Assembly: GCA_003217735.2 (NCBI GenBank)
Contig: CP031585.1
Span: 2,219,501 to 2,283,500 of the forward strand
DNA: 64,000 nucleotides
Direction of reading: 5' to 3'
From: Marinibacterium anthonyi
Lineage (GTDB): Bacteria > Pseudomonadota > Alphaproteobacteria > Rhodobacterales > Rhodobacteraceae
Made by a program: the position numbers and the translations under genes. Below are positions 1-64,000 of the stretch, piece by piece; the stretch's first letter is position 1, and every line of letters begins with the position of its first letter. A model generated the notes under the pieces. That model did not search any database, was not told the DNA's origin, and worked only from the letters and a program-made list of their open reading frames with translations.

Positions 1-1002
1 GGCGCGCCCAAGGTCGCCTTCATCTATGCCGCCACCGCCCGCGACGGCGGCTGGAACGAGGCGCTGGACAACGCCCGCCAGACCGTCGAATCCGAATTGG
101 GCCTGGACATTGCCGTCGTCGAAAGCGTGCCTGAAGAGGCGACCGCGCTGAAGAACGCCGTCGATCTGTTCGTCAGCCGTGGTTTCAACGTGATCGTGGC
201 CACCAGCTACGGTTATTCCGAAGGCATCCTTGAAGCGGCGCAGACGCACCCCGACGTGGCCTTCCTGAACGCCTCGGGCGCGACCAACGCCGCCAACCTC
301 GAAGGTTTCTACACGCGTACCTACCAGGGCTGGTACCTGGCCGGAATGGCGGCGGCTTCGGCATCGAATTCGGGCAAGATCGGCATCATCGCGGGCTTTC
401 CCGTCGGCGTGGTGAACTGGGACGTCAACGCCTTTGCCCTGGGCGCCCAGGCGGTCAACGCCGATATCCAGACCACGGTCGTCTACACCAACTCCTGGTG
501 GGACCCGGTCAAGGAAGGCGAGGTCGCGCAGGCGATGCTGGACCAGGGCATCGACGTGATCGGCAACAACCTGTCCTCGGCCGCGCCCTTCATCGCCGCC
601 GAAAAGGCCGGGGCCAAATCGATCGGCTTCCAGCTGGACATGTCGCAGCACGCGCCGACGGGGCACCTGACGTCGGTCGTGTTCCACTGGGACCAGTACC
701 TGGAACCGACCCTGGCCGCGATCCAGGACGGCAGCTGGAAGCCGTCGGAATGGGGCGCGTTCCCGGGCATGGCGGACGGAACCGTTGGCATCACGCCGCT
801 GTCCGTTGACGTGCCCGAAGACGTGCGGGCCAGGATCGCCGAGACCGCCGCCGCCATCGAGGCCGGCACATTTGAGGTCTTCGCCGGACCGATCAAGGCG
901 CAGGACGGCACCGTCGTGGTGCCCGAGGGCGAGGTGCTGGACGATGGCGGCCTCTGGGGCATGGAATTTCTTGTCGAGGGCGTGACCGGCACGGCAAACT
1001 GA
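1..1002 (+). CDS. BMP-family ABC transporter substrate-binding protein (5' end outside window)
   Basis: The frame is open from the first base, so the signal peptide and N-terminus are missing and 333 residues remain. The visible part starts with KVAFIYAATARDGGWNEA, the first beta strand and ligand loop of the PnrA/Med (BMP, basic membrane protein) family of periplasmic binding proteins. It continues through typical segments: the VATSYGYSE loop, ASGATNAANLEGFYTRTYQGWYLAG in the middle, and GGLWGMEFLVEGV at the end. BMP proteins usually bind purine nucleosides or related compounds in the periplasm. The ATPase and two permeases that follow immediately make up the rest of one importer. The ligand is inferred from family only. 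Confidence 0.9.
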   Translation, partial: GAPKVAFIYAATARDGGWNEALDNARQTVESELGLDIAVVESVPEEATALKNAVDLFVSRGFNVIVATSYGYSEGILEAAQTHPDVAFLNASGATNAANLEGFYTRTYQGWYLAGMAAASASNSGKIGIIAGFPVGVVNWDVNAFALGAQAVNADIQTTVVYTNSWWDPVKEGEVAQAMLDQGIDVIGNNLSSAAPFIAAEKAGAKSIGFQLDMSQHAPTGHLTSVVFHWDQYLEPTLAAIQDGSWKPSEWGAFPGMADGTVGITPLSVDVPEDVRARIAETAAAIEAGTFEVFAGPIKAQDGTVVVPEGEVLDDGGLWGMEFLVEGVTGTAN

Positions 1003-1006
1003 CGCT

Positions 1007-2563
1007 GTGACAGAATCTGTAAATATCGTCAAGTCGGCTCAGACCGGTGAGATTGCGGCGCTCCGGATCTTCGGGGCGTCGAAATCCTTTGGCGATCACC
1101 TTGTCCTGGATCAGGTCGATTTCGACCTGGCGGCGGGCGAGGTTCACGCGCTTCTGGGCGAGAACGGCGCCGGAAAATCGACGCTGATGAACATCCTGTC
1201 GGGGATCTATGCGGCCGATGCGGGCCGGATCGAAATCGACGGCGCGCCCGTTTCGGTCAGCGGCCCGGCCGCCGCCGTGGCGCTGGGGATCGGCATGGTT
1301 CACCAGCATTTCAAGCTGGTGCAGCCATTCACCGGGCGGGAAAACCTGCACCTGGCCGCCTCCGGCTTGCCGGTAGTGCCGCCGCGCGCAACGGTGGAGG
1401 CGCAGATCGGCGAGCTTGAGGCGCGATCGGGGTTGAAGGTGCCGCTGGACGTGCCGGTGGCGCGCCTGTCGGTGGCCGAACAGCAGCGGATCGAGATCCT
1501 GAAGGCGCTGCTTCTGGGCGCGCGGATCCTGGTGCTGGACGAACCCACGGCGGTGCTGACCGATGCCGAGGCGGACCTGCTGCTGGTGCTGGTGCGCGAC
1601 CTGGCCGCGCAGGGGCACGCGATCATCTTCATCACTCATAAACTTCGCGAGGTTATATCCGCCGGTGACCGGGTGTCCGTGCTGCGGCGGGGCAGGATGG
1701 TGCTGGCGAACCGCCCGGTCGAGGATGTGACCCGCGACGATCTGTCGACGGCGATGATAGGGGCGATAATGGGGGCGCAGTCGGTGGCGACGTCCCGACG
1801 GGGCAGGGCGCGCCCCGGGCCGGACCTGTTGCGGATCGCCGGCATGAGCGTGGCGGAGGGCGGCGGGACCTTCGTGACGGGGGCGGACCTGACCGTGCGC
1901 GCGGGCGAGATCCATGGCCTGGCCGGGGTCGGCGGCAATGGCCAGGGGGAACTGGCCGAAGCGATCCTTGGCTTGCGGGCGCTGGCCGGGGGAACGGTGT
2001 CGCTGTCCGGGCACGACCTGGGCGGCGCCTCTGTGGCACAGCGGCGGCGGCTGGGCCTGCGGTACATCCCGGCGGACCGCAGCGCGGATGCGCTGGCGCC
2101 GAACGTGACGCTGGCCGATAACCTGTCGGCGACGACCGTGCGCACCGGGGCTCTGGGCCGGGTCCTGGTGTCGCCCCGTCGGATCGGCGCGCATGCCGCG
2201 GAACTGATCGGGGCGTTCGGGATCGCCGGGGCCGCGGGCGGGGCCCGGCGTCCGGTCCGGCTGCTGTCGGGGGGCAATGCGCAGAAGGTGGTGCTGGCGC
2301 GTGAGATCGACGCCGACGCGCGGCTGATCATCGCCCATTCGCCGACGCGCGGGCTGGACGTGGCGGCCTGCGCCTATGTGCATGACCGGCTGATCGAGGC
2401 GGTCGCGCGGGGCGCCGGGGTGCTGCTGATCTCGGAAGACCTTGAAGAGGTGCTGATGCTGTCGGACCGGATATCGGTCATCAGCCGGGGTCGGATCGCC
2501 ACCACGCCGGACGGACGTCCCGACCGGGTCCAGATCGGGGAGCTGATGCTGGGCCATGCTTGA
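1007..2563 (+). CDS. ABC transporter ATP-binding protein with two ATPase domains (NupO-like)
   Basis: This 518-residue cytoplasmic ATPase powers the importer. The N-terminal domain has Walker A GENGAGKST at residues 51-59, a Q-loop region (GMVHQHF), the signature LSVAEQQRIEILKA and Walker B ILVLDEPTAVLT. The C-terminal domain has the degenerate P-loop VGGNGQGEL and the signature LLSGGNAQKVVLARE followed by SPTRGLD, as in the double-domain ATPases of sugar and nucleoside importers. It starts with GTG four bases after the binding-protein stop, and its 3' end overlaps the next gene by 8 bases, so the set is translationally coupled. An internal ATG start is possible but would remove sequence ahead of the first strand. 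Confidence 0.88.
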   Translation: MTESVNIVKSAQTGEIAALRIFGASKSFGDHLVLDQVDFDLAAGEVHALLGENGAGKSTLMNILSGIYAADAGRIEIDGAPVSVSGPAAAVALGIGMVHQHFKLVQPFTGRENLHLAASGLPVVPPRATVEAQIGELEARSGLKVPLDVPVARLSVAEQQRIEILKALLLGARILVLDEPTAVLTDAEADLLLVLVRDLAAQGHAIIFITHKLREVISAGDRVSVLRRGRMVLANRPVEDVTRDDLSTAMIGAIMGAQSVATSRRGRARPGPDLLRIAGMSVAEGGGTFVTGADLTVRAGEIHGLAGVGGNGQGELAEAILGLRALAGGTVSLSGHDLGGASVAQRRRLGLRYIPADRSADALAPNVTLADNLSATTVRTGALGRVLVSPRRIGAHAAELIGAFGIAGAAGGARRPVRLLSGGNAQKVVLAREIDADARLIIAHSPTRGLDVAACAYVHDRLIEAVARGAGVLLISEDLEEVLMLSDRISVISRGRIATTPDGRPDRVQIGELMLGHA

Positions 2564-3620
2564 CGCGGTGACATTGGAACGTCGCCAGGGCGCGGGCGCG
2601 GTGTTGAACGGCGTGACCTATGCGGGCGCGCTGGCGGTCGGCCTGGGGCTGTCGCTGGCCGTGCTCGTGGCGGCGGGCGTGCCGACCGGGGCGCTGTTCG
2701 AGGAACTGGTGGTGCAGGTGTTCCTGTCGCCCGCGGGGTTGGCGCGGACGGTGACGATGGCGACGCCGATGATGCTGGGTGCGCTGGCCGCGGCGCTGTG
2801 CCTGCGGCTGAAGTTCTGGAACATCGGGATCGAAGGGCAGCTGTGGCTGGGCGCGATCTGTGCCACTGGTGTTGCCCTGTACGACATCGGTGGGCCGCTG
2901 AAGCTGCCGCTGATGATGGTCGCGGCGATGGTGGGCGGCGCGCTGTGGATCCTGCCGTCGGCGTTTTTGAAGATGTGGCTGGGCGTGTCCGAGGTGATCG
3001 TGACGCTGCTGATGTCCAACATCGCCTTTCTGTTCCTGCAGCACCTTCTGTTCGGCGCTTTCGGCGATCCGACGTTCAACTTCCCGACCTCTCCGGTTTT
3101 TGACGCGGGCGAACGGCTGGTCCGGTTCGGGTGGGGCGACGTGAACGGCGGGCTGGTACTGGCGCTGTTGGCGGTGATCGTGGCGGCGGTGGTGCTGGGG
3201 TGGACGCGGTTCGGCTTTGCGGTGAAGATCGCGGGCGACAACCCGAGGGCCGCGCTGGCGCTGGGGTTTCCGACGGCGCGGGTGCTGCTGGTGTCGATCC
3301 TGGCGGGTGGCGCGATGGCGGGGCTTGCGGGCGGCGTGATCGTCGCGGGGACCGAATTTCGGCTGACCCAGGCGGTGGGGTGGAACATGACCTTCAACGG
3401 GATCGTCATCGCGGCGCTGGCGCGCAACACGCCGATCTGGATCCCCGTGGTCAGCCTGTTCATCGCCGGTCTTTACGCGGCCGGCGCATCGCTGAAGGTG
3501 TTCTACGGCGTTTCCGAAGGGATCGTTCTGATGGCGCAGGGGATCATCCTTCTGGCGCTGGTGACCGGATCGTTCGTGACAACCTACCGGGTGCGGATCG
3601 CGCGGAGGGGACTGGCATGA
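2556..3620 (+). CDS. ABC transporter permease (NupP-like)
   Basis: A 354-residue hydrophobic protein with about eight to ten predicted membrane segments. The LKFWNIGIEGQLWLGAI segment is the conserved region of BPD_transp_2 permeases in BMP/nucleoside importers, and GDNPRAALALGFPTARV is the cytoplasmic coupling region (compare G-N-x-x-AA-x-x-x-G). It would form a heterodimer with the permease encoded next. The ATG overlaps the ATPase gene by 8 bases, and the stop overlaps the next start in an ATGA arrangement, so this is the third gene of a tight four-gene operon. Confidence 0.88.
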   Translation: MLDAVTLERRQGAGAVLNGVTYAGALAVGLGLSLAVLVAAGVPTGALFEELVVQVFLSPAGLARTVTMATPMMLGALAAALCLRLKFWNIGIEGQLWLGAICATGVALYDIGGPLKLPLMMVAAMVGGALWILPSAFLKMWLGVSEVIVTLLMSNIAFLFLQHLLFGAFGDPTFNFPTSPVFDAGERLVRFGWGDVNGGLVLALLAVIVAAVVLGWTRFGFAVKIAGDNPRAALALGFPTARVLLVSILAGGAMAGLAGGVIVAGTEFRLTQAVGWNMTFNGIVIAALARNTPIWIPVVSLFIAGLYAAGASLKVFYGVSEGIVLMAQGIILLALVTGSFVTTYRVRIARRGLA

Positions 3621-4543
3621 CGATGGCGCTGACCGCCTGGCTGGGGGCGATGCCCGGCTTCATGACGCCCCTGCTGTTGGCCGCGCTGGGGTTGCTGCTG
3701 TGCGAACGGGCCGGGATCCTGAACCTCGGCGTCGAAGGCGTCATGGCCCTGGGCGCGATGGTCGGCGCGGCGGCGTCGCTGGCGGGCTGGGGGCCCTGGG
3801 CGGCGATGGGCGCCGGCGCCCTTGCGGGGCTGGCGATTTCGCTGCCGTTCATGGCGGCGGTCGTCGTGTTCCGGGCGCCGCAGATCCCGGCGGGTCTGGC
3901 GCTGGCGGCGATCGCGCTGGGGGCCTCGGCGGCACTGGGGCGTGAAGCGTCGCACAAGCCATTCCCCGGACTGGATAATCTTGACTGGTTCGACGAGCTG
4001 GATCACCTGCCCGTGGTGGGCCGGATGCTGTTCCGCCAGGACGGGATGGTTTATGTTTCGCTGATCCTGGCGGTGCTGATCGCCCTGTGGCTGATGCGCA
4101 CGCGCAAGGGTCTGCGGTTGCGCGCCGTGGGCGAGGATCCGGCGACGGCGGATGCCTCGGGTGTCGATGTACAGTTGTATCAGCTGGGCGCGGTGGGCGT
4201 CGCCAGCCTGCTGATCGGGGCGGCGGGGGCCTACCTGTCGGTTGGCGGTTCGAACATCTGGACCGAAGGCATGGTGGCGGGGCGCGGCTGGATCGCGCTG
4301 GCGCTGGTGGTCTTTGCGCAATGGTCGCCGATCCGGGCGATCGCGGGCGCGGCGCTGTTCGGCGGGGCCGAGGCGCTGATTCCGCGGCTGCAGGCCATGG
4401 GGGTCGAGGTGCCGGTGTACCTGCTGTCGATGCTGCCCTATGTGCTGACCATCGCGGTTCTGGTGCTGATGGCGTTTTCCAGACGCGCGCGACAGGCGGA
4501 ACCGGGGTTCCTGGGGCGGGCCTATATCCGGCAGGACCGGTAG
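3617..4543 (+). CDS. ABC transporter permease (NupQ-like)
   Basis: A 308-residue integral membrane permease, the partner of the upstream permease. It begins TPLLLAALGLLLCERAGILNLGVEGVM, with the conserved E-R-A-G-x-x-N-L-G-x-E-G motif of this subunit, and has LRAVGEDPATADASG as its cytoplasmic coupling loop. The chosen ATG overlaps the previous stop (ATGA) and is preceded by GGAGGGG. The same frame stays open far upstream, but that is only a shadow of the previous gene. It ends 42 bases from the convergent SRPBCC gene. Confidence 0.88.
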   Translation: MTMALTAWLGAMPGFMTPLLLAALGLLLCERAGILNLGVEGVMALGAMVGAAASLAGWGPWAAMGAGALAGLAISLPFMAAVVVFRAPQIPAGLALAAIALGASAALGREASHKPFPGLDNLDWFDELDHLPVVGRMLFRQDGMVYVSLILAVLIALWLMRTRKGLRLRAVGEDPATADASGVDVQLYQLGAVGVASLLIGAAGAYLSVGGSNIWTEGMVAGRGWIALALVVFAQWSPIRAIAGAALFGGAEALIPRLQAMGVEVPVYLLSMLPYVLTIAVLVLMAFSRRARQAEPGFLGRAYIRQDR

Positions 4544-4585
4544 GCCAGCGCCCTTTGTTCAGGCCCTTGGTTCAGCGCCCCTGGT

Positions 4586-5044
4586 TCAGGCGGCGCGGGG
4601 CAGGTCCATGTCGCAATCCAGCGCCAGGTGCCAGCCCTTCCGGCAGCCGGCGCGCATCGTGGCGCCGTCGAAAAGCCGGGCGAATCCGTCGTGGACCAGG
4701 TCGACCCGCGTGCCGTTGCCTTCGGGCAGGAAGGTGACCGAAACCTGCGTCGCCTGCGACGGATCGCGGCCCGCGTGCCAGTCGAAGGCCAGCCGCGCGC
4801 CCGGCGTCCAGTCGGTGATCGTCGCCCAGTCGGTGATGACGCCTTCGGTCGAGGTTTCATAGATCCGGCCGCCTTCGCGGGGCTCGACCGTCAGGTCTTC
4901 GGGCGGCCGAGACGCGGCGGAGTGCCGGGTCAACGGCCACCAATCCGCCATGCCTTCGGCAAACAGGGTAAACGCCGCATCGGGCGAAAGCGGGACCAGC
5001 ACGGTCTTTTCGACGGGCGCGAGCGGGGCGATATCCTCGGGCAT
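4586..5044 (-). CDS. SRPBCC (AHSA1-type) domain protein
   Basis: A 152-residue cytosolic protein with the START/Bet v1-like fold of the AHSA1 group. Recognisable parts are PVEKTVLVPLSPDAAFTLF at the N-terminus, PREGGRIYET with the following ITDW strand, and the long C-terminal helix starting VDLVHDGFARL. These proteins bind small hydrophobic ligands in other systems, but no enzyme activity can be assigned. It lies two bases downstream of the ArsR gene. ArsR plus AHSA1-type protein is a common two-gene unit in which the regulator senses an unknown signal. Confidence 0.8.
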   Translation of the reverse strand: MPEDIAPLAPVEKTVLVPLSPDAAFTLFAEGMADWWPLTRHSAASRPPEDLTVEPREGGRIYETSTEGVITDWATITDWTPGARLAFDWHAGRDPSQATQVSVTFLPEGNGTRVDLVHDGFARLFDGATMRAGCRKGWHLALDCDMDLPRAA

Positions 5045-5046
5045 GG

Positions 5047-5373
5047 TCAGTCTCCTCTTTCGCGGGCGGCGTCATGTGCGGCGGACAGGAAGGCAGAAAG
5101 CGCGTCGTCCCACAAGCCATCAAGATAGGTGCGCAGCGCCTTAACGCCACCGGGCGACAATTGGTACAGCCGCCGCGTGCCCGCCTGTCGCACCTCGAGC
5201 AGGCCGGTATCCGACAGGACCCTCAGATGCTGCGACACCGCCGGTCGCGACACCGGCAGCCCGTCGGCCAGCGCCCCGACCGCAAGCGCGCCGCCGCGCA
5301 GACGCGTCACGATGGCACGGCGGGTGGGGTCGGCCAGGGCGGCCAGCATGGCCTCGGCATCTTTGTAAGTCAT
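5047..5373 (-). CDS. ArsR-family winged-helix transcriptional regulator
   Basis: A 108-residue regulator. ALADPTRRAIVTRLRGG near residues 12-28 and the helix-turn-helix VSRPAVSQHLRVLSDTGLL at 41-59 are diagnostic of ArsR. The wing is VRQAGTRRLYQL. No CxC metal site is visible in the recognition helix, so it belongs with the non-metal ArsR members that usually travel with an SRPBCC protein, as here. The start codon lies inside a repeated GTAAG/CTTAC array, which suggests autoregulation of the two-gene operon. Confidence 0.88.
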   Translation of the reverse strand: MTYKDAEAMLAALADPTRRAIVTRLRGGALAVGALADGLPVSRPAVSQHLRVLSDTGLLEVRQAGTRRLYQLSPGGVKALRTYLDGLWDDALSAFLSAAHDAARERGD

Positions 5374-5399
5374 GGCTTACGGTAAGTCTGGGCTTACAA
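5363..5399. promoter_or_regulatory. Candidate ArsR operator
   Basis: TTGTAAG at 5363-5369 and CTTACAA at 5393-5399 are inverted copies. Between them lies a perfect CTTAC-G-GTAAG dyad at 5376-5386. Four alternating copies of the same five-base word in 37 bases, over the start codon of the ArsR gene, look like an autoregulatory operator. This is inference from symmetry only. Confidence 0.45.
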
Positions 5400-5507
5400 A
5401 AAGTCAACCTCAAGCCGAACTGGCCCTTGAAGCCCCGGAAACGCGTGACTAACATCCCCTGAAGACCAACGGGCACCGCCCGCCACAAACAAAGCAGGCT
5501 TCATCTC

Positions 5508-6140
5508 ATGCGCGATCCCATTGATACTTACATGAACACCCTTGTCCCGATGGTCGTCGAACAGACATCACGGGGCGAGCGGGCCTATGACATCTTCTCG
5601 CGCCTGCTGAAGGAGCGGATCATCTTCATCAACGGCCCGATCCATGACGGCATGAGCCACTTGGTCGTTGCGCAGTTGCTGCACCTGGAGGCCGAGAATC
5701 CGTCCAAGGAGATCTCGATCTACATCAACAGCCCCGGCGGCGTGGTGACCAGCGGTCTTTCGATCTATGACACGATGCAGTATATCCGCCCCAAGTGTTC
5801 GACCCTGGTGATCGGGCAGGCGGCGTCGATGGGGTCGCTGTTGCTGGTCGGTGGCAACGCGGGGATGCGGTATTCGCTGCCCAACAGCCGGATCATGGTG
5901 CACCAGCCGTCCGGCGGGTACCAGGGGCAGGCGTCGGATATCATGATCCACGCGGCCGAGACGCAGAAGCTGAAGGACCGTCTTTACGATATTTACGTAA
6001 AACATACCGGTCAGTCGAAGAAGGCGGTAGAAAAGGCTTTGGACCGCGACAACTTCATGTCGCCGGAAGAAGCGAAGGAATGGGGCCACATCGACGAGAT
6101 CGTCGAAGCCCGCGAATCCGGGACGGAAAGTGGCGCCTGA
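5508..6140 (+). CDS. clpP: ATP-dependent Clp protease proteolytic subunit ClpP
   Basis: A 210-residue serine peptidase that forms the tetradecameric chamber of ClpXP and ClpAP in the cytoplasm. The catalytic triad is visible: Ser107 in GQAASMGS, His132 in MVHQPSGG and Asp181 in [12 protein letters not shown]. The IYINSPGG segment at residues 71-78 forms the substrate-binding strand region. Length matches typical ClpP. The N-terminus may carry a short propeptide. It lies 172 bases upstream of clpX in the same direction, the usual bacterial order. A GC-rich hairpin sits between the two genes. Confidence 0.97.
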
Positions 6141-6163
6141 TTGCGCAGCAGCCCGCCCAAGGC

Positions 6164-6187
6164 CCCCTCGTGCCATGTCACGAGGGG
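6164..6187 (+). other. Hairpin between clpP and clpX
   Basis: CCCCTCGTG (6164-6172) and CACGAGGGG (6179-6187) form a perfect 9-bp stem with a 6-base loop, 24 bases after the clpP stop. No T-run follows, so it is not a classic terminator. It could be an mRNA 3'-end stabiliser or a partial attenuator that separates clpP from clpX expression. Confidence 0.45.
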
Positions 6188-6312
6188 AGCAATTTAAGAT
6201 TGTGGTGTCCCCCAATGCTGGCCTAAGCTGGCCGGACAGGTGGGCGGAAGCGCAGACGTGAGTGCAGACTTGGACGAGCGGCTGCCAGACAGCAGCGGCC
6301 GAAAGGTAGACG

Positions 6313-7578
6313 ATGGCGACGAACTCCAGCGGTGATAACAAGAACACCCTCTATTGCAGCTTCTGCGGCAAGAGCCAGCACGAGGTGCGCAAGCTGATCG
6401 CGGGTCCGACGGTCTTCATCTGTGACGAATGCGTCGAACTGTGTATGGACATCATCCGCGAGGAGACCAAGGCCAGCGGCCTGAAGTCGTCCGACGGGGT
6501 GCCCACACCGAAGGACATATGCGAAGTTCTTGACGATTATGTGATAGGCCAGGCGACGGCGAAACGTGTGCTGTCGGTCGCGGTTCACAATCACTACAAG
6601 CGTCTGAACCACGCCCAGAAGGCCGGCAACGACATTGAACTGGCCAAGTCGAACATCCTGCTGATCGGCCCCACGGGCTGCGGCAAGACGCTGCTGGCCC
6701 AGACGCTGGCGCGCATTCTCGACGTGCCGTTCACCATGGCGGATGCAACGACCCTGACCGAGGCCGGCTATGTCGGCGAGGATGTGGAAAACATCATCCT
6801 CAAGCTTCTGCAGTCGTCGGAATACAACGTCGAACGCGCGCAGCGCGGCATCGTCTACATCGACGAGGTCGACAAGATCACGCGCAAGTCCGAAAACCCG
6901 TCGATCACCCGCGACGTGTCGGGCGAAGGCGTGCAGCAGGCGCTGCTGAAGCTGATGGAAGGCACCGTGGCCTCCGTGCCGCCGCAGGGCGGCCGGAAAC
7001 ACCCGCAGCAGGAATTCCTGCAGGTGGACACCACGAACATCCTGTTCATCTGCGGCGGCGCATTCGCCGGGCTTGACCGGATCATCGCACAGCGCGGCAA
7101 GGGGTCCGCGATGGGCTTTGGCGCCGATGTGCGTGACAATGACGAACGCGGCGTGGGCGAGATCTTCAAGGACCTCGAACCCGAGGATCTGCTGAAATTC
7201 GGCCTGATCCCGGAATTCGTCGGCCGTCTGCCGGTTCTGGCCACGCTTGAGGATCTGGACGAAGACGCGCTGGTCGAGATCCTGACCAAGCCCAAGAACG
7301 CCCTGGTCAAACAGTACCAGCGGCTCTTTGAACTTGAAGACACGGAACTGCAGTTCACCGACGATGCGCTGTCCGCCATCGCCAAGCGGGCGATCCAGCG
7401 CAAGACCGGGGCCCGCGGGCTGCGGTCGATCCTGGAAGACATCCTGCTGGACACGATGTTCGACCTGCCGGGCCTGGACAGCGTGACCAAGGTGGTCGTC
7501 AACGAAGAGGCCGCGAATTGCGATGCCGCGCCGCTGATGATCCACGCGGAAGAAAAGGGCTCGGCCACGGCGGGCTAA
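6313..7578 (+). CDS. clpX: ATP-dependent Clp protease ATPase subunit ClpX
   Basis: A 421-residue AAA+ unfoldase that recognises substrates and feeds them to ClpP. The zinc-binding domain has Cys15, Cys18, Cys37 and Cys40 (LYCSFCGK and FICDEC). Walker A GPTGCGKT is at residues 119-126 and Walker B is [10 protein letters not shown]. The pore-loop and sensor regions are intact. The C-terminal domain includes [17 protein letters not shown], the usual sensor-2 stretch. The ATG follows a short leader ending AAAGGTAGACG. It is followed by a good intrinsic terminator. Confidence 0.98.
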
Positions 7579-7603
7579 GACCCGGGTGGACGAGGACGGA
7601 TAT

Positions 7604-7634
7604 GGCCGGTGCCCCAGAAGGGCATCGGCCTTTT
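7604..7634 (+). terminator. Intrinsic terminator after clpX
   Basis: GGCCGGTGCCC (7604-7614) pairs with GGGCATCGGCC (7620-7630), eleven pairs with one G-T wobble, around a 5-base loop. TTTT follows at 7631-7634. It starts 25 bases after the clpX stop. Confidence 0.75.
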
Positions 7635-7677
7635 CATTTGGCACAGGTTCATTTGGCACGGGTTCATTTGGCATAGG
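7633..7677 (+). repeat. Three tandem copies of a 15-base unit
   Basis: The unit TTCATTTGGCACAGG occurs at 7633-7647, 7648-7662 and 7663-7677, with one or two substitutions per copy. The first copy begins in the T-run of the clpX terminator. It is noncoding and lies just upstream of the RidA-like gene. The copy number may vary between strains. Confidence 0.9.
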
Positions 7678-7716
7678 CGGGATTCGGGCGACACCGGATC
7701 CGATGGGGCAGGGATC

Positions 7717-8097
7717 ATGAGCGTCAGACATGTTTCGACCGGGTCACCCTTTGAGGCGAAGATCGGCTATTCGCGGGCGGTGATCGCCGACGGCTTGGTC
7801 CACGTGGCGGGCACCACCGGGTACGATTACGGAAAAATGATCATGCCCGATGACGTCACCGATCAATGCCGCAATGCGCTGGCCACCATCGCCGCCGCCC
7901 TGGCCGAGGGTGGGGCATCGCTGGATGACGTGGTGCGCGTGCGGTACATCCTGCCTGACAAGGCCGATTGGGAACCATGCTGGCCGATCCTGAGCGACGC
8001 CTTTGCCAGGGCGCTGCCGGCCGCCACGGTTTTCTTCGCCGGGCTTCAGACCCCGGAAATGAAGATCGAGATAGAAGTGACTGCGCGGGTTCCGTAA
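7717..8097 (+). CDS. RidA (YjgF/YER057c/UK114) family protein
   Basis: A 126-residue protein of the Rid superfamily. [27 protein letters not shown] is the typical N-terminal strand pair, [10 protein letters not shown] the central strand and KIEIEVTAR the C-terminal strand. The C-terminal Arg aligns with the substrate-contacting or structural region of Rid proteins. Archetypal RidA hydrolyses reactive enamine/imine intermediates from PLP enzymes. This sequence is closer to the divergent Rid groups than to RidA itself, so the activity is uncertain. The ATG at 7717 follows CAGGGATC; the frame is open further upstream but runs through the tandem repeats. Confidence 0.82.
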
Positions 8098-8186
8098 CCC
8101 CGCGCCCGACCGACCGCAGACTGCCCACTGGACGTTGCCGCGTGCATGGGTCATACCCGTTTCAAAGGATCGCCGAGAGGTATCGC

Positions 8187-8570
8187 ATGTCGTTCTTGAA
8201 CAAGCTGAGCCAGGCCTTCACCTGGTGGAATGGTCAGACCGTTGGCACCCGGATCTTCACCTCGCGCCATGGGCAGAAGGTGGGGGAGGATGCGCAGGGC
8301 AACATCTTTTACAAGATGGCGGATGATTCCAGGCGGTGGGTGATCTTCAACGGCGAGATCGAGGCCAGCCGCATTGATCCTGAATGGCATTCCTGGCTGC
8401 ACCGCACCTCGAACGTTCCGCCCAGCGAGAAACCGCTGGCTCACAAATCCTGGGAAAAACCGCACCAGGAAAACCTGACCGGCACCATGCTGGCCTATGC
8501 GCCCGCCGGATCGATCCGCCGGGTGCATCCGGTCGAACGGTCCGATTACGAGGCCTGGAGCCCCGAATAA
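8187..8570 (+). CDS. NADH:ubiquinone oxidoreductase subunit NDUFA12-like protein
   Basis: A 127-residue protein of the NDUFA12/B17.2 family, an accessory subunit of complex I kept in alphaproteobacteria and mitochondria. The diagnostic stretches are [44 protein letters not shown] and the terminal YEAWSPE. It sits on the cytoplasmic arm of complex I. The gene is separate from the nuo operon, as is usual in this group. The ATG at 8187 follows GAGAGG. Its stop overlaps the start of mlaD (TAATG), which links complex I accessory and lipid-transport genes in one transcript. Confidence 0.92.
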
Positions 8571-9028
8571 TGTCTTCCCATTCCGTGACTGAAATCACCG
8601 TGGGCGGTGTCGTGCTGGCTGCGGCGCTTGCCTTCGGACTTTACGCAACACAGACCACCGGCCTGGGCGCCCGCACCGGCGGATCCTACGAATTGTCCGC
8701 GTCGTTCCGGTCGCTCGAGGGCGTGAGCGTCGGCACCGACGTGCGCCTGGCCGGCGTCAAGCTGGGCACCGTGACCGGTGTCGACCTTGACCCGACGACC
8801 TATCGCGCCAAGACCACGTTTTCGGTGCGCAAGGGAATCGAGATCCCCGATGACAGCTCTGTCGTGATCTCCTCCGAAGGTCTGCTGGGCGGCAATTTCG
8901 TCGAAGTCATGCCCGGCGGTTCGCCCTTCTTCTACGAGGCCGGCGACGAGGTGACCGATACCCAGGGCGCGGTCAGCCTGATTTCGCTGCTGGTGAAATT
9001 CGTCACCGCTTCCGGATCGTCGAATTGA
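8570..9028 (+). CDS. mlaD: Outer-membrane lipid asymmetry protein MlaD (MCE domain)
   Basis: A 152-residue protein with one N-terminal transmembrane anchor (TVGGVVLAAALAFGLYA) and one MCE domain, including FRSLEGVSVGTDVRLAGVKL and GLLGGNFVEVMPGG. MlaD forms a periplasmic hexameric ring that carries phospholipids between the inner-membrane MlaFEB complex and MlaC. Length matches E. coli MlaD (about 180) minus its C-terminal tail. The ATG overlaps the previous stop by one base. No mlaE, mlaF or mlaB is beside it, so the rest of the system must lie elsewhere. Confidence 0.92.
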   Translation: MSSHSVTEITVGGVVLAAALAFGLYATQTTGLGARTGGSYELSASFRSLEGVSVGTDVRLAGVKLGTVTGVDLDPTTYRAKTTFSVRKGIEIPDDSSVVISSEGLLGGNFVEVMPGGSPFFYEAGDEVTDTQGAVSLISLLVKFVTASGSSN

Positions 9029-9384
9029 AACACCTGGCTGTCGTTCTGTCCCTGCTCCTGGCCTGTTCGGCCCAGGCGCAGGAGGTGGCCGTCAGCGGGA
9101 CGGGTGCGGTGGTGCGGGCGCTGGACAAGGTCAACGGCCAGACCGTCGACGTGGAAATCCCGTCCGGCTACGGGGCCGAAGTGTTTGGCCTGATGGTCGA
9201 AATGGCCGAATGCCGCTATCCGGCCGACAACCCGACAGGCGATGCCTTTGCCTATCTCGTGGTGCGCGAGACGTCGTCCGAAGACGCGATCTTTGCCGGC
9301 TGGATGATCGCCTCGTCGCCCGCGCTGAACGCGCTGGATCACCCGCGTTACGATGTCTGGGTATTGCGCTGTATGACGTCCTGA
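9025..9384 (+). CDS. DUF2155-domain periplasmic protein
   Basis: A 119-residue secreted protein. The signal peptide is about 18 residues (KHLAVVLSLLLACSAQAQ). The mature part begins GTGAVVRALDKVNGQTVDVE and contains AECRYP and YDVWVLRCM, the two conserved Cys regions of DUF2155, likely a disulfide. Function is unknown. Conserved position after NDUFA12 and mlaD suggests an envelope role. The TTG start overlaps the mlaD stop (TTGA). Its last 37 bases overlap the convergent aat gene. Confidence 0.85.
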   Translation: MKHLAVVLSLLLACSAQAQEVAVSGTGAVVRALDKVNGQTVDVEIPSGYGAEVFGLMVEMAECRYPADNPTGDAFAYLVVRETSSEDAIFAGWMIASSPALNALDHPRYDVWVLRCMTS

Positions 9385-9980
9385 GCGGACGGTATCGGCG
9401 GGCCGGTGAAATCGCCCCGGCGATAAAGCGCATCGCGCAGCTGCCGGTGATAGGCCGTGCGCGAAATTTCGACAGCGCCAAGCGAGGCCAGGTGGTCCGT
9501 CACGAATTGCGTGTCAAACAGGGTAAATCCGCCCTGGCGCAGCCGATCCACCAGGTAGGCCAACGCGATCTTTGACGTGTCGGTGCGCCGCGAAAACATG
9601 CTTTCGCCGAAGAAGGCCGACCCCAGCACCACGCCGTAGACGCCGCCAACCAGGTCGGATCCTTCCCAGACTTCCAGCGAATGGGCATGGTTCGAATGGA
9701 AGAGCGAGATGTAATGCGACCGGATTTCGGCGTTGATCCAGGTTTCGGCCCGGTCGGCGCAGCCGTCGACGACACCGGCGAAATCGGTGTCGATGGTCAC
9801 CCGGTATTCTTCCTTGCGCAACCGGCGGGCCAGGCTGCGCGAGATGTGGAAATGGTCCAGCGGGAAGACGCCACGCCGCTTGGGATCGACCCAGAAGATC
9901 TCCGGGTCTTCGCGGTGTTCGGCCATCGGGAAGATGCCGATGGAATAGCCATGCAGCAGGATTTCGGGGGAAAGGCTCAT
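9348..9980 (-). CDS. aat: Leucyl/phenylalanyl-tRNA--protein transferase
   Basis: A 210-residue cytosolic enzyme of the N-degron pathway. It transfers Leu or Phe from charged tRNA to proteins with N-terminal Lys or Arg, marking them for ClpS/ClpAP. Recognisable segments are GIFPMAEHREDPEIFWVDPKRRGVFPL near the N-terminus, HAHSLEVWEGSDLVGGVYGV in the centre and GESMFSRRTDTSKIALAYL. Length agrees with the family. It lies downstream of accC on the same strand with 43 bases between. Its 3' end overlaps the DUF2155 gene. Confidence 0.96.
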   Translation of the reverse strand: MSLSPEILLHGYSIGIFPMAEHREDPEIFWVDPKRRGVFPLDHFHISRSLARRLRKEEYRVTIDTDFAGVVDGCADRAETWINAEIRSHYISLFHSNHAHSLEVWEGSDLVGGVYGVVLGSAFFGESMFSRRTDTSKIALAYLVDRLRQGGFTLFDTQFVTDHLASLGAVEISRTAYHRQLRDALYRRGDFTGPPIPSAQDVIQRNTQTS

Positions 9981-10023
9981 GCCCTTGCCCCCGTGGCAGC
10001 CCCCGGCCGGGGGCCGCGCCGGA

Positions 10024-11376
10024 TCAGCCGTGGGCGCGCTGTGTCTCCAGCCACGTCTCGAGCCAATGGATGTTGTAGTCGCCGTTCAGGATGTCGGGTT
10101 CTTCCAGCAGCGCATGGAAGAGCGGGACGGTGGTGTCGATTCCGTCGACGATCAGCTCGCCCAGGGCGCGTTTCAGGCGGGCCAGCGCTTCGGGGCGGTC
10201 GCGGCCGTGCACGATGAGCTTGCCGATGAGGCTGTCGTAGTAGGGCGGGATCGAATAGCCGTTGTACAGCGCGCTGTCCATGCGCACGCCCAGGCCGCCG
10301 GGCGCGTGAAAGACCGATACCTTGCCCGGGCAGGGCGAGAAATCGGGCAGCTTTTCGGCGTTGATCCGGACCTCGATCGAATGGCCGCGGATCGACAGGT
10401 CATCCTGGCCGAAGGACATCGGCAGGCCGGCGGCGACACGGATCTGTTCGCGCACCAGGTCGACATCGAAGATCGATTCCGTCACCGGGTGTTCCACCTG
10501 CAGGCGGGTGTTCATCTCGATGAAGAAGAATTCGCCCTTCTCGTAGAGGAATTCGATCGTCCCGGCGCCGATATAGTTGATCTTGGCGACCGCGTCGGCG
10601 CAGATCTTGCCGATCTTGGCGCGTTCCTCGGCCGTGATGCAGGGACCGGGCGCTTCCTCGAACACCTTCTGGTGCCGGCGCTGCAGCGAACAATCGCGTT
10701 CGCCCAGGTGCACCGCGTTGCCCTTGCCGTCGCCAAAGACCTGGATTTCGATATGGCGCGGCGTGGTGAGGTATTTCTCGATATAGACCTCGTCGTTGCC
10801 AAAGGCGGCCTTGGCCTCGGACCGCGCTGTCATGAAGGCGCTTTCGATGGTCCCGGCGCTTTCGGCCACCTTCATGCCCCGGCCGCCACCCCCGGCGGTG
10901 GCCTTGATGATGACGGGATAGCCCATTTCGCCGGCCAGCTTGCGGGCGCTTTCAAGGTCGGGCACGCCGCCGTCGGATCCGGGCACGCAGGGCACGCCAA
11001 GCGCCTTCATCGTGTCCTTGGCGGTGATCTTGTCGCCCATGGTGCGGATGTGATCGGCGGTGGGGCCGATGAAGGTCAGCCCGTGGTCCTGCACGATCTG
11101 CACGAAGGTCGCGTTTTCCGACAGGAAACCATAGCCGGGGTGGATCGCCTCGGCGCCGGTGATTTCGCAGGCGGACATGATCGCGGGGATCGACAGATAG
11201 CTTAGGGTCCCCGAGGGGGGACCGATGCAGACGCTTTCGTCGGCCATGCGCACATGCATCGCATCGCTGTCGGCGGTGGAATGCACCGCGACGGTGGCAA
11301 TGCCCATCTCGCGCGCCGCTCGGATCACGCGCAGGGCGATTTCGCCCCGGTTCGCGATCAGGATCTTGTTGAACAT
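10024..11376 (-). CDS. accC: Acetyl-CoA carboxylase biotin carboxylase subunit
   Basis: A 450-residue ATP-grasp enzyme that carboxylates the biotin on AccB, the first half-reaction of malonyl-CoA synthesis. It begins [24 protein letters not shown], typical of AccC. The glycine-rich ATP loop [12 protein letters not shown], the [13 protein letters not shown] segment and the active-site stretch [14 protein letters not shown] are all intact. Length matches E. coli AccC (449). accB starts directly upstream with 7 bases between, the usual accBC operon; aat follows. Confidence 0.98.
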
Positions 11377-11383
11377 CTCCGCC

Positions 11384-11878
11384 TCACTCGATGATGACGA
11401 GCGGCGAGCCGTATTCGACCGAGGCGCCGTCCTCGACGAGGATCCGCTTGACGGTGCCCGAACGCGGCGCGGGGATGTGGTTCATGGTCTTCATCGCCTC
11501 GACGATCAGCAGCGTGTCGCCTTCGGACACCTGGGCGCCAACGGTCACGAAGGCGGGCGCGCCCGGTTCGGGCTGCATGTAGACGGTGCCCACCATGGGC
11601 GAGGTCACGGCGCCGGGATGAGACGCGGGGTCCGACGGTTCGGCGGCCGGGGCGGCCTCGGCCATGACGGGCGCAGCGGCGGCCGGCGCGGCAGGAGCAT
11701 AATACTGGGCCGGGGCGGCGGGTGCCGGGGCGGGCTGAGCGCGGCTTACGCGGACCGACAGGCTGTCGTCGTCGCCATAGTCGCGGGTCACTTCCAGTTC
11801 GGTCAGGTCATTGTCCCGCAGCAGCTCTGCCAGGGCCTTGATAAAGGCCACGTCCGCAATATGCGTGTCGTTCGTCAT
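11384..11878 (-). CDS. accB: Acetyl-CoA carboxylase biotin carboxyl carrier protein
   Basis: A 164-residue carrier. An N-terminal oligomerisation region (residues 1-46) is followed by an Ala/Pro-rich flexible linker (about 47-88) and a C-terminal biotinyl domain. Lys130 in VEAMKTMN is the biotin attachment site, followed by [16 protein letters not shown]. The ATG at 11878 was chosen because the 43 residues the frame could add upstream are unlike any AccB. accC follows 7 bases downstream. The 240-base region upstream is shared with the divergent EthD-like gene. Confidence 0.97.
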
Positions 11879-12119
11879 GAATACCCTCAAGCGATATGTC
11901 CGGGCGCCGGCGTTTTCGGGGGGCCCGCCTGTTGCGCGCTTATAGGCCATGCCGGCGCCGGTGAAAAGCGTCCCCCGACCGTCCCTTGTCGCGCGGCAGA
12001 ATGGCAAGATCGGTCAGGATCGCAAGGGGTGGCGGGGCTATTTCCGGTCCGGTTCAGGGATCTCTTTGCCAGGTGCGATGCCCATGTTAGCGTCGCAGGC
12101 GAAACGGAGGGAGGTTCCC

Positions 12120-12425
12120 ATGACGATGACGCTGCAGGTGGTCTATCCGGTGACGGAGGGGACCACGTTCGACTATGATTATTACTTCGACACGCACATG
12201 CCGATGGTCGAGGACCACATGGGCGCCCATATCCAGGAGGCTTTTGCCACGCGCGGCGTTTCGGGCGCACCGGGCCAGCCGGCGCCCTATTACGCCATTG
12301 CCACGATGAAGTTCGCGGACCAGGCGGCGTTGAATGCCGCGTTGGGGGCATCGGGGCCCGTGGTGGCCGATATTGCGAATTTCACCAATTGCGAAGCGCA
12401 GATGCTGATCGGGCAGGTCGGCTGA
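12120..12425 (+). CDS. Small EthD-like (dimeric alpha-beta barrel) protein
   Basis: A 101-residue protein. It starts MTMTLQVVYPVTEGTTFDYDYYFDTHMPMVEDHMG; the Y-x2-x-H-x-P-x-V region is the hallmark of the EthD family of ferredoxin-like dimers. ADIANFTNCEAQMLIGQV forms the last strand. Members have been linked to ether degradation or polyketide cyclisation, but most, including this one, have no assigned function. The ATG follows ACGGAGGGAGGTTCCC, a strong ribosome-binding site. It is transcribed alone, divergent from accB and convergent with the amino-acid importer operon. Confidence 0.75.
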   Translation: MTMTLQVVYPVTEGTTFDYDYYFDTHMPMVEDHMGAHIQEAFATRGVSGAPGQPAPYYAIATMKFADQAALNAALGASGPVVADIANFTNCEAQMLIGQVG

Positions 12426-12489
12426 TACGACGCCAAACACCCCGGGGCCGGTGTGGCGGCCGACCCCGGAGCGGGCTGCGCGCCGGCGA

Positions 12490-13245
12490 TCAGATCGCCA
12501 GGTATTCGGCGCGCAGGTCGTGGTTTTCCAGGACTTCCGCCGCGGTGCCGTCGAAGACGATGGACCCGGTGTCCAGGATCACCGCCCGGTCGGCCAGTTC
12601 CAGGGCCCGCACGGCGTTCTGTTCGACGATGATCGTGGTCATGCCCTGTTCCTTGATGTGGATGAGCGTCTTTTCGATCTCGTCCACGATCACCGGGGCA
12701 AGCCCCTCGTAAGGTTCGTCCAGCAGCAGCACCTTGATGTCGCGCGCCAGCGCCCGGGCGATGGACAGCATCTGCTGCTCGCCGCCCGAAAGCGTCACGC
12801 CCTCCTGCTTGCGGCGTTCGCCCAGGCGCGGGAACAGGTCGTAGAGCCTTTCGATCGACCAGCCGACGGGCGGCGCGATCTGGGCCAGCTGCAGGTTCTC
12901 CTCGACCGTGAGGCCGGGGATGATGCGGCGGTCTTCGGGCACCAGGCCCAGGCCGGTGGTCGCGGCCTCGTAGCTTTTCATCCTGTGCAGCGGCTGGTGG
13001 TCGAGCCAGATCTCGCCATGGCGGACCTCGGGATTGTCGAGCCGCGCGATGGAGCGCAGCGTCGTCGTCTTGCCGGCCCCGTTGCGGCCCAGAAGCGCCA
13101 GGATCTCGCCCTCGTGCACGTTGAAGGTGATGCCCTGCACGATGTAGCTTTCGCCGTAATAGGCGTGCATGTCCCAGACCGACAGGAAGGCCGGCGCGGT
13201 GGTCGCCATGTTGGCGTTCTTGGAGAAGTCGGGTTTGACGTTCAT
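12490..13245 (-). CDS. livF: Branched-chain amino-acid-type ABC transporter ATPase (LivF)
   Basis: A 251-residue ATPase. Walker A GRNGAGKT is at residues 53-60, the signature is LSGGEQQMLSIARALARD, and Walker B is VLLLDEPYEGLAP followed by TIIVEQNAVRALELADRA. The YEGLAP variant after Walker B is typical of LivF. It is the last gene of a five-gene minus-strand operon and is separated from livG by 90 bases containing a hairpin. The chosen ATG at 13245 follows GAAAGGATCAACC; the upstream extension reads through that hairpin and is not conserved-looking. Confidence 0.92.
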   Translation of the reverse strand: MNVKPDFSKNANMATTAPAFLSVWDMHAYYGESYIVQGITFNVHEGEILALLGRNGAGKTTTLRSIARLDNPEVRHGEIWLDHQPLHRMKSYEAATTGLGLVPEDRRIIPGLTVEENLQLAQIAPPVGWSIERLYDLFPRLGERRKQEGVTLSGGEQQMLSIARALARDIKVLLLDEPYEGLAPVIVDEIEKTLIHIKEQGMTTIIVEQNAVRALELADRAVILDTGSIVFDGTAAEVLENHDLRAEYLAI

Positions 13246-13264
13246 CGGTTGATCCTTTCGGGAA

Positions 13265-13285
13265 GATGGGTGGGAACCACCCATC
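13265..13285. repeat. REP-like hairpin between livG and livF
   Basis: GATGGGTGG (13265-13273) and CCACCCATC (13277-13285) form a perfect 9-bp stem with a GAA loop, followed by CTACGG. It resembles the dispersed GTAGGATGGGTGG-type hairpins seen in intergenic DNA of many Rhodobacteraceae (from memory, not searched). In the operon it could stabilise the upstream mRNA or lower livF expression. Confidence 0.5.
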
Positions 13286-13335
13286 CTACGGTCTTTGGGC
13301 AACGTCGGACGGGGTTTGCCCCGCCGTCGCGAAGA

Positions 13336-14091
13336 TCACGCACTTTCGCCCAGGTAGGCTTCGCGCACCTTGGGGTTGCCCCGGATGTTCTGGGGATCGT
13401 CTTCGACCAGGGGGCTGCCCTGGGCCAGCACGGTGATCCGGTCGGCCAGCGAGAACACCACGTGCATGTCGTGTTCGATGATGGCGATGGTGATGTCGCG
13501 GCTGTCCTTGATCTCCTTCAGCAGGTCGATCGTGTTGTTGGTATCGGCGCGCGCCATCCCGGCGGTGGGTTCGTCCAGCAGCAGCAGGCGGGGGTTCTGG
13601 GACAGGCACATGCCGATCTCGAGCCGGCGCTTGTCGCCCCGCGACATCGACGCCGCGTGCATGTGGCGCTTGTCGGCCATGTTCATGTCGACCAGCATCT
13701 TCTCGGCCGTTTCCAGCACGTCGCGCTGTTTCATGACCCGGCTCATCGCGTTCAGCTCGAAGGCGCCGTCGCGGGTGGCGAAGCAGGGGATCATCATGTT
13801 TTCCAGCACCGTGAGATCGCCGAAGATCTCGGGCGTCTGGAACACGCGGGAAATCCCCATCTGGTTGATTTCGTAGGGCGAGCGGCCCAGCACCGATTGC
13901 CCGTCAAACATGACCGACCCGGTGTCGGGGATCAGCTTGCCCACCAGGCAGTTCAGCAGCGTCGACTTGCCCGCCCCGTTCGGCCCGATGATCGCGTGCA
14001 CGGTATTTTCGCGCACCGATAGGTTCACGTCCGAGAGCGCCTTCAGCCCGCCGAAGCGTTTGCTCACGTCCTTGATGTCGAGAATGCCCAT
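13336..14091 (-). CDS. livG: Branched-chain amino-acid-type ABC transporter ATPase (LivG)
   Basis: A 251-residue ATPase that pairs with LivF. GGLKALSDVNLSV precedes Walker A GPNGAGKST at residues 36-43. The signature is the variant MSRGDKRRLEIGMCLSQ in place of LSHGEQR, followed by Walker B RLLLLDEPTAGM and EHDMHVVFSLADRITVLAQG. The variant signature resembles those of urea/amide-type Liv importers, so the substrate may not be a branched-chain amino acid. The ATG at 14091 lies 10 bases after the livM stop. The 37-residue upstream extension is dismissed because it overlaps the livM C-terminal coding sequence. Confidence 0.92.
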   Translation of the reverse strand: MGILDIKDVSKRFGGLKALSDVNLSVRENTVHAIIGPNGAGKSTLLNCLVGKLIPDTGSVMFDGQSVLGRSPYEINQMGISRVFQTPEIFGDLTVLENMMIPCFATRDGAFELNAMSRVMKQRDVLETAEKMLVDMNMADKRHMHAASMSRGDKRRLEIGMCLSQNPRLLLLDEPTAGMARADTNNTIDLLKEIKDSRDITIAIIEHDMHVVFSLADRITVLAQGSPLVEDDPQNIRGNPKVREAYLGESA

Positions 14092-14101
14092 CTGGCGCTC
14101 C

Positions 14102-15295
14102 TTATTCGGCCGGTTTTGTGGTGGCCGCGGGTTTGTCGTCCTTGCTTTTTCGGCCGCCGCGGATCCAGCGCGCCAGCCTTTGGCCGCCTTCGACAAGGCC
14201 ACCGGGCAGGAAGATCACGACCAGCATGAACAAGAGGCCCAGCGTCAGGTGCCAGCCCTTGCCGATGAACGGGTGCAGCAGGAACACCAGCGTGTCGTTC
14301 AGCCAGTCCGGCAGGACGGCGAACCAGCCGTGCAGGACATTGTCGTTGATCTTCGAGAAGATGTTTTCGAAATACTTGATGAACCCCGCGCCCAGGATCG
14401 GCCCGATCAGGGTGCCGGCACCGCCGAGGATGGTCATCAGCACAACCTCGCCCGATGCGGTCCACTGCATGCGCTCGGCCCCCGCCAGCGGGTCCATCGA
14501 CGCCATGAGCCCCCCGGCAAGCCCCGCGTACATGCCCGAGATCACGAAGGCGGCCAGCGTGTAGGGCCGGGTGTTCAACCCCGTGTAGCCCATGCGCTGC
14601 TGGTTCGACTTTACCGCGCGCAGCATCAACCCGAAGGGCGAACGGAAGATGCGGATCGCCAGGTAGACGACGATCAGCATGACCACCGCGCAGACGTAAT
14701 AGCCGGCGTTGAACTGGAAGAGCCAGGGACCGATGGTCATCTTGTAGGTTTCGTTCATCGGCAGCCCGAACAGGTGGGGCACGATGGGGGCGTTTGGCCC
14801 GGCCAGGATCTGGGGGTCGTCGGTATAGACCTGCAGGCCGGTTTCGCCGTTGGTCAGCGGCGTCAGCACCGAATAGGCCAGCGCAAAGGACATCTGGGCG
14901 AAGGCCAGCGTCAGGATCGAGAAGTAGATACCCGAGCGGCGCAGCGACACGAAGCCGATGGCCAGCGCGAAGAGGCCCGAGACGACGACGGCCAGCGCGA
15001 TGCCCGGAAGGATGCCGTAGCCCAGCAGCTTGAACATCCAGACGGCGGCGTAGGACCCGATGCCAAGGAAGGCGGCGTGGCCGAACGACAGGTAACCGGT
15101 GAGGCCGAAGAGGATGTTGAAGCCCACCGCGAAGATCCCGAAGATCACGAAGCGCTGCATCAGGTCCGGGTAGCCCGCGTTGAACTGGGCCATGTTGGAC
15201 CCTTCGGGGAAGGGGTTCAGGATGAAGGGGGCCAGCAGCGTCAGGATGGCGACCGCCATCAGCAGCGTGGTGTCCTTCTTGTCGAGACCGAGCAT
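14102..15295 (-). CDS. livM: Branched-chain amino-acid-type ABC transporter permease (LivM)
   Basis: A 397-residue inner-membrane permease with about ten hydrophobic segments. [21 protein letters not shown] is the conserved LivM motif. The cytoplasmic coupling helix [29 protein letters not shown] is clear, and the [15 protein letters not shown] segment lies near the end. The C-terminal 30 residues are charged and Lys/Arg-rich. It follows livH by four bases and precedes livG by ten, so permeases and first ATPase are tightly coupled. Confidence 0.93.
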
Positions 15296-15299
15296 TGGA

Positions 15300-16322
15300 T
15301 TAGTCCTCCATCACGCCTTTGCGTCCCATCAGACCGCGCGGACGGGTCAGAAGGACGATGATGGCGACAAGGTAGATGATGATCTGGTTGATGCCGGGGA
15401 TCGTGGTGGTGGCCCAGGTGGTCGAGGCAAAGCTTTCCAGGATGCCCAGCAGGAACCCGGCCAGCACGGCGCCCGGCAGCGACCCCATGCCGCCCACCAC
15501 GACGACCACGAAGGACAGCACCAGGAAGTCCATGCCCATGTGGTAATTGGGCGGGTTGATCGGCCCGTACATGACGCCGGCAAGCCCCGCCACGGCGGAG
15601 GCCATGCCGAACATGATGGTGAACCGGCGGTCGATGTTGATGCCCAGCATGCCGACGGTTTCACGATCGGCCATGCCGGCGCGGACCACCATGCCGAAGG
15701 TGGTGAATTGCAGGAAGGCGAAGACGGCGAATATGATGATGGCGGCGAAGCAGAAATAGACGATGCGCCAGATCGGGTAGGGCAGGTCCAGCCCGAGGAT
15801 CGCCCCCACGTTGGCCACGCCCATCAGCGCCTCGGGCGCGGGGGTCTGGATCGGGTTGGCGCCGAACCACAGCTTGATGATTTCCTGCAGGACGATGGCC
15901 AGGCCGAAGGTCACCAGGATCTGGTCGGCATGAGGGCGCTTGTAGAAATGCTTGATCAGGCCGCGTTCCATGGCAAGGCCCAGAAGGACCATCACCGGGA
16001 TGGCCAGCAGGATCGACAGCGGCACCGCCCAGTCGATGATCGTGGCGCCGACATCGGGGCCGAACCAGGCCTCGACATAGGGTGTCTTGACCTTCAGCGG
16101 GTTGCCGAGGAAGTCGGTCCGGGTCGCATCGACCGTTTCGAACGACAGGTTGAGGATGCGCTGCAGCGTGACCGCGCAGAAGGCGCCTATCATGAACAGC
16201 GCGCCATGGGCGAAGTTGACCACGCCGAGCGTGCCGAAGATCAGTGTCAGTCCAAGCGCGATCAGCGCGTAGGCCGAGCCCTTGTCGAGCCCGTTCAGGA
16301 CCTGAAGCAGGATGGCGTCCAT
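15300..16322 (-). CDS. livH: Branched-chain amino-acid-type ABC transporter permease (LivH)
   Basis: A 340-residue inner-membrane permease. It opens [41 protein letters not shown], the highly conserved LivH start. Later come [21 protein letters not shown], the coupling loop, and [21 protein letters not shown] near the C-terminus. At 340 residues it is longer than E. coli LivH (308) because of a periplasmic insert around residues 45-65. It is separated from the binding-protein gene by 137 bases containing a palindromic hairpin. Confidence 0.93.
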
Positions 16323-16420
16323 CGGTGCCCCCGTTGGAAATGTTCAAGGAACGGAGAACCACCCCGGTGAAACAGGGTGCTCCGGTGCCCGCGCCCCGGC
16401 GTTGAACCGGGGCGGGGTCC

Positions 16421-16442
16421 AGAAAATTCGTACGAATTTTCT
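16421..16442. terminator. AGAAAATTCG palindrome (copy 1), likely attenuator after the binding-protein gene
   Basis: AGAAAATTCG (16421-16430) and CGAATTTTCT (16433-16442) are exact inverted repeats around TA. The element lies 17 bases downstream of the binding-protein stop and before livH. Both strands end in TTTTCT, so it can act as a bidirectional weak terminator. A second copy lies at 56710-56731. A partial terminator here would give more binding protein than permease. Confidence 0.55.
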
Positions 16443-16459
16443 TGTGGCGTTGCGCTGGA

Positions 16460-17851
16460 TCAGGCGCCGGGGTTGCATTGCCCGAGGTTGCCGCCGGCGA
16501 ACATCGGGTGGTCGGGTTCGTACCAGACCTGCGCGACGGGCGTGACCTCGACCACTTCCAGAAGGTCGAACTCGGACGTCGGGTTTTCCTTCCCGCGCAC
16601 GACCAGTACGTCCTTGAAGCACTGGTGATCGTCCGCGCGGTACAGCGTCGGACCATTGCCCAGACCGTCGAACACGAATCCCCGGTTGGCTTCCGACGAG
16701 ATGCCCGGCAGCGAGCTGTCGCCGCCCACAAGCGCCTCTTCCACGGCGCAGGGGTCAAAGGATCCGGCCCGCGTCACGGCATCCGCATAAAGCAGCGTCT
16801 GCACGTAGCAGGTATGCGCGGCCTGGCTCGGCGGGAAGCCGTACTTGGTGCCGAAGGATTTCACGAAGGTCTTGGACCCGTCATCGGGCAGCGACCAGTG
16901 CCAGTTGGTGGACCCCAGGATGCCCTTGATGTTCTCGCCCGCGCCCCGCGCCATCAGGCGCGAGAACAGCGGCACGACGATCTCGAATTGCTTGCCGTCG
17001 ATCATCTTCTCGCGCAGGCCGAACTGCACCGCGTTGGTCAGCGAATTCACCATGTTCCCGCCGTAGTGGTTCAGCACCAGCACGTCGGCCCCCGAATTCA
17101 GCACCGGCGCGATGTAGGAGGAGAAATCCGTGGCCGCGAGCGGCGTCAGCACGTTGTTCACCGTCTGCCAGCCAAGCGCTTCGGTGGCGGCAGCGATGGA
17201 TTCCTGCTGGGTCCAGCCCCAGGTGTAATCGGCGGTCAGGTGATAGGCCTTGCGGTCGGATCCATAGGCCTTGGCCAACACCGGCGCCAGCGCGGCACCC
17301 GACATGTAGCCGTTGAAGAAGTGCCGGAACCCGTTGGCTTTCTTGTCCTTGCCGGTGGTGTCGTTGGAATGGGTGAGGCCGGCCATGAAGATCACGCCGG
17401 CTTCCTGGCACAGGCCCTGGACGGCGACGGCCACGCCCGACGACGACCCGCCGGTGATCATGATGGCGCCGTCCTTTTCGATCATCGACTTGGCCGATGC
17501 GCGGGCGGCGTCCGATTTCGTCTGGGTGTCGCCGGTGACGTATTCCACCTTCTTGCCCAGGATCCCGGTGCCATCCAGCACCTTCGACGAAAAGGTGTTC
17601 AGCATGCCGCCGTCGCCGCCGCCGTTCAGGTGTTCGACGGCCAGTTCATAGGCGCGCAATTCATCCGCGCCCTCGTCGGCATAGGGCCCGGTCTGGGGCA
17701 CGTTGAAGCCGAGCGTCACGGTCGAGCCGGACGGCTCGTTGGTGAAGGCCCGGGCGGACGACGCGGTGAAGATGGTCGGCAAAGCGATGCCGGCTCCGCC
17801 GAGCGCACCACTTCTGAGGACACCGCGACGGGTGACGTTCTTTGTGGACAT
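16460..17851 (-). CDS. Periplasmic substrate-binding protein of the Liv-type ABC importer
   Basis: A 463-residue type I periplasmic binding protein. The N-terminus MSTKNVTRRGVLRSGALGGAG carries a twin-arginine motif (RRGVL) and a hydrophobic stretch ending ASSARA, so export is probably by Tat. The mature part starts VTLGFNVPQTGPYADEGADELRAYELAVEHLNGGG, the Peripla_BP_6 motif, and has GGSSSGVAVAVQGLCQEAGVIFMAG in the ligand region. It leads the five-gene importer operon. Ligand not predictable; a Tat-exported Liv binding protein of this length is often assigned to amides or urea-like compounds. The frame is open upstream but the ATG at 17851 follows AAGGGAGGATTTC. Confidence 0.9.
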   Translation of the reverse strand: MSTKNVTRRGVLRSGALGGAGIALPTIFTASSARAFTNEPSGSTVTLGFNVPQTGPYADEGADELRAYELAVEHLNGGGDGGMLNTFSSKVLDGTGILGKKVEYVTGDTQTKSDAARASAKSMIEKDGAIMITGGSSSGVAVAVQGLCQEAGVIFMAGLTHSNDTTGKDKKANGFRHFFNGYMSGAALAPVLAKAYGSDRKAYHLTADYTWGWTQQESIAAATEALGWQTVNNVLTPLAATDFSSYIAPVLNSGADVLVLNHYGGNMVNSLTNAVQFGLREKMIDGKQFEIVVPLFSRLMARGAGENIKGILGSTNWHWSLPDDGSKTFVKSFGTKYGFPPSQAAHTCYVQTLLYADAVTRAGSFDPCAVEEALVGGDSSLPGISSEANRGFVFDGLGNGPTLYRADDHQCFKDVLVVRGKENPTSEFDLLEVVEVTPVAQVWYEPDHPMFAGGNLGQCNPGA

Positions 17852-18079
17852 GAAATCCTCCCTTTCGTGGATCGGGCGGCGCGGCTCCTCTTCCGCGCGT
17901 GCCCTGTGCACATCTGTGCAGCACCAGTATTCGCAGGGATAGAAAATGACGCAATAAGTCCCTTGAAAGGCACAGTTATTTTGTAAATAGATGTACAACC
18001 CTGAGGGGTCTTCTGTAAAAAAGCTTATGCTGCGGCGCGGAAAGCCCTTGAGAAGACGCAGGAAAGACAAAGGAATGAG
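17852..18079. promoter_or_regulatory. Divergent promoter region, Liv importer / ScfR-like regulator
   Basis: These 228 bases separate divergent start codons and are more AT-rich than their surroundings. They contain two direct GTAAA words (TTTTGTAAATAG near 17980 and TTCTGTAAAAAAG near 18012) and two GTGCA words near 17907-17920. ScfR/RamB-type regulators bind short A/T-rich direct repeats near their own genes, so these are possible sites. No firm -35/-10 pair was assigned. Confidence 0.35.
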
Positions 18080-19384
18080 ATGGCGCGCGAATCCCTGACA
18101 GGCAGCCGGATCCGGGAGCGGCGGTCGATGGCCGGTCTGAAACAGGCCGACCTTGCCCGTCAGATCGGGATTTCGGCCTCCTATCTCAACCTTATCGAGC
18201 ACAACCGGCGGAGAATCGGCGGCAAGTTGCTTGTCAATATCGCTCATTCCCTTGGGGTTGAACCGTCGATGCTGACCGAGGGGGCGGAGGCGACGTTGAT
18301 CGCCACGTTGCGCGAGGCGGCCGCCGATGCCGAGATCACGGCGGATGAAACCGACCGTGCCGACGAATTCGCCGGCCGCTTTCCCGCCTGGGCCGAGGTC
18401 CTGGCCACCGCCCATCGCCGCATCGCCTCGCTTGAGCGCACGGTCGAGATCCTGTCAGACCGGCTGACGCACGACCCGCACCTGGCGGCCTCGGTGCATG
18501 AACTGCTGTCGACGGCGGCGGCGATCCGGTCGACTGCCCAGATCCTGGCCGAACCGGGAGAGTTGGAGCGGGAATGGCGCGACCGGTTTCACCGCAACCT
18601 GAACGAGGACAGCCTGCGGCTGGCCGAAAGCTGCAAGGCGCTGGTGGATTACCTGGACGAAAGCGGTGCGGCCGAGGAAAAGCGCGGCGTCCCGCAGGAG
18701 GAGATGGAGGCCTTTGTCGCGGCCTCGGGCTATCATTACCCGCAGCTTGAAACCAGCGGCACGGCAGTCGACGCGCTGGTTCAGGAGAGCGCCGAACTGA
18801 CCACCGGCGCGGCGCGCCAGATCACCGCCGAGATGCTGGGCCGCTACGCCGCCGATGCGCGGCGGATGCCGCTGCCCCGGATGCGCGAGGCGCTGGAGCG
18901 GTTCGGTTTCGCGCCGCTGGCGCTGGCCGAGGTCTTTGGCACCGACCTGGCGGCGGTACTGCGCCGTCTGGCCGCGATGCCGCCCGGGGTGCTGCCCGAT
19001 CCGGTCGGGCTGGTGACCTGCGACGCCGCCGGCAGCCTGTTGTTCCGCAAACCGGTCGATGGGTTCGCCGTGCCCCGCTTTGGCGCGACCTGTCCGCTGT
19101 GGCCGATGTTCACCGCGCTGGCCCGTCCGCTGACCCCGCTCAGGCGCACGTTGACGCAGGAAGGGCGCAGCGCGGCCGTGTTCGATGCGTTTTCGATTGC
19201 ACAGCCGGTCGGTTCGCGCGATTTCAACCAGGATCCGCTGTTTCACGCGACGATGCTGGTGCGGCGGATCCCGGGAGGACGGGCCGAGGGCACGCCGGAG
19301 GCCGTGGGCAGCACCTGCAGGGTGTGTCCGCGAAGCGCGTGCCAGGCGCGGCGGGAGCCGTCGATCCTGAGCGAAGGGTTTTGA
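18080..19384 (+). CDS. XRE-family regulator, ScfR/RamB-like short-chain fatty-acyl-responsive type
   Basis: A 434-residue regulator. The XRE helix-turn-helix covers about residues 8-65 (GSRIRERRSMAGLKQADLARQIGISASYLNLIEHNRR). The rest matches the long sensor domain of the RamB/PrpR/ScfR group. The C-terminus has Cys413, Cys416 and Cys421 in STCRVCPRSACQARREPS, a conserved cysteine cluster of the family; in mycobacterial PrpR such cysteines hold an Fe-S cluster. Relatives control acetate, propionate and glyoxylate-cycle genes. It lies 87 bases upstream of a receiver/kinase set. Ligand and targets here are inferred. Confidence 0.85.
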   Translation: MARESLTGSRIRERRSMAGLKQADLARQIGISASYLNLIEHNRRRIGGKLLVNIAHSLGVEPSMLTEGAEATLIATLREAAADAEITADETDRADEFAGRFPAWAEVLATAHRRIASLERTVEILSDRLTHDPHLAASVHELLSTAAAIRSTAQILAEPGELEREWRDRFHRNLNEDSLRLAESCKALVDYLDESGAAEEKRGVPQEEMEAFVAASGYHYPQLETSGTAVDALVQESAELTTGAARQITAEMLGRYAADARRMPLPRMREALERFGFAPLALAEVFGTDLAAVLRRLAAMPPGVLPDPVGLVTCDAAGSLLFRKPVDGFAVPRFGATCPLWPMFTALARPLTPLRRTLTQEGRSAAVFDAFSIAQPVGSRDFNQDPLFHATMLVRRIPGGRAEGTPEAVGSTCRVCPRSACQARREPSILSEGF

Positions 19385-19471
19385 CTTATGCCAAGGTGGA
19401 CGGCTAAGTTTCGGGCTAAAAAAGGGCGGACATCGGGATAACCCGAGCAGCCCTCGGGAGGAGAGGGATGG

Positions 19472-19852
19472 ATGAGCCGACATGTTCTGCTGATCGAGGA
19501 TGAACCGAATATCATCGAGGCGATCCGCTTCCTGCTGGCGCGGGACGGCTGGCGCGTCGATACCCATGCGGATGGCAGCGATGCGGTCGAGGTGATCCGG
19601 AAGGTGGCGCCCGACCTGGTGGTGCTGGACATGATGCTGCCGGGAAAAAGCGGCATGGACATCCTGACCGACCTGCGCGCGATCCCCGACTTCCAGGCGC
19701 TGCCCGTGCTGATGCTGACCGCCCGCGGCCAGTCGCGCGATCGCGACATGGCCGAACGCGCCGGCGTCAGCCGTTTCATGACCAAGCCGTTTTCCAATGC
19801 CGAGGTGCTGAGCGCCGTGCGTGACCTGGTGGCCGAGGTTCCGGATTCGTGA
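19472..19852 (+). CDS. Single-domain response regulator (receiver only)
   Basis: A 126-residue CheY-like receiver with no output domain. The acidic pair is in LLIEDEPN, the phospho-acceptor is Asp53 in LVVLDMMLPGKSG, Thr is in LMLTARGQ, and Lys is in FMTKPFSNAEV. The ATG follows GAGAGGGATGGATG; a DNA-binding domain is clearly absent because the next gene starts inside its stop. It is likely the phosphorylation partner of the transporter-fused kinase two genes on. Signal must pass by protein-protein contact or phosphorelay. Confidence 0.92.
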   Translation: MSRHVLLIEDEPNIIEAIRFLLARDGWRVDTHADGSDAVEVIRKVAPDLVVLDMMLPGKSGMDILTDLRAIPDFQALPVLMLTARGQSRDRDMAERAGVSRFMTKPFSNAEVLSAVRDLVAEVPDS

Positions 19853-20178
19853 CGGGCGAGGGCGACCAGAGCGTCGAAAGCCCGGCACCCCCGGCCCGGT
19901 CGCGCCCGCCGATCTTCCTTGAACGCCGCAGCTATCGCCGCCGCCGGATGATGGATGCCGCGCGGCTTCTGCCGATCCTGGGGGCGGTGCTGTTCCTTGT
20001 GCCGCTGCTTTGGCCCCAGCCGGACCCGGGGGCCGAGCCGATGCGCACCTCCGTCGCCTTCGTCTATGTCTTCGGCATCTGGGCGGCGCTGATCCTGGTG
20101 TCGGGTCCGATCAGCCGGTCGGCGCGTCGCTGGCAGGACGAGGAATCGCGCGAGACCGCCACCGGCGGCGGCATCTGA
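19849..20178 (+). CDS. Small two-helix membrane protein in the kinase operon
   Basis: A 109-residue protein with two hydrophobic segments, LLPILGAVLFLVPLLW (about 41-56) and VAFVYVFGIWAALILVSG (about 68-85), flanked by Arg-rich N-terminal (RRSYRRRRMM) and charged C-terminal ends. Topology suggests both ends in the cytoplasm. Its GTG overlaps the receiver stop (GTGA), and the kinase gene follows 13 bases later. Its size and position recall the DUF485/DUF4212 partners of solute:sodium symporters; here the symporter partner would be the kinase N-terminus. Function unknown. Confidence 0.75.
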   Translation: MTGEGDQSVESPAPPARSRPPIFLERRSYRRRRMMDAARLLPILGAVLFLVPLLWPQPDPGAEPMRTSVAFVYVFGIWAALILVSGPISRSARRWQDEESRETATGGGI

Positions 20179-20191
20179 CAGGGCAGGGCGG

Positions 20192-22870
20192 ATGGCGACG
20201 CTCAACATCCTCGTCATCGTTTGCCTGGCCTACGTGGCGATCCTGTTCACCGTGGCCTTCGTGGCCGACCGCCGCGCGCGGCGCGATATCGCGCCCTGGC
20301 TGGGATCGCCGCTGGTCTACACGCTGTCGCTGTCGATCTACTGCACCGCCTGGACGTTCTACGGCGCGGTCGGCTACGCGGTATCCTCGGGGCTGGAATT
20401 CGTGACGATCTACCTGGGGCCCACGCTGGTGATGATCGGCTGGTGGTGGGGCCTGCGCAAGCTGGTGCGCATCGGACGCAGCCAGAGGGTGACGTCGATC
20501 GCCGACCTGATCTCGTCGCGCTACGGCAAGTCGAACACGCTGGCGGTGCTGGTCACGCTGCTGGCCGTCATCGGGATCACGCCCTACATTTCGCTGCAAT
20601 TGCAGTCGATTACCCTGTCCTTCGGCATTTTCGCCGGTCTTGACGGTGGCAACCGCGAGGTCGCGGGCGGCACAACTTTCTGGGTCGCCGTGGGCTTGGC
20701 CGTCTTCGCCATCCTCTTCGGCACCCGCAACCTGGACGTCAACGAACGCCACTACGGCGTCGTCACCGCCGTCGCGCTTGAGGCGGTGGTCAAGCTGATC
20801 GCCTTGCTTGCCGTGGGGATCTTCGTCGTCTGGGGGCTGGGCGGCGGCGTGGCCGAGATCCTGGCGCGCATCGACGCCTCCGAGATCGGCGACTGGCAGG
20901 TGGACGGCGCGCGGTGGAGCACGATCATCTTCATCTCGGCCGCGGCCTTCGTCTGCCTGCCGCGCATGTTCCAGGTCATGGTGGTGGAAAACGACGACGA
21001 ACGCCACCTGCAGACCGCCGCCTGGGCCTTTCCGCTGTACCTGATGCTGATGAGCCTGTTCGTCCTGCCCATCGCCGTTGTCGGGCTGGACCTGCTGCCG
21101 GCCGGGGCGAACCCGGACCTTTTCGTTCTGACGGTGCCGCTGAACGAAGGGCGCGGCGGGCTGGCGATGCTGTCGTTCCTGGGCGGGTTTTCCTCGGCGA
21201 CGTCGATGGTGATCGTGGCGGCGATGGCGCTGTCGACCATGGTGTCGAACCACGTGGTCATGCCGATCTGGTTCAGCCTGCGCCGCGGCGGGGCCAGCTT
21301 TTCCGGCGACGTGCGCAACGTGGTGCTGCAGGCGCGGCGGGTGTCGATCGCCGGGATCATCGCGCTGGGGTATTTCTATTTCAAATTGTCGGGGGGCGGG
21401 AACGCGCTGGCCTCCATCGGCCTGGTGTCCTTTGCCGGCATCGCCCAGATCCTGCCGGCCCTGGTCGGGGGAATCTTCTGGCGAGCGGGCAGCCGGTTGG
21501 GGGCGATGGCGGGGCTGATCGTGGGCTTCACGATCTGGTTCTACACCGCGCTGCTGCCCGGGCTGGGCGCGGGTCTGATCCCCGCGCAGGTCATCGAACA
21601 CGGGCTGTTCGGCTGGTCCTGGCTGCGGCCCTACGCCCTGTTCGGCATATCGGGCCTGGACCCGATCGTGCATTCCGCGCTGTGGAGCCTGACGCTGAAC
21701 ACCGCGACCTTCTGCCTTGTGTCGCTGTTCACCTTTCCCTCGCCGCTGGAACGGCTGCAGGGCGCGCAATTCGTCAACGTCTTCGATCATTCCGCCGGCC
21801 CGCGCGGCTGGACAAGGTCCGCCGCGCAAAGCGAGGACCTGATGATCATGTCCCAGCGGATCCTGGGCGCGACCCAGGCCCAGGCGCTGTTCCAGAAGGA
21901 GGCCAGGCGCCAGGGCCTGCCCGGCCATCTGCCCGACCCCACGCCCGATTTCCTGACGCGTCTGGAACGCGAACTGGGCGGATCGGTGGGGGCGGCCACG
22001 GCGCATGCGATGGTGGGCCAGATCGTCGGCGGGTCGTCCGTTTCGGTCGAGGATCTGATGGCCGTTGCCAACGAAAGCGCGCAGATCCTGGAATATTCCA
22101 ACCAGCTGGAGGCCAAGTCGGCCGAACTGGCCCGCACCGCGCGGCAATTGCGCGAGGCGAACGAGAAGCTGACCCAGATCAGCCTTCAGAAAGACGGTTT
22201 CCTCAGCCAGGTCAGCCACGAATTGCGCACGCCGATGACCTCGATCCGCGCGTTTTCCGAGATCCTGAGGGATGACGACGGGCTGCAACCCGGCGACAAA
22301 CGGCGCTATGCGGCGATCATCCTGGACGAGGCGCTGCGGCTGACGCGGCTTCTGGATGACCTGCTGGACCTGTCCGTGCTGGAAAGCGGACAGGTGAACC
22401 TGAACCTCAAGCACGGAACGCTGGCCGGTGTCATGGACCAGGCCGTGGCGACCGCGCTGACCGGGGCCGAAAGGCCGCTGCAGGTGCACCGGCGCCGGAT
22501 CGACGAGCAGATCGCGCTGCACACGGATCTGGACCGGCTGACGCAGGTTTTCATCAATCTGATCACGAATGCGCAGAAGTATTGTGACGCCGCCAACCCG
22601 GCGTTGACGATTTCCGTGCACAGGATCGGGCGCGCATTGGTGGTGGATTTCGTCGACAACGGCAGCGGCATTCCGGCGGATGCCCAGTCGATGGTGTTCG
22701 AGAAATTCGCGCGCGTGGCGCAGGAAAAGGCCGGTGGCGCCGGCCTGGGCCTGTCGATCTGCCGCGAGATCATGGCCCGCCTTGGCGGCGACATCACCTA
22801 TCTGCCTGAACGCGGCGGCGGGGCGTTTCGGGTCAGCCTGCCGGCGGTGCTGGAAATTGCTGCGCAATAG
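20192..22870 (+). CDS. Sodium:solute symporter-fused sensor histidine kinase (CbrA/CrbS-like)
   Basis: An 892-residue membrane kinase. Residues 1 to about 500 form a solute:sodium-symporter (SLC5) domain of about 12-13 membrane segments, including YTLSLSIYCTAWTFYGAVGY and GITPYISLQLQSITLSFG. A cytoplasmic linker and a coiled coil (AKSAELARTARQLREANEKL) follow. The HisKA domain has the phospho-acceptor His676 in SQVSHELRTPMTSIRAFSEI. The ATPase domain has N-box INLITNAQKYC, DNGSGIPADA and GGAGLGLSICREI. CbrA and CrbS have this layout and respond to carbon source or acetate. No PAS domain was recognised. It forms one operon with the receiver. Confidence 0.92.
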   Translation: MATLNILVIVCLAYVAILFTVAFVADRRARRDIAPWLGSPLVYTLSLSIYCTAWTFYGAVGYAVSSGLEFVTIYLGPTLVMIGWWWGLRKLVRIGRSQRVTSIADLISSRYGKSNTLAVLVTLLAVIGITPYISLQLQSITLSFGIFAGLDGGNREVAGGTTFWVAVGLAVFAILFGTRNLDVNERHYGVVTAVALEAVVKLIALLAVGIFVVWGLGGGVAEILARIDASEIGDWQVDGARWSTIIFISAAAFVCLPRMFQVMVVENDDERHLQTAAWAFPLYLMLMSLFVLPIAVVGLDLLPAGANPDLFVLTVPLNEGRGGLAMLSFLGGFSSATSMVIVAAMALSTMVSNHVVMPIWFSLRRGGASFSGDVRNVVLQARRVSIAGIIALGYFYFKLSGGGNALASIGLVSFAGIAQILPALVGGIFWRAGSRLGAMAGLIVGFTIWFYTALLPGLGAGLIPAQVIEHGLFGWSWLRPYALFGISGLDPIVHSALWSLTLNTATFCLVSLFTFPSPLERLQGAQFVNVFDHSAGPRGWTRSAAQSEDLMIMSQRILGATQAQALFQKEARRQGLPGHLPDPTPDFLTRLERELGGSVGAATAHAMVGQIVGGSSVSVEDLMAVANESAQILEYSNQLEAKSAELARTARQLREANEKLTQISLQKDGFLSQVSHELRTPMTSIRAFSEILRDDDGLQPGDKRRYAAIILDEALRLTRLLDDLLDLSVLESGQVNLNLKHGTLAGVMDQAVATALTGAERPLQVHRRRIDEQIALHTDLDRLTQVFINLITNAQKYCDAANPALTISVHRIGRALVVDFVDNGSGIPADAQSMVFEKFARVAQEKAGGAGLGLSICREIMARLGGDITYLPERGGGAFRVSLPAVLEIAAQ

Positions 22871-22982
22871 CGACGGCGGTAATCGGATCGTAATCCTGCC
22901 CGGGCTAGACCTGACTCGGGCTCCGGCTGCAAAAGCGGCCTGATGGGGGCAAGTGCGGGCTATTAGGGGCAGCGGGGTTGGT

Positions 22983-24191
22983 ATGGTGACGGGCGTCAGG
23001 CGCAAATTGGCCACCGGACGCGAAGCTGCAGCACCTGCGGACCTGGCGCTGCTGCGCGCCTTCCGCAAGGCTCTTCCGCGTGTCGCCGATGAATCGCTGG
23101 GCCTGGCGCTGACGCTGATCGGGGCGCATCAGCGGCGCATGCCGCAGGCCGAATTGTCCGAAGGGCTGGACAGCGGCTGGCTGCTGCTGGGCCTCACCTC
23201 GCCGACGGTGGCGCGGGCCGGTGTGCTGATCGACCCCGTACTGGTGTCGGCGCTTGTCCAGCATCAGACGCTGGGCGCCGTGGCCAAGGACATCCCGTCC
23301 GAACGGCGGCTGACCGGGACGGATGCGGCGCTGGCCGCGCCCCTGGTCGATGATCTGATGAAGAAGATCCGCGATACCACGATGTACGGCTCGCTCAGGG
23401 TGGAACGTCGGATGCCGGATGTGCGCGCGCTGTTGCTGCCCTTCGATGCGGAAAGCTATCTGCGGGCGGAATTGACGATCGACATCGCGGTGGGCCTGCA
23501 TCAGGGGCGGATGATCTTCCTTCTGCCCGACGCGCCGCCGCCCGAACCGGAAAAGGCCGATCGCAATCCGGCGGAACCGGCGTTGATGAAGGACAACGCG
23601 CTGGTGGTGAAGGCCGAATTGCGCGCGGTGATCGCCCGGGTGTCGCTGCCGTTCGATGTGCTCAACGCGCTGAAGGTTGGGCAGAAATTGCCGCTGCCGG
23701 ATGCGCGGATGGAAAAGACCGACCTGATCTCGATCGACGGGCGGCGGGTGGCCACCGCCCGGCTGGGGCAGGCGGACGGGTTCCGCGCGGTGCGGATCAA
23801 CCCGGTGGGACACAAGCCCCCCCCGCTGGAAAACAGCTTTACCGCCCATCGCCCCTCGGGTGGTGGCGCAGGCATGCCCATGGGCGGCGATTTCGGTTCG
23901 GACCTGGGCGGTGATCCGGGCAGCGATTTTGGGGGGGACCTGGGCAGCTTTGGCGGCTCGCCCGATTTCGATGCCATGTCCCCGGAAAACGCGGCGGAGG
24001 AGATTTCCGAACTCGCCGGGTTGCCGGATCTGTCGGGCGGCGGCGATATCGGGGACCTGGGCGATTTGGGCGAATTGGGGGATCTGCCGGAGTTGGGCGG
24101 GCTTCCCGATCTGCCGGACCTGGTCGATCCGATGCACGAACTGGCCGAACCGATGACCGGCTTGCCCGATCTTGGCGGGAAAGGTCGCTGA
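22983..24191 (+). CDS. Stand-alone SpoA-domain (FliM/FliN-like) protein with Gly/Asp-rich tail
   Basis: A 402-residue cytosolic protein. Residues 1-200 resemble the FliM middle region only loosely (CheC-like: LLRAFRKALPRVADESLGLALTLIG). Residues about 205-275 form a SpoA surface-presentation domain: ELRAVIARVSLPFDVLNALKVGQKLPLP, then a strand ending IDGRRVATARLG. The last 110 residues are low complexity, Gly/Asp rich (GGDFGSDLGGDPGSDFGG) and then a repeated LGDLGELGDLPELGGLPDLP pattern. No flagellar genes are nearby. The ATG at 22983 is chosen; a GTG 30 bases earlier is possible. It may bind a receiver as FliM binds CheY, which would fit the neighbouring receiver-only regulator; this is speculation. 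Confidence 0.7.
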   Translation: MVTGVRRKLATGREAAAPADLALLRAFRKALPRVADESLGLALTLIGAHQRRMPQAELSEGLDSGWLLLGLTSPTVARAGVLIDPVLVSALVQHQTLGAVAKDIPSERRLTGTDAALAAPLVDDLMKKIRDTTMYGSLRVERRMPDVRALLLPFDAESYLRAELTIDIAVGLHQGRMIFLLPDAPPPEPEKADRNPAEPALMKDNALVVKAELRAVIARVSLPFDVLNALKVGQKLPLPDARMEKTDLISIDGRRVATARLGQADGFRAVRINPVGHKPPPLENSFTAHRPSGGGAGMPMGGDFGSDLGGDPGSDFGGDLGSFGGSPDFDAMSPENAAEEISELAGLPDLSGGGDIGDLGDLGELGDLPELGGLPDLPDLVDPMHELAEPMTGLPDLGGKGR

Positions 24192-24475
24192 CCGGCGCCT
24201 GGCGCCCTTGCCGTCCCGGCGGGACGGGCGCCCTGGCGCCGCCCCGCGACGCCGTGTCGTCATATGGCCGTGCCATGGCGACGGTGGTTGCCCGGCGTCA
24301 CGCAAAGGTGCGCAAGGCAATAAGCCCGGGCATCGGACCCGGGCTTGCTGTCGAAATGAAGGACTTGTCGCTTGGGCCAGGTCGGTTATCCCGTCGGCCG
24401 GTTGACCTGTCGAAAGGGACCCGCCGGCGATCTGACCGCCCCGAGACGATCAGCCCAGACGATCAGCCCAGAAGA
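24192..24475. other. Gene-free stretch with 13-base tandem repeat at its right end
   Basis: No convincing coding sequence was seen between the convergent SpoA-domain gene and the phosphatase-like gene. The only structure is the tandem repeat described at 24445-24483 and several short GC-rich inverted repeats (for example CTGGCGCC near 24200). The region should hold the 3' ends of both transcripts, but no classic T-run terminator is visible. Confidence 0.6.
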
Positions 24476-24483
24476 TCAGCCCG
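24445..24483. repeat. Three tandem 13-base repeats overlapping a stop codon
   Basis: GACGATCAGCCCA occurs at 24445-24457 and 24458-24470, and a variant GAAGATCAGCCCG at 24471-24483. On the minus strand each copy reads GGGCTGATC, so the third copy supplies the real TGA stop of the phosphatase-like gene and the other two repeat it downstream. Probably produced by slippage. Confidence 0.85.
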
Positions 24484-24892
24484 CGGACAGCGCCGGACGC
24501 AGGCGTTCCAGATCATAGCCCGCCTTGACCGCGCGCAGCAGGATGTCGTCGGCGGGCATGTCGCCCGCCTGACCCAGCGCCCAGGCGATGGTCGACCGGG
24601 TGCCGGACGCGCAATAGGCCAGCGCCGGCCCTTCGGAGCCTTCGATGATCGCGCGCTGGCGGGCGATGTCGTCCGGGGTCATGGTCTGGTGGGTCAGCGG
24701 CAGCACCTGGAAATCCAGCCCCAGGTCCCTGGCCGCCGCGGCCATGACGGCCGCCTGCAGGTTGGCGGGGTTTTCCTCGTCCGGGCGATTGCAGATCACC
24801 GTGGTGAAACCTGCCTCGGCGATCCTGGCCAGATCCCCGACCTCGATCTGCGGGCTGACGCTGTAGCTTTCGGTGATCTTGCGCACATCCAT
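24476..24892 (-). CDS. TIGR01244-type (DUF442) protein, beta-lactamase-hydrolase-like phosphatase fold
   Basis: A 138-residue cytosolic protein with a cysteine-phosphatase/rhodanese-like fold. The active loop is C94-A-S-G-T-R99 in LAYCASGTRST, matching the C-x-x-G-x-R pattern of the TIGR01244 family. In several bacteria this domain is fused or adjacent to persulfide dioxygenase-type hydrolases, as here. It probably handles protein- or low-molecular-weight persulfides, but this is an inference from context. It starts one base after the upstream DUF6691 stop and is the last gene of a four-gene operon. Confidence 0.85.
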   Translation of the reverse strand: MDVRKITESYSVSPQIEVGDLARIAEAGFTTVICNRPDEENPANLQAAVMAAAARDLGLDFQVLPLTHQTMTPDDIARQRAIIEGSEGPALAYCASGTRSTIAWALGQAGDMPADDILLRAVKAGYDLERLRPALSAG

Positions 24893-25324
24893 TCAGGTGG
24901 CCTCCGCTATCCGGTCGATCCGCGCCCCGATGGCGGGCGCCGCGCCCATGCCTAGCAGCATCGCCGCCATGAAGACAAGGCCACCGGCCCCGCCATAGCC
25001 GAGCGATGCCACCGACGGCCCGGGGCAAAGCCCGGCCAGACCCCAGCCCATGCCGAACAGAACCGACCCCAGCACCAGGCGATGACCGATGCGGTGCGTG
25101 GGCGGGGCAGGAAAATCGCCGCCGGCAAGGGGTTTGCGGCCCCGGGTCAGTTGCCAGGCGACCATCATCGGAAGGATCGCGCCACCCATGACGAAGGCCA
25201 GCGTCGGATCCCAGTTGCCGAAAACGTCCAGCCAGCCCTGCACCTTGTTGGTGTCGGTCATGCCGGACAGGAACAGGCCCGCGCCGAACAGGCCGCCCGA
25301 GAGGATGGAAAACAGGAACCGCAT
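24893..25324 (-). CDS. YeeE/YedE-family (DUF6691) membrane protein
   Basis: A 143-residue inner-membrane protein with four predicted helices. The conserved motif GMGWGLAGLCPGPSVASLG near the C-terminus carries a Cys suited to sulfur-compound passage. The N-terminus is FLFSILSGGLFGAGLFLSGMTD. It is the second half of a split YeeE-type carrier, which in fused homologues moves thiosulfate across the inner membrane. Its start overlaps the stop of the preceding half by one base, so both halves should be made in equal amounts. Confidence 0.88.
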   Translation of the reverse strand: MRFLFSILSGGLFGAGLFLSGMTDTNKVQGWLDVFGNWDPTLAFVMGGAILPMMVAWQLTRGRKPLAGGDFPAPPTHRIGHRLVLGSVLFGMGWGLAGLCPGPSVASLGYGGAGGLVFMAAMLLGMGAAPAIGARIDRIAEAT

Positions 25325-25752
25325 CAGATCACTCCCAGGATATGACGGAACAGCACGACGGTGACGCCGCCGGCGAGGATGTAGAACACCGTGGCCACGA
25401 TGCCGCGCAGCGAAAACCGCGAGATCCCGCAGACGCCATGGCCGGAGGTGCAGCCATTGGCGATCCGCGTGCCGACGCCCACCAGCAGACCGGCGGCGAT
25501 GATCACGATGAAATTCGAGGTCAGGTGCGTGTCGGCCTGCATGCCCGTAAGAAGGTTCAGCCCCAGCGGCACGCCGAACAGCGCGGCCAGAAAGCCGATC
25601 CGGTCCCTGGCCGTGTCACGGCCCGACCCGTCGACCAGCCCGCCGATGATGCCGCTGGCGCCCATGATGCGGCCCGCGCCCAGCAGATAGACCGCACCTG
25701 CGAGCCCGATCAGCAGCCCGCCGACCAGCCCGTGGATCCATTCGATTTGCAT
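25324..25752 (-). CDS. YeeE/YedE-family sulfur-compound carrier, first half
   Basis: A 142-residue inner-membrane protein with about four helices. The motif GTRIANGCTSGHGVCGISRFSLRG contains two Cys in the arrangement used by YeeE for thiosulfate relay. It sits between the metallo-hydrolase (26 bases upstream) and the DUF6691 half (1-base overlap). In bigR-type operons this pair helps clear hydrogen sulfide products; direction of transport is not certain. Confidence 0.88.
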   Translation of the reverse strand: MQIEWIHGLVGGLLIGLAGAVYLLGAGRIMGASGIIGGLVDGSGRDTARDRIGFLAALFGVPLGLNLLTGMQADTHLTSNFIVIIAAGLLVGVGTRIANGCTSGHGVCGISRFSLRGIVATVFYILAGGVTVVLFRHILGVI

Positions 25753-25778
25753 GTCCCTTTACGCCTTTTCCTGAAGGG

Positions 25779-26642
25779 TCAGAGCTTGTTGACCGGAAGC
25801 TTCAGGAAGACGTCTCCCTGATCGTCCGGCGGTGGCATGTGGCCCGCGCGCATGTTCACCTGCAGCGACGGCAGGATCAGGCGGGGCATTCCCAGCGTGG
25901 CGTCGCGCGCGTCGCGCATGGCCACGAAATCCTCGATCGGCTTGCCGGCGCCGATATGCACGTTCAGCGCCTTCTGCTCGCCGACCGTGGTTTCCCACGC
26001 ATAATCGTCGCGGCCGGGCGCCTTGTAGTCGTGGCCCACGAAGATGCGCGTCGCGTCCGGCAGGGTCAGAATCTTCTGGATCGAGCGGTACATCGTCTCG
26101 GACGAGCCGCCCGGAAAGTCGCAGCGGGCGGTCCCGAAGTCCGGCATGAACAAGGTATCGCCCACAAAAGCGGCATCGCCGATCACGTAGGTAAGACAGG
26201 CGGGAGTATGCCCAGGCGTGTGCAGCACGTCTGCACGCAGCTGGCCGATGTGAAACGTGTCGCCTTCGTTGAAAAGCGCGTCGAATTGCGAACCGTCGCG
26301 CTGGAACTCGGTGCCTTCGTTGAAGACCTTGCCGAAAGTGTCCTGGACGACCGTGATATTATGCCCGATGCCGATCTTGCCGCCCAGCTGGTCCTGCAGG
26401 TAGGGCGCGGCCGAAAGATGATCGGCATGCACATGGGTTTCCAGAATCCACTGGATATCAAGATCTTGGTCTTTGACATAGGCGATGATCCGATCCGCCG
26501 ACCCGGTCGCCGTGCGCCCCGAGGCCGGATCGAAGTCCAGAACGCTGTCGATGATCGCCGCCGCCCGGCCCGCCGGGTCGCGAACGACGTAAGAGGCCGT
26601 GTTGGTGACCTCGTCGAAGAATGTGATGACGTCAGGCGTCAT
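25779..26642 (-). CDS. Metallo-beta-lactamase-fold hydrolase, persulfide dioxygenase/Blh-like
   Basis: A 287-residue cytosolic enzyme. The metal motif is His70-Val-His72-Ala-Asp74-His75 in ILETHVHADHLSAAP. Further ligands are His in HTPGHTPACLTY, Asp in AFVGDTLFMPDFGTARCD and His in FVGHDYKAPG. The single-iron persulfide dioxygenase (ETHE1) pattern and the long C-terminal part with GMPRLILPSLQVNMRAG match the Blh group next to YeeE carriers. It would oxidise glutathione persulfide to sulfite. The ATG at 26642 begins TPDVITFFDEVTNTASYVV, the normal start. It is first of a four-gene operon. A bigR-type repressor gene is not in the window. Confidence 0.9.
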   Translation of the reverse strand: MTPDVITFFDEVTNTASYVVRDPAGRAAAIIDSVLDFDPASGRTATGSADRIIAYVKDQDLDIQWILETHVHADHLSAAPYLQDQLGGKIGIGHNITVVQDTFGKVFNEGTEFQRDGSQFDALFNEGDTFHIGQLRADVLHTPGHTPACLTYVIGDAAFVGDTLFMPDFGTARCDFPGGSSETMYRSIQKILTLPDATRIFVGHDYKAPGRDDYAWETTVGEQKALNVHIGAGKPIEDFVAMRDARDATLGMPRLILPSLQVNMRAGHMPPPDDQGDVFLKLPVNKL

Positions 26643-26670
26643 GGCGGTGCTCCCGTTGCTCTTGCGAATA

Positions 26671-26692
26671 CATATAACAATATTGGAATGTG
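26671..26692. promoter_or_regulatory. AT-rich imperfect dyad upstream of the sulfur operon
   Basis: Eight of eleven positions pair across the centre of CATATAACAATATTGGAATGTG-like sequence at 26671-26692, with a perfect CAATATTG core at 26679-26686. It lies 29-50 bases upstream of the metallo-hydrolase start, where a repressor would sit. BigR/SqrR-type ArsR repressors of such operons recognise AT-rich dyads, so this is a candidate operator. It is an inference. Confidence 0.45.
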
Positions 26693-26822
26693 ATGCAAGT
26701 CCGCGACGCACCTGACCGGCAATTGAGCGATGTCAAAGCGTCGTTACTACGTTAGTCTATACTGGCACGTGCGGCTGCCACTCTGCACCGTGCGACATCG
26801 ACTTGTTGAGGGGAGGACCAAC

Positions 26823-27032
26823 ATGAGCGACCTGAAGAAAACGGCACTGGATCTGGAAGTGCGCATCAACGGCGCCACGGCCGCAGGGCGGCTGGCGCTG
26901 CAGCCCGAACTTGAACGGGTCCTGCGCAAGATGGAGCGGGATGGGCTTCATGTTCCGCCGCGTCTGCGCAACCTGGATGCCGAACTGATCAGCGAAGTGA
27001 TGGAAGCCCGCTTCGACAACGTGCCCCTGTAA
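26823..27032 (+). CDS. Small conserved-type hypothetical protein
   Basis: A 69-residue soluble protein, predicted almost entirely helical: SDLKKTALDLEVRINGATAAG followed by RLALQPELERVLRKMERDG, ending VMEARFDNVPL. The ATG at 26823 follows GAGGGGAGGACCAAC, a strong ribosome-binding site, which supports it as real. It is divergent from the sulfur operon with 180 bases between starts. No domain was recognised and no function is offered. Confidence 0.65.
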   Translation: MSDLKKTALDLEVRINGATAAGRLALQPELERVLRKMERDGLHVPPRLRNLDAELISEVMEARFDNVPL

Positions 27033-27085
27033 GCGGGGGCCGGGGCGTCGCGCCGGACCGGCGCGGTGCCCGCCTATGGGTGACG

Positions 27086-27301
27086 TCAGCTCAGGAAGAT
27101 GCCGACGATCACCATCATCAGCCCGATCACCGATACGAAAAGCCCGCCCATGTTCCACGGCATGACGCCTTGGATGACGGCGCGCAGTTCTTCGTCGTCG
27201 CTGGTCCTGCGCCGCGCCGAGAACACGCGGACGATCGACCAGACCAGCCCGGCGAGACCCAGGATCGACAGGGCGGCTCCGGCCCAGATCAGCATCTCCA
27301 T
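27086..27301 (-). CDS. Small membrane protein, two helices
   Basis: A 71-residue protein with two hydrophobic segments, MLIWAGAALSILGLAGLVWSIV (3-24) and MGGLFVSVIGLMMVIVGIFL (51-70), joined by a basic then acidic loop (SARRRTSDDEELRAVIQG). Probably an inner-membrane protein of unknown role. The ATG at 27301 was chosen for its hydrophobic N-terminus; the frame stays open upstream without plausible content. It converges with the small gene at 26823. Confidence 0.7.
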   Translation of the reverse strand: MEMLIWAGAALSILGLAGLVWSIVRVFSARRRTSDDEELRAVIQGVMPWNMGGLFVSVIGLMMVIVGIFLS

Positions 27302-27481
27302 CACATGTGCCCCTTTCGCATTCGCCGTTCCGCGGCTACCCGATCGCGCCCATCGGCGCAAGCCTGCGGCAAGGGGCCTTGCGAGACGGGGCCGGGGAGG
27401 GTATCCGATTTTCCGATCCCCAGGATCAGCCCCAGAAGGTAACACCCCGGCAGGCAATCCCCGGGCAGGCAATACAGGCAA

Positions 27482-27757
27482 ATGGAGTTCCCGATGCAAG
27501 ACGAGTCCTCGATCGAAGCCAATTATCGCGTGACCGCCGAAGAACTGCGTCAGTTCATCGAACGGTTCGAGCGGCTGGAACAGGAAAAGAAGGACCTCGC
27601 CGAGCACCAGAAAGAGGTCATGGCCGAGGCGAAGGCGCGCGGCTACGACGTCAAGGTGATGCGCAAGATCATCGCCCTGCGCAAGCGCGACAAGGACGAT
27701 ATCGCCGAGGAAGAAGCGGTTCTCGAGCTTTACAAGGAAGCGCTGGGGATGGCCTGA
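27482..27757 (+). CDS. GapR-family (DUF2312) DNA-binding domain protein
   Basis: A 91-residue protein of the DUF2312/UPF0335 family. In Caulobacter the family member GapR is a nucleoid protein that clamps overtwisted DNA ahead of replication and transcription. The conserved core is seen from YRVTAEELRQFIERFERLEQEKKD through AKARGYDVKVMRKIIALRKRDKDD, forming two helices rich in Lys and Arg. ATG at 27482 and an in-frame ATG at 27494 are both possible starts; the second would give 87 residues. It appears monocistronic with about 180 bases upstream. Confidence 0.93.
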   Translation: MEFPMQDESSIEANYRVTAEELRQFIERFERLEQEKKDLAEHQKEVMAEAKARGYDVKVMRKIIALRKRDKDDIAEEEAVLELYKEALGMA

Positions 27758-27788
27758 GGGCCACCCGTGCAAGATTGCCGGCGCCCGT

Positions 27789-28664
27789 TCAGGGCGCCAG
27801 CACCGTGACCCCGGGGATCTGCCGGACCGCCTCGAAATCGGCGTCGTAGATCGCGGTCATCTCATCCACCAGTTCTTCGGTCCATCCGGGCATCTCCAGC
27901 TCTTCGACGAGCTCGTCCTCGATGGCGTATTTCTCCATGAAGATGGCCATCACGCGCTGGCGCTGGACCTCGTTCATGTCGGGGTGATCCCTGAGATAGG
28001 TGCGAAAGCGTTTCATCCCCTCGGTCGAGATGATCGCGCCCAGCAGATCGAAGCTTCCGGTGATCTTCGTGCCGGGCTTCAGCCCCGCCATGGCGCGGAT
28101 GATCTGGCCCCAGATCAGCGGGGTGTCCTCGTTGCACCAGACGGTGATCGGGATGGCGGGGTTCAGCACGCGCATGGCGGTCAGGCTGTAGGACCACAGG
28201 ATGTCGCGGGGGTCGATGCCTTCAAGGAAATCGTCCAGCTCGTCGCGGGGGGATTCCTTGTAGATCGCGGGCAGCAGGGTGGCCGGGTTGCGCATGGCCA
28301 TGAAGATCTCGATGTCGTCGTCGGGGAAAAGCTGGCGCATCTGGCGGATCTTTTCGGGCGCGTTGGGGTATAGCAGGCCGTCGCGCAGGGCGGCGCGGGG
28401 GGCGCCGAAGAAGTGGGCGTTGGACAGGATCATGCGCCTGGCCTTGTCCTCTTCGAGAATGGCGTCGATCAGCACGTCGCGGGCCTCGGGGGCGGCGGGG
28501 CCGTCGCGCAGGGCGTTCAGGGTGTCCTTGAGAAGCTTCTTGTAGCGGCCCGGGCCCGGCACGGCGATGCCGCGGCGCGAGAATTCCTCCTGGTTGCGGA
28601 GGAGGCACTTGATCAGGCGCTCTTCCTCGGTGAAATGCGCGCCGGTGTGGAGGATGATTTGCAT
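27789..28664 (-). CDS. Sulfotransferase-like protein
   Basis: A 291-residue protein. It begins MQIILHTGAHFTEEERLIKCLLRN, similar to the 5'-phosphosulfate-binding loop of sulfotransferases (hHxGxxKTGTT), but the loop is degenerate (no KTGTT). Further on are IEIFMAMRNPATLLPAIYKE, like the sulfotransferase 3'-phosphate motif (R-N-P), and a C-terminal acidic region. Proteins like this are common in Rhodobacteraceae and remain unassigned. It may act on a surface polysaccharide or be an inactive homologue. The ATG at 28664 lies 130 bases from the centre of a palindrome shared with adk. Confidence 0.6.
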   Translation of the reverse strand: MQIILHTGAHFTEEERLIKCLLRNQEEFSRRGIAVPGPGRYKKLLKDTLNALRDGPAAPEARDVLIDAILEEDKARRMILSNAHFFGAPRAALRDGLLYPNAPEKIRQMRQLFPDDDIEIFMAMRNPATLLPAIYKESPRDELDDFLEGIDPRDILWSYSLTAMRVLNPAIPITVWCNEDTPLIWGQIIRAMAGLKPGTKITGSFDLLGAIISTEGMKRFRTYLRDHPDMNEVQRQRVMAIFMEKYAIEDELVEELEMPGWTEELVDEMTAIYDADFEAVRQIPGVTVLAP

Positions 28665-29284
28665 GGGCCTCGGGTCGTGAGGGATCTGTCGGTCCACCCG
28701 GGGTAAACCGTCGCCGGGGTCCGGTCAAATGCGATCGTTCGGGGGCCGGGCGGGGGAAGGCTCCACCAAGGAGAACGCTGAGGGGTGTCCCACGCGTGGG
28801 ACATTTTCGGGTTCAATGAAATCAATGGGTTGCAGAGGCGAATTTACCAATCGTTAGGGATTGGGCGTGGGACGGGTGATGGCCCGGACCGGGGGCCGGG
28901 GTGGCGTGTTCCGTGAGCGGTGGGGGCTGCCTGAGCGGCCGGGTTGGCGTTAGGCCCCACCCCGAAGGGACGAAATGGTCTGTCCGGGGTGAACTGAACT
29001 TGGCAGCCCACGGGGAAGTGTATCGTGGCGCGGGCGGTTGGCCAATCGATGCATCCATAGAGATGGGTGATGCGGGGATGGTGCCAAGCGTGTGGTGCGA
29101 GGTGGAGCGGCAATGGCCCGGTCCAGACCCCACAGGGCGGGAGAGGGTGGCTTTCAGCGATGAAGGCAGCGTGTTTCGGCAACATCGGCCGGTCACGACG
29201 GCCGTCGGGCGCGAATGGCGGCAATTGCACGGCCCGACACACGTTGCAGGAAGGCGCGCGCCGGTGACCCGACGCGCGCATTTT
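28665..29284. other. 620-base gene-free stretch
   Basis: Open frames exist on both strands but none has a plausible start, composition or family resemblance. The left part holds a GTGGGACA palindrome (28786-28803). AT content rises around 28800-28860 (AATGAAATCAATGGG and TTACCAATCGTTAGGG), as in a promoter. The right end carries a hairpin with a T-run oriented for plus-strand transcription, although no plus-strand gene precedes it. A noncoding transcript is therefore possible. Confidence 0.5.
28786..28803. promoter_or_regulatory. TGTCCCAC-N2-GTGGGACA palindrome (copy 1)
   Basis: TGTCCCACGCGTGGGACA is a perfect 18-base palindrome. Its centre is 130.5 bases upstream of the sulfotransferase-like start codon. 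A second copy (62548-62567) is centred 130.5 bases upstream of adk. It is likely a protein-binding site, but no regulator is known to the annotator. Confidence 0.5.
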
Positions 29285-29285
29285 T
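29254..29285 (+). terminator. Intrinsic terminator-like hairpin on the plus strand
   Basis: GCGCGCG (29254-29260) pairs with CGCGCGC (29273-29279) around a 12-base loop, followed by A and TTTTT at 29281-29285. On the minus strand, where the adjacent hydrolase gene lies, no T-run follows, so it faces plus-strand transcription coming from the gene-free stretch. Confidence 0.5.
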
Positions 29286-31195
29286 CACTGAGGCAGACCT
29301 TCTTCGGCCTTGCTGATGATCGCCGCGCCGTCGAAGGGAAGGATCAGACGGTCCGCGACCAGTGCATCGACCGAGGCCTTGACCTTTGCCGCGTAGGTGG
29401 CGGCGTCGGGGTAGCGTTCCTCGAGCGAGGCGCGTTTGTCGCCTGTGGCCTCGGCTTCGTCCCTTGTTTTCGCGAAAGGAATCAGGCTGCCGGTGGTGGA
29501 GCAGAGATCCAGAGGTTCCTGGGTGCCGGGGCGCGTGTTCCAGCCAAGGTAGGTGCCCAGGCCGGCGTCGATTTCGGGCAGCCGGATGCCTGCCGTTGCG
29601 TGGCCATCGGAATCAAGCCTGGGCAGAAAGACCGGGTAGGCCGCCCCTTCCACGGGAGGAACCTGGTCGCGGTCGACCACCGATTTGCCATTCCAGACCG
29701 GCACGGCCTGGATGCCGGGAATGCCCGAGAAGTCGAGCGTGTCCGGATCGACCAGCGTTCCGTCCTCGAGCGACGGATAGCGGCTGGAGGGTGGTTCCGT
29801 GCCATCGTGCACCCAGGCATCGAGGTTTGCCAGAACGGCGCGGCTGATGATGCCGCCTGGCAGGTTGTTGGTCGGGGCGCTGCATTCGGTCCCCTGTTTC
29901 GAAGGAATGCCGACCGGTACACCATGCGGCACACCGACCGCATAATAGAGCCGCACATTGTCGGGCATGACCGCTGTCTTGCCCTGAGGGTCGGTCACAA
30001 CCAGCGAAACGCGTGCTTGATAGGCTTCGGCGGCGCTGTCGATATGCATGATCCTGGGACAGGTCTTGGTGGCCTTGCACGCATCAAGAATGCTGCCGGT
30101 CCGCCCGGTCAGGGGATCGGTCGAGTCGAAGTAGCTGAACGGGAAATCATCGCCGGGGTACAGGTGATCCTCGTGCTGACGCGAATAGCGACCCGCTTGC
30201 GCAAAACGCTGGTTCAGGAAGATCCGGCGCGAGCCGGTCACATGCGCGAGGATGCCGTCGAAGACCTGCTGGCCATCCTCGGCCTGGTTGAAGCCGAGGT
30301 TCACGAATTCCTTGAGGAACCGACCCGATTGGGAGGAGCCGAAGCCGTAGACGTTCATTCCGTCCGGCTGGTGGGCAACATCGGGATGGGTCGCGACGTA
30401 TTCTGTCACGTCACGCACCGCGGCAAGCCCGAGCCCCATGGCGACCGGATCCCTGGCTTCGTAGATGAACTCGTAGATCGCTCCCGGGCTGGCGCTTGTC
30501 GGCCGGTTGATCTCGATCGTGCTGTCATCGGTCACGGTGAAGGTCAGATCCTGCGGTGTCTCGCGCGCGTCGGCCTCGCGGTTTCGCACTGTCAGCGTGG
30601 CACCTTTGGCGGAGGCATCGGCCATCGGATAGGTCAGTTTGAGCGTGGTTTGGTCCGGTTTTCCGAAGACGATCTCTTCCCTGCTGATGCCGGTGACGTC
30701 GAGGGCCGGCAGACTGAGCCCGAATTGCCCGCCGATGTCACCCTGCCAGCCGGACCACAGCACGGTATAGCCCTGGTCCATGAGGTAGCCATTCCCGGCG
30801 GTGGCCGCCGCGGAGAAGTCGGCGCCGGGCGGCGGAGAATCATTGAGGAACATCATCGCTGCGATCCGGCCCCGGTTCACGACGTCATAAAGAAGCTTGC
30901 CGGATCCCCTGGATGCATCTGCCGGGCGGATCATCTGAACCGGAGCCGTGAAGGTCACATTGCCTGACTCGTCCACGGGCATCAGGTCGATGTCCGTAAC
31001 GACTGCGTTCTTCGGATCCTTTGGATTCAAAGTAATTTCTGCGATCGCGTTGACCAATTCGTAACCGCCTGTCGCGAACACCGCGCCGTCGAACGCGGGG
31101 GCTGTGCCGGTCACCTCGAAGTTCGTCACCTCGGCCGCAGCGAGCTGGGGAAGCGCAAAAAAGCCGGATATCAGTGCCGTTTTCAGATATTTCAT
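29285..31195 (-). CDS. Secreted alpha/beta hydrolase-domain protein (Abhydrolase_10 type)
   Basis: A 636-residue protein with a signal peptide (KYLKTALISGFFALPQLAAAE, cleavage after about residue 21). The mature part begins VTNFEVTGTAPAFDGAVFAT, and the nucleophile elbow is G-S-S-Q-S-G in YGFGSSQSGRFLKEFV. This pattern fits a family of large secreted or periplasmic hydrolases of unknown substrate, usually annotated as alpha/beta hydrolase domain-containing. Residues SRRIFLNQRFAQAGRYSRQHEDHLYPGDDFPF are typical of the central insert. The ATG at 31195 was chosen for the signal peptide. The TetR gene 203 bases upstream may regulate it. Confidence 0.8.
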   Translation of the reverse strand: MKYLKTALISGFFALPQLAAAEVTNFEVTGTAPAFDGAVFATGGYELVNAIAEITLNPKDPKNAVVTDIDLMPVDESGNVTFTAPVQMIRPADASRGSGKLLYDVVNRGRIAAMMFLNDSPPPGADFSAAATAGNGYLMDQGYTVLWSGWQGDIGGQFGLSLPALDVTGISREEIVFGKPDQTTLKLTYPMADASAKGATLTVRNREADARETPQDLTFTVTDDSTIEINRPTSASPGAIYEFIYEARDPVAMGLGLAAVRDVTEYVATHPDVAHQPDGMNVYGFGSSQSGRFLKEFVNLGFNQAEDGQQVFDGILAHVTGSRRIFLNQRFAQAGRYSRQHEDHLYPGDDFPFSYFDSTDPLTGRTGSILDACKATKTCPRIMHIDSAAEAYQARVSLVVTDPQGKTAVMPDNVRLYYAVGVPHGVPVGIPSKQGTECSAPTNNLPGGIISRAVLANLDAWVHDGTEPPSSRYPSLEDGTLVDPDTLDFSGIPGIQAVPVWNGKSVVDRDQVPPVEGAAYPVFLPRLDSDGHATAGIRLPEIDAGLGTYLGWNTRPGTQEPLDLCSTTGSLIPFAKTRDEAEATGDKRASLEERYPDAATYAAKVKASVDALVADRLILPFDGAAIISKAEEGLPQ

Positions 31196-31397
31196 CCTGT
31201 CCTCGCAACTTGGGATGGCATAGCTTCCACGGTCGGGACCAAGCGGATAGGCGAAAAAGAAAAAAGTCACCCAAGAAAAAATACTTTAGGTCAAAAATTA
31301 TTCGTGCGGCAGGCAAGAGCATGAAAAACGGTCGGGCCTGCGATGTTTCGATCCGGAACCGGATGCGGCAGCGCCCCACGCCGCGCCGGTCAGGGGA

Positions 31398-32015
31398 TTA
31401 CGCGCCGGCCCCCGCCACGAACAACTGCCAGGCCCGATCGAACCACGCTTCCCGGTCGGCAGGATCGCCAAGCGCGTCCGAGCCCATCAGCGCGTCGTTG
31501 TTCGGCCCCAAAACCACCGCCGCGATCAGCTGGGCCGCGGTGAAGGCGGGGTCGGGGGCGGTGAGGGTGCCGGCGGAATGGGCGGCGGCGATGGCCTCGA
31601 CCAGGCGGGGGGTGAAGGCGTCGTCCTGCACGAGGGGGCGGGTGCGCATGGCCTCGATGAAGGCCTCGCGCTTGAGCGCCAGGAGTTCAGGGTCGAGGTT
31701 GGCGTCGAGGAACCAGCGGGCCAGGTGGCGGACGCGGGCCAGGGGCTCGGCCGGGCTGTCGCGGTCCATGGATTCGAACCAGGCCAGGGTGCGGGTGGCG
31801 GCGGCGCGGGCGACCTCGGCAAAGAGATCCTCCTTGGTGGAAAAGCGGCGGTAGAGCGTGTCCTTGCCGATGCCGCAGGCGTCGATCACCTGTTCCATCG
31901 TGGTGGCGGCGAAGCCCTGCGAGATGAACAGCGCGCGGGCGGTGTCGACGATCTGGGCCGCCAGGCGTTCGCTGTCCTGCTTGGTCGGGCGGCCGCCGCG
32001 TTTCGTCCGTGTCAT
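31398..32015 (-). CDS. TetR-family transcriptional regulator
   Basis: A 205-residue regulator. The DNA-binding domain is at residues 18-64: AAQIVDTARALFISQGFAATTMEQVIDACGIGKDTLYRRFSTKEDLF. The C-terminal ligand domain includes a TetR_C-type stretch, ARWFLDANLDPELLALKREAF. The N-terminus is basic (TRTKRGGRPTKQD). It lies between the hydrolase (same strand) and the divergent TonB receptor, so it could control either. The ligand cannot be predicted. Confidence 0.9.
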   Translation of the reverse strand: MTRTKRGGRPTKQDSERLAAQIVDTARALFISQGFAATTMEQVIDACGIGKDTLYRRFSTKEDLFAEVARAAATRTLAWFESMDRDSPAEPLARVRHLARWFLDANLDPELLALKREAFIEAMRTRPLVQDDAFTPRLVEAIAAAHSAGTLTAPDPAFTAAQLIAAVVLGPNNDALMGSDALGDPADREAWFDRAWQLFVAGAGA

Positions 32016-32085
32016 CGCCTGTCCGGTCCTGGGGAAAAGTTCTGCGGATCATGCCGGGTTTTTGCCCGTGTTTGCAACGCGATCT

Positions 32086-32101
32086 GTTTCCCGACTGAAA
32101 C
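32086..32101. promoter_or_regulatory. Possible TetR operator in the TetR / TonB-receptor intergenic region
   Basis: GTTTC (32086-32090) and GAAAC (32097-32101) are inverted repeats around six bases. They lie next to a TTGACA-like -35 hexamer on the minus strand (32102-32107). Symmetry is short, so the call is weak. No Fur or Irr box was recognised for the iron genes. Confidence 0.25.
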
Positions 32102-32175
32102 TGTCAAAAATTAACTGGACGGTAATGTCCCGTTTTGTTACCGCTGCCGCAACACCATAGAACGGAGAGACGGCG

Positions 32176-34299
32176 ATGGTTCGGACGGCGACAGCCCTGA
32201 CCGCCCTGATGAGCCTGTGCGCATCGGCGGCCCTGGCGGATGACGAGGTTTTCCTGGGCACGATCGAGATTGGCCAGGACGTGGCGGAGACGTCGAATTC
32301 CTATGCGCTGCCCGAGATGCGGTCGGCCACCAAGACGGATACGCCGGTGGTGGAAACGCCGCAGGCGCTGACGGTCCTGACGCGCAAGCAGTTCGACGAT
32401 CAGAACCCGACCACCGTGGCGCAGGCGTTGCGCTACACGGCCGGTGTGCTGTCTGAGATCGATGCGTCGACCCGCTACGATTCCGTGTTTCTGCGCGGGT
32501 TCGGCGGGTTCGGGACGTCGTCGTCCTTTGTGTCGTTCCTGGACGGGCTGCGGCTGCCGCAGGGGCAGGCGTTCGCGCAGCCGGCGATCGATCCGTTCCT
32601 TCTGGACCGGGTGGATGTGCTGAAGGGGCCGTCGTCGTTGCTGTACGGGCAGACCAGCCCCGGGGGGCTGGTGAACATGGTGACGCGCAGCCCGGATGGC
32701 ACGACCGGGGGCGAGGCGCGGCTGGAGGTCGGCACGCACGACCGGGTGCAGGCGGGGGCCGAACAGCACGGTGTGCTGGATGAGGACGGCAAGCTGCGGT
32801 ATTCGGTGGCCGGGATGGGGCGGTATTCGGGCACGCGGTATGACGACGTGGACGAGGCGCGGTTCGGGATCGCGCCGAGCCTGGTGTGGGAGCCGAGCGA
32901 GCGGACCAGGTTCACCTTTGGCGGCTATTACCAGAACGATCCGGAGGGGGGGTATTTCAATTCGATCTATCCGACCTTCCTGGCGGGGGGCTATGCGCAA
33001 TACCTGGGGCGGGACCTGAATGTCGGGGATCCGGATTTCGAGTATTTCGAGCGCCAGCAATGGGGGCTGCAGGCGGGGGTGGAACACGGGTTCACGCCGA
33101 ACCTGACGCTGCGGTCCAAGCTGCGGTATGCGACCGTGAATGCGGACATGGCCGGGATCCAGATGGCGGCGCCGTTGTCGTCCACGGGAGAGCTGGCGCG
33201 GGCGGCGGTGAAGTCGTGGGAGGATGTGGCGGCCCTGGCGTGGGATACGAACCTGGAGTACCGGGCGACGACCGGGGCGGTGGATCACCAGGTGCTGCTG
33301 GGCCTGGACCTGCTGTGGAACCAGAGCGACTGGCAGTACGATTTCGGATCGGCGCCGACGCTGGATGTGACCGATCCGACCTATGGGGGGACGTACGGGC
33401 CCTTTGTGTCCTACATCGACAGCCTGCAGACGACGAAGCAGGCCGGGGTGTACCTGAGCGACCAGATGTCGTTCGGGCGGTTCCGCGCGGTGCTGGGGGC
33501 GCGGCAGGATTGGGTCGAGACGGAAAGCGAGAACCGGCTGAGCGGGGTGACCACGACGCAGAATTCCGATGCCGCGACCTACCGGGCGGCCCTGTTGTAC
33601 CTGTTCGACAACGGGGTGGCGCCCTATGTCAGCTATTCGACGTCGTTCCAGCCGACGATCGGCGTGGATGCGGCCGGCGATCCCTTTGTTCCGACCGAGG
33701 CCGAGCAATGGGAGGTCGGCGTCAAGTACCAGCCGGCGGCGATGGACGCGCTGTTCACGCTTGCCGCCTTCGACATCACGCAGGACAACGTGCTGACCCC
33801 CGGGTCCACGGCGGGGTTCTACGTGCAGCAGGGCGAGGTGCGGTCGCGCGGGCTGGAATTCGAGGCGCGCGGCGCCGTGGGTGCGAACTGGGAGGTGATC
33901 GGCGCGCTGACGCTGCTGGACACCGAGGTGACGGAATCTTCTGACGCCAGCGTCATCGGCAAGCGTCCGCAGGCGGTGCCGGATCATTTCGGATCGCTCT
34001 GGGTGATGTATGACGCGCCCGGGGCGCTGGACGGGCTGGAGCTGGGCGGTGGCGTGCGGTTCGTGGGATCGAGCTTTGGCGACGATGCCAACACGGTGAA
34101 GGCCGATGCCTATACGCTGGTGGACCTTGCGATGCGCTATGACCTGGACCGGCTGAGCCCGGCCCTGGCCGGGGTCGAGGCGACGCTGAACGTGCGCAAC
34201 CTGTTTGACGAAACCTATTATTCCAGCTGCAGCTACGATTACTTCTGCCAGTATGGCGAGGGCCGCACGGTGACGGTCGGGCTGCGCAAGACATGGTGA
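32176..34299 (+). CDS. TonB-dependent siderophore receptor
   Basis: A 707-residue outer-membrane receptor. The signal peptide is about 21 residues (RTATALTALMSLCASAALAD). The plug domain has TPQALTVLTRKQF-like sequence (VVETPQALTVLTRKQFDDQN), VSLRGF-like VFLRGFGGFG and DRVDVLKGPSSLLYGQTSPGGLVNMVTR, which is diagnostic of the ferrichrome/ferrioxamine-type family. The remainder is a 22-stranded barrel ending in an aromatic residue (GLRKTW). An unusual CSYDYFC loop occurs just before the last strand. It leads a three-gene operon: receptor, binding protein and reductase. Confidence 0.93.
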   Translation: MVRTATALTALMSLCASAALADDEVFLGTIEIGQDVAETSNSYALPEMRSATKTDTPVVETPQALTVLTRKQFDDQNPTTVAQALRYTAGVLSEIDASTRYDSVFLRGFGGFGTSSSFVSFLDGLRLPQGQAFAQPAIDPFLLDRVDVLKGPSSLLYGQTSPGGLVNMVTRSPDGTTGGEARLEVGTHDRVQAGAEQHGVLDEDGKLRYSVAGMGRYSGTRYDDVDEARFGIAPSLVWEPSERTRFTFGGYYQNDPEGGYFNSIYPTFLAGGYAQYLGRDLNVGDPDFEYFERQQWGLQAGVEHGFTPNLTLRSKLRYATVNADMAGIQMAAPLSSTGELARAAVKSWEDVAALAWDTNLEYRATTGAVDHQVLLGLDLLWNQSDWQYDFGSAPTLDVTDPTYGGTYGPFVSYIDSLQTTKQAGVYLSDQMSFGRFRAVLGARQDWVETESENRLSGVTTTQNSDAATYRAALLYLFDNGVAPYVSYSTSFQPTIGVDAAGDPFVPTEAEQWEVGVKYQPAAMDALFTLAAFDITQDNVLTPGSTAGFYVQQGEVRSRGLEFEARGAVGANWEVIGALTLLDTEVTESSDASVIGKRPQAVPDHFGSLWVMYDAPGALDGLELGGGVRFVGSSFGDDANTVKADAYTLVDLAMRYDLDRLSPALAGVEATLNVRNLFDETYYSSCSYDYFCQYGEGRTVTVGLRKTW

Positions 34300-35387
34300 G
34301 CCGGCCCATGGTCAACCGGAGGCAGTTTCTTGCGGGGGCGGCGGCGCTTGTGGCGCCGTCGCTGGCGCGGGCGGATGCGATCCGGGCGGTCGATGTGCTG
34401 GGCAACGTGATCGCGCTGGACGGCCCGGCGCGGCGGATCGTGCTGCTGGATGCCACCGATGCGGTGTCGATGGCGGCGCTGGTGCCCGATCCGCTGGACC
34501 GGATCGCGGGCTGGGCCAGCCTTGGGCGGCTGGACCTGGGGGACAATCCGCTGAAATCCGCGGCCGTGCCGGAGGTCGGCAAGCTGGCGCCCGACACGCT
34601 GTCGGCCGAGGCGATCCTGGGGCTGAAGCCCGACCTGGTGGTGGCCAGCGCCTACATGCTGCCGCCGGGCGTGCCGTCGCCGTTGCTGAGCCTTCTTCAG
34701 GCGGCGGGCATCCCGGTGGCCTGGACCAGCGGCCATGACGGCGCGCTGCCGCCCGAACAGTCGCTGGACCGGTCGATGGCCTTCTGGGGCGCGGTGCTGG
34801 GGCAGGGCGCGCGGGCGTCGCGGATCACCGATTTCGGCCTGTCCCGCTTTGCCGCCGTGCGCGCCTGTTCCGGGGGCGAAAGGCCGCGCACCTACATGGA
34901 AATCATGTCGACCTACGACGATTGCTGCTGGGCTGCAGGCCAGGCGTTCTGGGGTCCCTTGTTCGACATGGCGGGCGGCGCGCTGCTGGCCGGATCGGAC
35001 GGGTGGGGCGGCAAGCTGTCGGACGAAGGGCTGGTGGCGCTGCAGCCGCAGGTCTACGTGGCCACCGGCGGCAGCTATGCGCCGCAATTGCAGCCCGCGA
35101 TCGGCCCCGGCCTGGATCCGGCCGAAGGTCGGGCCGGGCTGGCAAGGCTGGCGGCGCGGTCGGCGCTGAAGGGGTCGCCGGCGGTGCGGGCGGGCCGCGT
35201 GCACGGCATCTGGTCGGGGCTGATCACCGCGCCGATCCTGGTGCCCGTGCTGGCCGAATGCCTTGGCCGCTGGCTGCATCCCGAAGGCTGCGCCGCGCTG
35301 GATCCCGCGGCGACGCTGTCGACGTTGAATTCCTGCCTGTCTCACCCGATCAAAGGCCCGTTGTGGCTGTCGCTAGATGAAGATTGA
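34293..35387 (+). CDS. Periplasmic iron-siderophore binding protein-like (BtuF/FhuD fold)
   Basis: A 364-residue protein. NRRQFLAGAAALVAPSLARAD gives a twin-arginine-type signal. RRIVLLDATDAVSMAALVPDPLDRIAGWASLG is the first half of a class III binding protein, and ILGLKPDLVVASAYMLP the second. The conserved glutamates are not obvious. The region TYDDCCWAAGQAFWGPLF includes a vicinal Cys pair. The start overlaps the receptor stop (ATGGTGA). Two ATGs are available (34293 and 34308). No ABC permease or ATPase follows in the window, so it either works with a transporter elsewhere or hands ligand to the reductase. Function is inferred from fold and neighbours. Confidence 0.75.
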   Translation: MVSRPMVNRRQFLAGAAALVAPSLARADAIRAVDVLGNVIALDGPARRIVLLDATDAVSMAALVPDPLDRIAGWASLGRLDLGDNPLKSAAVPEVGKLAPDTLSAEAILGLKPDLVVASAYMLPPGVPSPLLSLLQAAGIPVAWTSGHDGALPPEQSLDRSMAFWGAVLGQGARASRITDFGLSRFAAVRACSGGERPRTYMEIMSTYDDCCWAAGQAFWGPLFDMAGGALLAGSDGWGGKLSDEGLVALQPQVYVATGGSYAPQLQPAIGPGLDPAEGRAGLARLAARSALKGSPAVRAGRVHGIWSGLITAPILVPVLAECLGRWLHPEGCAALDPAATLSTLNSCLSHPIKGPLWLSLDED

Positions 35388-36484
35388 TGTACCAGATCAC
35401 CAGCCGGATCGATTTCCCCGAAATCGACAGCCATTTCACCCCGCTTCTCGACGCCCTGGCCGCCCATCAGCTGCCGGTTTTCCGTGACGGCCCCCGCGCC
35501 GCCCGCGCCGGAGCGGGGCGCGAAATCGACCTGCGCGCCGGCGATGACCGGCTGGACGTGACCATCCGCACCGCCGACGAGGCAACGCTGAACTGGATGC
35601 GTTACGCCATCACCGCGCTGATCGATTTCAATGCGCGGGCGGTTTCGCCGGTGGTCGAATGGCACGGCGATACACTGGGCGAGACCCTGCCGCCGCAATT
35701 GCAGGTCTTCCGGGTCTGCGGCACCGAGGACATCGCGCCCCGGATGCGCCGGATCTGGTTTTCCGGGGCCGACGTGACGCGCTATGACACGATGGCGCAG
35801 ATCCACAGCCGGCTGCTGTTCGGGCGTGGCCGGGGGATGCCGGCACAATGGCCCTTCATGACGGACGATGGCCGGATCCGCTGGCCCGAAGGGGCCGATA
35901 CGCTGGACACGCGGGTCTATACGGTGCGCCACGTGGACGTGGCGGCGGGGCGGCTGGCGGTGGATTTCTTTCTGGGCGCCCATGACGGTCCGGCAACGGC
36001 ATGGGCGCGCGGGGCGCGGGTGGGCGACGGCGTTGGCTTTATCGGGCCGGCGGCGCATGGGCTGATACCGGCGGGGGTCCACGTCTTTGCCGGGGACGAG
36101 ACCGGCCTGCCGGGGATCGCGCGCTGTCTTGAACACCTGGGCCCGAAGGCGCGCGGCGTCGCCCTGATCGAGGTCGACGGTCCCGGGGACGTCCAGCCGC
36201 TGGCGGTGCCGGAAGGGGTGACGCTGCACTGGCTCTACCGGGCGGGGGCGGCGCCGGGGACCACGCCGATCCTGGCCGAGGCGCTGGCGCGGGTATCCTG
36301 GCCGCAGGACCTTGGGGATTGCGCGTTCTGGTGTGGCGCCGAATACGCCGCCTTCCGGGCGATGCGCCGGATGGTGCGGGACCTTGGCCTGCCGCGCGAC
36401 CGGATCGTGGCCTTCGCCCATTGGCGCCGGGGCATGTCCGAGCCCGACATCGCGGCGGCGGGCAGCGCGTCCATTCGGGATTAG
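35387..36484 (+). CDS. Siderophore-interacting protein with N-terminal DUF2218 domain
   Basis: A 365-residue fused protein. Residues 1-95 resemble DUF2218 (a small alpha/beta domain: FTPLLDALAAHQLPVFRD and DRLDVTIRTADEATLNWM). The C-terminal part is a flavin-type siderophore-interacting reductase: LQVFRVCGTEDIAPRMRRIWFSG (FAD-binding 9), YTVRHVDVAAGRLAVDFFLG, then VHVFAGDETGLPGIARCLEHL and DCAFWCGAEYAAFRAMRRMV (SIP). Such enzymes reduce Fe(III)-siderophores in the cytoplasm to release iron. It is the third gene of the operon, with a start overlapping the previous stop (TGATG). Confidence 0.85.
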   Translation: MYQITSRIDFPEIDSHFTPLLDALAAHQLPVFRDGPRAARAGAGREIDLRAGDDRLDVTIRTADEATLNWMRYAITALIDFNARAVSPVVEWHGDTLGETLPPQLQVFRVCGTEDIAPRMRRIWFSGADVTRYDTMAQIHSRLLFGRGRGMPAQWPFMTDDGRIRWPEGADTLDTRVYTVRHVDVAAGRLAVDFFLGAHDGPATAWARGARVGDGVGFIGPAAHGLIPAGVHVFAGDETGLPGIARCLEHLGPKARGVALIEVDGPGDVQPLAVPEGVTLHWLYRAGAAPGTTPILAEALARVSWPQDLGDCAFWCGAEYAAFRAMRRMVRDLGLPRDRIVAFAHWRRGMSEPDIAAAGSASIRD

Positions 36485-36554
36485 GGCGCGCGCGTTCAGG
36501 GGGTGATCTGTCGTAGGGTCACCCCGGCATCTGACCGGATGGACACGCATCGCG

Positions 36555-36583
36555 AGAGGTGCTAGGTGGCGCGCAGCACCTCT
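36555..36583. other. Hairpin just upstream of tRNA-Thr
   Basis: AGAGGTGCT (36555-36563) and AGCACCTCT (36575-36583) form a perfect 9-bp stem with an 11-base loop, six bases from the tRNA 5' end. No T-run follows. It could be the terminator-like end of the iron operon, a processing signal for the tRNA precursor, or chance. Confidence 0.4.
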
Positions 36584-36588
36584 GGTTT

Positions 36589-36661
36589 GCCCCTATAGCT
36601 CAGCTGGTAGAGCAACTGATTTGTAATCAGTAGGTCCGCGGTTCGAGTCCGTGTGGGGGCA
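36589..36661 (+). tRNA. tRNA-Thr (anticodon TGT)
   Basis: The acceptor stem GCCCCTA pairs with TGGGGGC, with discriminator A at 36661 and encoded CCA at 36662-36664. The D arm is AGCTCAGCTGGTAGAGC. The anticodon stem CTGAT/ATCAG encloses TTTGTAA, with anticodon TGT (Thr, reading ACA and wobble). The T arm is CGCGG-TTCGAGT-CCGTG with one imperfect pair. The gene stands alone on the plus strand. An accessory-looking patch follows, so it may have served as an integration site. Confidence 0.97.
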
Positions 36662-36783
36662 CCATTTAAATCAAGCGCTTACTGTGATCTTCTGGCGGCG
36701 ATTGGCAGGCTGTGTACGGGTTGGCTTGGCTCTTGGAGTACTTTGCTCTGGCCGCAGCAGATTTGGCGTCTTGGTTGTTGGTA

Positions 36784-37080
36784 TCAGGCTATGCGAGAAC
36801 CTTCCGCGCCGCCTTCGAGGACGTGGGTGACAACCTCAGGGACCGGCGTTTTTGCGGCAGAGAGGGAGGTCCGTGCCTCCATCAGCACCTTCAACTCTGC
36901 GGTGATGCCCACATCGTCCATCAGCCCGATGCGGGCGTCGGAGAGGTCGATGAGCCGGGCCTCGATCTCTGCGACCAGATGGCAGGCGACGCCGGGGTCG
37001 CGGCGGTCCAGCCCCAGCTTGTGCCATGCCTCGGCGACCTCCCGCGTCACCCTATGTTCTTCGGTTGCAATGATCTGCAT
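36784..37080 (-). CDS. Hypothetical protein following the SDR gene
   Basis: A 98-residue soluble helical protein, MQIIATEEHRVTREVAEAWHKLG then LVAEIEARLIDLSDARIGLMDD. It has no recognised domain. The ATG at 37080 follows GGTGAG at seven bases; an alternative GTG at 37092 overlaps the stop of the upstream dehydrogenase (GTGA) and would add four residues. Either way it is translated with the dehydrogenase as a two-gene unit. Confidence 0.55.
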   Translation of the reverse strand: MQIIATEEHRVTREVAEAWHKLGLDRRDPGVACHLVAEIEARLIDLSDARIGLMDDVGITAELKVLMEARTSLSAAKTPVPEVVTHVLEGGAEGSRIA

Positions 37081-37088
37081 GATGCTAC

Positions 37089-37775
37089 TCACCAAGCCAC
37101 CACTTGGCCGTCCCGATCCTCGAAGCGCAGGCCCTTCCTGCCCATCTGCGCAAGGATCAGGTCGGCCAGTTTGGGGGTGGAGTCTTCGAGCGTGTAATGT
37201 GCCTCAGGCCCGCCCAGCCCAGTCTTGATCCAGCCCGGGGCGATCAGCAGCAGGGGGCGGGTACCACCTTCGCGGATCGCATAGCTGCGCATGTATTGGT
37301 TCAGGGCGGCCTTCGTTCCGCGATAGACCTCATGGCCGCCGCGCGTGTTCCCGGCAATGCTGCCCTGCCCCGAGGACATGACGGCAATCGTCCCCTCGGG
37401 TATCACCAGATCGGCCAGCGCCTCCACCACCCGCATCGGGCCGAGCGCATTGGTGACCATCACGCGGATGAACTCCTCGGTCGAGGTTTCGGCGATGGTC
37501 TCGGCCTGATTGGCGTTGGCCGTGCCCGCGTTGACCAGCAGGATGTCGAAGCGCTTGTCCTTCAGATGATCATGGAGGGCCGCGATCTGTGCCGGTTCGG
37601 TGATGTCGACCGAGGCGATCTCGACCGCTTCGGGCTGCCGATTTCGCAGCGCGTGCAGAGGCGTTTCGGCTCCGCGGCGGACAGTGCCGGTCACATGCCA
37701 GCCGCGCGTCACAAACTCTCCGGAGAGGGCGTATCCGATACCGCGGGAGGCGCCGATGATGAGGATGCGTTGCAT
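37089..37775 (-). CDS. Short-chain dehydrogenase/reductase (SDR)
   Basis: A 228-residue NAD(P)-dependent oxidoreductase. The Rossmann motif is GASRGIGYAL at residues 8-17 (GxxxGxG). NAGTANANQAETI follows strand 4. The catalytic Tyr-Lys pair is YRGTK (Tyr and Lys in GGHEVYRGTKAALN), and the serine is in AVMSSGQGS. Length is short but complete for a classical SDR. It is divergent from a LysR regulator, with two LysR boxes between, so it is a probable target. The substrate is unknown. Confidence 0.88.
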   Translation of the reverse strand: MQRILIIGASRGIGYALSGEFVTRGWHVTGTVRRGAETPLHALRNRQPEAVEIASVDITEPAQIAALHDHLKDKRFDILLVNAGTANANQAETIAETSTEEFIRVMVTNALGPMRVVEALADLVIPEGTIAVMSSGQGSIAGNTRGGHEVYRGTKAALNQYMRSYAIREGGTRPLLLIAPGWIKTGLGGPEAHYTLEDSTPKLADLILAQMGRKGLRFEDRDGQVVAW

Positions 37776-37835
37776 GGGATCTCTCCTTTGTTCTGGTCCA
37801 AGCAGGTATGGGAGGGAGATGGTGAGCAGCAGGTA

Positions 37836-37852
37836 ATTGCACTATACGCAAT
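37836..37852. promoter_or_regulatory. LysR box 1 (ATTGC-N7-GCAAT)
   Basis: ATTGC (37836-37840), seven bases, GCAAT (37848-37852). It satisfies the T-N11-A rule for LysR-type regulators (T37838, A37850). It lies between the divergent SDR and LysR genes. A second identical pair lies 31 bases on. Confidence 0.7.
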
Positions 37853-37866
37853 CAGATCAACATCTC

Positions 37867-37883
37867 ATTGCATATGGCGCAAT
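37867..37883. promoter_or_regulatory. LysR box 2 (ATTGC-N7-GCAAT)
   Basis: ATTGC (37867-37871), seven bases, GCAAT (37879-37883): same arms and spacing as box 1. Centres are 31 bases apart, three turns of the helix, so a tetramer could contact both on one face. Its position argues that the LysR start is downstream, at 37904, not at the upstream TTG or ATG codons. Confidence 0.7.
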
Positions 37884-37903
37884 GTCGTGAGATGCCTGCC
37901 GAC

Positions 37904-38803
37904 ATGAGCACGACGGATCTCAACCTCCTGCGCGCACTTGTGGCGCTGCTTGAAACCGGCAGCGTGACGGAAGCCGCCGGGCGCCTTGGGCTCAGCGTGT
38001 CGGCGATGAGCCGCAATTTGACCCGCCTGCGCGCCGCCACCGGTGATCCGCTATTCGTGCGCGCCGGTGCGCGGCTGGCCCCCTCGCCACGCGCCATTGC
38101 CTTGTCGGCGGAAGTGCCCGACCTGCTGGCAAGGGTCGAGGCGGCGCTGGCCCGGGAGGCGCGTGCGGTCGATCTGGCAACCATCGACCAGACCTTCACG
38201 CTGCGCGCCAACGAAGGGTTCATTCACCGCTTTGCCGCCCCCCTGCTTGATCGGATGCTCAGTGAGGCGCCGCAGGCCCGGCTGCACCTGGTGTCGAAGC
38301 CGGTCAAGGACGCGACCTCGCTGCGCGACGGGACGGCGGATCTTGAGATAGGGGTGCTGGGGGAGTTTGCGCCGGAAATCCTGACACGACGGCTGTTCAA
38401 GGATGACTTCATCGCGGCGGTGCGTCCGGGGCATCCGCTTCTGGAGGGCCCGATTACGGCGGAACGCTTTGCCCAATGCCTGCATGTGGTGGCGTCGCGT
38501 CACGGTCGGTCCTCGGGCCCGGTGGACGAGGCGTTGGAGAGCCTTGGCCTCTCGCGGTGTGTGGTAGCGGTTGTGCCGGGGTTCCCCGACGCCATGGAGA
38601 TCGCACGGCGGACGGTCCTTGTCGCCCAGATCCCGCGTCTGGTGCTTGGCTCTGATCTGGTCGGTCTGGATCTGCCCGTGGCGGTGCCGGGCATCGCCGT
38701 GTCCGCCATGTGGCATCCACGGGTGGACGCCGATCCAATACAGAAATGGTTCCGCAAGATCGTATTTGAAACGGTCCATGCTGCCCGGATCAGCGCCTCG
38801 TAG
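37904..38803 (+). CDS. LysR-family transcriptional regulator
   Basis: A 299-residue regulator. The HTH domain is at residues 4-60: DLNLLRALVALLETGSVTEAAGRLGLSVSAMSRNLTRLRAATGDPLFVR. The effector domain runs from about 90 (FTLRANEGFIHRFAAPLLDRML) to the C-terminus (WHPRVDADPIQKWFRKIVFE), as in the NodD/PcaQ-like group. The start was chosen because the preceding residues would overlap the LysR boxes. It is divergent from the SDR gene. No neighbour downstream for 415 bases. Confidence 0.9.
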   Translation: MSTTDLNLLRALVALLETGSVTEAAGRLGLSVSAMSRNLTRLRAATGDPLFVRAGARLAPSPRAIALSAEVPDLLARVEAALAREARAVDLATIDQTFTLRANEGFIHRFAAPLLDRMLSEAPQARLHLVSKPVKDATSLRDGTADLEIGVLGEFAPEILTRRLFKDDFIAAVRPGHPLLEGPITAERFAQCLHVVASRHGRSSGPVDEALESLGLSRCVVAVVPGFPDAMEIARRTVLVAQIPRLVLGSDLVGLDLPVAVPGIAVSAMWHPRVDADPIQKWFRKIVFETVHAARISAS

Positions 38804-39218
38804 ACCCGAACCGGCTGGGCGCCTCAGCTCAGCCGCTTCTGAGAACTGCTGGCTCCTGAAACCCCATCTGCTTTCGTCCAGGATCGGCCATTCGCCGCGC
38901 CTGGCACGAACGGCAGGTTTGGGCCGGAAACGACAGGGCACTTGGCCAGAGCCGCCAGCCCGGACCGCCGCACCGCCGCATTTCGGCTTCGGGCCCAATC
39001 TGTCGAACGCTGCAGCATAAACGGATGGCGGCTCCGGCGAAAATTCGGCGGTGGAAACGCAGGGGGTCGCAGGACCTCAGAGAGTTACCCTCCGGACGTG
39101 GTGAGGGTCCAAGGCCTGTCGCGACAATCGAACGACGCCCGCAGAGCGCTTCGCGTGCGTTTGCTTGTGAACAGGTAAGGCTGCTTCGATGCGAAGGGCC
39201 CCCGGGCATAGCTCCATG
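38804..39218. other. Gene-free stretch between convergent LysR genes
   Basis: Both LysR genes end here. No frame shows consistent coding character and no terminator with a T-run was seen. The sequence has many short CG-rich motifs and looks like the degenerate intergenic sequence common in this group. The CTCAG...CTGAG hairpin just after 38825 is weak. Confidence 0.5.
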
Positions 39219-40133
39219 TCAGGGGGATCGGGTCCCGCGCGTGCTCTGGCAGACATCGATGAAGGCGCGAAGCGGTCTGGGGGCGCGGCGACTGGGGTAG
39301 TAGAGGCGAGGTCCGGCCCGGACCGGCCAATAGTCCGGCAGAACAGGCACCAGCGTTCCAGCCGCGAAATCGTCCTCAAGCCAGTTACGGAAGGCACCGA
39401 TGATACCGACCCCGCAACGCGCGAAGCGTAACCCGGTGTCGATCGCGTCGACGCTCAGGATCAGGCGCGAGACTGGCTCGATGGTGACAATCTGCGTGCC
39501 CTCCAGCAGGTGCCACGGCAGAAGGGGCCCGTCCGGCAGCCGGTATCGGATCGCGTCGAGACCGACCAGGTCCTGGGGCCGCCCCGGCGTTCCTTGGACG
39601 CCCAGATAGGCCGGCGCTGCCGCAAGGGCGACTTGCTGCGTCCTGGGCCCGATCGGGATCGACACCATGTCCCGTGCGAGCACGTCGTCGTAGCGGATTC
39701 CCGCGTCGCATCCGGCCTCAACTATATCCACGAGGCCATTCTCGACGATGATTTCCACCTCGACCTCGGGATGGAGGGCGTGGAACGCACCGATGAGCGG
39801 TGGCAAAACGTCCGGCATCACGGCCCCCGGCACATTCAGGACGAGCCGCCCGCTGACGCGGTCCGTCGCCTCGGCGAGGTCGGCGCAGGCGTCGTCGAGC
39901 CCGCCCAGGAGCGGAGCGATCCGGTCGGCCAGCATCTGCCCGGCCTCCGTGGTGGAAACGCTGCGGGTGGTGCGGCGCAACAGCGGCACGCCGAGCAATT
40001 CCTCTACCCGCGCGACCGTCGTGCTGACCTTTGACGGCGCAACGCCAAGGCGCCGGGACGCGGCACGAAACCCGCCGTCGCGTACCACAGCGAGGAAGAC
40101 AGCTAGGTCGTCATGCCGAATATTGTTCTTCAT
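39219..40133 (-). CDS. LysR-family transcriptional regulator
   Basis: A 304-residue regulator. HTH residues 6-62: RHDDLAVFLAVVRDGGFRAASRRLGVAPSKVSTTVARVEELLGVPLLRRTTRS, then the effector domain with GRLVLNVPGAVMPDVLPPLIGAF and PGAVM-like strand features. This is the AphB/CrgA-like group often divergent from a short-chain or quinone-type oxidoreductase. The ATG at 40133 is 111 bases from the divergent NmrA-like gene at 40245. It is a likely regulator of that gene. Confidence 0.9.
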   Translation of the reverse strand: MKNNIRHDDLAVFLAVVRDGGFRAASRRLGVAPSKVSTTVARVEELLGVPLLRRTTRSVSTTEAGQMLADRIAPLLGGLDDACADLAEATDRVSGRLVLNVPGAVMPDVLPPLIGAFHALHPEVEVEIIVENGLVDIVEAGCDAGIRYDDVLARDMVSIPIGPRTQQVALAAAPAYLGVQGTPGRPQDLVGLDAIRYRLPDGPLLPWHLLEGTQIVTIEPVSRLILSVDAIDTGLRFARCGVGIIGAFRNWLEDDFAAGTLVPVLPDYWPVRAGPRLYYPSRRAPRPLRAFIDVCQSTRGTRSP

Positions 40134-40244
40134 GGAGAACAGCCTATTCGAGATTCGAGGCGTAGTCACTGCCGTGTCGAACAGTCATTTTCAAACCACA
40201 GCGCCCTGTCATCACGGCGTCGCCAACGTGGAAGGAAAACAGGC

Positions 40245-41108
40245 ATGCTCATCGTCACCGGCGCAACCGGCAAACTCGGTCGCAAGATTGTCGACCATCT
40301 TCTAACCCTCGTTCCGGCACACCGCATCGGTGTCAGCACCCGCGCGCCCGACGAGGTAGAGGCACTCGCCGAACTCGGCGTCCGGGTGCGGCAGGGCACC
40401 TACGATGACGCCGACAGTCTGCGCCACGCCTGGCAAGGCGCCGAGCGGATACTCCTCGTCTCCTCCAACGCTGCGGCGAAAGGGGGTGATCCGCTGGCGC
40501 AGCACCGCACTGCGATTGACGTGGCTCAGGAGTTGGGCGTGGCGCGCCTGCTTTACACCAGTCAGATTTCCGCGGCGGCCGAGGCCCTGTTTCCGCCGGG
40601 ACGAGACCACGCGGCGACCGAAGCGATGCTCGCCGGATCGGGATTGGCGTGGACCGCCTTGCGGCACGGCTTTTACGCGTCGAGCGCAATGGAAATGCAC
40701 CGGCGCGGATTCGAAGCCGGGAAGCTTGTCGCGCCCGAGGACGGCAAGGTGGCCTGGACCGCGCATGATGACCTTGCCGAAGCCGACGCCCGGCTGCTTG
40801 CGGGAGAGGAGGACATCGATGGGCCCACCCCGCCGCTGACCGGGACCGAGACGCTTGACCTCGCCGATCTGGCTCGGCTGGCCTCGGACGTCACCGGCCA
40901 AGACATCACGCGGGAGGTCGTGCCTGAAGAAGAGGTAGAGCAAGGCGCACGGGCGAAGGACCTGCCAGAGGGCGCTATCGCTGTGATGCTCGGCTATTAC
41001 CGCGCCGCCCGAGCCGGCGAGTTCGACCGGGTTGACCCGACCCTGGCCCGGCTTCTTGGGCGGAAACCGGCGACAATGCGAGAGGTGCTCGCGGGCCTCG
41101 CACTGTGA
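40245..41108 (+). CDS. NmrA-like NAD(P)-binding atypical SDR (quinone reductase QorB-like)
   Basis: A 287-residue protein. The glycine motif is GATGKLGRKIVDHLL at residues 5-19, followed by the strand RIGVSTRAPDEVEAL. VARLLYTSQISAAAEALFPPGRDHAATEAMLAGSGLAWTALRHGFYAS resembles QorB/YtfG NAD(P)H:quinone oxidoreductases and NmrA-like sensors. Catalytic Tyr/Lys residues of classical SDR are not apparent, so redox sensing or quinone reduction are both possible. The ATG follows GGAAAACAGGC. Divergence from the LysR gene suggests it is the regulated target. Confidence 0.85.
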   Translation: MLIVTGATGKLGRKIVDHLLTLVPAHRIGVSTRAPDEVEALAELGVRVRQGTYDDADSLRHAWQGAERILLVSSNAAAKGGDPLAQHRTAIDVAQELGVARLLYTSQISAAAEALFPPGRDHAATEAMLAGSGLAWTALRHGFYASSAMEMHRRGFEAGKLVAPEDGKVAWTAHDDLAEADARLLAGEEDIDGPTPPLTGTETLDLADLARLASDVTGQDITREVVPEEEVEQGARAKDLPEGAIAVMLGYYRAARAGEFDRVDPTLARLLGRKPATMREVLAGLAL

Positions 41109-41465
41109 TGGACGTAAGATCGGGGCGTGGCGGACTCGGCCCGACAGCAACAAGATCGGGTCCCGCGAATGATCGAACCTCACTCCAGTCATATGGGCGA
41201 CACTGGGCACTCGTAACCCAATGCAGCGCAGGTCTCAGCATCGTTCCAAGTGCGCATCCTTCGGCCTTCGGCCCCGCTACAGGGGGATTTCGCCGGGCTG
41301 ACCGGCTTTGCCGCTTGGCTTCGAAGCCGCATGCACTATGGTCCGAAGGGTTTTGTGGCAGTGAATCAGGATGGGACAAGTTATTGAAAGGACATTATTT
41401 TGACAAGATTGAGCGGATCGCGGCCGGACCGGTTCCAGGCTGCCTTCGCGGGATCGGTTAGGGCG
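41109..41465. other. Gene-free stretch upstream of the small hypothetical gene
   Basis: No plausible gene. The right end is AT-richer (GACATTATTTTGACAAG near 41391-41407, with a TTGACA-like hexamer) and may hold the promoter of the next gene. No repeat or hairpin of note. Confidence 0.4.
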
Positions 41466-41888
41466 ATGTTCTTCCGTGTTTATGCAGATGGCGTGCTGAT
41501 CGCAAAAGGGGCGGGCGCGCTGGACGAAGCCAAGACCTTTGCCGGCGTGCGCGAGCGAAGCGCCCGGCTGTTCGAGATCCATGGCTATGACGTGGATGAC
41601 GCCAATTCCGAGGACTCCCCGACCCGGGCCTGGTATTTCGACCGCGAGGTCGACGGCTGGGTCGAGGGCCGGTGGAAACAGGCGAGCGCCAGCTTCAACC
41701 AGACCGTGGCCGAACGCCTGGCGGATGGCCATGTGACGATCAGCAACGGGATCTGGCGCGAAACCTTCCCCGAAGATCAGCGTGAGATCTGGATCGACTG
41801 GTACGATCGGATGTTCGGACAATACGGCTATGACGGATACCGGGACCTGGCCGCGGCGCTGCGATCGCTCGACCCGGAGACGGAATGA
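41466..41888 (+). CDS. Hypothetical protein
   Basis: A 140-residue soluble protein rich in aromatic residues, starting MFFRVYADGVLIAKGAGALDEAKTFAGVRERSARLFEIHG and ending LAAALRSLDPETE. No domain recognised. The frame could begin earlier at a TTG (41400) near the AT-rich putative promoter, which would add 22 residues; the ATG at 41466 gives a more regular start. It converges with the autotransporter gene 128 bases away. Function unknown. Confidence 0.6.
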   Translation: MFFRVYADGVLIAKGAGALDEAKTFAGVRERSARLFEIHGYDVDDANSEDSPTRAWYFDREVDGWVEGRWKQASASFNQTVAERLADGHVTISNGIWRETFPEDQREIWIDWYDRMFGQYGYDGYRDLAAALRSLDPETE

Positions 41889-42016
41889 TCCCCCCGATCC
41901 TTCGCCGCTGAAGAACCCCTGCGCCGCCCGGGCTGACCGGGGAGGGCAGGGGCGGGCAGATGCGGACCGGGGCCGGCAGGTGCGGGCAGGGGCCGGTGCC
42001 CCTGCCGGCGGACGGT

Positions 42017-45000
42017 TCAGAACCGCTTGATGAGGCGCAGCGCGCCGCCGTGGCTTTCGTAGCCGTCCCCGAAGGCGCCGGTATATTCCAGCTTTACGTC
42101 GACACCCGCGTCGGCATTCACCAGCGACACGCCGAAGCCGATCCGCCCGATCACGTCGGCGATCGGCAGGTCCGTGGTGAAGACCCCGGCGCCCGACGGC
42201 GCGTCGACCAGGCTGGCCGAGGTCGACCATGTGTCCGCCGTCGACAGGCTGACGCCCAGCGTCGAGGACAGGGTGGTGGACCAGCCGTTGTTCAGCACCC
42301 GGCTGGTGCCGACTTCGACCGAGGGTGTCAGCACCAGCGCGGTCTGCGTTTCCGAGGAGACATCGAGGTTGTAGATCCCCGCGCCGGTCTCGGTATAGCC
42401 GGTCATGTGCGTGTGCACGACGTCCAGGTCCAGGATCGGGGTCAGGTAGCCCATCGCGTTGGTCATCGTGTAGGCGGCCCGGAGCCGCGCGCTGACGCTG
42501 GCAAGGTCGGTGTCGCCGGTGGCCGTGCCGCTGAAGGCGGGGACCGATATGTCGCGGGTGGTGTCGAACGCCCCCCAGGATCCTGCCACCGCGCCCGAAA
42601 GCGTCAGCGCCCCGAACTGGCGCCCGACCCCCAGCGCGATGAACCCGGTGTCGCCTTCGACGCCCGAGATGCCGGCATCGTCGTCATAGCTGGAATATTC
42701 ATACCCGCCCGAGACGCCGCCGACCCAGTCGTTGTCGAAGTCGAACCGTGCGCCGCCGCTTAGCCCGTAGACATGGCCGGAATAGCCGGTGTCGCCGGAT
42801 TGGTCGGTATAGCTGCCGCCGCCGTCCAGCCAGGCGCAGCGCCCCGGGCCCGAGGTGACCGATGCGCCAAGCCCGGTGGGGCAGCGCATCACGCTGTCCA
42901 GCCGCCCCTTGGACAGCGATGTCTGGGCCGCGGCCATGGCCTGCGACGCGCCCGGGGACAGCGACGACAGCGCCGCCGCATAGGCCGCGCCGTCGGTGGA
43001 TTGTTCCGCCAGGTCGTTCAGCCCGCCCAGCAGTCCCGCGTAATCGGTCGATCCGCTGTCAAAGATCGCGTCCAGGTGCCGGCCAAGGCTGAACTCGGTC
43101 CGCGAAAGCGTGTCGAAGGCGGTCCCGAAATGGGTGTCGGCAACGCGCACGCTGACGCCGTTGGCGGTCAGCGTGGTGTCGAAATCGACCGCCCTGGTGT
43201 CCACCACCTGCAGCCCGCCCGTGAATGCGCCGTCGACCGAGATCAGGCCGACGGTCCTGTTCGCCAGCAGGGAGGAGGTTTGGATCACCAGCGATCCGTC
43301 CAGCACCGCGTCACCGGCGACGTGCAGGCTGTCGCTGCCGGTGGGGGTGGCGAAATCGACGCCCGCCGTGATGGTGCCGGCGGCGGTTTGCGTCAGGTCG
43401 CCGGTGATCTGCAGGCTGTCGCCCGCACCCGCGTCGCCGATCACCATGCGGCCGTTGTTGACCACGTTGGCCGCATAGGTCGATGCGCCCGACAGCGAAT
43501 TCCGGCTGTTGTTGGTGACGGTGCCGGCGATCCGGCCGTCAGCGTTTTCCAGGAGGATGTCGCCGATCACCGACCCGCCGTCTTCGATCAGCACGTCGGT
43601 GGTGTTGCCGTCCTGCGTGGTGCCGTTGTTGGATGTATAGGTGATCGCCGTGCCCGACGCGGCCGAGACCGTCGCTCCGGCCTTGATAAGGACGTGGTTG
43701 TCATGGCCCGACGCCACGACGATGCCCGCGCCGCCGCCCGACCCGCCGGTGACATCGGCCAGCACGTTGACCGTCACGGTGCCCAGCACGTCGCCGGTGT
43801 TCCCGCCGCCCATGCTTTGCGCGAAGATGCCGATGGAATCCGCGCCGCTGGCCGAAATCGCGCCCTTGGTGACGACGCTCACGTCGCTTGCGCCATAGGC
43901 ATCGCCCACCAGCCCCGATGTCGAGCCCGCGAAGACGCCATCGCTGTCGCCGCCGATACCGCCGCCGCCGCCGATGGATTGGGCGACGATGCCGTGGGCC
44001 ATGTCGCCGGTGGTGGTGATCGTGGCGTCGGAGATCACCCGGACGGTGCCGCCGGTGCCGACCGCGCCCTCGATGAAGGCGGGGGTGGTATCGAAGGGCC
44101 CGACGGATATGTCGCCGCCGATGCCGCCGCCGCCGCCGATGGACTGGGCGATGATGGCGTGACCGCCGGTGCCCGTGGTCTTGATCCGGCTGGCGTTCGT
44201 CAGATCGACGGTGACCGCGCCGCCATCGCCGCCATTGCCGCCGAAGCCGCCGACCTTGACGCTGGTCACGCCGCTGGCCTCGCCCGAGCTGCCGATGCCG
44301 CCGCCACCGCCGATGGACTGGGCCACGATGGCGAAGGCGCGGTTGCCCGACGTGGCGATCGCGGTGCCGAAGGCCAGCGAAACGGTGTTGCCGTCGCCGC
44401 CCGATCCGCCCTGGCCGCCGACGATGATGTCGATGGCGTGGCTGTCGTCGTCATCCTGGGCCGAGGCGCTGCCGACCCCGCCATTGCCGCCGCCGCCGCC
44501 GACGGACTGGGCCAGCAGGCCATAGGAATCGTCGCCATGGGTGGTGACGTTGATCCAGTTGGTGCCGGTGTCGGCCACGGTGATCGTGCCGCCGTTTCCG
44601 GCTGTCCCGCCGGTGCCGCCCACGCCGCTGCCCACCGTCAGGCTGCCGCCGGCCATGTCGGATCCGTCGCCGCCCTGGCCACCGCCGCCGCCGATGGATT
44701 GCAGGATCATGCCGTGCGCCATGAAGCCGCTGGTGGTGATGTTGTTGTTGTCGGCATCGTCGAATTTCGCCGTGATCGTGCCGCCGTTGCCGGCCGTGCC
44801 GCCGGATCCGCCGACGCCGATGTTCAGCTGCGCCGTCTCGCCGGTGCCCGACGACATCGCCGTGCCCCCGGTTCCGCCGCCGCCGCCGATGGCCTGGATC
44901 ACCACGCCGTCCGACCAGTCGCCGGTGGTGATGATCGTGCTGTCGAAGGTCAGGTCGACGCCGCCGCTGTCGCCGCCGGTCCCGCCGGTGCCCCCGACGG

Positions 45001-48000
45001 TCACGTTCATGGTGATGTCGATCGGGTCGTCTTCGTCGTCCTCGTCCGTGGTGGTGGCCGCCGCCAGCACCACATCCGCGCTGCCGTTGTCCGACGTGTC
45101 ATCGGGATCCGATCCCATGCTGCCGCCCAGGCCGCCGCCGCCGCCGATGGATTGCGCCAGGATGCCATCCGCATCGACGCCCGAGGTGTTGATTTCGCTG
45201 CCCTCGATGGTGTCGACGGTGACCAGTTCGCTGGCGCCGCCCTGGCCGCCGGTCATGCCGACCTGCACGGTCACGGTGCCCTTGTATTCCTTGTCGTCAT
45301 CGCCGCCGTCATCGTCGCCGTCGTCCGCTGTGGCCGCTTCCTCGCCGTCGCCGCTGTCCTTGATGTCGGCGCTCAGCTGGATCTCGCCGCCCTGGACGGT
45401 GCCGCCGCCGCCACCGATGGATTGCACCACCGCGCCGCGCGCGCCGGCGCCGGACGTGGTGATCTTGGCGTCGCTGTACAGCGTCAGGTCCGCGGTGCCG
45501 CCTGCGGCGCCGGTTTCGCCCTGTGTCTCGATCCCGGTCGACCCGATCCCGAAGCTGAGGTTGACCGTCGCCGCGCCGCGGATCGTGTTGGTGTAGGTCG
45601 TGGGCACGCCGCTGTTGCCGCCGCCGCCGCCGATGGACTGGACGACCACGCCGTTGGCATAGGCGCCCGTGGTGGTGATGGCGGACTTGGTGCCGGAAGG
45701 GGAGGCGCCGGAGCTGCCGATCGTGGCGCTGGCCGCGTCGCCGGCGCCGCCGTTGCCGCCCGCGGCACCCAGCGATCCGTTGATGGTCAGCCCGTATTGT
45801 TCGGTGGAATCGGGGATCGTGGTGGTCGCGGTCGAGGCGTCGCCGCCATTGCCGCCGCCGCCGCCGATGGATTGTACCAGGATCCCGTGCGAACCCGCGC
45901 CGTTGGTGGTGATCGACGATGCGTCCGACAGCGTGACCGAGGACGTGCCCCCGTGGCCGCCGTCGCCGGCGCGCCCGCCCATGGCGAACTGGGCGTTCAG
46001 GGTGATCGTGTAATCGGGGTCCTCGGGGTCGATGGGCACGCCGGTGGTGATGGCGCTGGATGCCGCCGTTCCGCCGGTGCCGCCACCGCCGCCGATGGAT
46101 TGCGCGATGATGCCGATGGAATCGTTGGCCGTCAGGCTGTCGTCGCCGGTCGATGTCCGGATGGTGCTGCCGCCGCCGACATCGACCGTGACCGCGCCGC
46201 CATTGCCGCCGGCGCCGCCAAAGCCGCCGTTGGTCACGCCGATGTTGAGGAAGCTTGCCGCCTGGCTGGTGCCCGATCCGCCCGATCCGCCGCCGCCGCC
46301 GATGGATTGCGCCACGATGCCGGCCGACAGGCTTTGCTGCGTCTCGACGGTGGCGTTGGTCAGCGTGGCGTTGACCGTGCCGCCCGTCCCGGCCGATCCG
46401 GCCGACCCGCCGATGCCGAACTGGAACGTGTCGAGCACCGTGTCGGTCTGCGCGTTGCCGCCCGATCCGCCGCCGCCGCCGATGGATTGCAGCAGGATGG
46501 CGGCCGAATTCGATCCGTTCGTGGTGACGGACACGGCCTGGGTATTGCTGGCGGTGATGGTGCCGCCGTTGCCGCCGCCGCCCGACTGGCCGCCGACCGC
46601 GCCGGCGGGGATGTTCAGCACGCCGACGGCAAAGGCATTGCCGCCCGCGCCGCCGCCACCGCCGATGGACTGGGCCTGCAGGCCAAAGGCGAACGTGCCG
46701 TGCGTGGTCAGCGTGCCGATGTCGGTCACGTCCACCGCGCCGCCCGGACCCGCGCCGCCGCCGTCCGACCCGATGGCCAGAACGCCGGTGCTGGAACTGT
46801 CGTCGGGGCCCACGTCGCCCGCCGCGCTGCCGCCGCCGCCGCCGATGGATTGCGCCACGATGGCCGACGCCGCATCGCCGGTGGTGGACACCGTGCCGGT
46901 GTTGGCGATCTGGACCGCGCCCGCCGCGACGCTGGTGTCGTCGCCGCCCGTCGCCCCGATGCTGATCGTCGCGCCAGACACGCCCGCCGCGCCGCCGCCG
47001 CCGGCGATGGACTGGGCCAGGATGCCGGTCGCGTTGTAGCCGGTGGTGATGATGTCGCCGGCGTTGGTGACCGCCACGGTATCGCTGTCGCCGCCCGATC
47101 CGCCGGATCCGCCAAGCGCCACGATAAGGCCGTCCGCCGCGCCGCCGGCCCCGCCGCCGCCGCCGATCGACTGGGCCAGCACGCCATAGGCATTCACGCC
47201 GCTGGTCTGTATCGTGCCTTCGCTTTCGATGGTGATCGTGATCGTGTCGCCGGTGCCCCCGGTGCCGCCCGATCCGCCGTTGCCGCCCAGGAAGCCGCTG
47301 AATTCGCCGCCGTCGCCGCCGCCGCCGCCAATCGACTGGGCAAAGATCCCGGCGGCAAAGTTCAGGCCCGAGGCCGAGTTGTTGGTGCCGTCGGTGATGA
47401 TCGTGCCGCGGTCCAGGTTCACGGTGACCGTGCCGCCATTGCCGCCCCTGCCACCGTCGCCGGACTTGCCATCGAAGGAATTGCCGGTGCTGCCCGTGCC
47501 GCCCAGGTTCGACAGCGACTGGGCGACGATGCCGCGCCCGCTGTCGGTGCCGTTGGACGAACTGACCGCCGAGATCGTCTGATCGCTGTCCTGGAGGTTG
47601 ACGGTGACAGTCACGCTGCCGCCGTTGCCGCCATTGCCGCCGGTCGAGGTGTTGGCGTCGGACAGACCGTCGCCGCCCCGGCCGCCCTGGCTGTAGGCCA
47701 GGATGGCATCGACATTGGTGCCGGTCGCGGTGATGATGGCGTCGGTGTCCGACGCAGCCGAACCGCCGGTGACATCGACCTTCACGGTCCCGCCATCGCC
47801 GCCATTGCCGCCGATTGTTCCGGACTGGCCCATGCCGCCCGCGCCACCGCTGGATAGAGCAGCGACGGACGAACTGCCATGCGCAACGCCGGTGTCCGTG
47901 TCCGTGACCGTCATGACATTGGAGACCGTGACGGTTGTCGTGCCGCCGTTTGCGCCACCGCCGCCATCCTGAAGCTGGTGTTGGTAGGTATCGCCGACAT

Positions 48001-48979
48001 TGTAAGCCCAGCCGCCATCGCCACCGGCGCTTTTGGCGTAGATGCCATGGGTCGCGCCGGAGTTGTTGCTGTTGCCCACAACGGTGATCGTGCCGACGTT
48101 TTCTATGGTGACGGAGCCGCCGGTGCCGCCGGCGCTCTGGCCGCCCCCCCCATCTTTTTCGTCGTCGTGTGAATTGTAGTCATCCGGTCCGTCGCCGCCG
48201 AACGAACGTGCGCGGATGCCGATGACATTGTTGGCGACCAGCGGTGACGAGGTCGAACCCACGGTCACGTTGCTGGTTGTCCAGGTGATCGTCCCGCCTT
48301 GTCCGCCGTCGCCGCCATATCGTTCCGTGCCATCGTCGCTTTCGTTCAGGCGGCCGCCCTCGCCACCGTAGGAGCGCAGCTCGATGCCGACGAAGTCGTT
48401 GGTGTTCGATGTTTTGGATGTCGGTGCGGTGACGGAGACATCCGTATAAGCCAGAGGCGTCTGGGTGATCGCCCCGCCGCTGCCGCCGGGCGCGCCATTG
48501 CTGCCGTTGTTCTCGTTGTTGTCGGTGCCGGGGCCGCCCTGTGTCCAGATCAGGATGCCGGCGGCGGCATCGCCGATCGACAGGTCCGAAGGGATGGTGA
48601 CATCCACCGAATCCGGGCCTTCGAAAGTGATGTTGCCGCCATTGCCGCCGGCCGATGGCCCGCTGTAGGACCCGTCGCCGCCGGTCTGCCGGATATAGAC
48701 GCCCTGGTAGGCGGTGCCGGTGGGCAGGTCGAAGTTCAGGTTGGTGTCCTGGATGAACGTGTAATCGGGCCCGCTGCCCCCGGCGGTCGACTGGCTGCCG
48801 CTGGATCCGTCGAAGGTGAAAATGGCAGGAGCGTTGCCCTGGACGAATTCGCACAGGCTGCCGTCGATGTCACAGGTGGACGTGGCCGCGCCCATGGCGG
48901 GCGTAAAGACCAGCCATCCGGCCGACAAAAGGGCAAGCGAATGCACGTGACGGGCAGGGCGCAGGGGGGATGGGGTCAC
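42017..48979 (-). CDS. Giant glycine-rich autotransporter with C-terminal beta-barrel
   Basis: A 2320-residue surface protein. The N-terminus (HVHSLALLSAGWLVFTPAMGAA) is a signal peptide, followed by two Cys (CDIDGSLC). The passenger is built of about 27 units of roughly 60-100 residues; 19 carry the near-invariant motif G-I-x-A-Q-S-I-GGGGG-x-GG, and the first eight are degenerate. Between motifs come GGxGGxGGTVTV and ITTxG segments, suggesting a long right-handed beta-helix. The last 280 residues (from about CAWLDGGGSYTDQSGDTG) form a beta-barrel ending GALRLIKRF with terminal Phe. Role may be adhesion or biofilm. The start is GTG at 48979 after AAAGG. It is probably monocistronic. Confidence 0.9.
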   Translation of the reverse strand: MTPSPLRPARHVHSLALLSAGWLVFTPAMGAATSTCDIDGSLCEFVQGNAPAIFTFDGSSGSQSTAGGSGPDYTFIQDTNLNFDLPTGTAYQGVYIRQTGGDGSYSGPSAGGNGGNITFEGPDSVDVTIPSDLSIGDAAAGILIWTQGGPGTDNNENNGSNGAPGGSGGAITQTPLAYTDVSVTAPTSKTSNTNDFVGIELRSYGGEGGRLNESDDGTERYGGDGGQGGTITWTTSNVTVGSTSSPLVANNVIGIRARSFGGDGPDDYNSHDDEKDGGGGQSAGGTGGSVTIENVGTITVVGNSNNSGATHGIYAKSAGGDGGWAYNVGDTYQHQLQDGGGGANGGTTTVTVSNVMTVTDTDTGVAHGSSSVAALSSGGAGGMGQSGTIGGNGGDGGTVKVDVTGGSAASDTDAIITATGTNVDAILAYSQGGRGGDGLSDANTSTGGNGGNGGSVTVTVNLQDSDQTISAVSSSNGTDSGRGIVAQSLSNLGGTGSTGNSFDGKSGDGGRGGNGGTVTVNLDRGTIITDGTNNSASGLNFAAGIFAQSIGGGGGDGGEFSGFLGGNGGSGGTGGTGDTITITIESEGTIQTSGVNAYGVLAQSIGGGGGAGGAADGLIVALGGSGGSGGDSDTVAVTNAGDIITTGYNATGILAQSIAGGGGAAGVSGATISIGATGGDDTSVAAGAVQIANTGTVSTTGDAASAIVAQSIGGGGGSAAGDVGPDDSSSTGVLAIGSDGGGAGPGGAVDVTDIGTLTTHGTFAFGLQAQSIGGGGGAGGNAFAVGVLNIPAGAVGGQSGGGGNGGTITASNTQAVSVTTNGSNSAAILLQSIGGGGGSGGNAQTDTVLDTFQFGIGGSAGSAGTGGTVNATLTNATVETQQSLSAGIVAQSIGGGGGSGGSGTSQAASFLNIGVTNGGFGGAGGNGGAVTVDVGGGSTIRTSTGDDSLTANDSIGIIAQSIGGGGGTGGTAASSAITTGVPIDPEDPDYTITLNAQFAMGGRAGDGGHGGTSSVTLSDASSITTNGAGSHGILVQSIGGGGGNGGDASTATTTIPDSTEQYGLTINGSLGAAGGNGGAGDAASATIGSSGASPSGTKSAITTTGAYANGVVVQSIGGGGGNSGVPTTYTNTIRGAATVNLSFGIGSTGIETQGETGAAGGTADLTLYSDAKITTSGAGARGAVVQSIGGGGGTVQGGEIQLSADIKDSGDGEEAATADDGDDDGGDDDKEYKGTVTVQVGMTGGQGGASELVTVDTIEGSEINTSGVDADGILAQSIGGGGGLGGSMGSDPDDTSDNGSADVVLAAATTTDEDDEDDPIDITMNVTVGGTGGTGGDSGGVDLTFDSTIITTGDWSDGVVIQAIGGGGGTGGTAMSSGTGETAQLNIGVGGSGGTAGNGGTITAKFDDADNNNITTSGFMAHGMILQSIGGGGGQGGDGSDMAGGSLTVGSGVGGTGGTAGNGGTITVADTGTNWINVTTHGDDSYGLLAQSVGGGGGNGGVGSASAQDDDDSHAIDIIVGGQGGSGGDGNTVSLAFGTAIATSGNRAFAIVAQSIGGGGGIGSSGEASGVTSVKVGGFGGNGGDGGAVTVDLTNASRIKTTGTGGHAIIAQSIGGGGGIGGDISVGPFDTTPAFIEGAVGTGGTVRVISDATITTTGDMAHGIVAQSIGGGGGIGGDSDGVFAGSTSGLVGDAYGASDVSVVTKGAISASGADSIGIFAQSMGGGNTGDVLGTVTVNVLADVTGGSGGGAGIVVASGHDNHVLIKAGATVSAASGTAITYTSNNGTTQDGNTTDVLIEDGGSVIGDILLENADGRIAGTVTNNSRNSLSGASTYAANVVNNGRMVIGDAGAGDSLQITGDLTQTAAGTITAGVDFATPTGSDSLHVAGDAVLDGSLVIQTSSLLANRTVGLISVDGAFTGGLQVVDTRAVDFDTTLTANGVSVRVADTHFGTAFDTLSRTEFSLGRHLDAIFDSGSTDYAGLLGGLNDLAEQSTDGAAYAAALSSLSPGASQAMAAAQTSLSKGRLDSVMRCPTGLGASVTSGPGRCAWLDGGGSYTDQSGDTGYSGHVYGLSGGARFDFDNDWVGGVSGGYEYSSYDDDAGISGVEGDTGFIALGVGRQFGALTLSGAVAGSWGAFDTTRDISVPAFSGTATGDTDLASVSARLRAAYTMTNAMGYLTPILDLDVVHTHMTGYTETGAGIYNLDVSSETQTALVLTPSVEVGTSRVLNNGWSTTLSSTLGVSLSTADTWSTSASLVDAPSGAGVFTTDLPIADVIGRIGFGVSLVNADAGVDVKLEYTGAFGDGYESHGGALRLIKRF

Positions 48980-49405
48980 TGGGTGGGCCTTTCATTGCGG
49001 TCTTGCGATGCCGACACGTCCGGCCCGCGCACCACCCAAGCGGCGCGTGCCCGTTCCTGTCCGATCCTGGTGCAACCATAGCGAAACCTTGCCGGATCGG
49101 AGTCGCCATTTGCGGGGCACGTTAGAGGAGGGCCGTTAACTTCACAATAAATGGATTCATAGACGGTAACGGTCTTGCGATCCGCCGGGACGGGCATGGG
49201 GGACAGATGCGCGAAATGGGCGCGCCGGTCTCGACCTGGTCGAAGGATGTCACGCCGCTTGTGGTGCGCGAACCGCAGCGGCGCGGCGTCTTGGGCACCG
49301 AATACGCCTGCACGACCCGGCGCGAGAACCTTGGCCCGTCCGGTCAGCCGGTGTGCCCCCGCGAAAACCAGCGAAAGCGCCTGATGGCGTCCCTCGCCGG
49401 GGGGG
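48980..49405. other. Intergenic region upstream of the autotransporter
   Basis: 426 bases between the autotransporter and hemC (both minus strand). Short open frames exist on both strands but none looks like a real gene. The segment 49131-49175 is AT-rich (GTTAACTTCACAATAAATGG and nearby) and is the likeliest promoter, about 150 bases upstream of the autotransporter start. A one-mismatch CtrA-like pair (TTAA-N7-ATAA) occurs at 49136-49150. Confidence 0.45.
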
Positions 49406-50374
49406 TCAGTCCGCGTAACGGCTTTCGGTGATGATCGTCGATCCGCCAAGCGTGTTCAGGCGCCGGCCCACCCGCATGCCCAGGTCGTCGGCCCCGGAAT
49501 AGGGGGTGGCGTCGATCACCTCGACCAGGTCGGCGCCATCGGGCGAGATCACCGCGCCGCGCAGGTTCAGCTTGCCGTCGCCGATCCAGGCATAGCCGCC
49601 GATGGGGGAATCGCAATGCCCGCCAAGCGCGCGCAGCATCGCCCGTTCGGCCTGCATCAGCCAGCGCGTTTGGCGGTGGTCAATGGCGGCCAGCAGGCGG
49701 GTGACCACCGGGTCGTCGGCCAGGCATTCGGCGACCACGATACCCTGGCCCACCGCCGGCAGCATCTCCGTCACCTCGAAGCGGCGGCTGATCCGTGCGC
49801 CTTCGCCGATCCGTTCCAGCCCCGAGGCCGCAAGCACCAGCGCATCGACGGGCGGCGTCTGGCCGCCGTAGTTGAACTGCATCGGCTCGCCCGTATCCAG
49901 GCGCCGCAGCCGCAGGTCGGCCGAGCCGCGGAACTGCACCACCTCGGCCTTCGGGAAGATCCGGTTCAGGTAGGCGCGGCGGCGGATGGACGAGGTGCCG
50001 ATCACCGCCGGCACGTCAGCGCCTGCGGGCTTCAATACCAGCGCGTCGCGGGCATCGTCGCGCGGCATGCAGGCACCGATGACGAACCGTTTCTCGTCGT
50101 AATATTCGTCGTCGCCGGGCAGGTCCTTGAGCGAATGCATCGCCAGGTCGGCGGTGCCGTCCAGCATCATGTCGCGCATGTCGTTGATGAAGGCGCCGCC
50201 CTTGCCGCCCATCGACCCCAGCCGGCTTTTTGTATCGCGATCCGCATCGGTGGCCCGCGTGACCAGCTCGAAACTCAGCTCCGGATGGGCCCGCTGCAGA
50301 GCGTCGCGGATGGCTTCGGCCTGGGCGACGGCCATGCGGCTGGCGCGGGTGCCGATACGGTAGACGGTCTTCAT
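49406..50374 (-). CDS. hemC: Hydroxymethylbilane synthase (porphobilinogen deaminase)
   Basis: A 322-residue cytosolic enzyme that joins four porphobilinogen units for haem, sirohaem and chlorophyll-type pigments. Asp84 in HSLKDLPGDD is the catalytic aspartate. The dipyrromethane cofactor is anchored at Cys254 in GGHCDSPIGGYAW. RRAYLNRIFPKAEVVQFRG and DALVLAASGLERIG are conserved. Start ATG 50374 follows AAGGAACACCGTG; a GTG one codon earlier is possible. It is upstream of the autotransporter on the same strand, though 426 bases separate them. cysG is nearby on the other strand. Confidence 0.97.
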   Translation of the reverse strand: MKTVYRIGTRASRMAVAQAEAIRDALQRAHPELSFELVTRATDADRDTKSRLGSMGGKGGAFINDMRDMMLDGTADLAMHSLKDLPGDDEYYDEKRFVIGACMPRDDARDALVLKPAGADVPAVIGTSSIRRRAYLNRIFPKAEVVQFRGSADLRLRRLDTGEPMQFNYGGQTPPVDALVLAASGLERIGEGARISRRFEVTEMLPAVGQGIVVAECLADDPVVTRLLAAIDHRQTRWLMQAERAMLRALGGHCDSPIGGYAWIGDGKLNLRGAVISPDGADLVEVIDATPYSGADDLGMRVGRRLNTLGGSTIITESRYAD

Positions 50375-51201
50375 CACGGTGTTCCTTGGTCCTTGCGCAG
50401 GCCGCGCGCGGGGCGCGCACCGGCTCCTCTATAGGGACCCGAAAGATCCACCTCAAGTCTGAAACAAACTCCCCGGAACGGGGGTCTGTGAAAGGGAAAA
50501 TGAAATGAGAAGGGTTGTTAATCTTATGAAATCCGCCGGATTGGCCGCGCCGGCCGACACCGTGATTGCGGCTGACGCAATTGCCCGGGACGTGCTGGGC
50601 CAGGCCAAGGAACCCGGCAAAGCGATCATCGGATCGGAATTGAATTGCGCGCCGTTCGAATTGCTGGGCGGCCAGACGCCGAGTGGCAAGCCGTCTTGCC
50701 AGGGCTGGACGCTGCGCCGGAATAAAGTGGTTCGCCATAACCATGGATCTGCCGTCGGACACGGTTCCAAACCCCAATTTCTGATCCCGGCCAGAATTGA
50801 ACACAGCCAACGTCGCAATTCGGGTTTTCGGATCGGACTTTTCGGAAAGCGGAGCCTGGCGAAACGTGGTCCAGACGACCTTTTACGGTTCCCCGGTATT
50901 GCTGGTATTCAGAACGGGAACGACGCTGGCGATTTGCGCCGTTGGAATTGCCCTGGGCGTCGGCATCGCAAGGGCGCCGGCGAGCGGGCCCCTGGTGATC
51001 CTGTTCGACGACCCGCCGGCGCCGGCCGGGTGAACGCGTATCATTTCTGTTGAGCGGATCGCGGAAAGACGATAGACTTTCTGCACCGCGACAACGGCGT
51101 TGCGGTCTTCCAATATCGGACCCTGGGCAAAGCTGCTCGACATTCGTGCGACATCCGTCGTGCCGTGTCGGCGGCTTTTTTCGTATGCGAGGACTGTATC
51201 C
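50375..51201. other. Weakly coding 827-base gap between hemC and cysG
   Basis: Two overlapping plus-strand frames (50505-51053 and 50797-51033) are open. The first has a fair ribosome-binding site (AAAGGG) and decent codon usage up to about 50720 but degrades after that. The second (78 codons, TTG start) has high third-position GC, ends in a hydrophobic segment and continues the good composition in another frame. Together they look like one small gene broken by a frameshift, or an artefact. The 5' end of cysG transcription should also lie here. Confidence 0.45.
50797..51033 (+). CDS. Doubtful small membrane-type ORF, possible 3' part of a frameshifted gene
   Basis: 78 codons with strong third-position GC. 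It contains one hydrophobic segment, LAICAVGIALGVGIARAPAS, and a Pro-rich end (LFDDPPAPAG). Only a TTG is available as start, since an in-frame TGA lies at 50782. No family recognised. It may be the end of the frame that starts at 50505 if a single-base shift occurred near 50790. Confidence 0.3.
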   Translation: MNTANVAIRVFGSDFSESGAWRNVVQTTFYGSPVLLVFRTGTTLAICAVGIALGVGIARAPASGPLVILFDDPPAPAG

Positions 51202-52614
51202 ATGAAGAACTTCCCGATGTTTCTGCGGATGACCGGCCGGCGCGTGGTGATCTGTGGCGGCGGCGAAGAGGCCGCGCGCAAGTGCCGCCTGATCCTGAAG
51301 ACCGACGCGCAGATCCTCATCGTGGCAGGGGACCTTGACCCGGAACTGGCAGCGCTTGTCGCCTCGGGCCGGGCGCTGCACCAGGTGGCGGACGATGCCA
51401 CGACCTTCGACAACACCGCGCTGGCCTTCATCGCCACCGGCTGCGCGGCGCGCGATGCGGATCTGGCGGCCAAGGCACGGGCAAAGGGCGTCGTGGTCAA
51501 CGTGGTCGACCGGCCCGACATGTGCGACGCCTTCACGCCGTCGATCGTCGACCGCGATCCGCTGGTCGTCGCCATCGGCACCGAAGGCGCGGCGCCGGTG
51601 CTGGGCCGGGCCATCAAGACCCAGGTCGAAACCATGCTGGCCCCGCGCCTGGGGTCTTTCGTGGCGCTGGCCGGACGGCTGCGCGACGCCGTGGCAAACA
51701 CCATCGCGCAACCGAGCCGCCGGGCCTTCTGGGAATGGGCCTTCACGGGCGAGGCCTGGCGCGCGCACCTGGCGGGCCGCGAACGCGCCGCCGCGCAGAT
51801 GCTGAAGGACGCGATTGCCAATGGCGCGGTGCCCGAGGCAAAGGGCCATATCGCGCTGGTCGGCGCGGGACCGGGGGCGCGCGACCTGCTGACCCTGCGC
51901 GCCGTGCAGCGCCTGCAGCAGGCCGATGTCATATTTTACGACCGGCTGGTCGATCCCGAGGTTCTGGAACTGGCCCGCCGCGACGCCGACCGCGTCTATG
52001 TCGGCAAGGAGGTCGGCGCCTGCGCCTGGCCGCAGGACCAGATCGACCGCCTGATCGTGGCCGAGGCCCGGAAGGGCCGGCGGGTCGTGCGCCTGAAATC
52101 CGGCGATCCGTCGATCTTTGGCCGCGCGGCCGAGGAAATCGCCGCCGCACGGGCCGCGGGGATCGAGGTTGAGCTGGTCCCCGGCATCACCGCCGCCTCG
52201 GCCGCCGCCGCGACCCTGTTGCAGCCTCTGACCGAACGGGGCGAAACCGACAGCCTGGTGATCGCCACGGGCACCTGCCGTCCCGGCGACGGCGACCCCG
52301 ACAGCGGTGCGCTGGTCCGTCCCGGCACCTCGATGGCATTCTACATGGCGGTGGACAAGGCCGACGTGATCCAGGCCCGGCTGCTGGAAGGGGGCGCGCC
52401 GGCCCATTGCCCGGTCGACATCGTGTCGAACGCCAGCACCGACCGCGAACGCCACGCCCGCACCACGCTGGACAACCTGTCGCGCACCATTGCCAGGCAG
52501 GGGCTGACCAGCCCCGCGATCCTGTTGATCCGTTATCCGAAATCCCTGGCGACAGAGACTGTCACCGGTGCCGCCCGTACCTCCGCCCGCACAGCCGCCC
52601 GCACCGCCGCTTGA
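51202..52614 (+). CDS. cysG: Sirohaem synthase CysG (uroporphyrinogen-III methyltransferase, precorrin-2 dehydrogenase/ferrochelatase)
   Basis: A 470-residue multifunctional enzyme. Residues 1-115 are the NAD-binding dehydrogenase/ferrochelatase part (RRVVICGGGEEAARKC, NVVDRPDMCDAF and PSIVDRDPLVVAIGT, keeping the conserved Asp). Residues about 115-205 form the dimerisation part (GSFVALAGRLRDAVA). From about 215 the methyltransferase has ALVGAGPGARDLLTLRAVQRLQQADVIFYDRL, GDPSIFGRAAEE and TLDNLSRTI. The product is sirohaem for sulfite and nitrite reductases. The ATG at 51202 was chosen by alignment to the CysG start. The Thr/Ala-rich tail (SARTAARTAA) is odd. Confidence 0.96.
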   Translation: MKNFPMFLRMTGRRVVICGGGEEAARKCRLILKTDAQILIVAGDLDPELAALVASGRALHQVADDATTFDNTALAFIATGCAARDADLAAKARAKGVVVNVVDRPDMCDAFTPSIVDRDPLVVAIGTEGAAPVLGRAIKTQVETMLAPRLGSFVALAGRLRDAVANTIAQPSRRAFWEWAFTGEAWRAHLAGRERAAAQMLKDAIANGAVPEAKGHIALVGAGPGARDLLTLRAVQRLQQADVIFYDRLVDPEVLELARRDADRVYVGKEVGACAWPQDQIDRLIVAEARKGRRVVRLKSGDPSIFGRAAEEIAAARAAGIEVELVPGITAASAAAATLLQPLTERGETDSLVIATGTCRPGDGDPDSGALVRPGTSMAFYMAVDKADVIQARLLEGGAPAHCPVDIVSNASTDRERHARTTLDNLSRTIARQGLTSPAILLIRYPKSLATETVTGAARTSARTAARTAA

Positions 52615-52850
52615 TGCCGGCGCAACGGCGGGTGTCGCAGGCAAAGCGGGCCATCGCTGACACAATGCTTCCTTATAGTAAGTTAACCATGGAAAGACTC
52701 AACCTTAAGGCATTGTCCACTTCAGGAAACCTGCGGCTAAGCGTCGGTCTTCGTTTTATTTTCTAGCGCCCGGCGCGAGCCGGGGTCATTGTCATATGAC
52801 CTTCGCATGGGATCGCCATGCTGGGGGTCACGGGAGAAAATGAGTAGAGG

Positions 52851-53354
52851 ATGATCATGTTTAACAAGTCCATGACCGCCGCCGCCGCCCTTTTGGCCGT
52901 GGTTGCCACGACAGCCAGTGCCCAGGATATGGAGGCCTGGAAGACCGTTGGCGACTGGAACATCACGATCGACGCGAATGCCGGGAACGGGTGCGTGATG
53001 TCGAAGGAATACGACAACGGGATCCTGCTGCAGTTCGGCCTGCTGCCGCTGCGCGACGGCGGGTTCTTTGCCGCCTACAACAAGGACTGGACCTTCATCG
53101 AGGAGGGCAAGGATGCTCCGGTGTCCTTCCTGTTCGAAGGCATCGAATTCACCGGCGGGTCGGAAGGGTACATCACCGGTCCCTGGTATGGCGGCTTCGC
53201 CTTCACCAACAACCCGGCGCTGGTCTATGAATTTGCCAAGAAAAAGCAGATGACCGTGACCGCCGGCGACAATCCCCCGGTGACGCTCAGCCTTGACGGC
53301 ACGCTTGCCGCGACCGAGGAACTGGTTGCCTGCCAGAACGCCCAGGCCAGCTGA
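52851..53354 (+). CDS. Secreted hypothetical protein
   Basis: A 167-residue protein with a clear signal peptide (AAAALLAVVATTASAQ, cleavage after about residue 25). The mature part begins DMEAWKTVGDWNITIDANAGNGCVMSKEYDNG and resembles the small periplasmic beta-rich proteins that carry an early G-x-W-x-x-x-x-x motif, with two Cys (one near the start, one at the end, VACQNAQ) that may be disulfide-linked. Function unknown. ATG 52851 and 52857 are both possible starts. It is followed by a strong intrinsic terminator. Confidence 0.75.
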   Translation: MIMFNKSMTAAAALLAVVATTASAQDMEAWKTVGDWNITIDANAGNGCVMSKEYDNGILLQFGLLPLRDGGFFAAYNKDWTFIEEGKDAPVSFLFEGIEFTGGSEGYITGPWYGGFAFTNNPALVYEFAKKKQMTVTAGDNPPVTLSLDGTLAATEELVACQNAQAS

Positions 53355-53378
53355 TCCGCACGTTTGGTCCTTAAATCC

Positions 53379-53411
53379 AGGGCGCCGCTCAGGCCGAGCG
53401 GCGCCCTTTTT
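53379..53411 (+). terminator. Intrinsic terminator after the secreted protein gene
   Basis: AGGGCGCCGCTC (53379-53390) and GAGCGGCGCCCT (53396-53407) form a perfect 12-bp stem with a 5-base loop and TTTTT at 53407-53411. It starts 25 bases after the stop. Confidence 0.9.
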
Positions 53412-53455
53412 CGTGTGCGGTCAAAGCCTGTGGCGGGAGGGCGGGCCGTGACGGG

Positions 53456-53473
53456 TTTTACCAATTGATAAAA
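53456..53473. promoter_or_regulatory. TTTTA-N8-TAAAA palindrome upstream of preT
   Basis: TTTTACCAATTGATAAAA is an 18-base palindrome with one mismatched pair, AT-rich in a GC-rich region. It lies about 65-82 bases upstream of preT. It could be an operator or include part of the promoter. It is not a RutR box. Confidence 0.4.
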
Positions 53474-53490
53474 TATCTGGATGTGCCACT

Positions 53491-53513
53491 CTGATCCCAA
53501 GACCTGGGATCAG
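53491..53513. promoter_or_regulatory. CTGATCCCA-N5-TGGGATCAG inverted repeat upstream of preT
   Basis: CTGATCCCA (53491-53499) and TGGGATCAG (53505-53513) are perfect inverted repeats around AGACC. It ends 24 bases before the preT start, so it would lie in the leader or over the promoter. Either a DNA operator or an RNA hairpin. Confidence 0.5.
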
Positions 53514-53537
53514 GGCCAAGCAATCAGGGAGACCGCC

Positions 53538-54866
53538 ATGGCCACGTTTTCTCGCGCTCCGGGGCGTGTTCCGGCACGTCTTTCGTCAGGGGACCTTGCC
53601 CGCAACTTCGCCGACCTCCATCCGGCCCTTGACCCGCACGAGGCGTCGGTGGCGGCGGATCGATGTTACTTCTGCCATGACGCGCCCTGCACCACGGCCT
53701 GTCCGACCTCAATCGACATCCCGCTGTTCATCCGCCAGATCCAGACCGGCCAGCCCGAAGCGGCGGCGCGGACGATCTTTGACCAGAATATCCTGGGCGG
53801 CATCTGCGCCCGGGTCTGCCCGACCGAAACATTGTGCGAGGACGCCTGCGTGCGCGAGGCCGCCGAAGGCCGGCCGGTCGAGATCGGGCAGTTGCAGCGT
53901 TATGCCACCGACACGCTGATGGCCCGCAATTCCCATCCCTACACCCGTGCGCCGTCGACCGGCAAGATCGTGGCGGTGGTGGGGGCCGGTCCCGCGGGTC
54001 TGTCCTGCGCGCACCGCCTGGCGCTGCACGGCCACGACGTGGTGATCTTCGAGGCGCGCGAGAAACCCGGCGGACTGAACGAATACGGCATCGCCAGCTA
54101 CAAGGCGGTGGACGATTTCGCCCAGGCCGAGGTCGCCTGGCTGATGCAGATCGGCGGAATCACCCTGCGCACGGGCACGGCCCTTGGGCGCGAGGTCACG
54201 CTGGAAGAGCTGCGCGAGGATTACGATGCGGTGTTTGTCGGCATCGGCCTTCCGGCTGCGCGCGACGTGGCGGGCATCGACGGGCCGGGCGTTGGTCCCG
54301 CGATCGACTTCATCCGCGAGCTGCGTCAATGCGATGATCTGTCGACCCTGCCGGTAGGGCGCGACGTGGTTGTCATTGGCGGTGGCATGACGGCGGTGGA
54401 CGCCGCCGTCCAGGCGAAACTGCTGGGGGCGGAAACCGTTTCTCTTGTCTACCGCCGTGGTCGGGACCGCATGCCCGCCTCGGGCTACGAACAGGACCTG
54501 GCGGCGGCGAAGGGCGTCCGCCTGATCTTCAACGCGCAGCCCCTGGCCGCACATGCGGCGGGCGCGGGCGTCGAGGTCGAATTCGCCCGTACCGACGAGA
54601 CGCCCGATGGGCTGAAACCCACCGGCGACACCTTTCGCCTGCCCGCCGACCAGGTGCACCTGGCGGTGGGCCAATGGCTGGACGGCGCGCCCGAGGGCCT
54701 CGCGCTGGCCGATGGCAAGCTGGCGGTGACCGGCGCGGGCCGCAGTTCGCTGGCCGGGGTCTGGGTCGGCGGCGATTGCGCCAGCGGGGGCGAAGACCTG
54801 ACCGTGACCGCCGTGGCCGAGGGCCGCGATGCGGCCGAGGACATCCACGCGGTGCTGATGGCATGA
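53538..54866 (+). CDS. preT: Dihydropyrimidine dehydrogenase subunit PreT (NAD(P)H/FAD subunit)
   Basis: A 442-residue cytosolic flavoprotein that passes electrons from NAD(P)H to PreA for uracil or thymine reduction. N-terminal Fe-S cysteines are at 43, 46, 51 and 55 (RCYFCHDAPCTTACPTS) and at 90, 94, 100 and 104 (ICARVCPTETLCEDAC). The FAD motif is VAVVGAGPAGLSCAHRL, and the NAD(P)H motif is VVVIGGGMTAVDAAVQAKLLG followed by YRRGRDRMPASG. It resembles the N-terminal half of mammalian DPD. The ATG at 53538 follows CAGGGAGACCGCC. preA follows after one intervening gene. Confidence 0.93.
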   Translation: MATFSRAPGRVPARLSSGDLARNFADLHPALDPHEASVAADRCYFCHDAPCTTACPTSIDIPLFIRQIQTGQPEAAARTIFDQNILGGICARVCPTETLCEDACVREAAEGRPVEIGQLQRYATDTLMARNSHPYTRAPSTGKIVAVVGAGPAGLSCAHRLALHGHDVVIFEAREKPGGLNEYGIASYKAVDDFAQAEVAWLMQIGGITLRTGTALGREVTLEELREDYDAVFVGIGLPAARDVAGIDGPGVGPAIDFIRELRQCDDLSTLPVGRDVVVIGGGMTAVDAAVQAKLLGAETVSLVYRRGRDRMPASGYEQDLAAAKGVRLIFNAQPLAAHAAGAGVEVEFARTDETPDGLKPTGDTFRLPADQVHLAVGQWLDGAPEGLALADGKLAVTGAGRSSLAGVWVGGDCASGGEDLTVTAVAEGRDAAEDIHAVLMA

Positions 54867-54900
54867 CCGCGCCGGCGCATTGGGAGAAGGAGGATTTCTC

Positions 54901-55371
54901 GTGGCGAAAATGACACTTCCCGCCGAGGGCGGCTGCATTTGCGGTGCGTTGCGGTTCCGGGTAACGGCACAGCCGATGATGACGATGGCCTGCCATTGCG
55001 TGACCTGCCAGAAGATGACGGGCGGGGCTTTTTCGACATCCGTCATGGTCTCGGAGGACGGCTTCGAAGTCACCGCGGGCAGCCCGGTGGTTGGCGGCCT
55101 CAAGGGCCCCGAGATCCATCACATGCATTGCCCCGAATGCCATTCGTGGGTCTACACCACCTTCGGTCCCGACCGCCCCTTCGTGAACCTGCGCGCGGTC
55201 ATGCTGGACGCCATCAGCTGGTTCGCGCCCTTTACCGAGTCCTATGTCTCGGAAAAGCTGCCCTGGGCGCAGACCGGCGCGCCGCACAGTTTCGAGAAAT
55301 TCCCCGCACCCGAAGATTACCCCGCGCTCATGGCCGGTTTCACCACGTTTCACGCCAGCTCGGAGGGCTGA
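54901..55371 (+). CDS. GFA-family (glutathione-dependent formaldehyde-activating type) zinc protein
   Basis: A 156-residue cytosolic protein. The Zn ligands of the GFA fold are C-x-C in GGCICGALRFRV, C-x2-C in CHCVTCQKMTGG and C-x2-C in HCPECHSWVY. Archetypal Gfa speeds formation of S-hydroxymethylglutathione, but most family members have other unknown roles. It sits between preT and preA, and the GTG at 54901 follows AAGGAGG at seven bases, the best ribosome-binding site in the cluster. An ATG at 54910 is an alternative. The reason for its presence in a pyrimidine operon is unclear. Confidence 0.85.
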   Translation: MAKMTLPAEGGCICGALRFRVTAQPMMTMACHCVTCQKMTGGAFSTSVMVSEDGFEVTAGSPVVGGLKGPEIHHMHCPECHSWVYTTFGPDRPFVNLRAVMLDAISWFAPFTESYVSEKLPWAQTGAPHSFEKFPAPEDYPALMAGFTTFHASSEG

Positions 55372-55375
55372 CATC

Positions 55376-56680
55376 ATGGCCGATCTCACGTCCGATTTCC
55401 TGGGCATCAAGAGCCCGAACCCCTTCTGGCTGGCCTCCGCGCCGCCGACCGACAAGGAATACAACGTCCGCCGCGCCTTCGAGGCGGGCTGGGGCGGCGT
55501 GGTCTGGAAGACCCTGGGCGAGGCCGGCCCGCCCATCGTGAACGTCAACGGCCCGCGCTATGGCGTGGTGCACGGGGCCGACCGCCGGGTGCTGGGACTG
55601 AACAACATCGAGCTGATCACCGACCGGCCCCTGGAGGTGAACCTGGAAGAGATCGCGCGCGTCAAGGCGGATTACCCGGACCGCGCGCTGGTGGTGTCGA
55701 TCATGGTGCCTTGCGAGGAAGCGGCGTGGAAGGCGATCCTGCCGCGCGTCGCCGAGACCGGCGCGGACGGGATCGAGCTGAACTTCGGCTGTCCCCACGG
55801 GATGAGCGAGCGCGGCATGGGATCCGCCGTGGGGCAGGTGCCGGAATACATCGAATTGGTCACGCGCTGGTGCAAGCAGCATTACGACAAGCCGGTCATC
55901 GTGAAACTGACGCCCAACATCACCGACATCCGCTATCCGGCGCGGGCGGCGAAGAACGGCGGCGCGGACGCGGTGTCGCTGATCAACACGGTGTCGTCGA
56001 TCACATCGGTGAACCTCGACACGTTCAGCCCCGAACCGATGATCGACGGCAAGGGCAGCCACGGCGGCTATTGCGGGCCGGCGGTCAAGCCCATCGCGCT
56101 GAACATGGTGGCCGAGATCGCGCGCGATCCCGAAACCCGGGGCTTGCCGATATCCGGTATCGGCGGCGTGACCACCTGGCGGGACGCGGCGGAGTTCCTG
56201 GCGCTGGGGGCCGGCAACGTGCAGGTCTGCACGGCGGCGATGACCTATGGTTTCAAGGTGGTGCAGGAGATGATCGCCGGGCTGTCGCAATGGATGGATG
56301 ACAAGGGGCATGGGTCGGTCGCCGATGTGGTCGGCCGCGCGGTGCCCAACGTGACCGATTGGCAGTACCTGAACCTCAATTACATCGCCAAGGCCAAGAT
56401 CGACCAGGACGCCTGCATCAAGTGCGGGCGGTGCTACGCGGCCTGCGAGGACACGTCGCATCAGGCGATCGCGATGAAGGCGGGCCGGGTCTTCGAGGTG
56501 AAGGACGCGGACTGCGTGGCCTGCAACCTGTGTGTCGACGTCTGCCCGGTTGAGGACTGCATTTCGATGGTGCGCCTGGCGCCCGGAGCGGTGGATCCAC
56601 GGACCGGACGGGTGGTCGAGGAGGCCTATGGCAACTGGACGACGCATCCCAACAACCCGATGGCGCGGGCGGCGGAATAG
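55376..56680 (+). CDS. preA: Dihydropyrimidine dehydrogenase catalytic subunit PreA
   Basis: A 434-residue enzyme that reduces uracil and thymine to 5,6-dihydro forms. An FMN-binding TIM barrel fills residues 1-320 (DFLGIKSPNPFWLASAPPT, ELNFGCPHGMSERGMG, KLTPNITDIRYPARAAKNGGAD, GIGGVTTWRDAAEFLALGA). The C-terminal ferredoxin domain has two 4Fe-4S motifs, CIKCGRCYAAC and CVACNLCVDVCPVEDC. As in E. coli PreA, the loop that carries the catalytic Cys in mammalian DPD (GLACGQ) reads GSAVGQ here. The ATG at 55376 is 4 bases after the GFA stop. Confidence 0.94.
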   Translation: MADLTSDFLGIKSPNPFWLASAPPTDKEYNVRRAFEAGWGGVVWKTLGEAGPPIVNVNGPRYGVVHGADRRVLGLNNIELITDRPLEVNLEEIARVKADYPDRALVVSIMVPCEEAAWKAILPRVAETGADGIELNFGCPHGMSERGMGSAVGQVPEYIELVTRWCKQHYDKPVIVKLTPNITDIRYPARAAKNGGADAVSLINTVSSITSVNLDTFSPEPMIDGKGSHGGYCGPAVKPIALNMVAEIARDPETRGLPISGIGGVTTWRDAAEFLALGAGNVQVCTAAMTYGFKVVQEMIAGLSQWMDDKGHGSVADVVGRAVPNVTDWQYLNLNYIAKAKIDQDACIKCGRCYAACEDTSHQAIAMKAGRVFEVKDADCVACNLCVDVCPVEDCISMVRLAPGAVDPRTGRVVEEAYGNWTTHPNNPMARAAE

Positions 56681-56700
56681 ATTTTTCGGATGAAAAATCT
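56679..56700. terminator. Hairpin at the preA 3' end
   Basis: AGATTTTTC (56679-56687) and GAAAAATCT (56692-56700) form a perfect 9-bp stem with a GGAT loop. It overlaps the preA stop codon (56678-56680). With the next palindrome it probably ends the operon from both directions; no long T-run follows. Confidence 0.5.
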
Positions 56701-56709
56701 GGGGGGACC

Positions 56710-56731
56710 AGAAAATTCGTCCGAATTTTCT
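56710..56731. terminator. AGAAAATTCG palindrome (copy 2)
   Basis: AGAAAATTCG (56710-56719) and CGAATTTTCT (56722-56731) are exact inverted repeats around TC. Outside the arms, CCAG and CTT are also shared with the copy at 16421. It lies 9 bases downstream of the stop of the minus-strand small gene and 29 bases after preA, a bidirectional-terminator position. Confidence 0.55.
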
Positions 56732-56740
56732 TCCGCGGTG

Positions 56741-56971
56741 TCAGAACAGCAGGCGGATCGGCCCGTCGTGACAGACCACGATGAACTGGTCCGCCGTCTG
56801 GATCACGTGAAAGCCCCGGCGCCTGAGTTCCGCCAGGAACCTCTCGCGCCCGACCTCGCGGTCGACCCAGGACATCGATCGTCGCACCACCGCGCCGCGC
56901 CGGGCGGCGCGGGTGTCGAACATCTGCCGCATCCAGGGCTCGGTGCCCTTGCCGTCATAGATCATCTGCAT
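56741..56971 (-). CDS. Small conserved-type hypothetical protein
   Basis: A 76-residue soluble basic protein: MQMIYDGKGTEPWMRQMFDTRAARRGAVVRRSMSWVDREVG then RFLAELRRRGFHVIQTADQFIVVCHDGPIRLLF. Close relatives are common in Rhodobacterales and are often mis-named N-(5'-phosphoribosyl)anthranilate isomerase; it has no such domain. It is convergent with preA and lies downstream of the rutR-like gene on the same strand. A CtrA-like pair precedes it. Confidence 0.7.
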   Translation of the reverse strand: MQMIYDGKGTEPWMRQMFDTRAARRGAVVRRSMSWVDREVGRERFLAELRRRGFHVIQTADQFIVVCHDGPIRLLF

Positions 56972-56995
56972 GGCGTCCGTCTTGCCATGCCATGG

Positions 56996-57010
56996 TTAGC
57001 GCGAGGTTAA
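56996..57010. promoter_or_regulatory. CtrA-like half-site pair
   Basis: TTAG-N7-TTAA (56996-57010) matches the CtrA consensus TTAA-N7-TTAA with one mismatch. It lies 25-39 bases upstream of the small gene start and overlaps the end of the rutR-like gene. Could be chance in a window this large. Confidence 0.3.
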
Positions 57011-57615
57011 GGTGTCAGCATCCGCCGGAACAATGTCTCGACATACTCCGGCGCATGATCGAACGGGTCTTCCGCGCCCAGCACGGCGCGGACCTGCACG
57101 TCGAAATCGGCGTAATGCTGGGTCAGCGCCCAGATCGAGAAGATCAGGTGCCGGGGGTGCACCGCCGCGATCCGCCCCGCCGCGATCCAGTCGCGGATCA
57201 CGCCGGCCTTCTCGTCCACCAGCGCCTTCAGATCGGTCGACAGCATCGCCTCGATCCGCGGCGCGCCCTGGATGATCTCGTGGGCGAACAGTCGGCTCTC
57301 GCGCGGGAAATCCCGGCTCATCTGCAGCTTGCGGCGCACATAGGTCAGCAATTGTTCCAGCGGCTCGCCGGCCGGGTCCAGGTCGCGCAGGGGATCCAGC
57401 CATGTGTCCAGCTGGCCTTCCAGCAGCGTCAGGTAGATTGCCTCTTTCGAGGGGAAGTAGTAGAGCAGGTTCGGCTTTGACAGTCCCGCCGTGCTGGCGA
57501 TCTCGTCCACTGTCGCGCCGCGGAATCCCTGGGCCGAAAACACCTCCAGGGCGGCCTCCAGAATGGCCTTGCGGTTCTTTTTCTGGATCCGGGTCGGCGC
57601 GCGATCCTTGGGCAT
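57007..57615 (-). CDS. rutR: RutR-like TetR-family regulator of pyrimidine catabolism
   Basis: A 202-residue regulator. The HTH domain is RKAILEAALEVFSAQGFRGATVDEIASTAGLSKPNLLYYFPSKEAIYLTLLE; the stretches LSKPNLLYYFPSKEAIY, LKALVDEKAGVI and HLIFSIWALTQHYADFDVQV closely match E. coli RutR, which binds uracil and thymine. The ATG at 57615 has AAGGTC eight bases upstream; an ATG at 57678 would add 21 residues without a ribosome-binding site. Upstream lies a perfect RutR operator (57744-57759). It is expected to repress the hydrolase genes until pyrimidine binds. Confidence 0.9.
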   Translation of the reverse strand: MPKDRAPTRIQKKNRKAILEAALEVFSAQGFRGATVDEIASTAGLSKPNLLYYFPSKEAIYLTLLEGQLDTWLDPLRDLDPAGEPLEQLLTYVRRKLQMSRDFPRESRLFAHEIIQGAPRIEAMLSTDLKALVDEKAGVIRDWIAAGRIAAVHPRHLIFSIWALTQHYADFDVQVRAVLGAEDPFDHAPEYVETLFRRMLTP

Positions 57616-57743
57616 GAAGGTGACCTTGTTGGGGACCACCGGCGCATGGCTCTTGTCCGAGTGTCCTTCAGGGATCATACCGGACTTGACGCGATCCTTC
57701 CGCCGGGGCGCTTGACTGGCTTCCCCCGAGTGGTAGCGTCGCT

Positions 57744-57759
57744 TTGACCATTTGGTCAA
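57744..57759. promoter_or_regulatory. RutR operator TTGACCA-TT-TGGTCAA
   Basis: A perfect 16-base match to the E. coli RutR consensus TTGACCAnnTGGTCAA. It lies 30 bases upstream of the carbamoyl-hydrolase start and upstream of the divergent rutR-like gene, so it can govern both. This is direct sequence support for the RutR call. Confidence 0.85.
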
Positions 57760-57788
57760 ATCAATTTCGAATACTCTAGGAGGCGGGA

Positions 57789-59039
57789 ATGGCTGCGCCG
57801 GGCGAAAATCTCAGGATCAATGGCGAACGGCTGTGGGACAGCCTGGAAGAGATGGCCAAGGTCGGTCCGGGGATTGCCGGGGGCAACAACCGCCAGGCGC
57901 TGACCGACGAAGACGCGCAGGGACGCGCGCTGTTCCAGTCCTGGTGCGAGGCCGCGGGCTGCACCATGGGCGTGGACGAGATGGGCAACATGTTCTTCCG
58001 CCGTGAAGGCACCGACCCCGACGCGCTGCCGGTCTACATGGGCAGCCACCTGGACACCCAGCCCACGGGCGGCAAGTACGACGGGGTGCTGGGCGTGCTG
58101 GGCGCGCTGGAAGTGGTGCGGTCGATGAACGACCTGGATATCCGCACGAAGCATCCCATCGTCGTGGTCAACTGGACCAACGAGGAGGGCACGCGGTTTG
58201 CCCCGCCGATGCTGGCCTCGGGCGTCTTTGCCGGCGTGCATACCCAGGACTGGGCCTATGATCGCAAGGATGCCAAGGGCAAGACCTTCGGGGACGAGCT
58301 GCAGCGCATCGGCTGGAAGGGCGACGAGAAAGTCGGCGACCGCAAGATGCACGCGCTGTTCGAGCTGCACATCGAACAGGGTCCGATCCTGGAGGCCGAG
58401 GGCAGGGACATCGGTGTCGTGACCCATGGCCAGGGCCTGCGCTGGATCGAATGCACGATCACCGGCAAGGAAAGCCACACCGGGTCGACCCCTATGGCGA
58501 TGCGCAAGAACGCCGGCCGGGGCCTGGCGCTGATCACCGAACTGGTCCACGAGATTGCCATGAAGCACCAGCCCAACGCGCTTGGCGCGATCGGGCACGT
58601 GGATGTCTATCCCAATTCGCGCAACATCATCCCCGGCAAGGTGGTCTGCACCGTTGACTTCCGCTCGCATGTTCTGGAAACCTTGGAGGCCATGGTCGAC
58701 GAGCTGAACGAGACGGCGCCGAAGCTTTGCGAGGCGATCGGCGTGTCGCTGGAAACCGAGATCGTCGGCGCCTTCGATCCGCCGGCCTTCGACGAGACTT
58801 GCGTGGCCAGCGTGCGCGCCGCCGCCGAGCGTCTGGGCTATTCCCACATGGATATCATCGCCGGCGCCGGTCATGACGCCTGCTGGGTGAACGACGTGGC
58901 GCCGACGGCCATGATCATGTGCCCCTGCGTCGACGGGCTGAGCCATAACGAGGCCGAGGAGATATCGAAGGACTGGGCGGCTGCGGGGGCGGACGTGCTG
59001 TTCCATGCGGTGGTCGAGACGGCGGGGATCGCGGAATAG
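57789..59039 (+). CDS. N-carbamoyl-beta-alanine/amino-acid amidohydrolase (M20, beta-ureidopropionase type)
   Basis: A 416-residue cytosolic metallo-amidohydrolase of the AmaB/HyuC group. Metal-binding regions are MGSHLDTQPTGGKYDGVLGV (His, Asp), NWTNEEGTRFAPPMLASGVF (Glu-Glu) and FELHIEQGPILE (His). RNIIPGKVVCTVDFRS and GAGHDACWVNDVAPTAMI mark the dimerisation lid and C-terminal ligand His. It would cleave N-carbamoyl-beta-alanine, releasing CO2 and ammonia, the last step of the reductive route. It is first in the plus-strand transcript after the RutR box; the hydantoinase follows 177 bases later. Confidence 0.88.
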   Translation: MAAPGENLRINGERLWDSLEEMAKVGPGIAGGNNRQALTDEDAQGRALFQSWCEAAGCTMGVDEMGNMFFRREGTDPDALPVYMGSHLDTQPTGGKYDGVLGVLGALEVVRSMNDLDIRTKHPIVVVNWTNEEGTRFAPPMLASGVFAGVHTQDWAYDRKDAKGKTFGDELQRIGWKGDEKVGDRKMHALFELHIEQGPILEAEGRDIGVVTHGQGLRWIECTITGKESHTGSTPMAMRKNAGRGLALITELVHEIAMKHQPNALGAIGHVDVYPNSRNIIPGKVVCTVDFRSHVLETLEAMVDELNETAPKLCEAIGVSLETEIVGAFDPPAFDETCVASVRAAAERLGYSHMDIIAGAGHDACWVNDVAPTAMIMCPCVDGLSHNEAEEISKDWAAAGADVLFHAVVETAGIAE

Positions 59040-59216
59040 GGTGGAGACGCCGGGGGCGCTGCCCGTCGCCATTGTCGCCCGAACCGATGGCGCGCCAACG
59101 GCAACTCCCCGGAGGTATTTAGGCCAAGAAGAAGACAGGGCGTCGCGCCGGGACGGGACCGTGACAGGACGGGGAGAAGACCGGGGCGGCGCGTTGACAC
59201 AGAGGGAGAGACGCGC

Positions 59217-60668
59217 ATGTCCATTGTGATCAAGGGCGGGACGGTGGTGACCGCCGATCTGAGCTATGACGCCGATGTGCTGGTCGAGGGCGGGGTGATC
59301 ACCGCGATCGGGCCGGACCTGGCGGGTGACGAGGTTCTGGATGCCACCGGCTGCTACATCATGCCCGGCGGGATCGATCCGCATACGCACCTGGAAATGC
59401 CCTTCATGGGGACCTATGCCGCCGAGACCTTCGAGAGCGGGACCAAGGCGGCGCTGGCGGGCGGGACCACGATGGTGGTGGATTTCGCGCTGCCCGAGCC
59501 GGGCCAGGGGCTGATGGATGCGCTGAAGCGGTGGGACAACAAATCCACCATGGCGGCCTGCGACTATTCCTTTCACATGGCGATCACCTGGTGGTCGGAA
59601 CAGGTGTTCGACGAGATGAAGGAAGTGGTCGATCGCGGCATCACGTCCTTCAAGCACTTCATGGCCTACAAGGGCGCGTTGATGGTGAACGACGACGAGA
59701 TGTTCGCCAGTTTCCGCCGCTGCGCCGAGCTGGGCGCGCTGCCGCTGGTGCATGCGGAAAACGGCGACATCGTCGCCGACCTGCAGGCGCGGCTGATGGC
59801 CGAGGGCAACACGGGGCCCGAGGCGCATGCCTGGTCGCGGCCCCCCGAAGTGGAGGGCGAGGCCACCAACCGCGCGATCATGATCGCCGACATGGCGGGC
59901 GTGCCGGTCTATATCGTCCATACCTCGTGCGAGGAGTCGCACGAGGCGATCCGGAGGGCCAAGCAGAAGGGCAAGCGGGTCTGGGGCGAGCCGCTGATCC
60001 AGCACCTGGTGCTGGACGAGAGCGAATATCTGAACCCCGACTGGGACCATGCCGCGCGCCGGGTGATGTCGCCGCCGTTCCGGTCGAAACTGCACCAGGA
60101 CGGGTTGTGGGCCGGGCTGCAGGCCGGGACGCTGTCGGTGGTGGCGACGGATCATTGCGCGTTTACCACCGAACAGAAGCGCGTGGGCCTGGGCGATTTC
60201 ACCAAGATCCCCAACGGGACCGGGGGGCTGGAGGACCGCCTGCCCATGCTCTGGACCAGGGGGGTCGAGACGGGGCGGCTGACGATGAACGAATTCGTCG
60301 CCGTGACGTCGACCAATATTGCCAAGATCCTGAACATGTACCCGAAGAAGGGCGCCGTGCTGGTGGGGGCGGATGCCGACCTGGTGGTGCTGGACCCGAA
60401 GAAGGGCAAGACCATTTCGGCGGCCACCCAGGCCTCGATCATCGATTACAACGTCTTCGAGGGGATGGAGGTCACCGGCTTGCCGCGCTTTGTTTTGACC
60501 CGCGGCAAGGTCGCCGTCATGGATGGCGAGATGAAGGGGGAAGCGGGGCACGGCGCGTTTGTCGCCCGTCCGCCGCATCAGCCCGTGAACAAGGCGCTGT
60601 CGACCTGGAAGGAGCTGACCGCGCCGCGCAGGGTGGAACGGTCGGGTATTCCGGCGACGGGAGTCTGA
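59217..60668 (+). CDS. hydA: Dihydropyrimidinase (D-hydantoinase type)
   Basis: A 483-residue zinc amidohydrolase that opens dihydrouracil to N-carbamoyl-beta-alanine. GGIDPHTHLEMPFMGT gives the first metal ligands. The carbamylated Lys is in FKHFMAYKGALMVND. PVYIVHTSCEESHEAI and ATDHCAFTTEQKRVG provide the other His and Asp ligands. The end, GQVAVMDGEMKG-like (KVAVMDGEMKGEAG), is normal. The ATG follows AGGGAGAGACGCGC. It is the step between PreTA and the amidohydrolase. The gene spacing (177 bases) may include a processing site. Confidence 0.95.
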   Translation: MSIVIKGGTVVTADLSYDADVLVEGGVITAIGPDLAGDEVLDATGCYIMPGGIDPHTHLEMPFMGTYAAETFESGTKAALAGGTTMVVDFALPEPGQGLMDALKRWDNKSTMAACDYSFHMAITWWSEQVFDEMKEVVDRGITSFKHFMAYKGALMVNDDEMFASFRRCAELGALPLVHAENGDIVADLQARLMAEGNTGPEAHAWSRPPEVEGEATNRAIMIADMAGVPVYIVHTSCEESHEAIRRAKQKGKRVWGEPLIQHLVLDESEYLNPDWDHAARRVMSPPFRSKLHQDGLWAGLQAGTLSVVATDHCAFTTEQKRVGLGDFTKIPNGTGGLEDRLPMLWTRGVETGRLTMNEFVAVTSTNIAKILNMYPKKGAVLVGADADLVVLDPKKGKTISAATQASIIDYNVFEGMEVTGLPRFVLTRGKVAVMDGEMKGEAGHGAFVARPPHQPVNKALSTWKELTAPRRVERSGIPATGV

Positions 60669-60685
60669 TCGGGGGCTTTGCGCGC

Positions 60686-61102
60686 TCAGGCCCTGGGCAC
60701 CAGCGCGTCGAGTTCGGGCAGGAGGCGCACGCTTTCCTGTTCGTGCGGGTCGGTGCGCGCGATCACTGCGACGGCGTCGACTGTCCCGGGATTGAACGGC
60801 AGGTGCGGCATGCCGGCGGGGATGTAGACCAGGTCGCCGGCGCGGGTCTCCATGCGGTGTTCCAGCCGCGCGCCCCAATACATGACGGCGATGCCTTCGA
60901 GCACGTAGATCGCGGTTTCGTGGCTTTCGTGCAGATGCGCGCGGGCGCGCGCCCCGGGCGGGATACGCAGGATGTGCATGCAGATCGCATGGGCGCCCGT
61001 CGTCTCGCGCGAGATGCCTTCGAAATAGGAAAAGCCCTGCTTGCCGTCATAGGTTTCACCCGGGCGCAGCTTCTGGCAGGTTGCGGGCATCGTGTCGGTC
61101 AT
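60686..61102 (-). CDS. Cupin-domain protein
   Basis: A 138-residue beta-barrel protein. The first cupin motif is G-A-R-A-R-A-H-L-H-E-S-H-E-T in RARAHLHESHETAIYVLEG, with His and Glu metal ligands; the second is GDLVYIPAGMPHLPFN. A small soluble enzyme or sensor of unknown substrate. It converges with the dihydropyrimidinase gene (17 bases) and is divergent from the VOC gene (71 bases). Its place at the end of the pyrimidine cluster suggests a linked detoxification or ureido-compound role; not proven. Confidence 0.85.
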   Translation of the reverse strand: MTDTMPATCQKLRPGETYDGKQGFSYFEGISRETTGAHAICMHILRIPPGARARAHLHESHETAIYVLEGIAVMYWGARLEHRMETRAGDLVYIPAGMPHLPFNPGTVDAVAVIARTDPHEQESVRLLPELDALVPRA

Positions 61103-61173
61103 GTGCGTGTCCTCCTCCACCCGGGGGCATCTGGCGCGCCCAGGCGGGCACATGTCAATACGGGAGCACGACA

Positions 61174-61590
61174 ATGCAGGACCTGGCGCCGGACGGCATC
61201 CTTGAAGCGGCCATCTATGTGGATGACCTGGACGCGGCCGAGGCGTTTTACGGCACCGTCCTGGGGATGGAGCGGATCCTGCGGATGGACGGGCGTCACG
61301 CGTTCTTTCGCTGCGGGGCGGCGGTGCTGCTGTGCTTCATCGCCGAGGCGACGCGCAAGCCGCCGGTGAACCCGGATCTGCCGGTGCCATGCCATGGCGC
61401 GGAGGGTCCGTCGCACGTGTGTTTCGCGGCGTCCGCGGAGGCGATGGCGGGGTGGCTGGACCGGCTGCATGCGGCGGGGATCGAGATCGAGGAGGATTTC
61501 ACCTGGCCGAACGGGGCGCGGTCGATCTATGTGCGTGACCCGGCGGGCAATTCGGTGGAACTGGCCGAACCGAAGCTCTGGTTCGGCTGA
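61174..61590 (+). CDS. VOC (glyoxalase-fold) family protein
   Basis: A 138-residue protein of the vicinal-oxygen-chelate fold. ILEAAIYVDDLDAAEAFYGTVLGMERI is the first module. PSHVCFAASAEAMAGWLDRLHAAGIEIE and SIYVRDPAGNSVELAEP, the metal-ligand E at its end, form the second. Members are dioxygenases or glyoxalase- or fosfomycin-resistance-like enzymes; which one is unknown. The ATG at 61174 is taken because the residues before it do not fit. It shares a promoter region with the cupin gene. Confidence 0.88.
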   Translation: MQDLAPDGILEAAIYVDDLDAAEAFYGTVLGMERILRMDGRHAFFRCGAAVLLCFIAEATRKPPVNPDLPVPCHGAEGPSHVCFAASAEAMAGWLDRLHAAGIEIEEDFTWPNGARSIYVRDPAGNSVELAEPKLWFG

Positions 61591-61635
61591 GAGGGTCTTT
61601 GGAGGGGTTGCGCCGCCTGCGGCGTCGCCCGGGGG

Positions 61636-61670
61636 CGGCAGCGGCCGGCCCTGCGGGCCGGCCGCTGCCG
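61636..61670. other. Perfect 16-bp hairpin between the VOC gene and adk
   Basis: CGGCAGCGGCCGGCCC (61636-61651) pairs with GGGCCGGCCGCTGCCG (61655-61670) around a TGC loop. It is in the 150-base gap between the convergent VOC and adk 3' ends. No T-run follows, so it would act as a strong mRNA 3'-end structure or bidirectional pause, not a classic terminator. Confidence 0.7.
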
Positions 61671-61740
61671 GTGCGCCTGTCCGGGCGATGATCTTGGAGG
61701 CGGCCCACAGGGCGGGGTTAGCCCGCCGCCGGCGCGCCGC

Positions 61741-62427
61741 TCAGTCGATGGCTTCGGACACGCGGGTCGAAAGCGCGCCGAAGATGTCGTCGATCTGACC
61801 CATGGCGTCGATCTTCTGCAGCACACCGTGGCTGTCGTAATAGCCGATCAGCGGCGCGGTGTCGGCGTGGTAGGCGCGCAGGCGCTCGGCCACGGTTTCC
61901 GCCTTGTCGTCGGACCGGCGCTTGAACTCGGTGCTGCCGCACTTGTCGCAGGTGCCCGCCGTGACCGGCTGCTTGAAGTGATCGTGATAGCCTTCGCCGC
62001 AGCCCGCGCAGGTGTAGCGCCCCGAGATCCGGTCGACCATGGCGGCGTCATCGACTTCGAAGCTGATGGCGGCGTTGATCTGCTGGCCGCTTTCGGACAG
62101 CAGCTGATCCAAGGCCCGGGCCTGCACGGTGGTGCGCGGAAAGCCGTCGAGGATCACGCCGTTGGCGCAATCGGGTTCGGCCAGGCGGTCGCGCAGGATG
62201 GCGATGACGATGTCGTCGCTGACCAGCCCGCCGGCTTCCATCACCGCCTTGGCGGCCTTGCCGGCATCGGTGCCCTGGGCGACCGCTTCGCGCAGCAGGT
62301 CGCCGGTGGAAAGCTGGACGAGGCCGAACTGCGCTTCGAGCTTGCGGGCCTGGGTTCCCTTGCCGGCGCCCGGAGGCCCCAGCAGGATCAGAACGGCCGG
62401 AACAGTCGTGGTTGTGCATCCGTCCAT
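61741..62427 (-). CDS. adk: Adenylate kinase (zinc-LID type)
   Basis: A 228-residue enzyme that equilibrates ATP, AMP and ADP. The P-loop GPPGAGKGTQ is at residues 17-26, STGDLLREAV follows, and ILDGFPRTTVQA binds AMP. The LID domain has the four-cysteine zinc site C-x2-C...C-x2-C (YTCAGCGEGYH and GTCDKCGS). It has a short N-terminal extension (MDGCTTTTVPA) compared with E. coli Adk. Start 62427 is chosen because of the family; the extra upstream residues are poor. It runs in the same direction as acs, 175 bases downstream of it. A GTGGGACA palindrome lies upstream. Confidence 0.97.
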   Translation of the reverse strand: MDGCTTTTVPAVLILLGPPGAGKGTQARKLEAQFGLVQLSTGDLLREAVAQGTDAGKAAKAVMEAGGLVSDDIVIAILRDRLAEPDCANGVILDGFPRTTVQARALDQLLSESGQQINAAISFEVDDAAMVDRISGRYTCAGCGEGYHDHFKQPVTAGTCDKCGSTEFKRRSDDKAETVAERLRAYHADTAPLIGYYDSHGVLQKIDAMGQIDDIFGALSTRVSEAID

Positions 62428-62547
62428 GTGTGGTTCTCCATCTCTATGGGGCGCATGGGCGCTAATCTGACGGTCAGTGTGTTGATCGTCATTGTTGTTA
62501 GATTGTAAACGCGGCCTTGTAACCCGCTGTTTCAGGGGAGCGGCGGA

Positions 62548-62567
62548 GTGTCCCACGTGTGGGACAC
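62548..62567. promoter_or_regulatory. TGTCCCAC-N2-GTGGGACA palindrome (copy 2) upstream of adk
   Basis: GTGTCCCAC (62548-62556) and GTGGGACAC (62559-62567) around GT. It is centred 130.5 bases upstream of the adk start codon and 35 bases beyond the acs stop. The copy at 28786 has the same eight-base arms and the same distance to a start codon. Confidence 0.55.
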
Positions 62568-62602
62568 GCGTCTGGATCGTTGCGGTGGGATGATCGCCCA
62601 CG

Positions 62603-64000
62603 CTACTTGGCAGCCCGGTTGGCGATCAGGTCGTCCACCACCGACGGGTCGGCCAGGGTCGAGGTATCGCCAAGCGCGCCGAAGTCGTTTTCGGCGATCT
62701 TGCGCAGGATCCGACGCATGATCTTGCCCGACCGTGTCTTGGGCAGGCCCGGGGCCCACTGGATCACATCGGGGGACGCGATCGGCCCGATCTCGGTCCG
62801 GACCCAGGCGCGCAGCTCCTTGCGCAGGTCTTCGGAGGGCTCGGCATCGTTCATCAGGGTCACGTAGCAATAGATGCCCTGGCCCTTGATGTCGTGCGGA
62901 TAGCCCACCACGGCCGCCTCGGCCACCTTGGCATGCGCCACCAGCGCGCTCTCGACTTCGGCCGTGCCCATGCGATGGCCCGAGACGTTGATCACGTCAT
63001 CGACCCGGCCGGTGATCCAGTAATCCCCGTCCTCGTCCCGCTTGCAGCCGTCGCCGGCAAAGTAATAGCCCTTGTAATCCGAGAAATACGTCTTCTCGAA
63101 CCGCTCGTGATCGCCCCAGACGGTGCGCATCTGGCTGGGCCAGCTGTCGGCCATGCACAGAACGCCTTCGCTTGGCACGTCGTGGATTTCCTGCCCCGTG
63201 TGCGGGTCCAGCACCACCGGCTTCACCCCGAAGAACGGTTTCATCGCCGATCCGGGCTTGAGCCCGTGGGCGCCGGGCAGGGGCGTCAGCAGGTGGCCGC
63301 CGGTTTCGGTCTGCCACCAGGTGTCGACGATGGGGCAGCGGCCCTGGCCGATGACGTTGTAATACCAGTTCCAGGCTTCCGGGTTGATCGGTTCGCCCAC
63401 GGTGCCGAGGATGCGCAGCGAGCTGAGATCGCATGACTCGACCGGCGCGTTGCCCTGGCCCATCAGCGCGCGCAGCGCGGTGGGCGCGGTGTAGAACTGG
63501 TTGACCTTGTGCTTTTCGCAGACCTGCCAGAAGCGGCTGGCGTCGGGCCAGGTGGGCACGCCTTCGAACATCAGGGTGATCGCGCCGTTGGCCAGCGGCC
63601 CGTAGACGATATAACTGTGCCCCGTCACCCAGCCGACGTCGGCGGTGCACCAGAAGACATCGCCGTCGTGGTAGTCGAAGACGTATTCATGGGTCATCGC
63701 GGCATAGACCAGGTAGCCGCCGGTGGTGTGCACCACCCCCTTGGGCTGGCCGGTCGAGCCGGAGGTATAGAGGATGAACAACGGATCCTCGGCGTTCATC
63801 TCGGCGGGCTTGCAATAATCGTCCGCTTCCATCGCCAATTCGTTGTAGTCGTGATCGCGGTCGGCGATCCAGGTCGTCTGGTCGCCGGTGCGCTTGACCA
63901 CCAGGCATTTCACCGTGTCCCGGCAATGCAGCAGCGCCGCGTCGGCGTTGGATTTCAGCGCCGTCTTGCGCCCGCCACGGGGGGCGGTGTCGGCGGTGAT
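62603..64000 (-). CDS. acs: Acetyl-CoA synthetase (N-terminal part outside window)
   Basis: The frame is open to the right edge, so the first ~190 residues are missing; 465 remain. The AMP-forming motif is [14 protein letters not shown] ([11 protein letters not shown]). Other Acs-specific stretches are [57 protein letters not shown], the hinge [19 protein letters not shown] and the terminal catalytic Lys in [12 protein letters not shown] (its acetylation site). It activates acetate for the glyoxylate or TCA pathways. It is upstream of adk. CrbSR-type kinases regulate acs elsewhere. Confidence 0.97.

Follow-up and report, generated by a model that had tools for sequence, protein, structure and literature searches.

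Dispersed, oriented elements of about 80 bp with a one-way, periodic GC-skew footprint in Marinibacterium and other Rhodobacteraceae: candidate start sites for packaging by a gene transfer agent

Several described systems share parts of their design with the chromosomal element that we report here. The cos site of phage lambda consists of cosN and of cosB, the latter with the IHF site I1 and R sites. In E. coli, the RIP/RIB elements (BIME) are palindromes with an IHF site that lie after genes, in about as many copies as the family described below. The DNA uptake sequences DUS and USS are exact repeated motifs with lineage dialects, which are explained by molecular drive. When packaging proceeds from the pac site of a prophage, reads begin in a regular series whose spacing is the head length and its multiples (PMC12946183; for this and all other papers cited here, our statements refer to excerpts of the text). 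The head of the gene transfer agent (GTA) RcGTA has room for less than 4,500 bp of DNA, which passes to the periplasm and the competence system (PMC7296036; PMC10883770). PMC6854486 states, in excerpt, that discrete sites at which GTA packaging begins had not been backed by any evidence, and describes RcGTA TerS as being without the usual DNA-binding domain. A 2024 review (PMC11841831) states that GTAs appear not to need an initiation site, reports discrete DsGTA peaks and calls the coverage peaks of GTAs symmetrical. In Rhodobacterales, peaks of GC skew have been described for GTA and core genes (Koppenhofer, Tomasch and Lang 2022; PMC9836097). We found no literature on the 18-mer TGTCCCACGCGTGGGACA, and among the matches listed in a mostly open-access literature search, none was recognised by its title or the opening of its abstract as dealing with a GTA start site like the element.

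The window, that is, the whole 64-kb stretch of Marinibacterium anthonyi DNA that was analysed, contains one copy of the element and one solitary palindrome. The features are as follows (4D, fourfold-degenerate).

28186..28785, plus strand: upstream tooth of the skew footprint (4D GC skew +0.48, 77 sites)
28786..28803, plus strand: 18-bp perfect palindrome TGTCCCACGCGTGGGACA, head of the element and putative cos-like cut or binding site; the identical 18-mer is found at 72 of the 74 perfect-arm sites in the genome
28786..36900, plus strand: about two ~4.1-kb steps of the downstream footprint, from 4D GC skew at this copy
28804..28822, plus strand: variable 19-bp spacer between palindrome and conserved tail, mostly of low conservation across copies
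28820..28832, plus strand: IHF-type site AATCAATGGGTTG, matching the consensus WATCAANNNNTTR as printed in PMC10380432
28823..28842, plus strand: conserved tail CAATGGGTTGCAGAGGCGAA, overlapping the IHF-type site; its second half (consensus CAGAGGCGGA) is a conserved motif
28843..28857, plus strand: CtrA-like box TTTA-N7-TTAG (family consensus TTWACC-N4-GTTARG)
62549..62566, minus strand (orientation nominal): decoy, a perfect-arm palindrome with centre GT/AC, no recognisable tail (13/20) and no footprint

The original prediction had paired the two palindromes as either the operator of a regulator or a widespread positional element. The pair is real (TGTCCCACGCGTGGGACA at 28786-28803 and TGTCCCACGTGTGGGACA at 62549-62566), and these are, as had been claimed, the only two in the window, also with up to three mismatches allowed; 100 shuffled windows gave a mean of 0.27 such matches and reached two in 2 of 100 runs. 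Both palindrome centres do lie 130.5 bp from a minus-strand start codon (28664 and 62427), but this spacing is not general in the genome and its equality at the two sites is a coincidence. The product of 61741-62427 is indeed adenylate kinase by Pfam, and the supposedly sulfotransferase-like product of 27789-28664 matches no Pfam family at E ≤ 0.001. The adk-side copy, which made up half of the earlier argument, is the one perfect palindrome that lacks the rest of the element as well as the footprint, and its centre lies 45 bp from the stop of an AMP-binding (acs-like) gene. The adenylate kinase gene at 61741-62427 is directly downstream of this acs-like gene (62603-64000) and outside any ribosomal operon, and a second adk may exist elsewhere in the genome.

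The genome comprises 6.81 Mb in 13 contigs and contains 74 perfect-arm palindromes, 72 on the 5.56-Mb contig C1 and 2 on C3; 72 of the 74 are exactly TGTCCCACGCGTGGGACA. Degenerate copies are scarce: no more than 7 further sites have one or two mismatches, which is about the level of the reversed pattern (81 sites in all at up to two mismatches, against 6 for the reversed pattern). In 73 of the 74 cases the palindrome heads a directional element of about 80 bp, in which it is followed after 19-20 bp by an IHF-type site, a conserved 10-mer and a CtrA-like box. In the alignment of 72 of the 74 copies (decoy included, the two on C3 left out), the distance from palindrome to tail is 20 bp in 49, 19 bp in 22 and 17 bp in 1, and the tail reads CAATGGGTTRCAGAGGCGGA and then TTWACC-N4-GTTARG. 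The spacer has diverged between copies, whereas the 18-mer is invariant in 72 of 74. The IHF site predicted in the tail fits the consensus strictly in 30 of 71 copies and the form W-W-TCAA-N4-TTR in 52 of 71, with CAA and TT nearly invariant. The last part of the tail resembles a CtrA box, for which the binding consensus is TTAA-N7-TTAA; TTWA-N7-TTA is present in 43 of 71 copies, and the boxes of this genome mostly deviate from the binding consensus in each half, while TTAA-N7-TTAA is present in all five copies viewed in the SSD5 genome (see below).

Palindrome and tail are closely coupled. A tail model built from sequence alone detected 75 tails genome-wide, with E values of up to 0.14 (one match at that E), 73 of them beside a perfect palindrome, and 73 of the 74 perfect palindromes have an adjoining tail match, the exception being the decoy at 62549. 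The two tails without a perfect palindrome are at C10:57926-57979, which keeps only the right half TGGGACA, and at C1:4154761-4154814. Only 3 of the 75 tails lie off contig C1, and only 4 perfect palindromes lie within 2.5-3.5 Mb of C1.

We located 72 copies relative to genes called with a home-made dicodon scorer, which misplaces some starts and is the source of the 6 copies that fall inside predicted genes. Among the 66 copies outside genes, the palindrome side faces the 3' end of a gene in 56, with 9-164 bp (median 23.5) from centre to stop, and the 5' end in 10, where the distances are spread over 23-203 bp. Start-codon distances thus show no peak, copies are mostly found after stop codons, and the palindrome makes up no more than the initial 18 bp of a much longer element; for these reasons we reject the proposed operator at -130. 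The alternative offered with it, a widespread positional element, is borne out as an oriented element with many copies in the genome that is common to several genera. Genes converge on the element: coding in its direction accounts for 82% of the kilobase upstream and 30-37% at 0-3 kb downstream.

GC skew near the elements tracks element orientation in 61 of 72 cases (5-kb flanks) or 58 of 72 (2-kb flanks). Replication strand was ruled out as the cause, because replichore accounts for 42-45 of the 72 orientations, depending on the placement of origin and terminus. When 4D GC skew was averaged over the 71 copies of the footprint set (the aligned copies less the decoy), we found a sawtooth that begins at the element and extends in one direction over about 20 kb. 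Oriented by the element and in 250-bp bins, skew is -0.02 to 0.04 from -6 to -1.5 kb, reaches 0.37 at -500 bp, is 0.05 at the palindrome after a drop that spans about -200 to +100 bp, then increases to 0.29-0.33 at 3.25-4 kb and is 0.10 at 5 kb. A second rise (0.21-0.24 at 7.5-8.25 kb) goes down to 0.08 at 8.25 kb, a third is weaker, and skew fades to about 0 at 23-25 kb; beyond 5.5 kb the profile comes from 40 of the 71 copies, drawn from 54 without a further element downstream. At the 28786 copy, downstream skew is 0.22 (0-1 kb), 0.50 (3-4 kb), 0.53 (4-5 kb) and 0.22 (6-8 kb); the drop at 4.1 kb is clear in the averaged profile but not clean at this single copy.

The sawtooth has a period of 4.10 kb in the present genome (bootstrap 95% interval 4.10-4.80), with an R2 beyond a quadratic of 0.527, compared to a maximum of 0.278 in 200 shifted-profile nulls. 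In G417, a genome of another genus, the period is 5.05 kb (4.90-5.55), with an R2 of 0.379 compared to a maximum of 0.279 in 200 nulls; this profile rests on 22 copies, located in 20 of the 87 regions that were eligible among the first 100 of the 154 places listed. Individual copies behave alike: G exceeds C at 2.5-4 kb in 65 of 67 copies in the present genome and 20 of 21 in G417, and at -600 to 0 in 62 of 70 and 22 of 22, respectively (at least 30 sites per copy, ties dropped). The element family and its periodic one-way footprint, seen in two genera, are solid, and processing in fixed-length units in one direction from a site is observed here indirectly, as a mutation trace rather than as packaging itself.

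At 357 other gene 3' ends, skew stays within ±0.06. The 4D skew is the same in genes of both orientations, which rules out gene orientation as its cause, and the footprint has the same form for convergent, tandem and 5'-facing neighbours. A polar k-mer of the Chi or KOPS kind was set aside as well, the most enriched words among the matches listed being generic G-rich ones. In the single case of a palindrome without a tail, the decoy, the footprint is absent. The share of C at 4D sites drops from 0.458 to 0.308-0.325, that of G increases from 0.465 to 0.62-0.63, and A and T are not raised; the shift is thus a C-to-G exchange. Plain cytosine deamination would be expected to leave an excess of T, which AT skew does not show. 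Footprints of similar form were found in M. profundimaris (7 loci) and SSD5 (5 loci), and the upstream peak is present at other loci of Tateyamaria type and of G365, G322 and G341. Six Tateyamaria loci have no footprint, and at six 3-kb loci of the congener G390 skew is positive throughout, with the dip absent.

The layout of the element is common to several genera, and the palindrome sequence is lineage-specific. The exact 18-mer is absent from 389 other genomes of the order, a sample without another Marinibacterium genome; two congeners, G390 and G391, have the tail, together with the exact 18-mer in the 12 loci viewed. The tail was also found in other genera, with a palindrome about 20 bp from the IHF-type site in the loci viewed. 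These palindromes are as follows.

Marinibacterium: TGTCCCA-CGCG-TGGGACA
Tateyamaria (G426): TGTCCCA-N3-TGGGACA
Tropicimonas: TGTCTCA-TCG-TGAGACA (1 of 2 copies; the second is imperfect)
G322: GCGTCCCA-CGA-TGGGACGC
G365: TGTCCA-CGCG-TGGACA (3 of 4 copies; the fourth is broken)
SSD5 and G417: GCGTCCGAGCTCGGACGC (4 of 5 G417 copies; the fifth differs at one end)

A search of 390 genomes with the GTCCCA-type pattern gave 65 copies in the present genome, 59 in G322, 17 in G158, 25, 21 and 11 in three Tateyamaria-type genomes, 9 each in G067 and G341, and single matches in four further genomes, against one match to the reversed pattern in all 390. The four single-match genomes were left out of the bearers, one of them (G337) having a match that looks element-like. 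G417 has 154 copies of its own palindrome type and none of the reversed pattern. Across 385 genomes of the class (5 of them Rhodobacteraceae), more than one GTCCCA-type match occurs only in the present genome, and two others have one each. For 195 relatives, the tail-model counts are minimum values, since that search applied stricter filters and no more than 29 candidates were scored in any one genome; G437 has a single match there. Nine genomes with one match each in a further search were dropped as bearers because the palindrome is absent. Genomes described here as without elements are so for the patterns searched, which other kinds of palindrome would escape.

Some positions are shared between relatives: of six loci examined in each, 5 in G390, 3 in G391 and 1 in G426 occupy the same intergenic position as in the present genome, while none of five G417 loci does. 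One of the five position-matched G390 elements is inverted relative to its flanks, and elements may flip in place. In G417, among the matches listed for about 2.09-2.87 Mb of its contig C1, all elements are on the minus strand at 2.11-2.25 Mb and all on the plus strand from 2.29 Mb. The record CP059262.1, titled 'Exiguobacterium profundum' SSD5, has Rhodobacteraceae-type elements and GTA_TIM matches and is probably a mislabelled MAG. The 86-bp element has no blastn match among plasmid and phage records. A search of viral contigs with the palindrome-spacer-IHF pattern gave 23 matches, which vary in loop and spacing and, by eye, lack the tail, and we read them as chance.

An RcGTA-like cluster that includes terminase, portal, capsid and GTA_TIM genes is located at about 2,036-2,050 kb of C1 in the present genome (G000). 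The cluster region (C1:2030500-2050400) shows strongly positive 4D GC skew of its own, which reaches 0.58 in the terminase/portal part, although the closest of the listed elements are at distances of about 77 kb and 101 kb. The candidate TerS has 113 aa, is similar in length to RcGTA TerS and has no Pfam family; comparing by eye the frames before TerL in bearers and non-bearers, we saw no difference in kind that would mark a distinctive small terminase. GTA_TIM is present in 10 of 11 element-bearing genomes and in 14 of 15 without elements. The Tateyamaria-type genomes G169 and G551, possibly one genome, have elements and no GTA_TIM match, and G552 has a partial match. Two genomes have multiple GTA_TIM matches (11 on 9 contigs in G365, some of them fragments, and 7 in G341), which suggests that a single genome can contain several clusters of GTA-like or related phage genes.

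We propose that the element is a directional start site for headful packaging by the RcGTA-like GTA, similar to cos or pac but scattered over the chromosome, and we put the probability of this reading at roughly 0.7. Equal steps of 4-5 kb that run one way from a fixed sequence call for a length-measuring machine, and the GTA head is, to our knowledge, the only such machine of this size in Rhodobacteraceae. The 4.1-kb step is within the capacity of RcGTA (<4.5 kb) and the 5.05-kb step of G417 is above it. Also in favour of packaging we count the coupling of palindrome and tail, the sawtooth fits, the per-copy skew, the agreement between gene orientations, the 3'-end control, the RcGTA-like cluster, the footprint-less decoy and the C-to-G spectrum.

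Packaging, the cut site, strand import and mutation chemistry are steps that we infer, as follows. A dimeric protein or the terminase would act at the palindrome, and IHF would bend the DNA and bring in the tail motifs, producing a DNA end. Packaging would then run from the palindrome through the tail and fill heads of about 4.1 kb in series, with register lost over about five heads. In the recipient, GTA DNA would enter through the competence system as a single strand, always the same one because ejection would be directional. The polarity of ComEC import is 3'-first. The far end of each head, packaged last, would leave and be imported first, and there the element strand would be exposed longest; one-strand entry via ComEC is described in PMC8579336. 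Strand-biased C-to-G errors would accumulate with exposure and give a sawtooth of the observed sign and gradient. This exchange would fit error-prone synthesis by ImuBC, which is needed for G:C to C:G changes in Caulobacter (PMC3901139). Molecular drive linked to transfer would keep the palindrome identical within a genome and different between lineages.

Several observations count against packaging: the near-equal frequency of GTA_TIM in genomes with and without elements, its absence from G169 and G551, the scant footprint in Tateyamaria, the long step of G417, a TerS outside any Pfam family, the AT skew, and the symmetry of GTA peaks in the excerpted text of PMC11841831. One-way packaging alone does not predict the strong upstream tooth (-1.5 kb to 0), which falls from -200 bp on, before the palindrome; it may stem from resection, or from run-off, at the left-hand end that the same cut would leave. 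IHF is required for GTA transcription in Caulobacter (PMC11150451), so an effect of IHF on GTA production need not act via the elements.

If the element is a packaging start site, it would share with lambda cos a symmetric cut site, an IHF bend site, terminase-binding motifs, a fixed orientation and packaging through the binding side. It differs from lambda cos in its dozens of chromosomal copies without a phage genome, its unrelated tail motifs, its steps of about 4-5 kb and a cut that is putative. Like headful packaging in P22, SPP1 and P1, it would start a headful series from a point, but with 4-5 kb steps, many start sites and a trace in the base composition of the genome itself. The particle family would be that of RcGTA (capacity <4.5 kb) and DsGTA, and DsGTA has discrete over-represented peaks (PMC11841831), but GTAs have no known packaging start sequence in the excerpts of PMC6854486 and PMC11841831. 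The skew peaks of PMC9836097 are likewise local extremes from a choice of G-over-C codons; in that excerpt no sequence element or period is tied to the peaks, whereas ours align with both.

Two other readings of the footprint merit discussion, and we consider each of them unlikely. The element could be a DNA uptake signal that marks DNA for natural transformation without a capsid, the skew being written by strand-biased import. Its exact repetition, lineage dialects, location after stops and strand-specific footprint would all suit such a signal, and the 18-mer shares the first two with DUS and USS. However, the uptake of random fragments gives neither fixed 4.1- or 5.05-kb steps nor a sharp one-way start at the motif, and the site is a composite of 80 bp with fixed-length steps downstream. 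Known uptake signals are also far more numerous than the ~74 copies found here.

Alternatively, and with no better odds, the element could serve chromosome architecture or replication, as a RIP/BIME-like IHF site, a translocase loader or a fork barrier, with skew arising from local replication or repair. The IHF-type site speaks for this, as does the distribution of copies, with 3 of 75 tails off C1 and 4 perfect palindromes in its 2.5-3.5 Mb interval; the latter sparsity had also led us to entertain a Noc-, SlmA- or parS-like palindrome, which we dropped on account of the tail and the one-way footprint. The family matches RIP/RIB in copy number, in combining a palindrome with an IHF site and in its post-gene location, but RIP/RIB contain inverted REPs, and here there is one palindrome per element, in a fixed order of parts and without paired inverted units. 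We know of no directional kilobase footprint of RIP/RIB. Moreover, element orientation follows local skew much better than it follows replichore, and a repeating step that differs in length between genera is left unexplained.

A shared transcription terminator, 3'-UTR hairpin or operator is a distinctly remote prospect. The short median distance of 23.5 bp from stops, the T-rich bases next to the palindrome and a 7-bp hairpin in 4 of 5 folds (two of these being both strands of one copy) would be expected of a terminator. Yet the RNA folding of 95-nt stretches is ordinary (z -0.49 to -1.89), the window copy has no Rfam match up to E = 1, and this reading does not account for the IHF-type site, for a conserved tail at 20-60 bp or for a footprint over kilobases; the Rfam result and the weak folding also led us to discard an RNA element. 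Least credible of all is an old mobile repeat family (REP- or MITE-like) that tends to insert after stops, which would suit the patchy distribution (9 to 154 copies among multi-copy genomes), the partly unshared positions and the inverted G390 copy, but not a diverged spacer beside an undiverged 18-mer, the age of many positions or a periodic footprint, which mobility does not make.

Returning to packaging by the GTA, we lean slightly towards the fuller account, in which dozens of dedicated cos-like sites serve some Rhodobacteraceae as starting points for packaging and exchanging their chromosomes, and this transfer would have been so frequent and directional in the course of evolution that it wrote the headful-length sawtooth into tens of kilobases next to each site and kept the palindrome identical by molecular drive. 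A family of start sites, if true, would change the view, as given in the excerpts of PMC6854486 and PMC11841831, that GTAs pack host DNA without start sequences, and it could explain the GC-skew peaks described in Rhodobacterales in 2022 (PMC9836097). Transfer by GTAs would then be readable from genome sequence alone, with the most transfer at the far end of the first headful and the least a few kilobases upstream of the elements, and the long-open role of GTAs in evolution would become testable.
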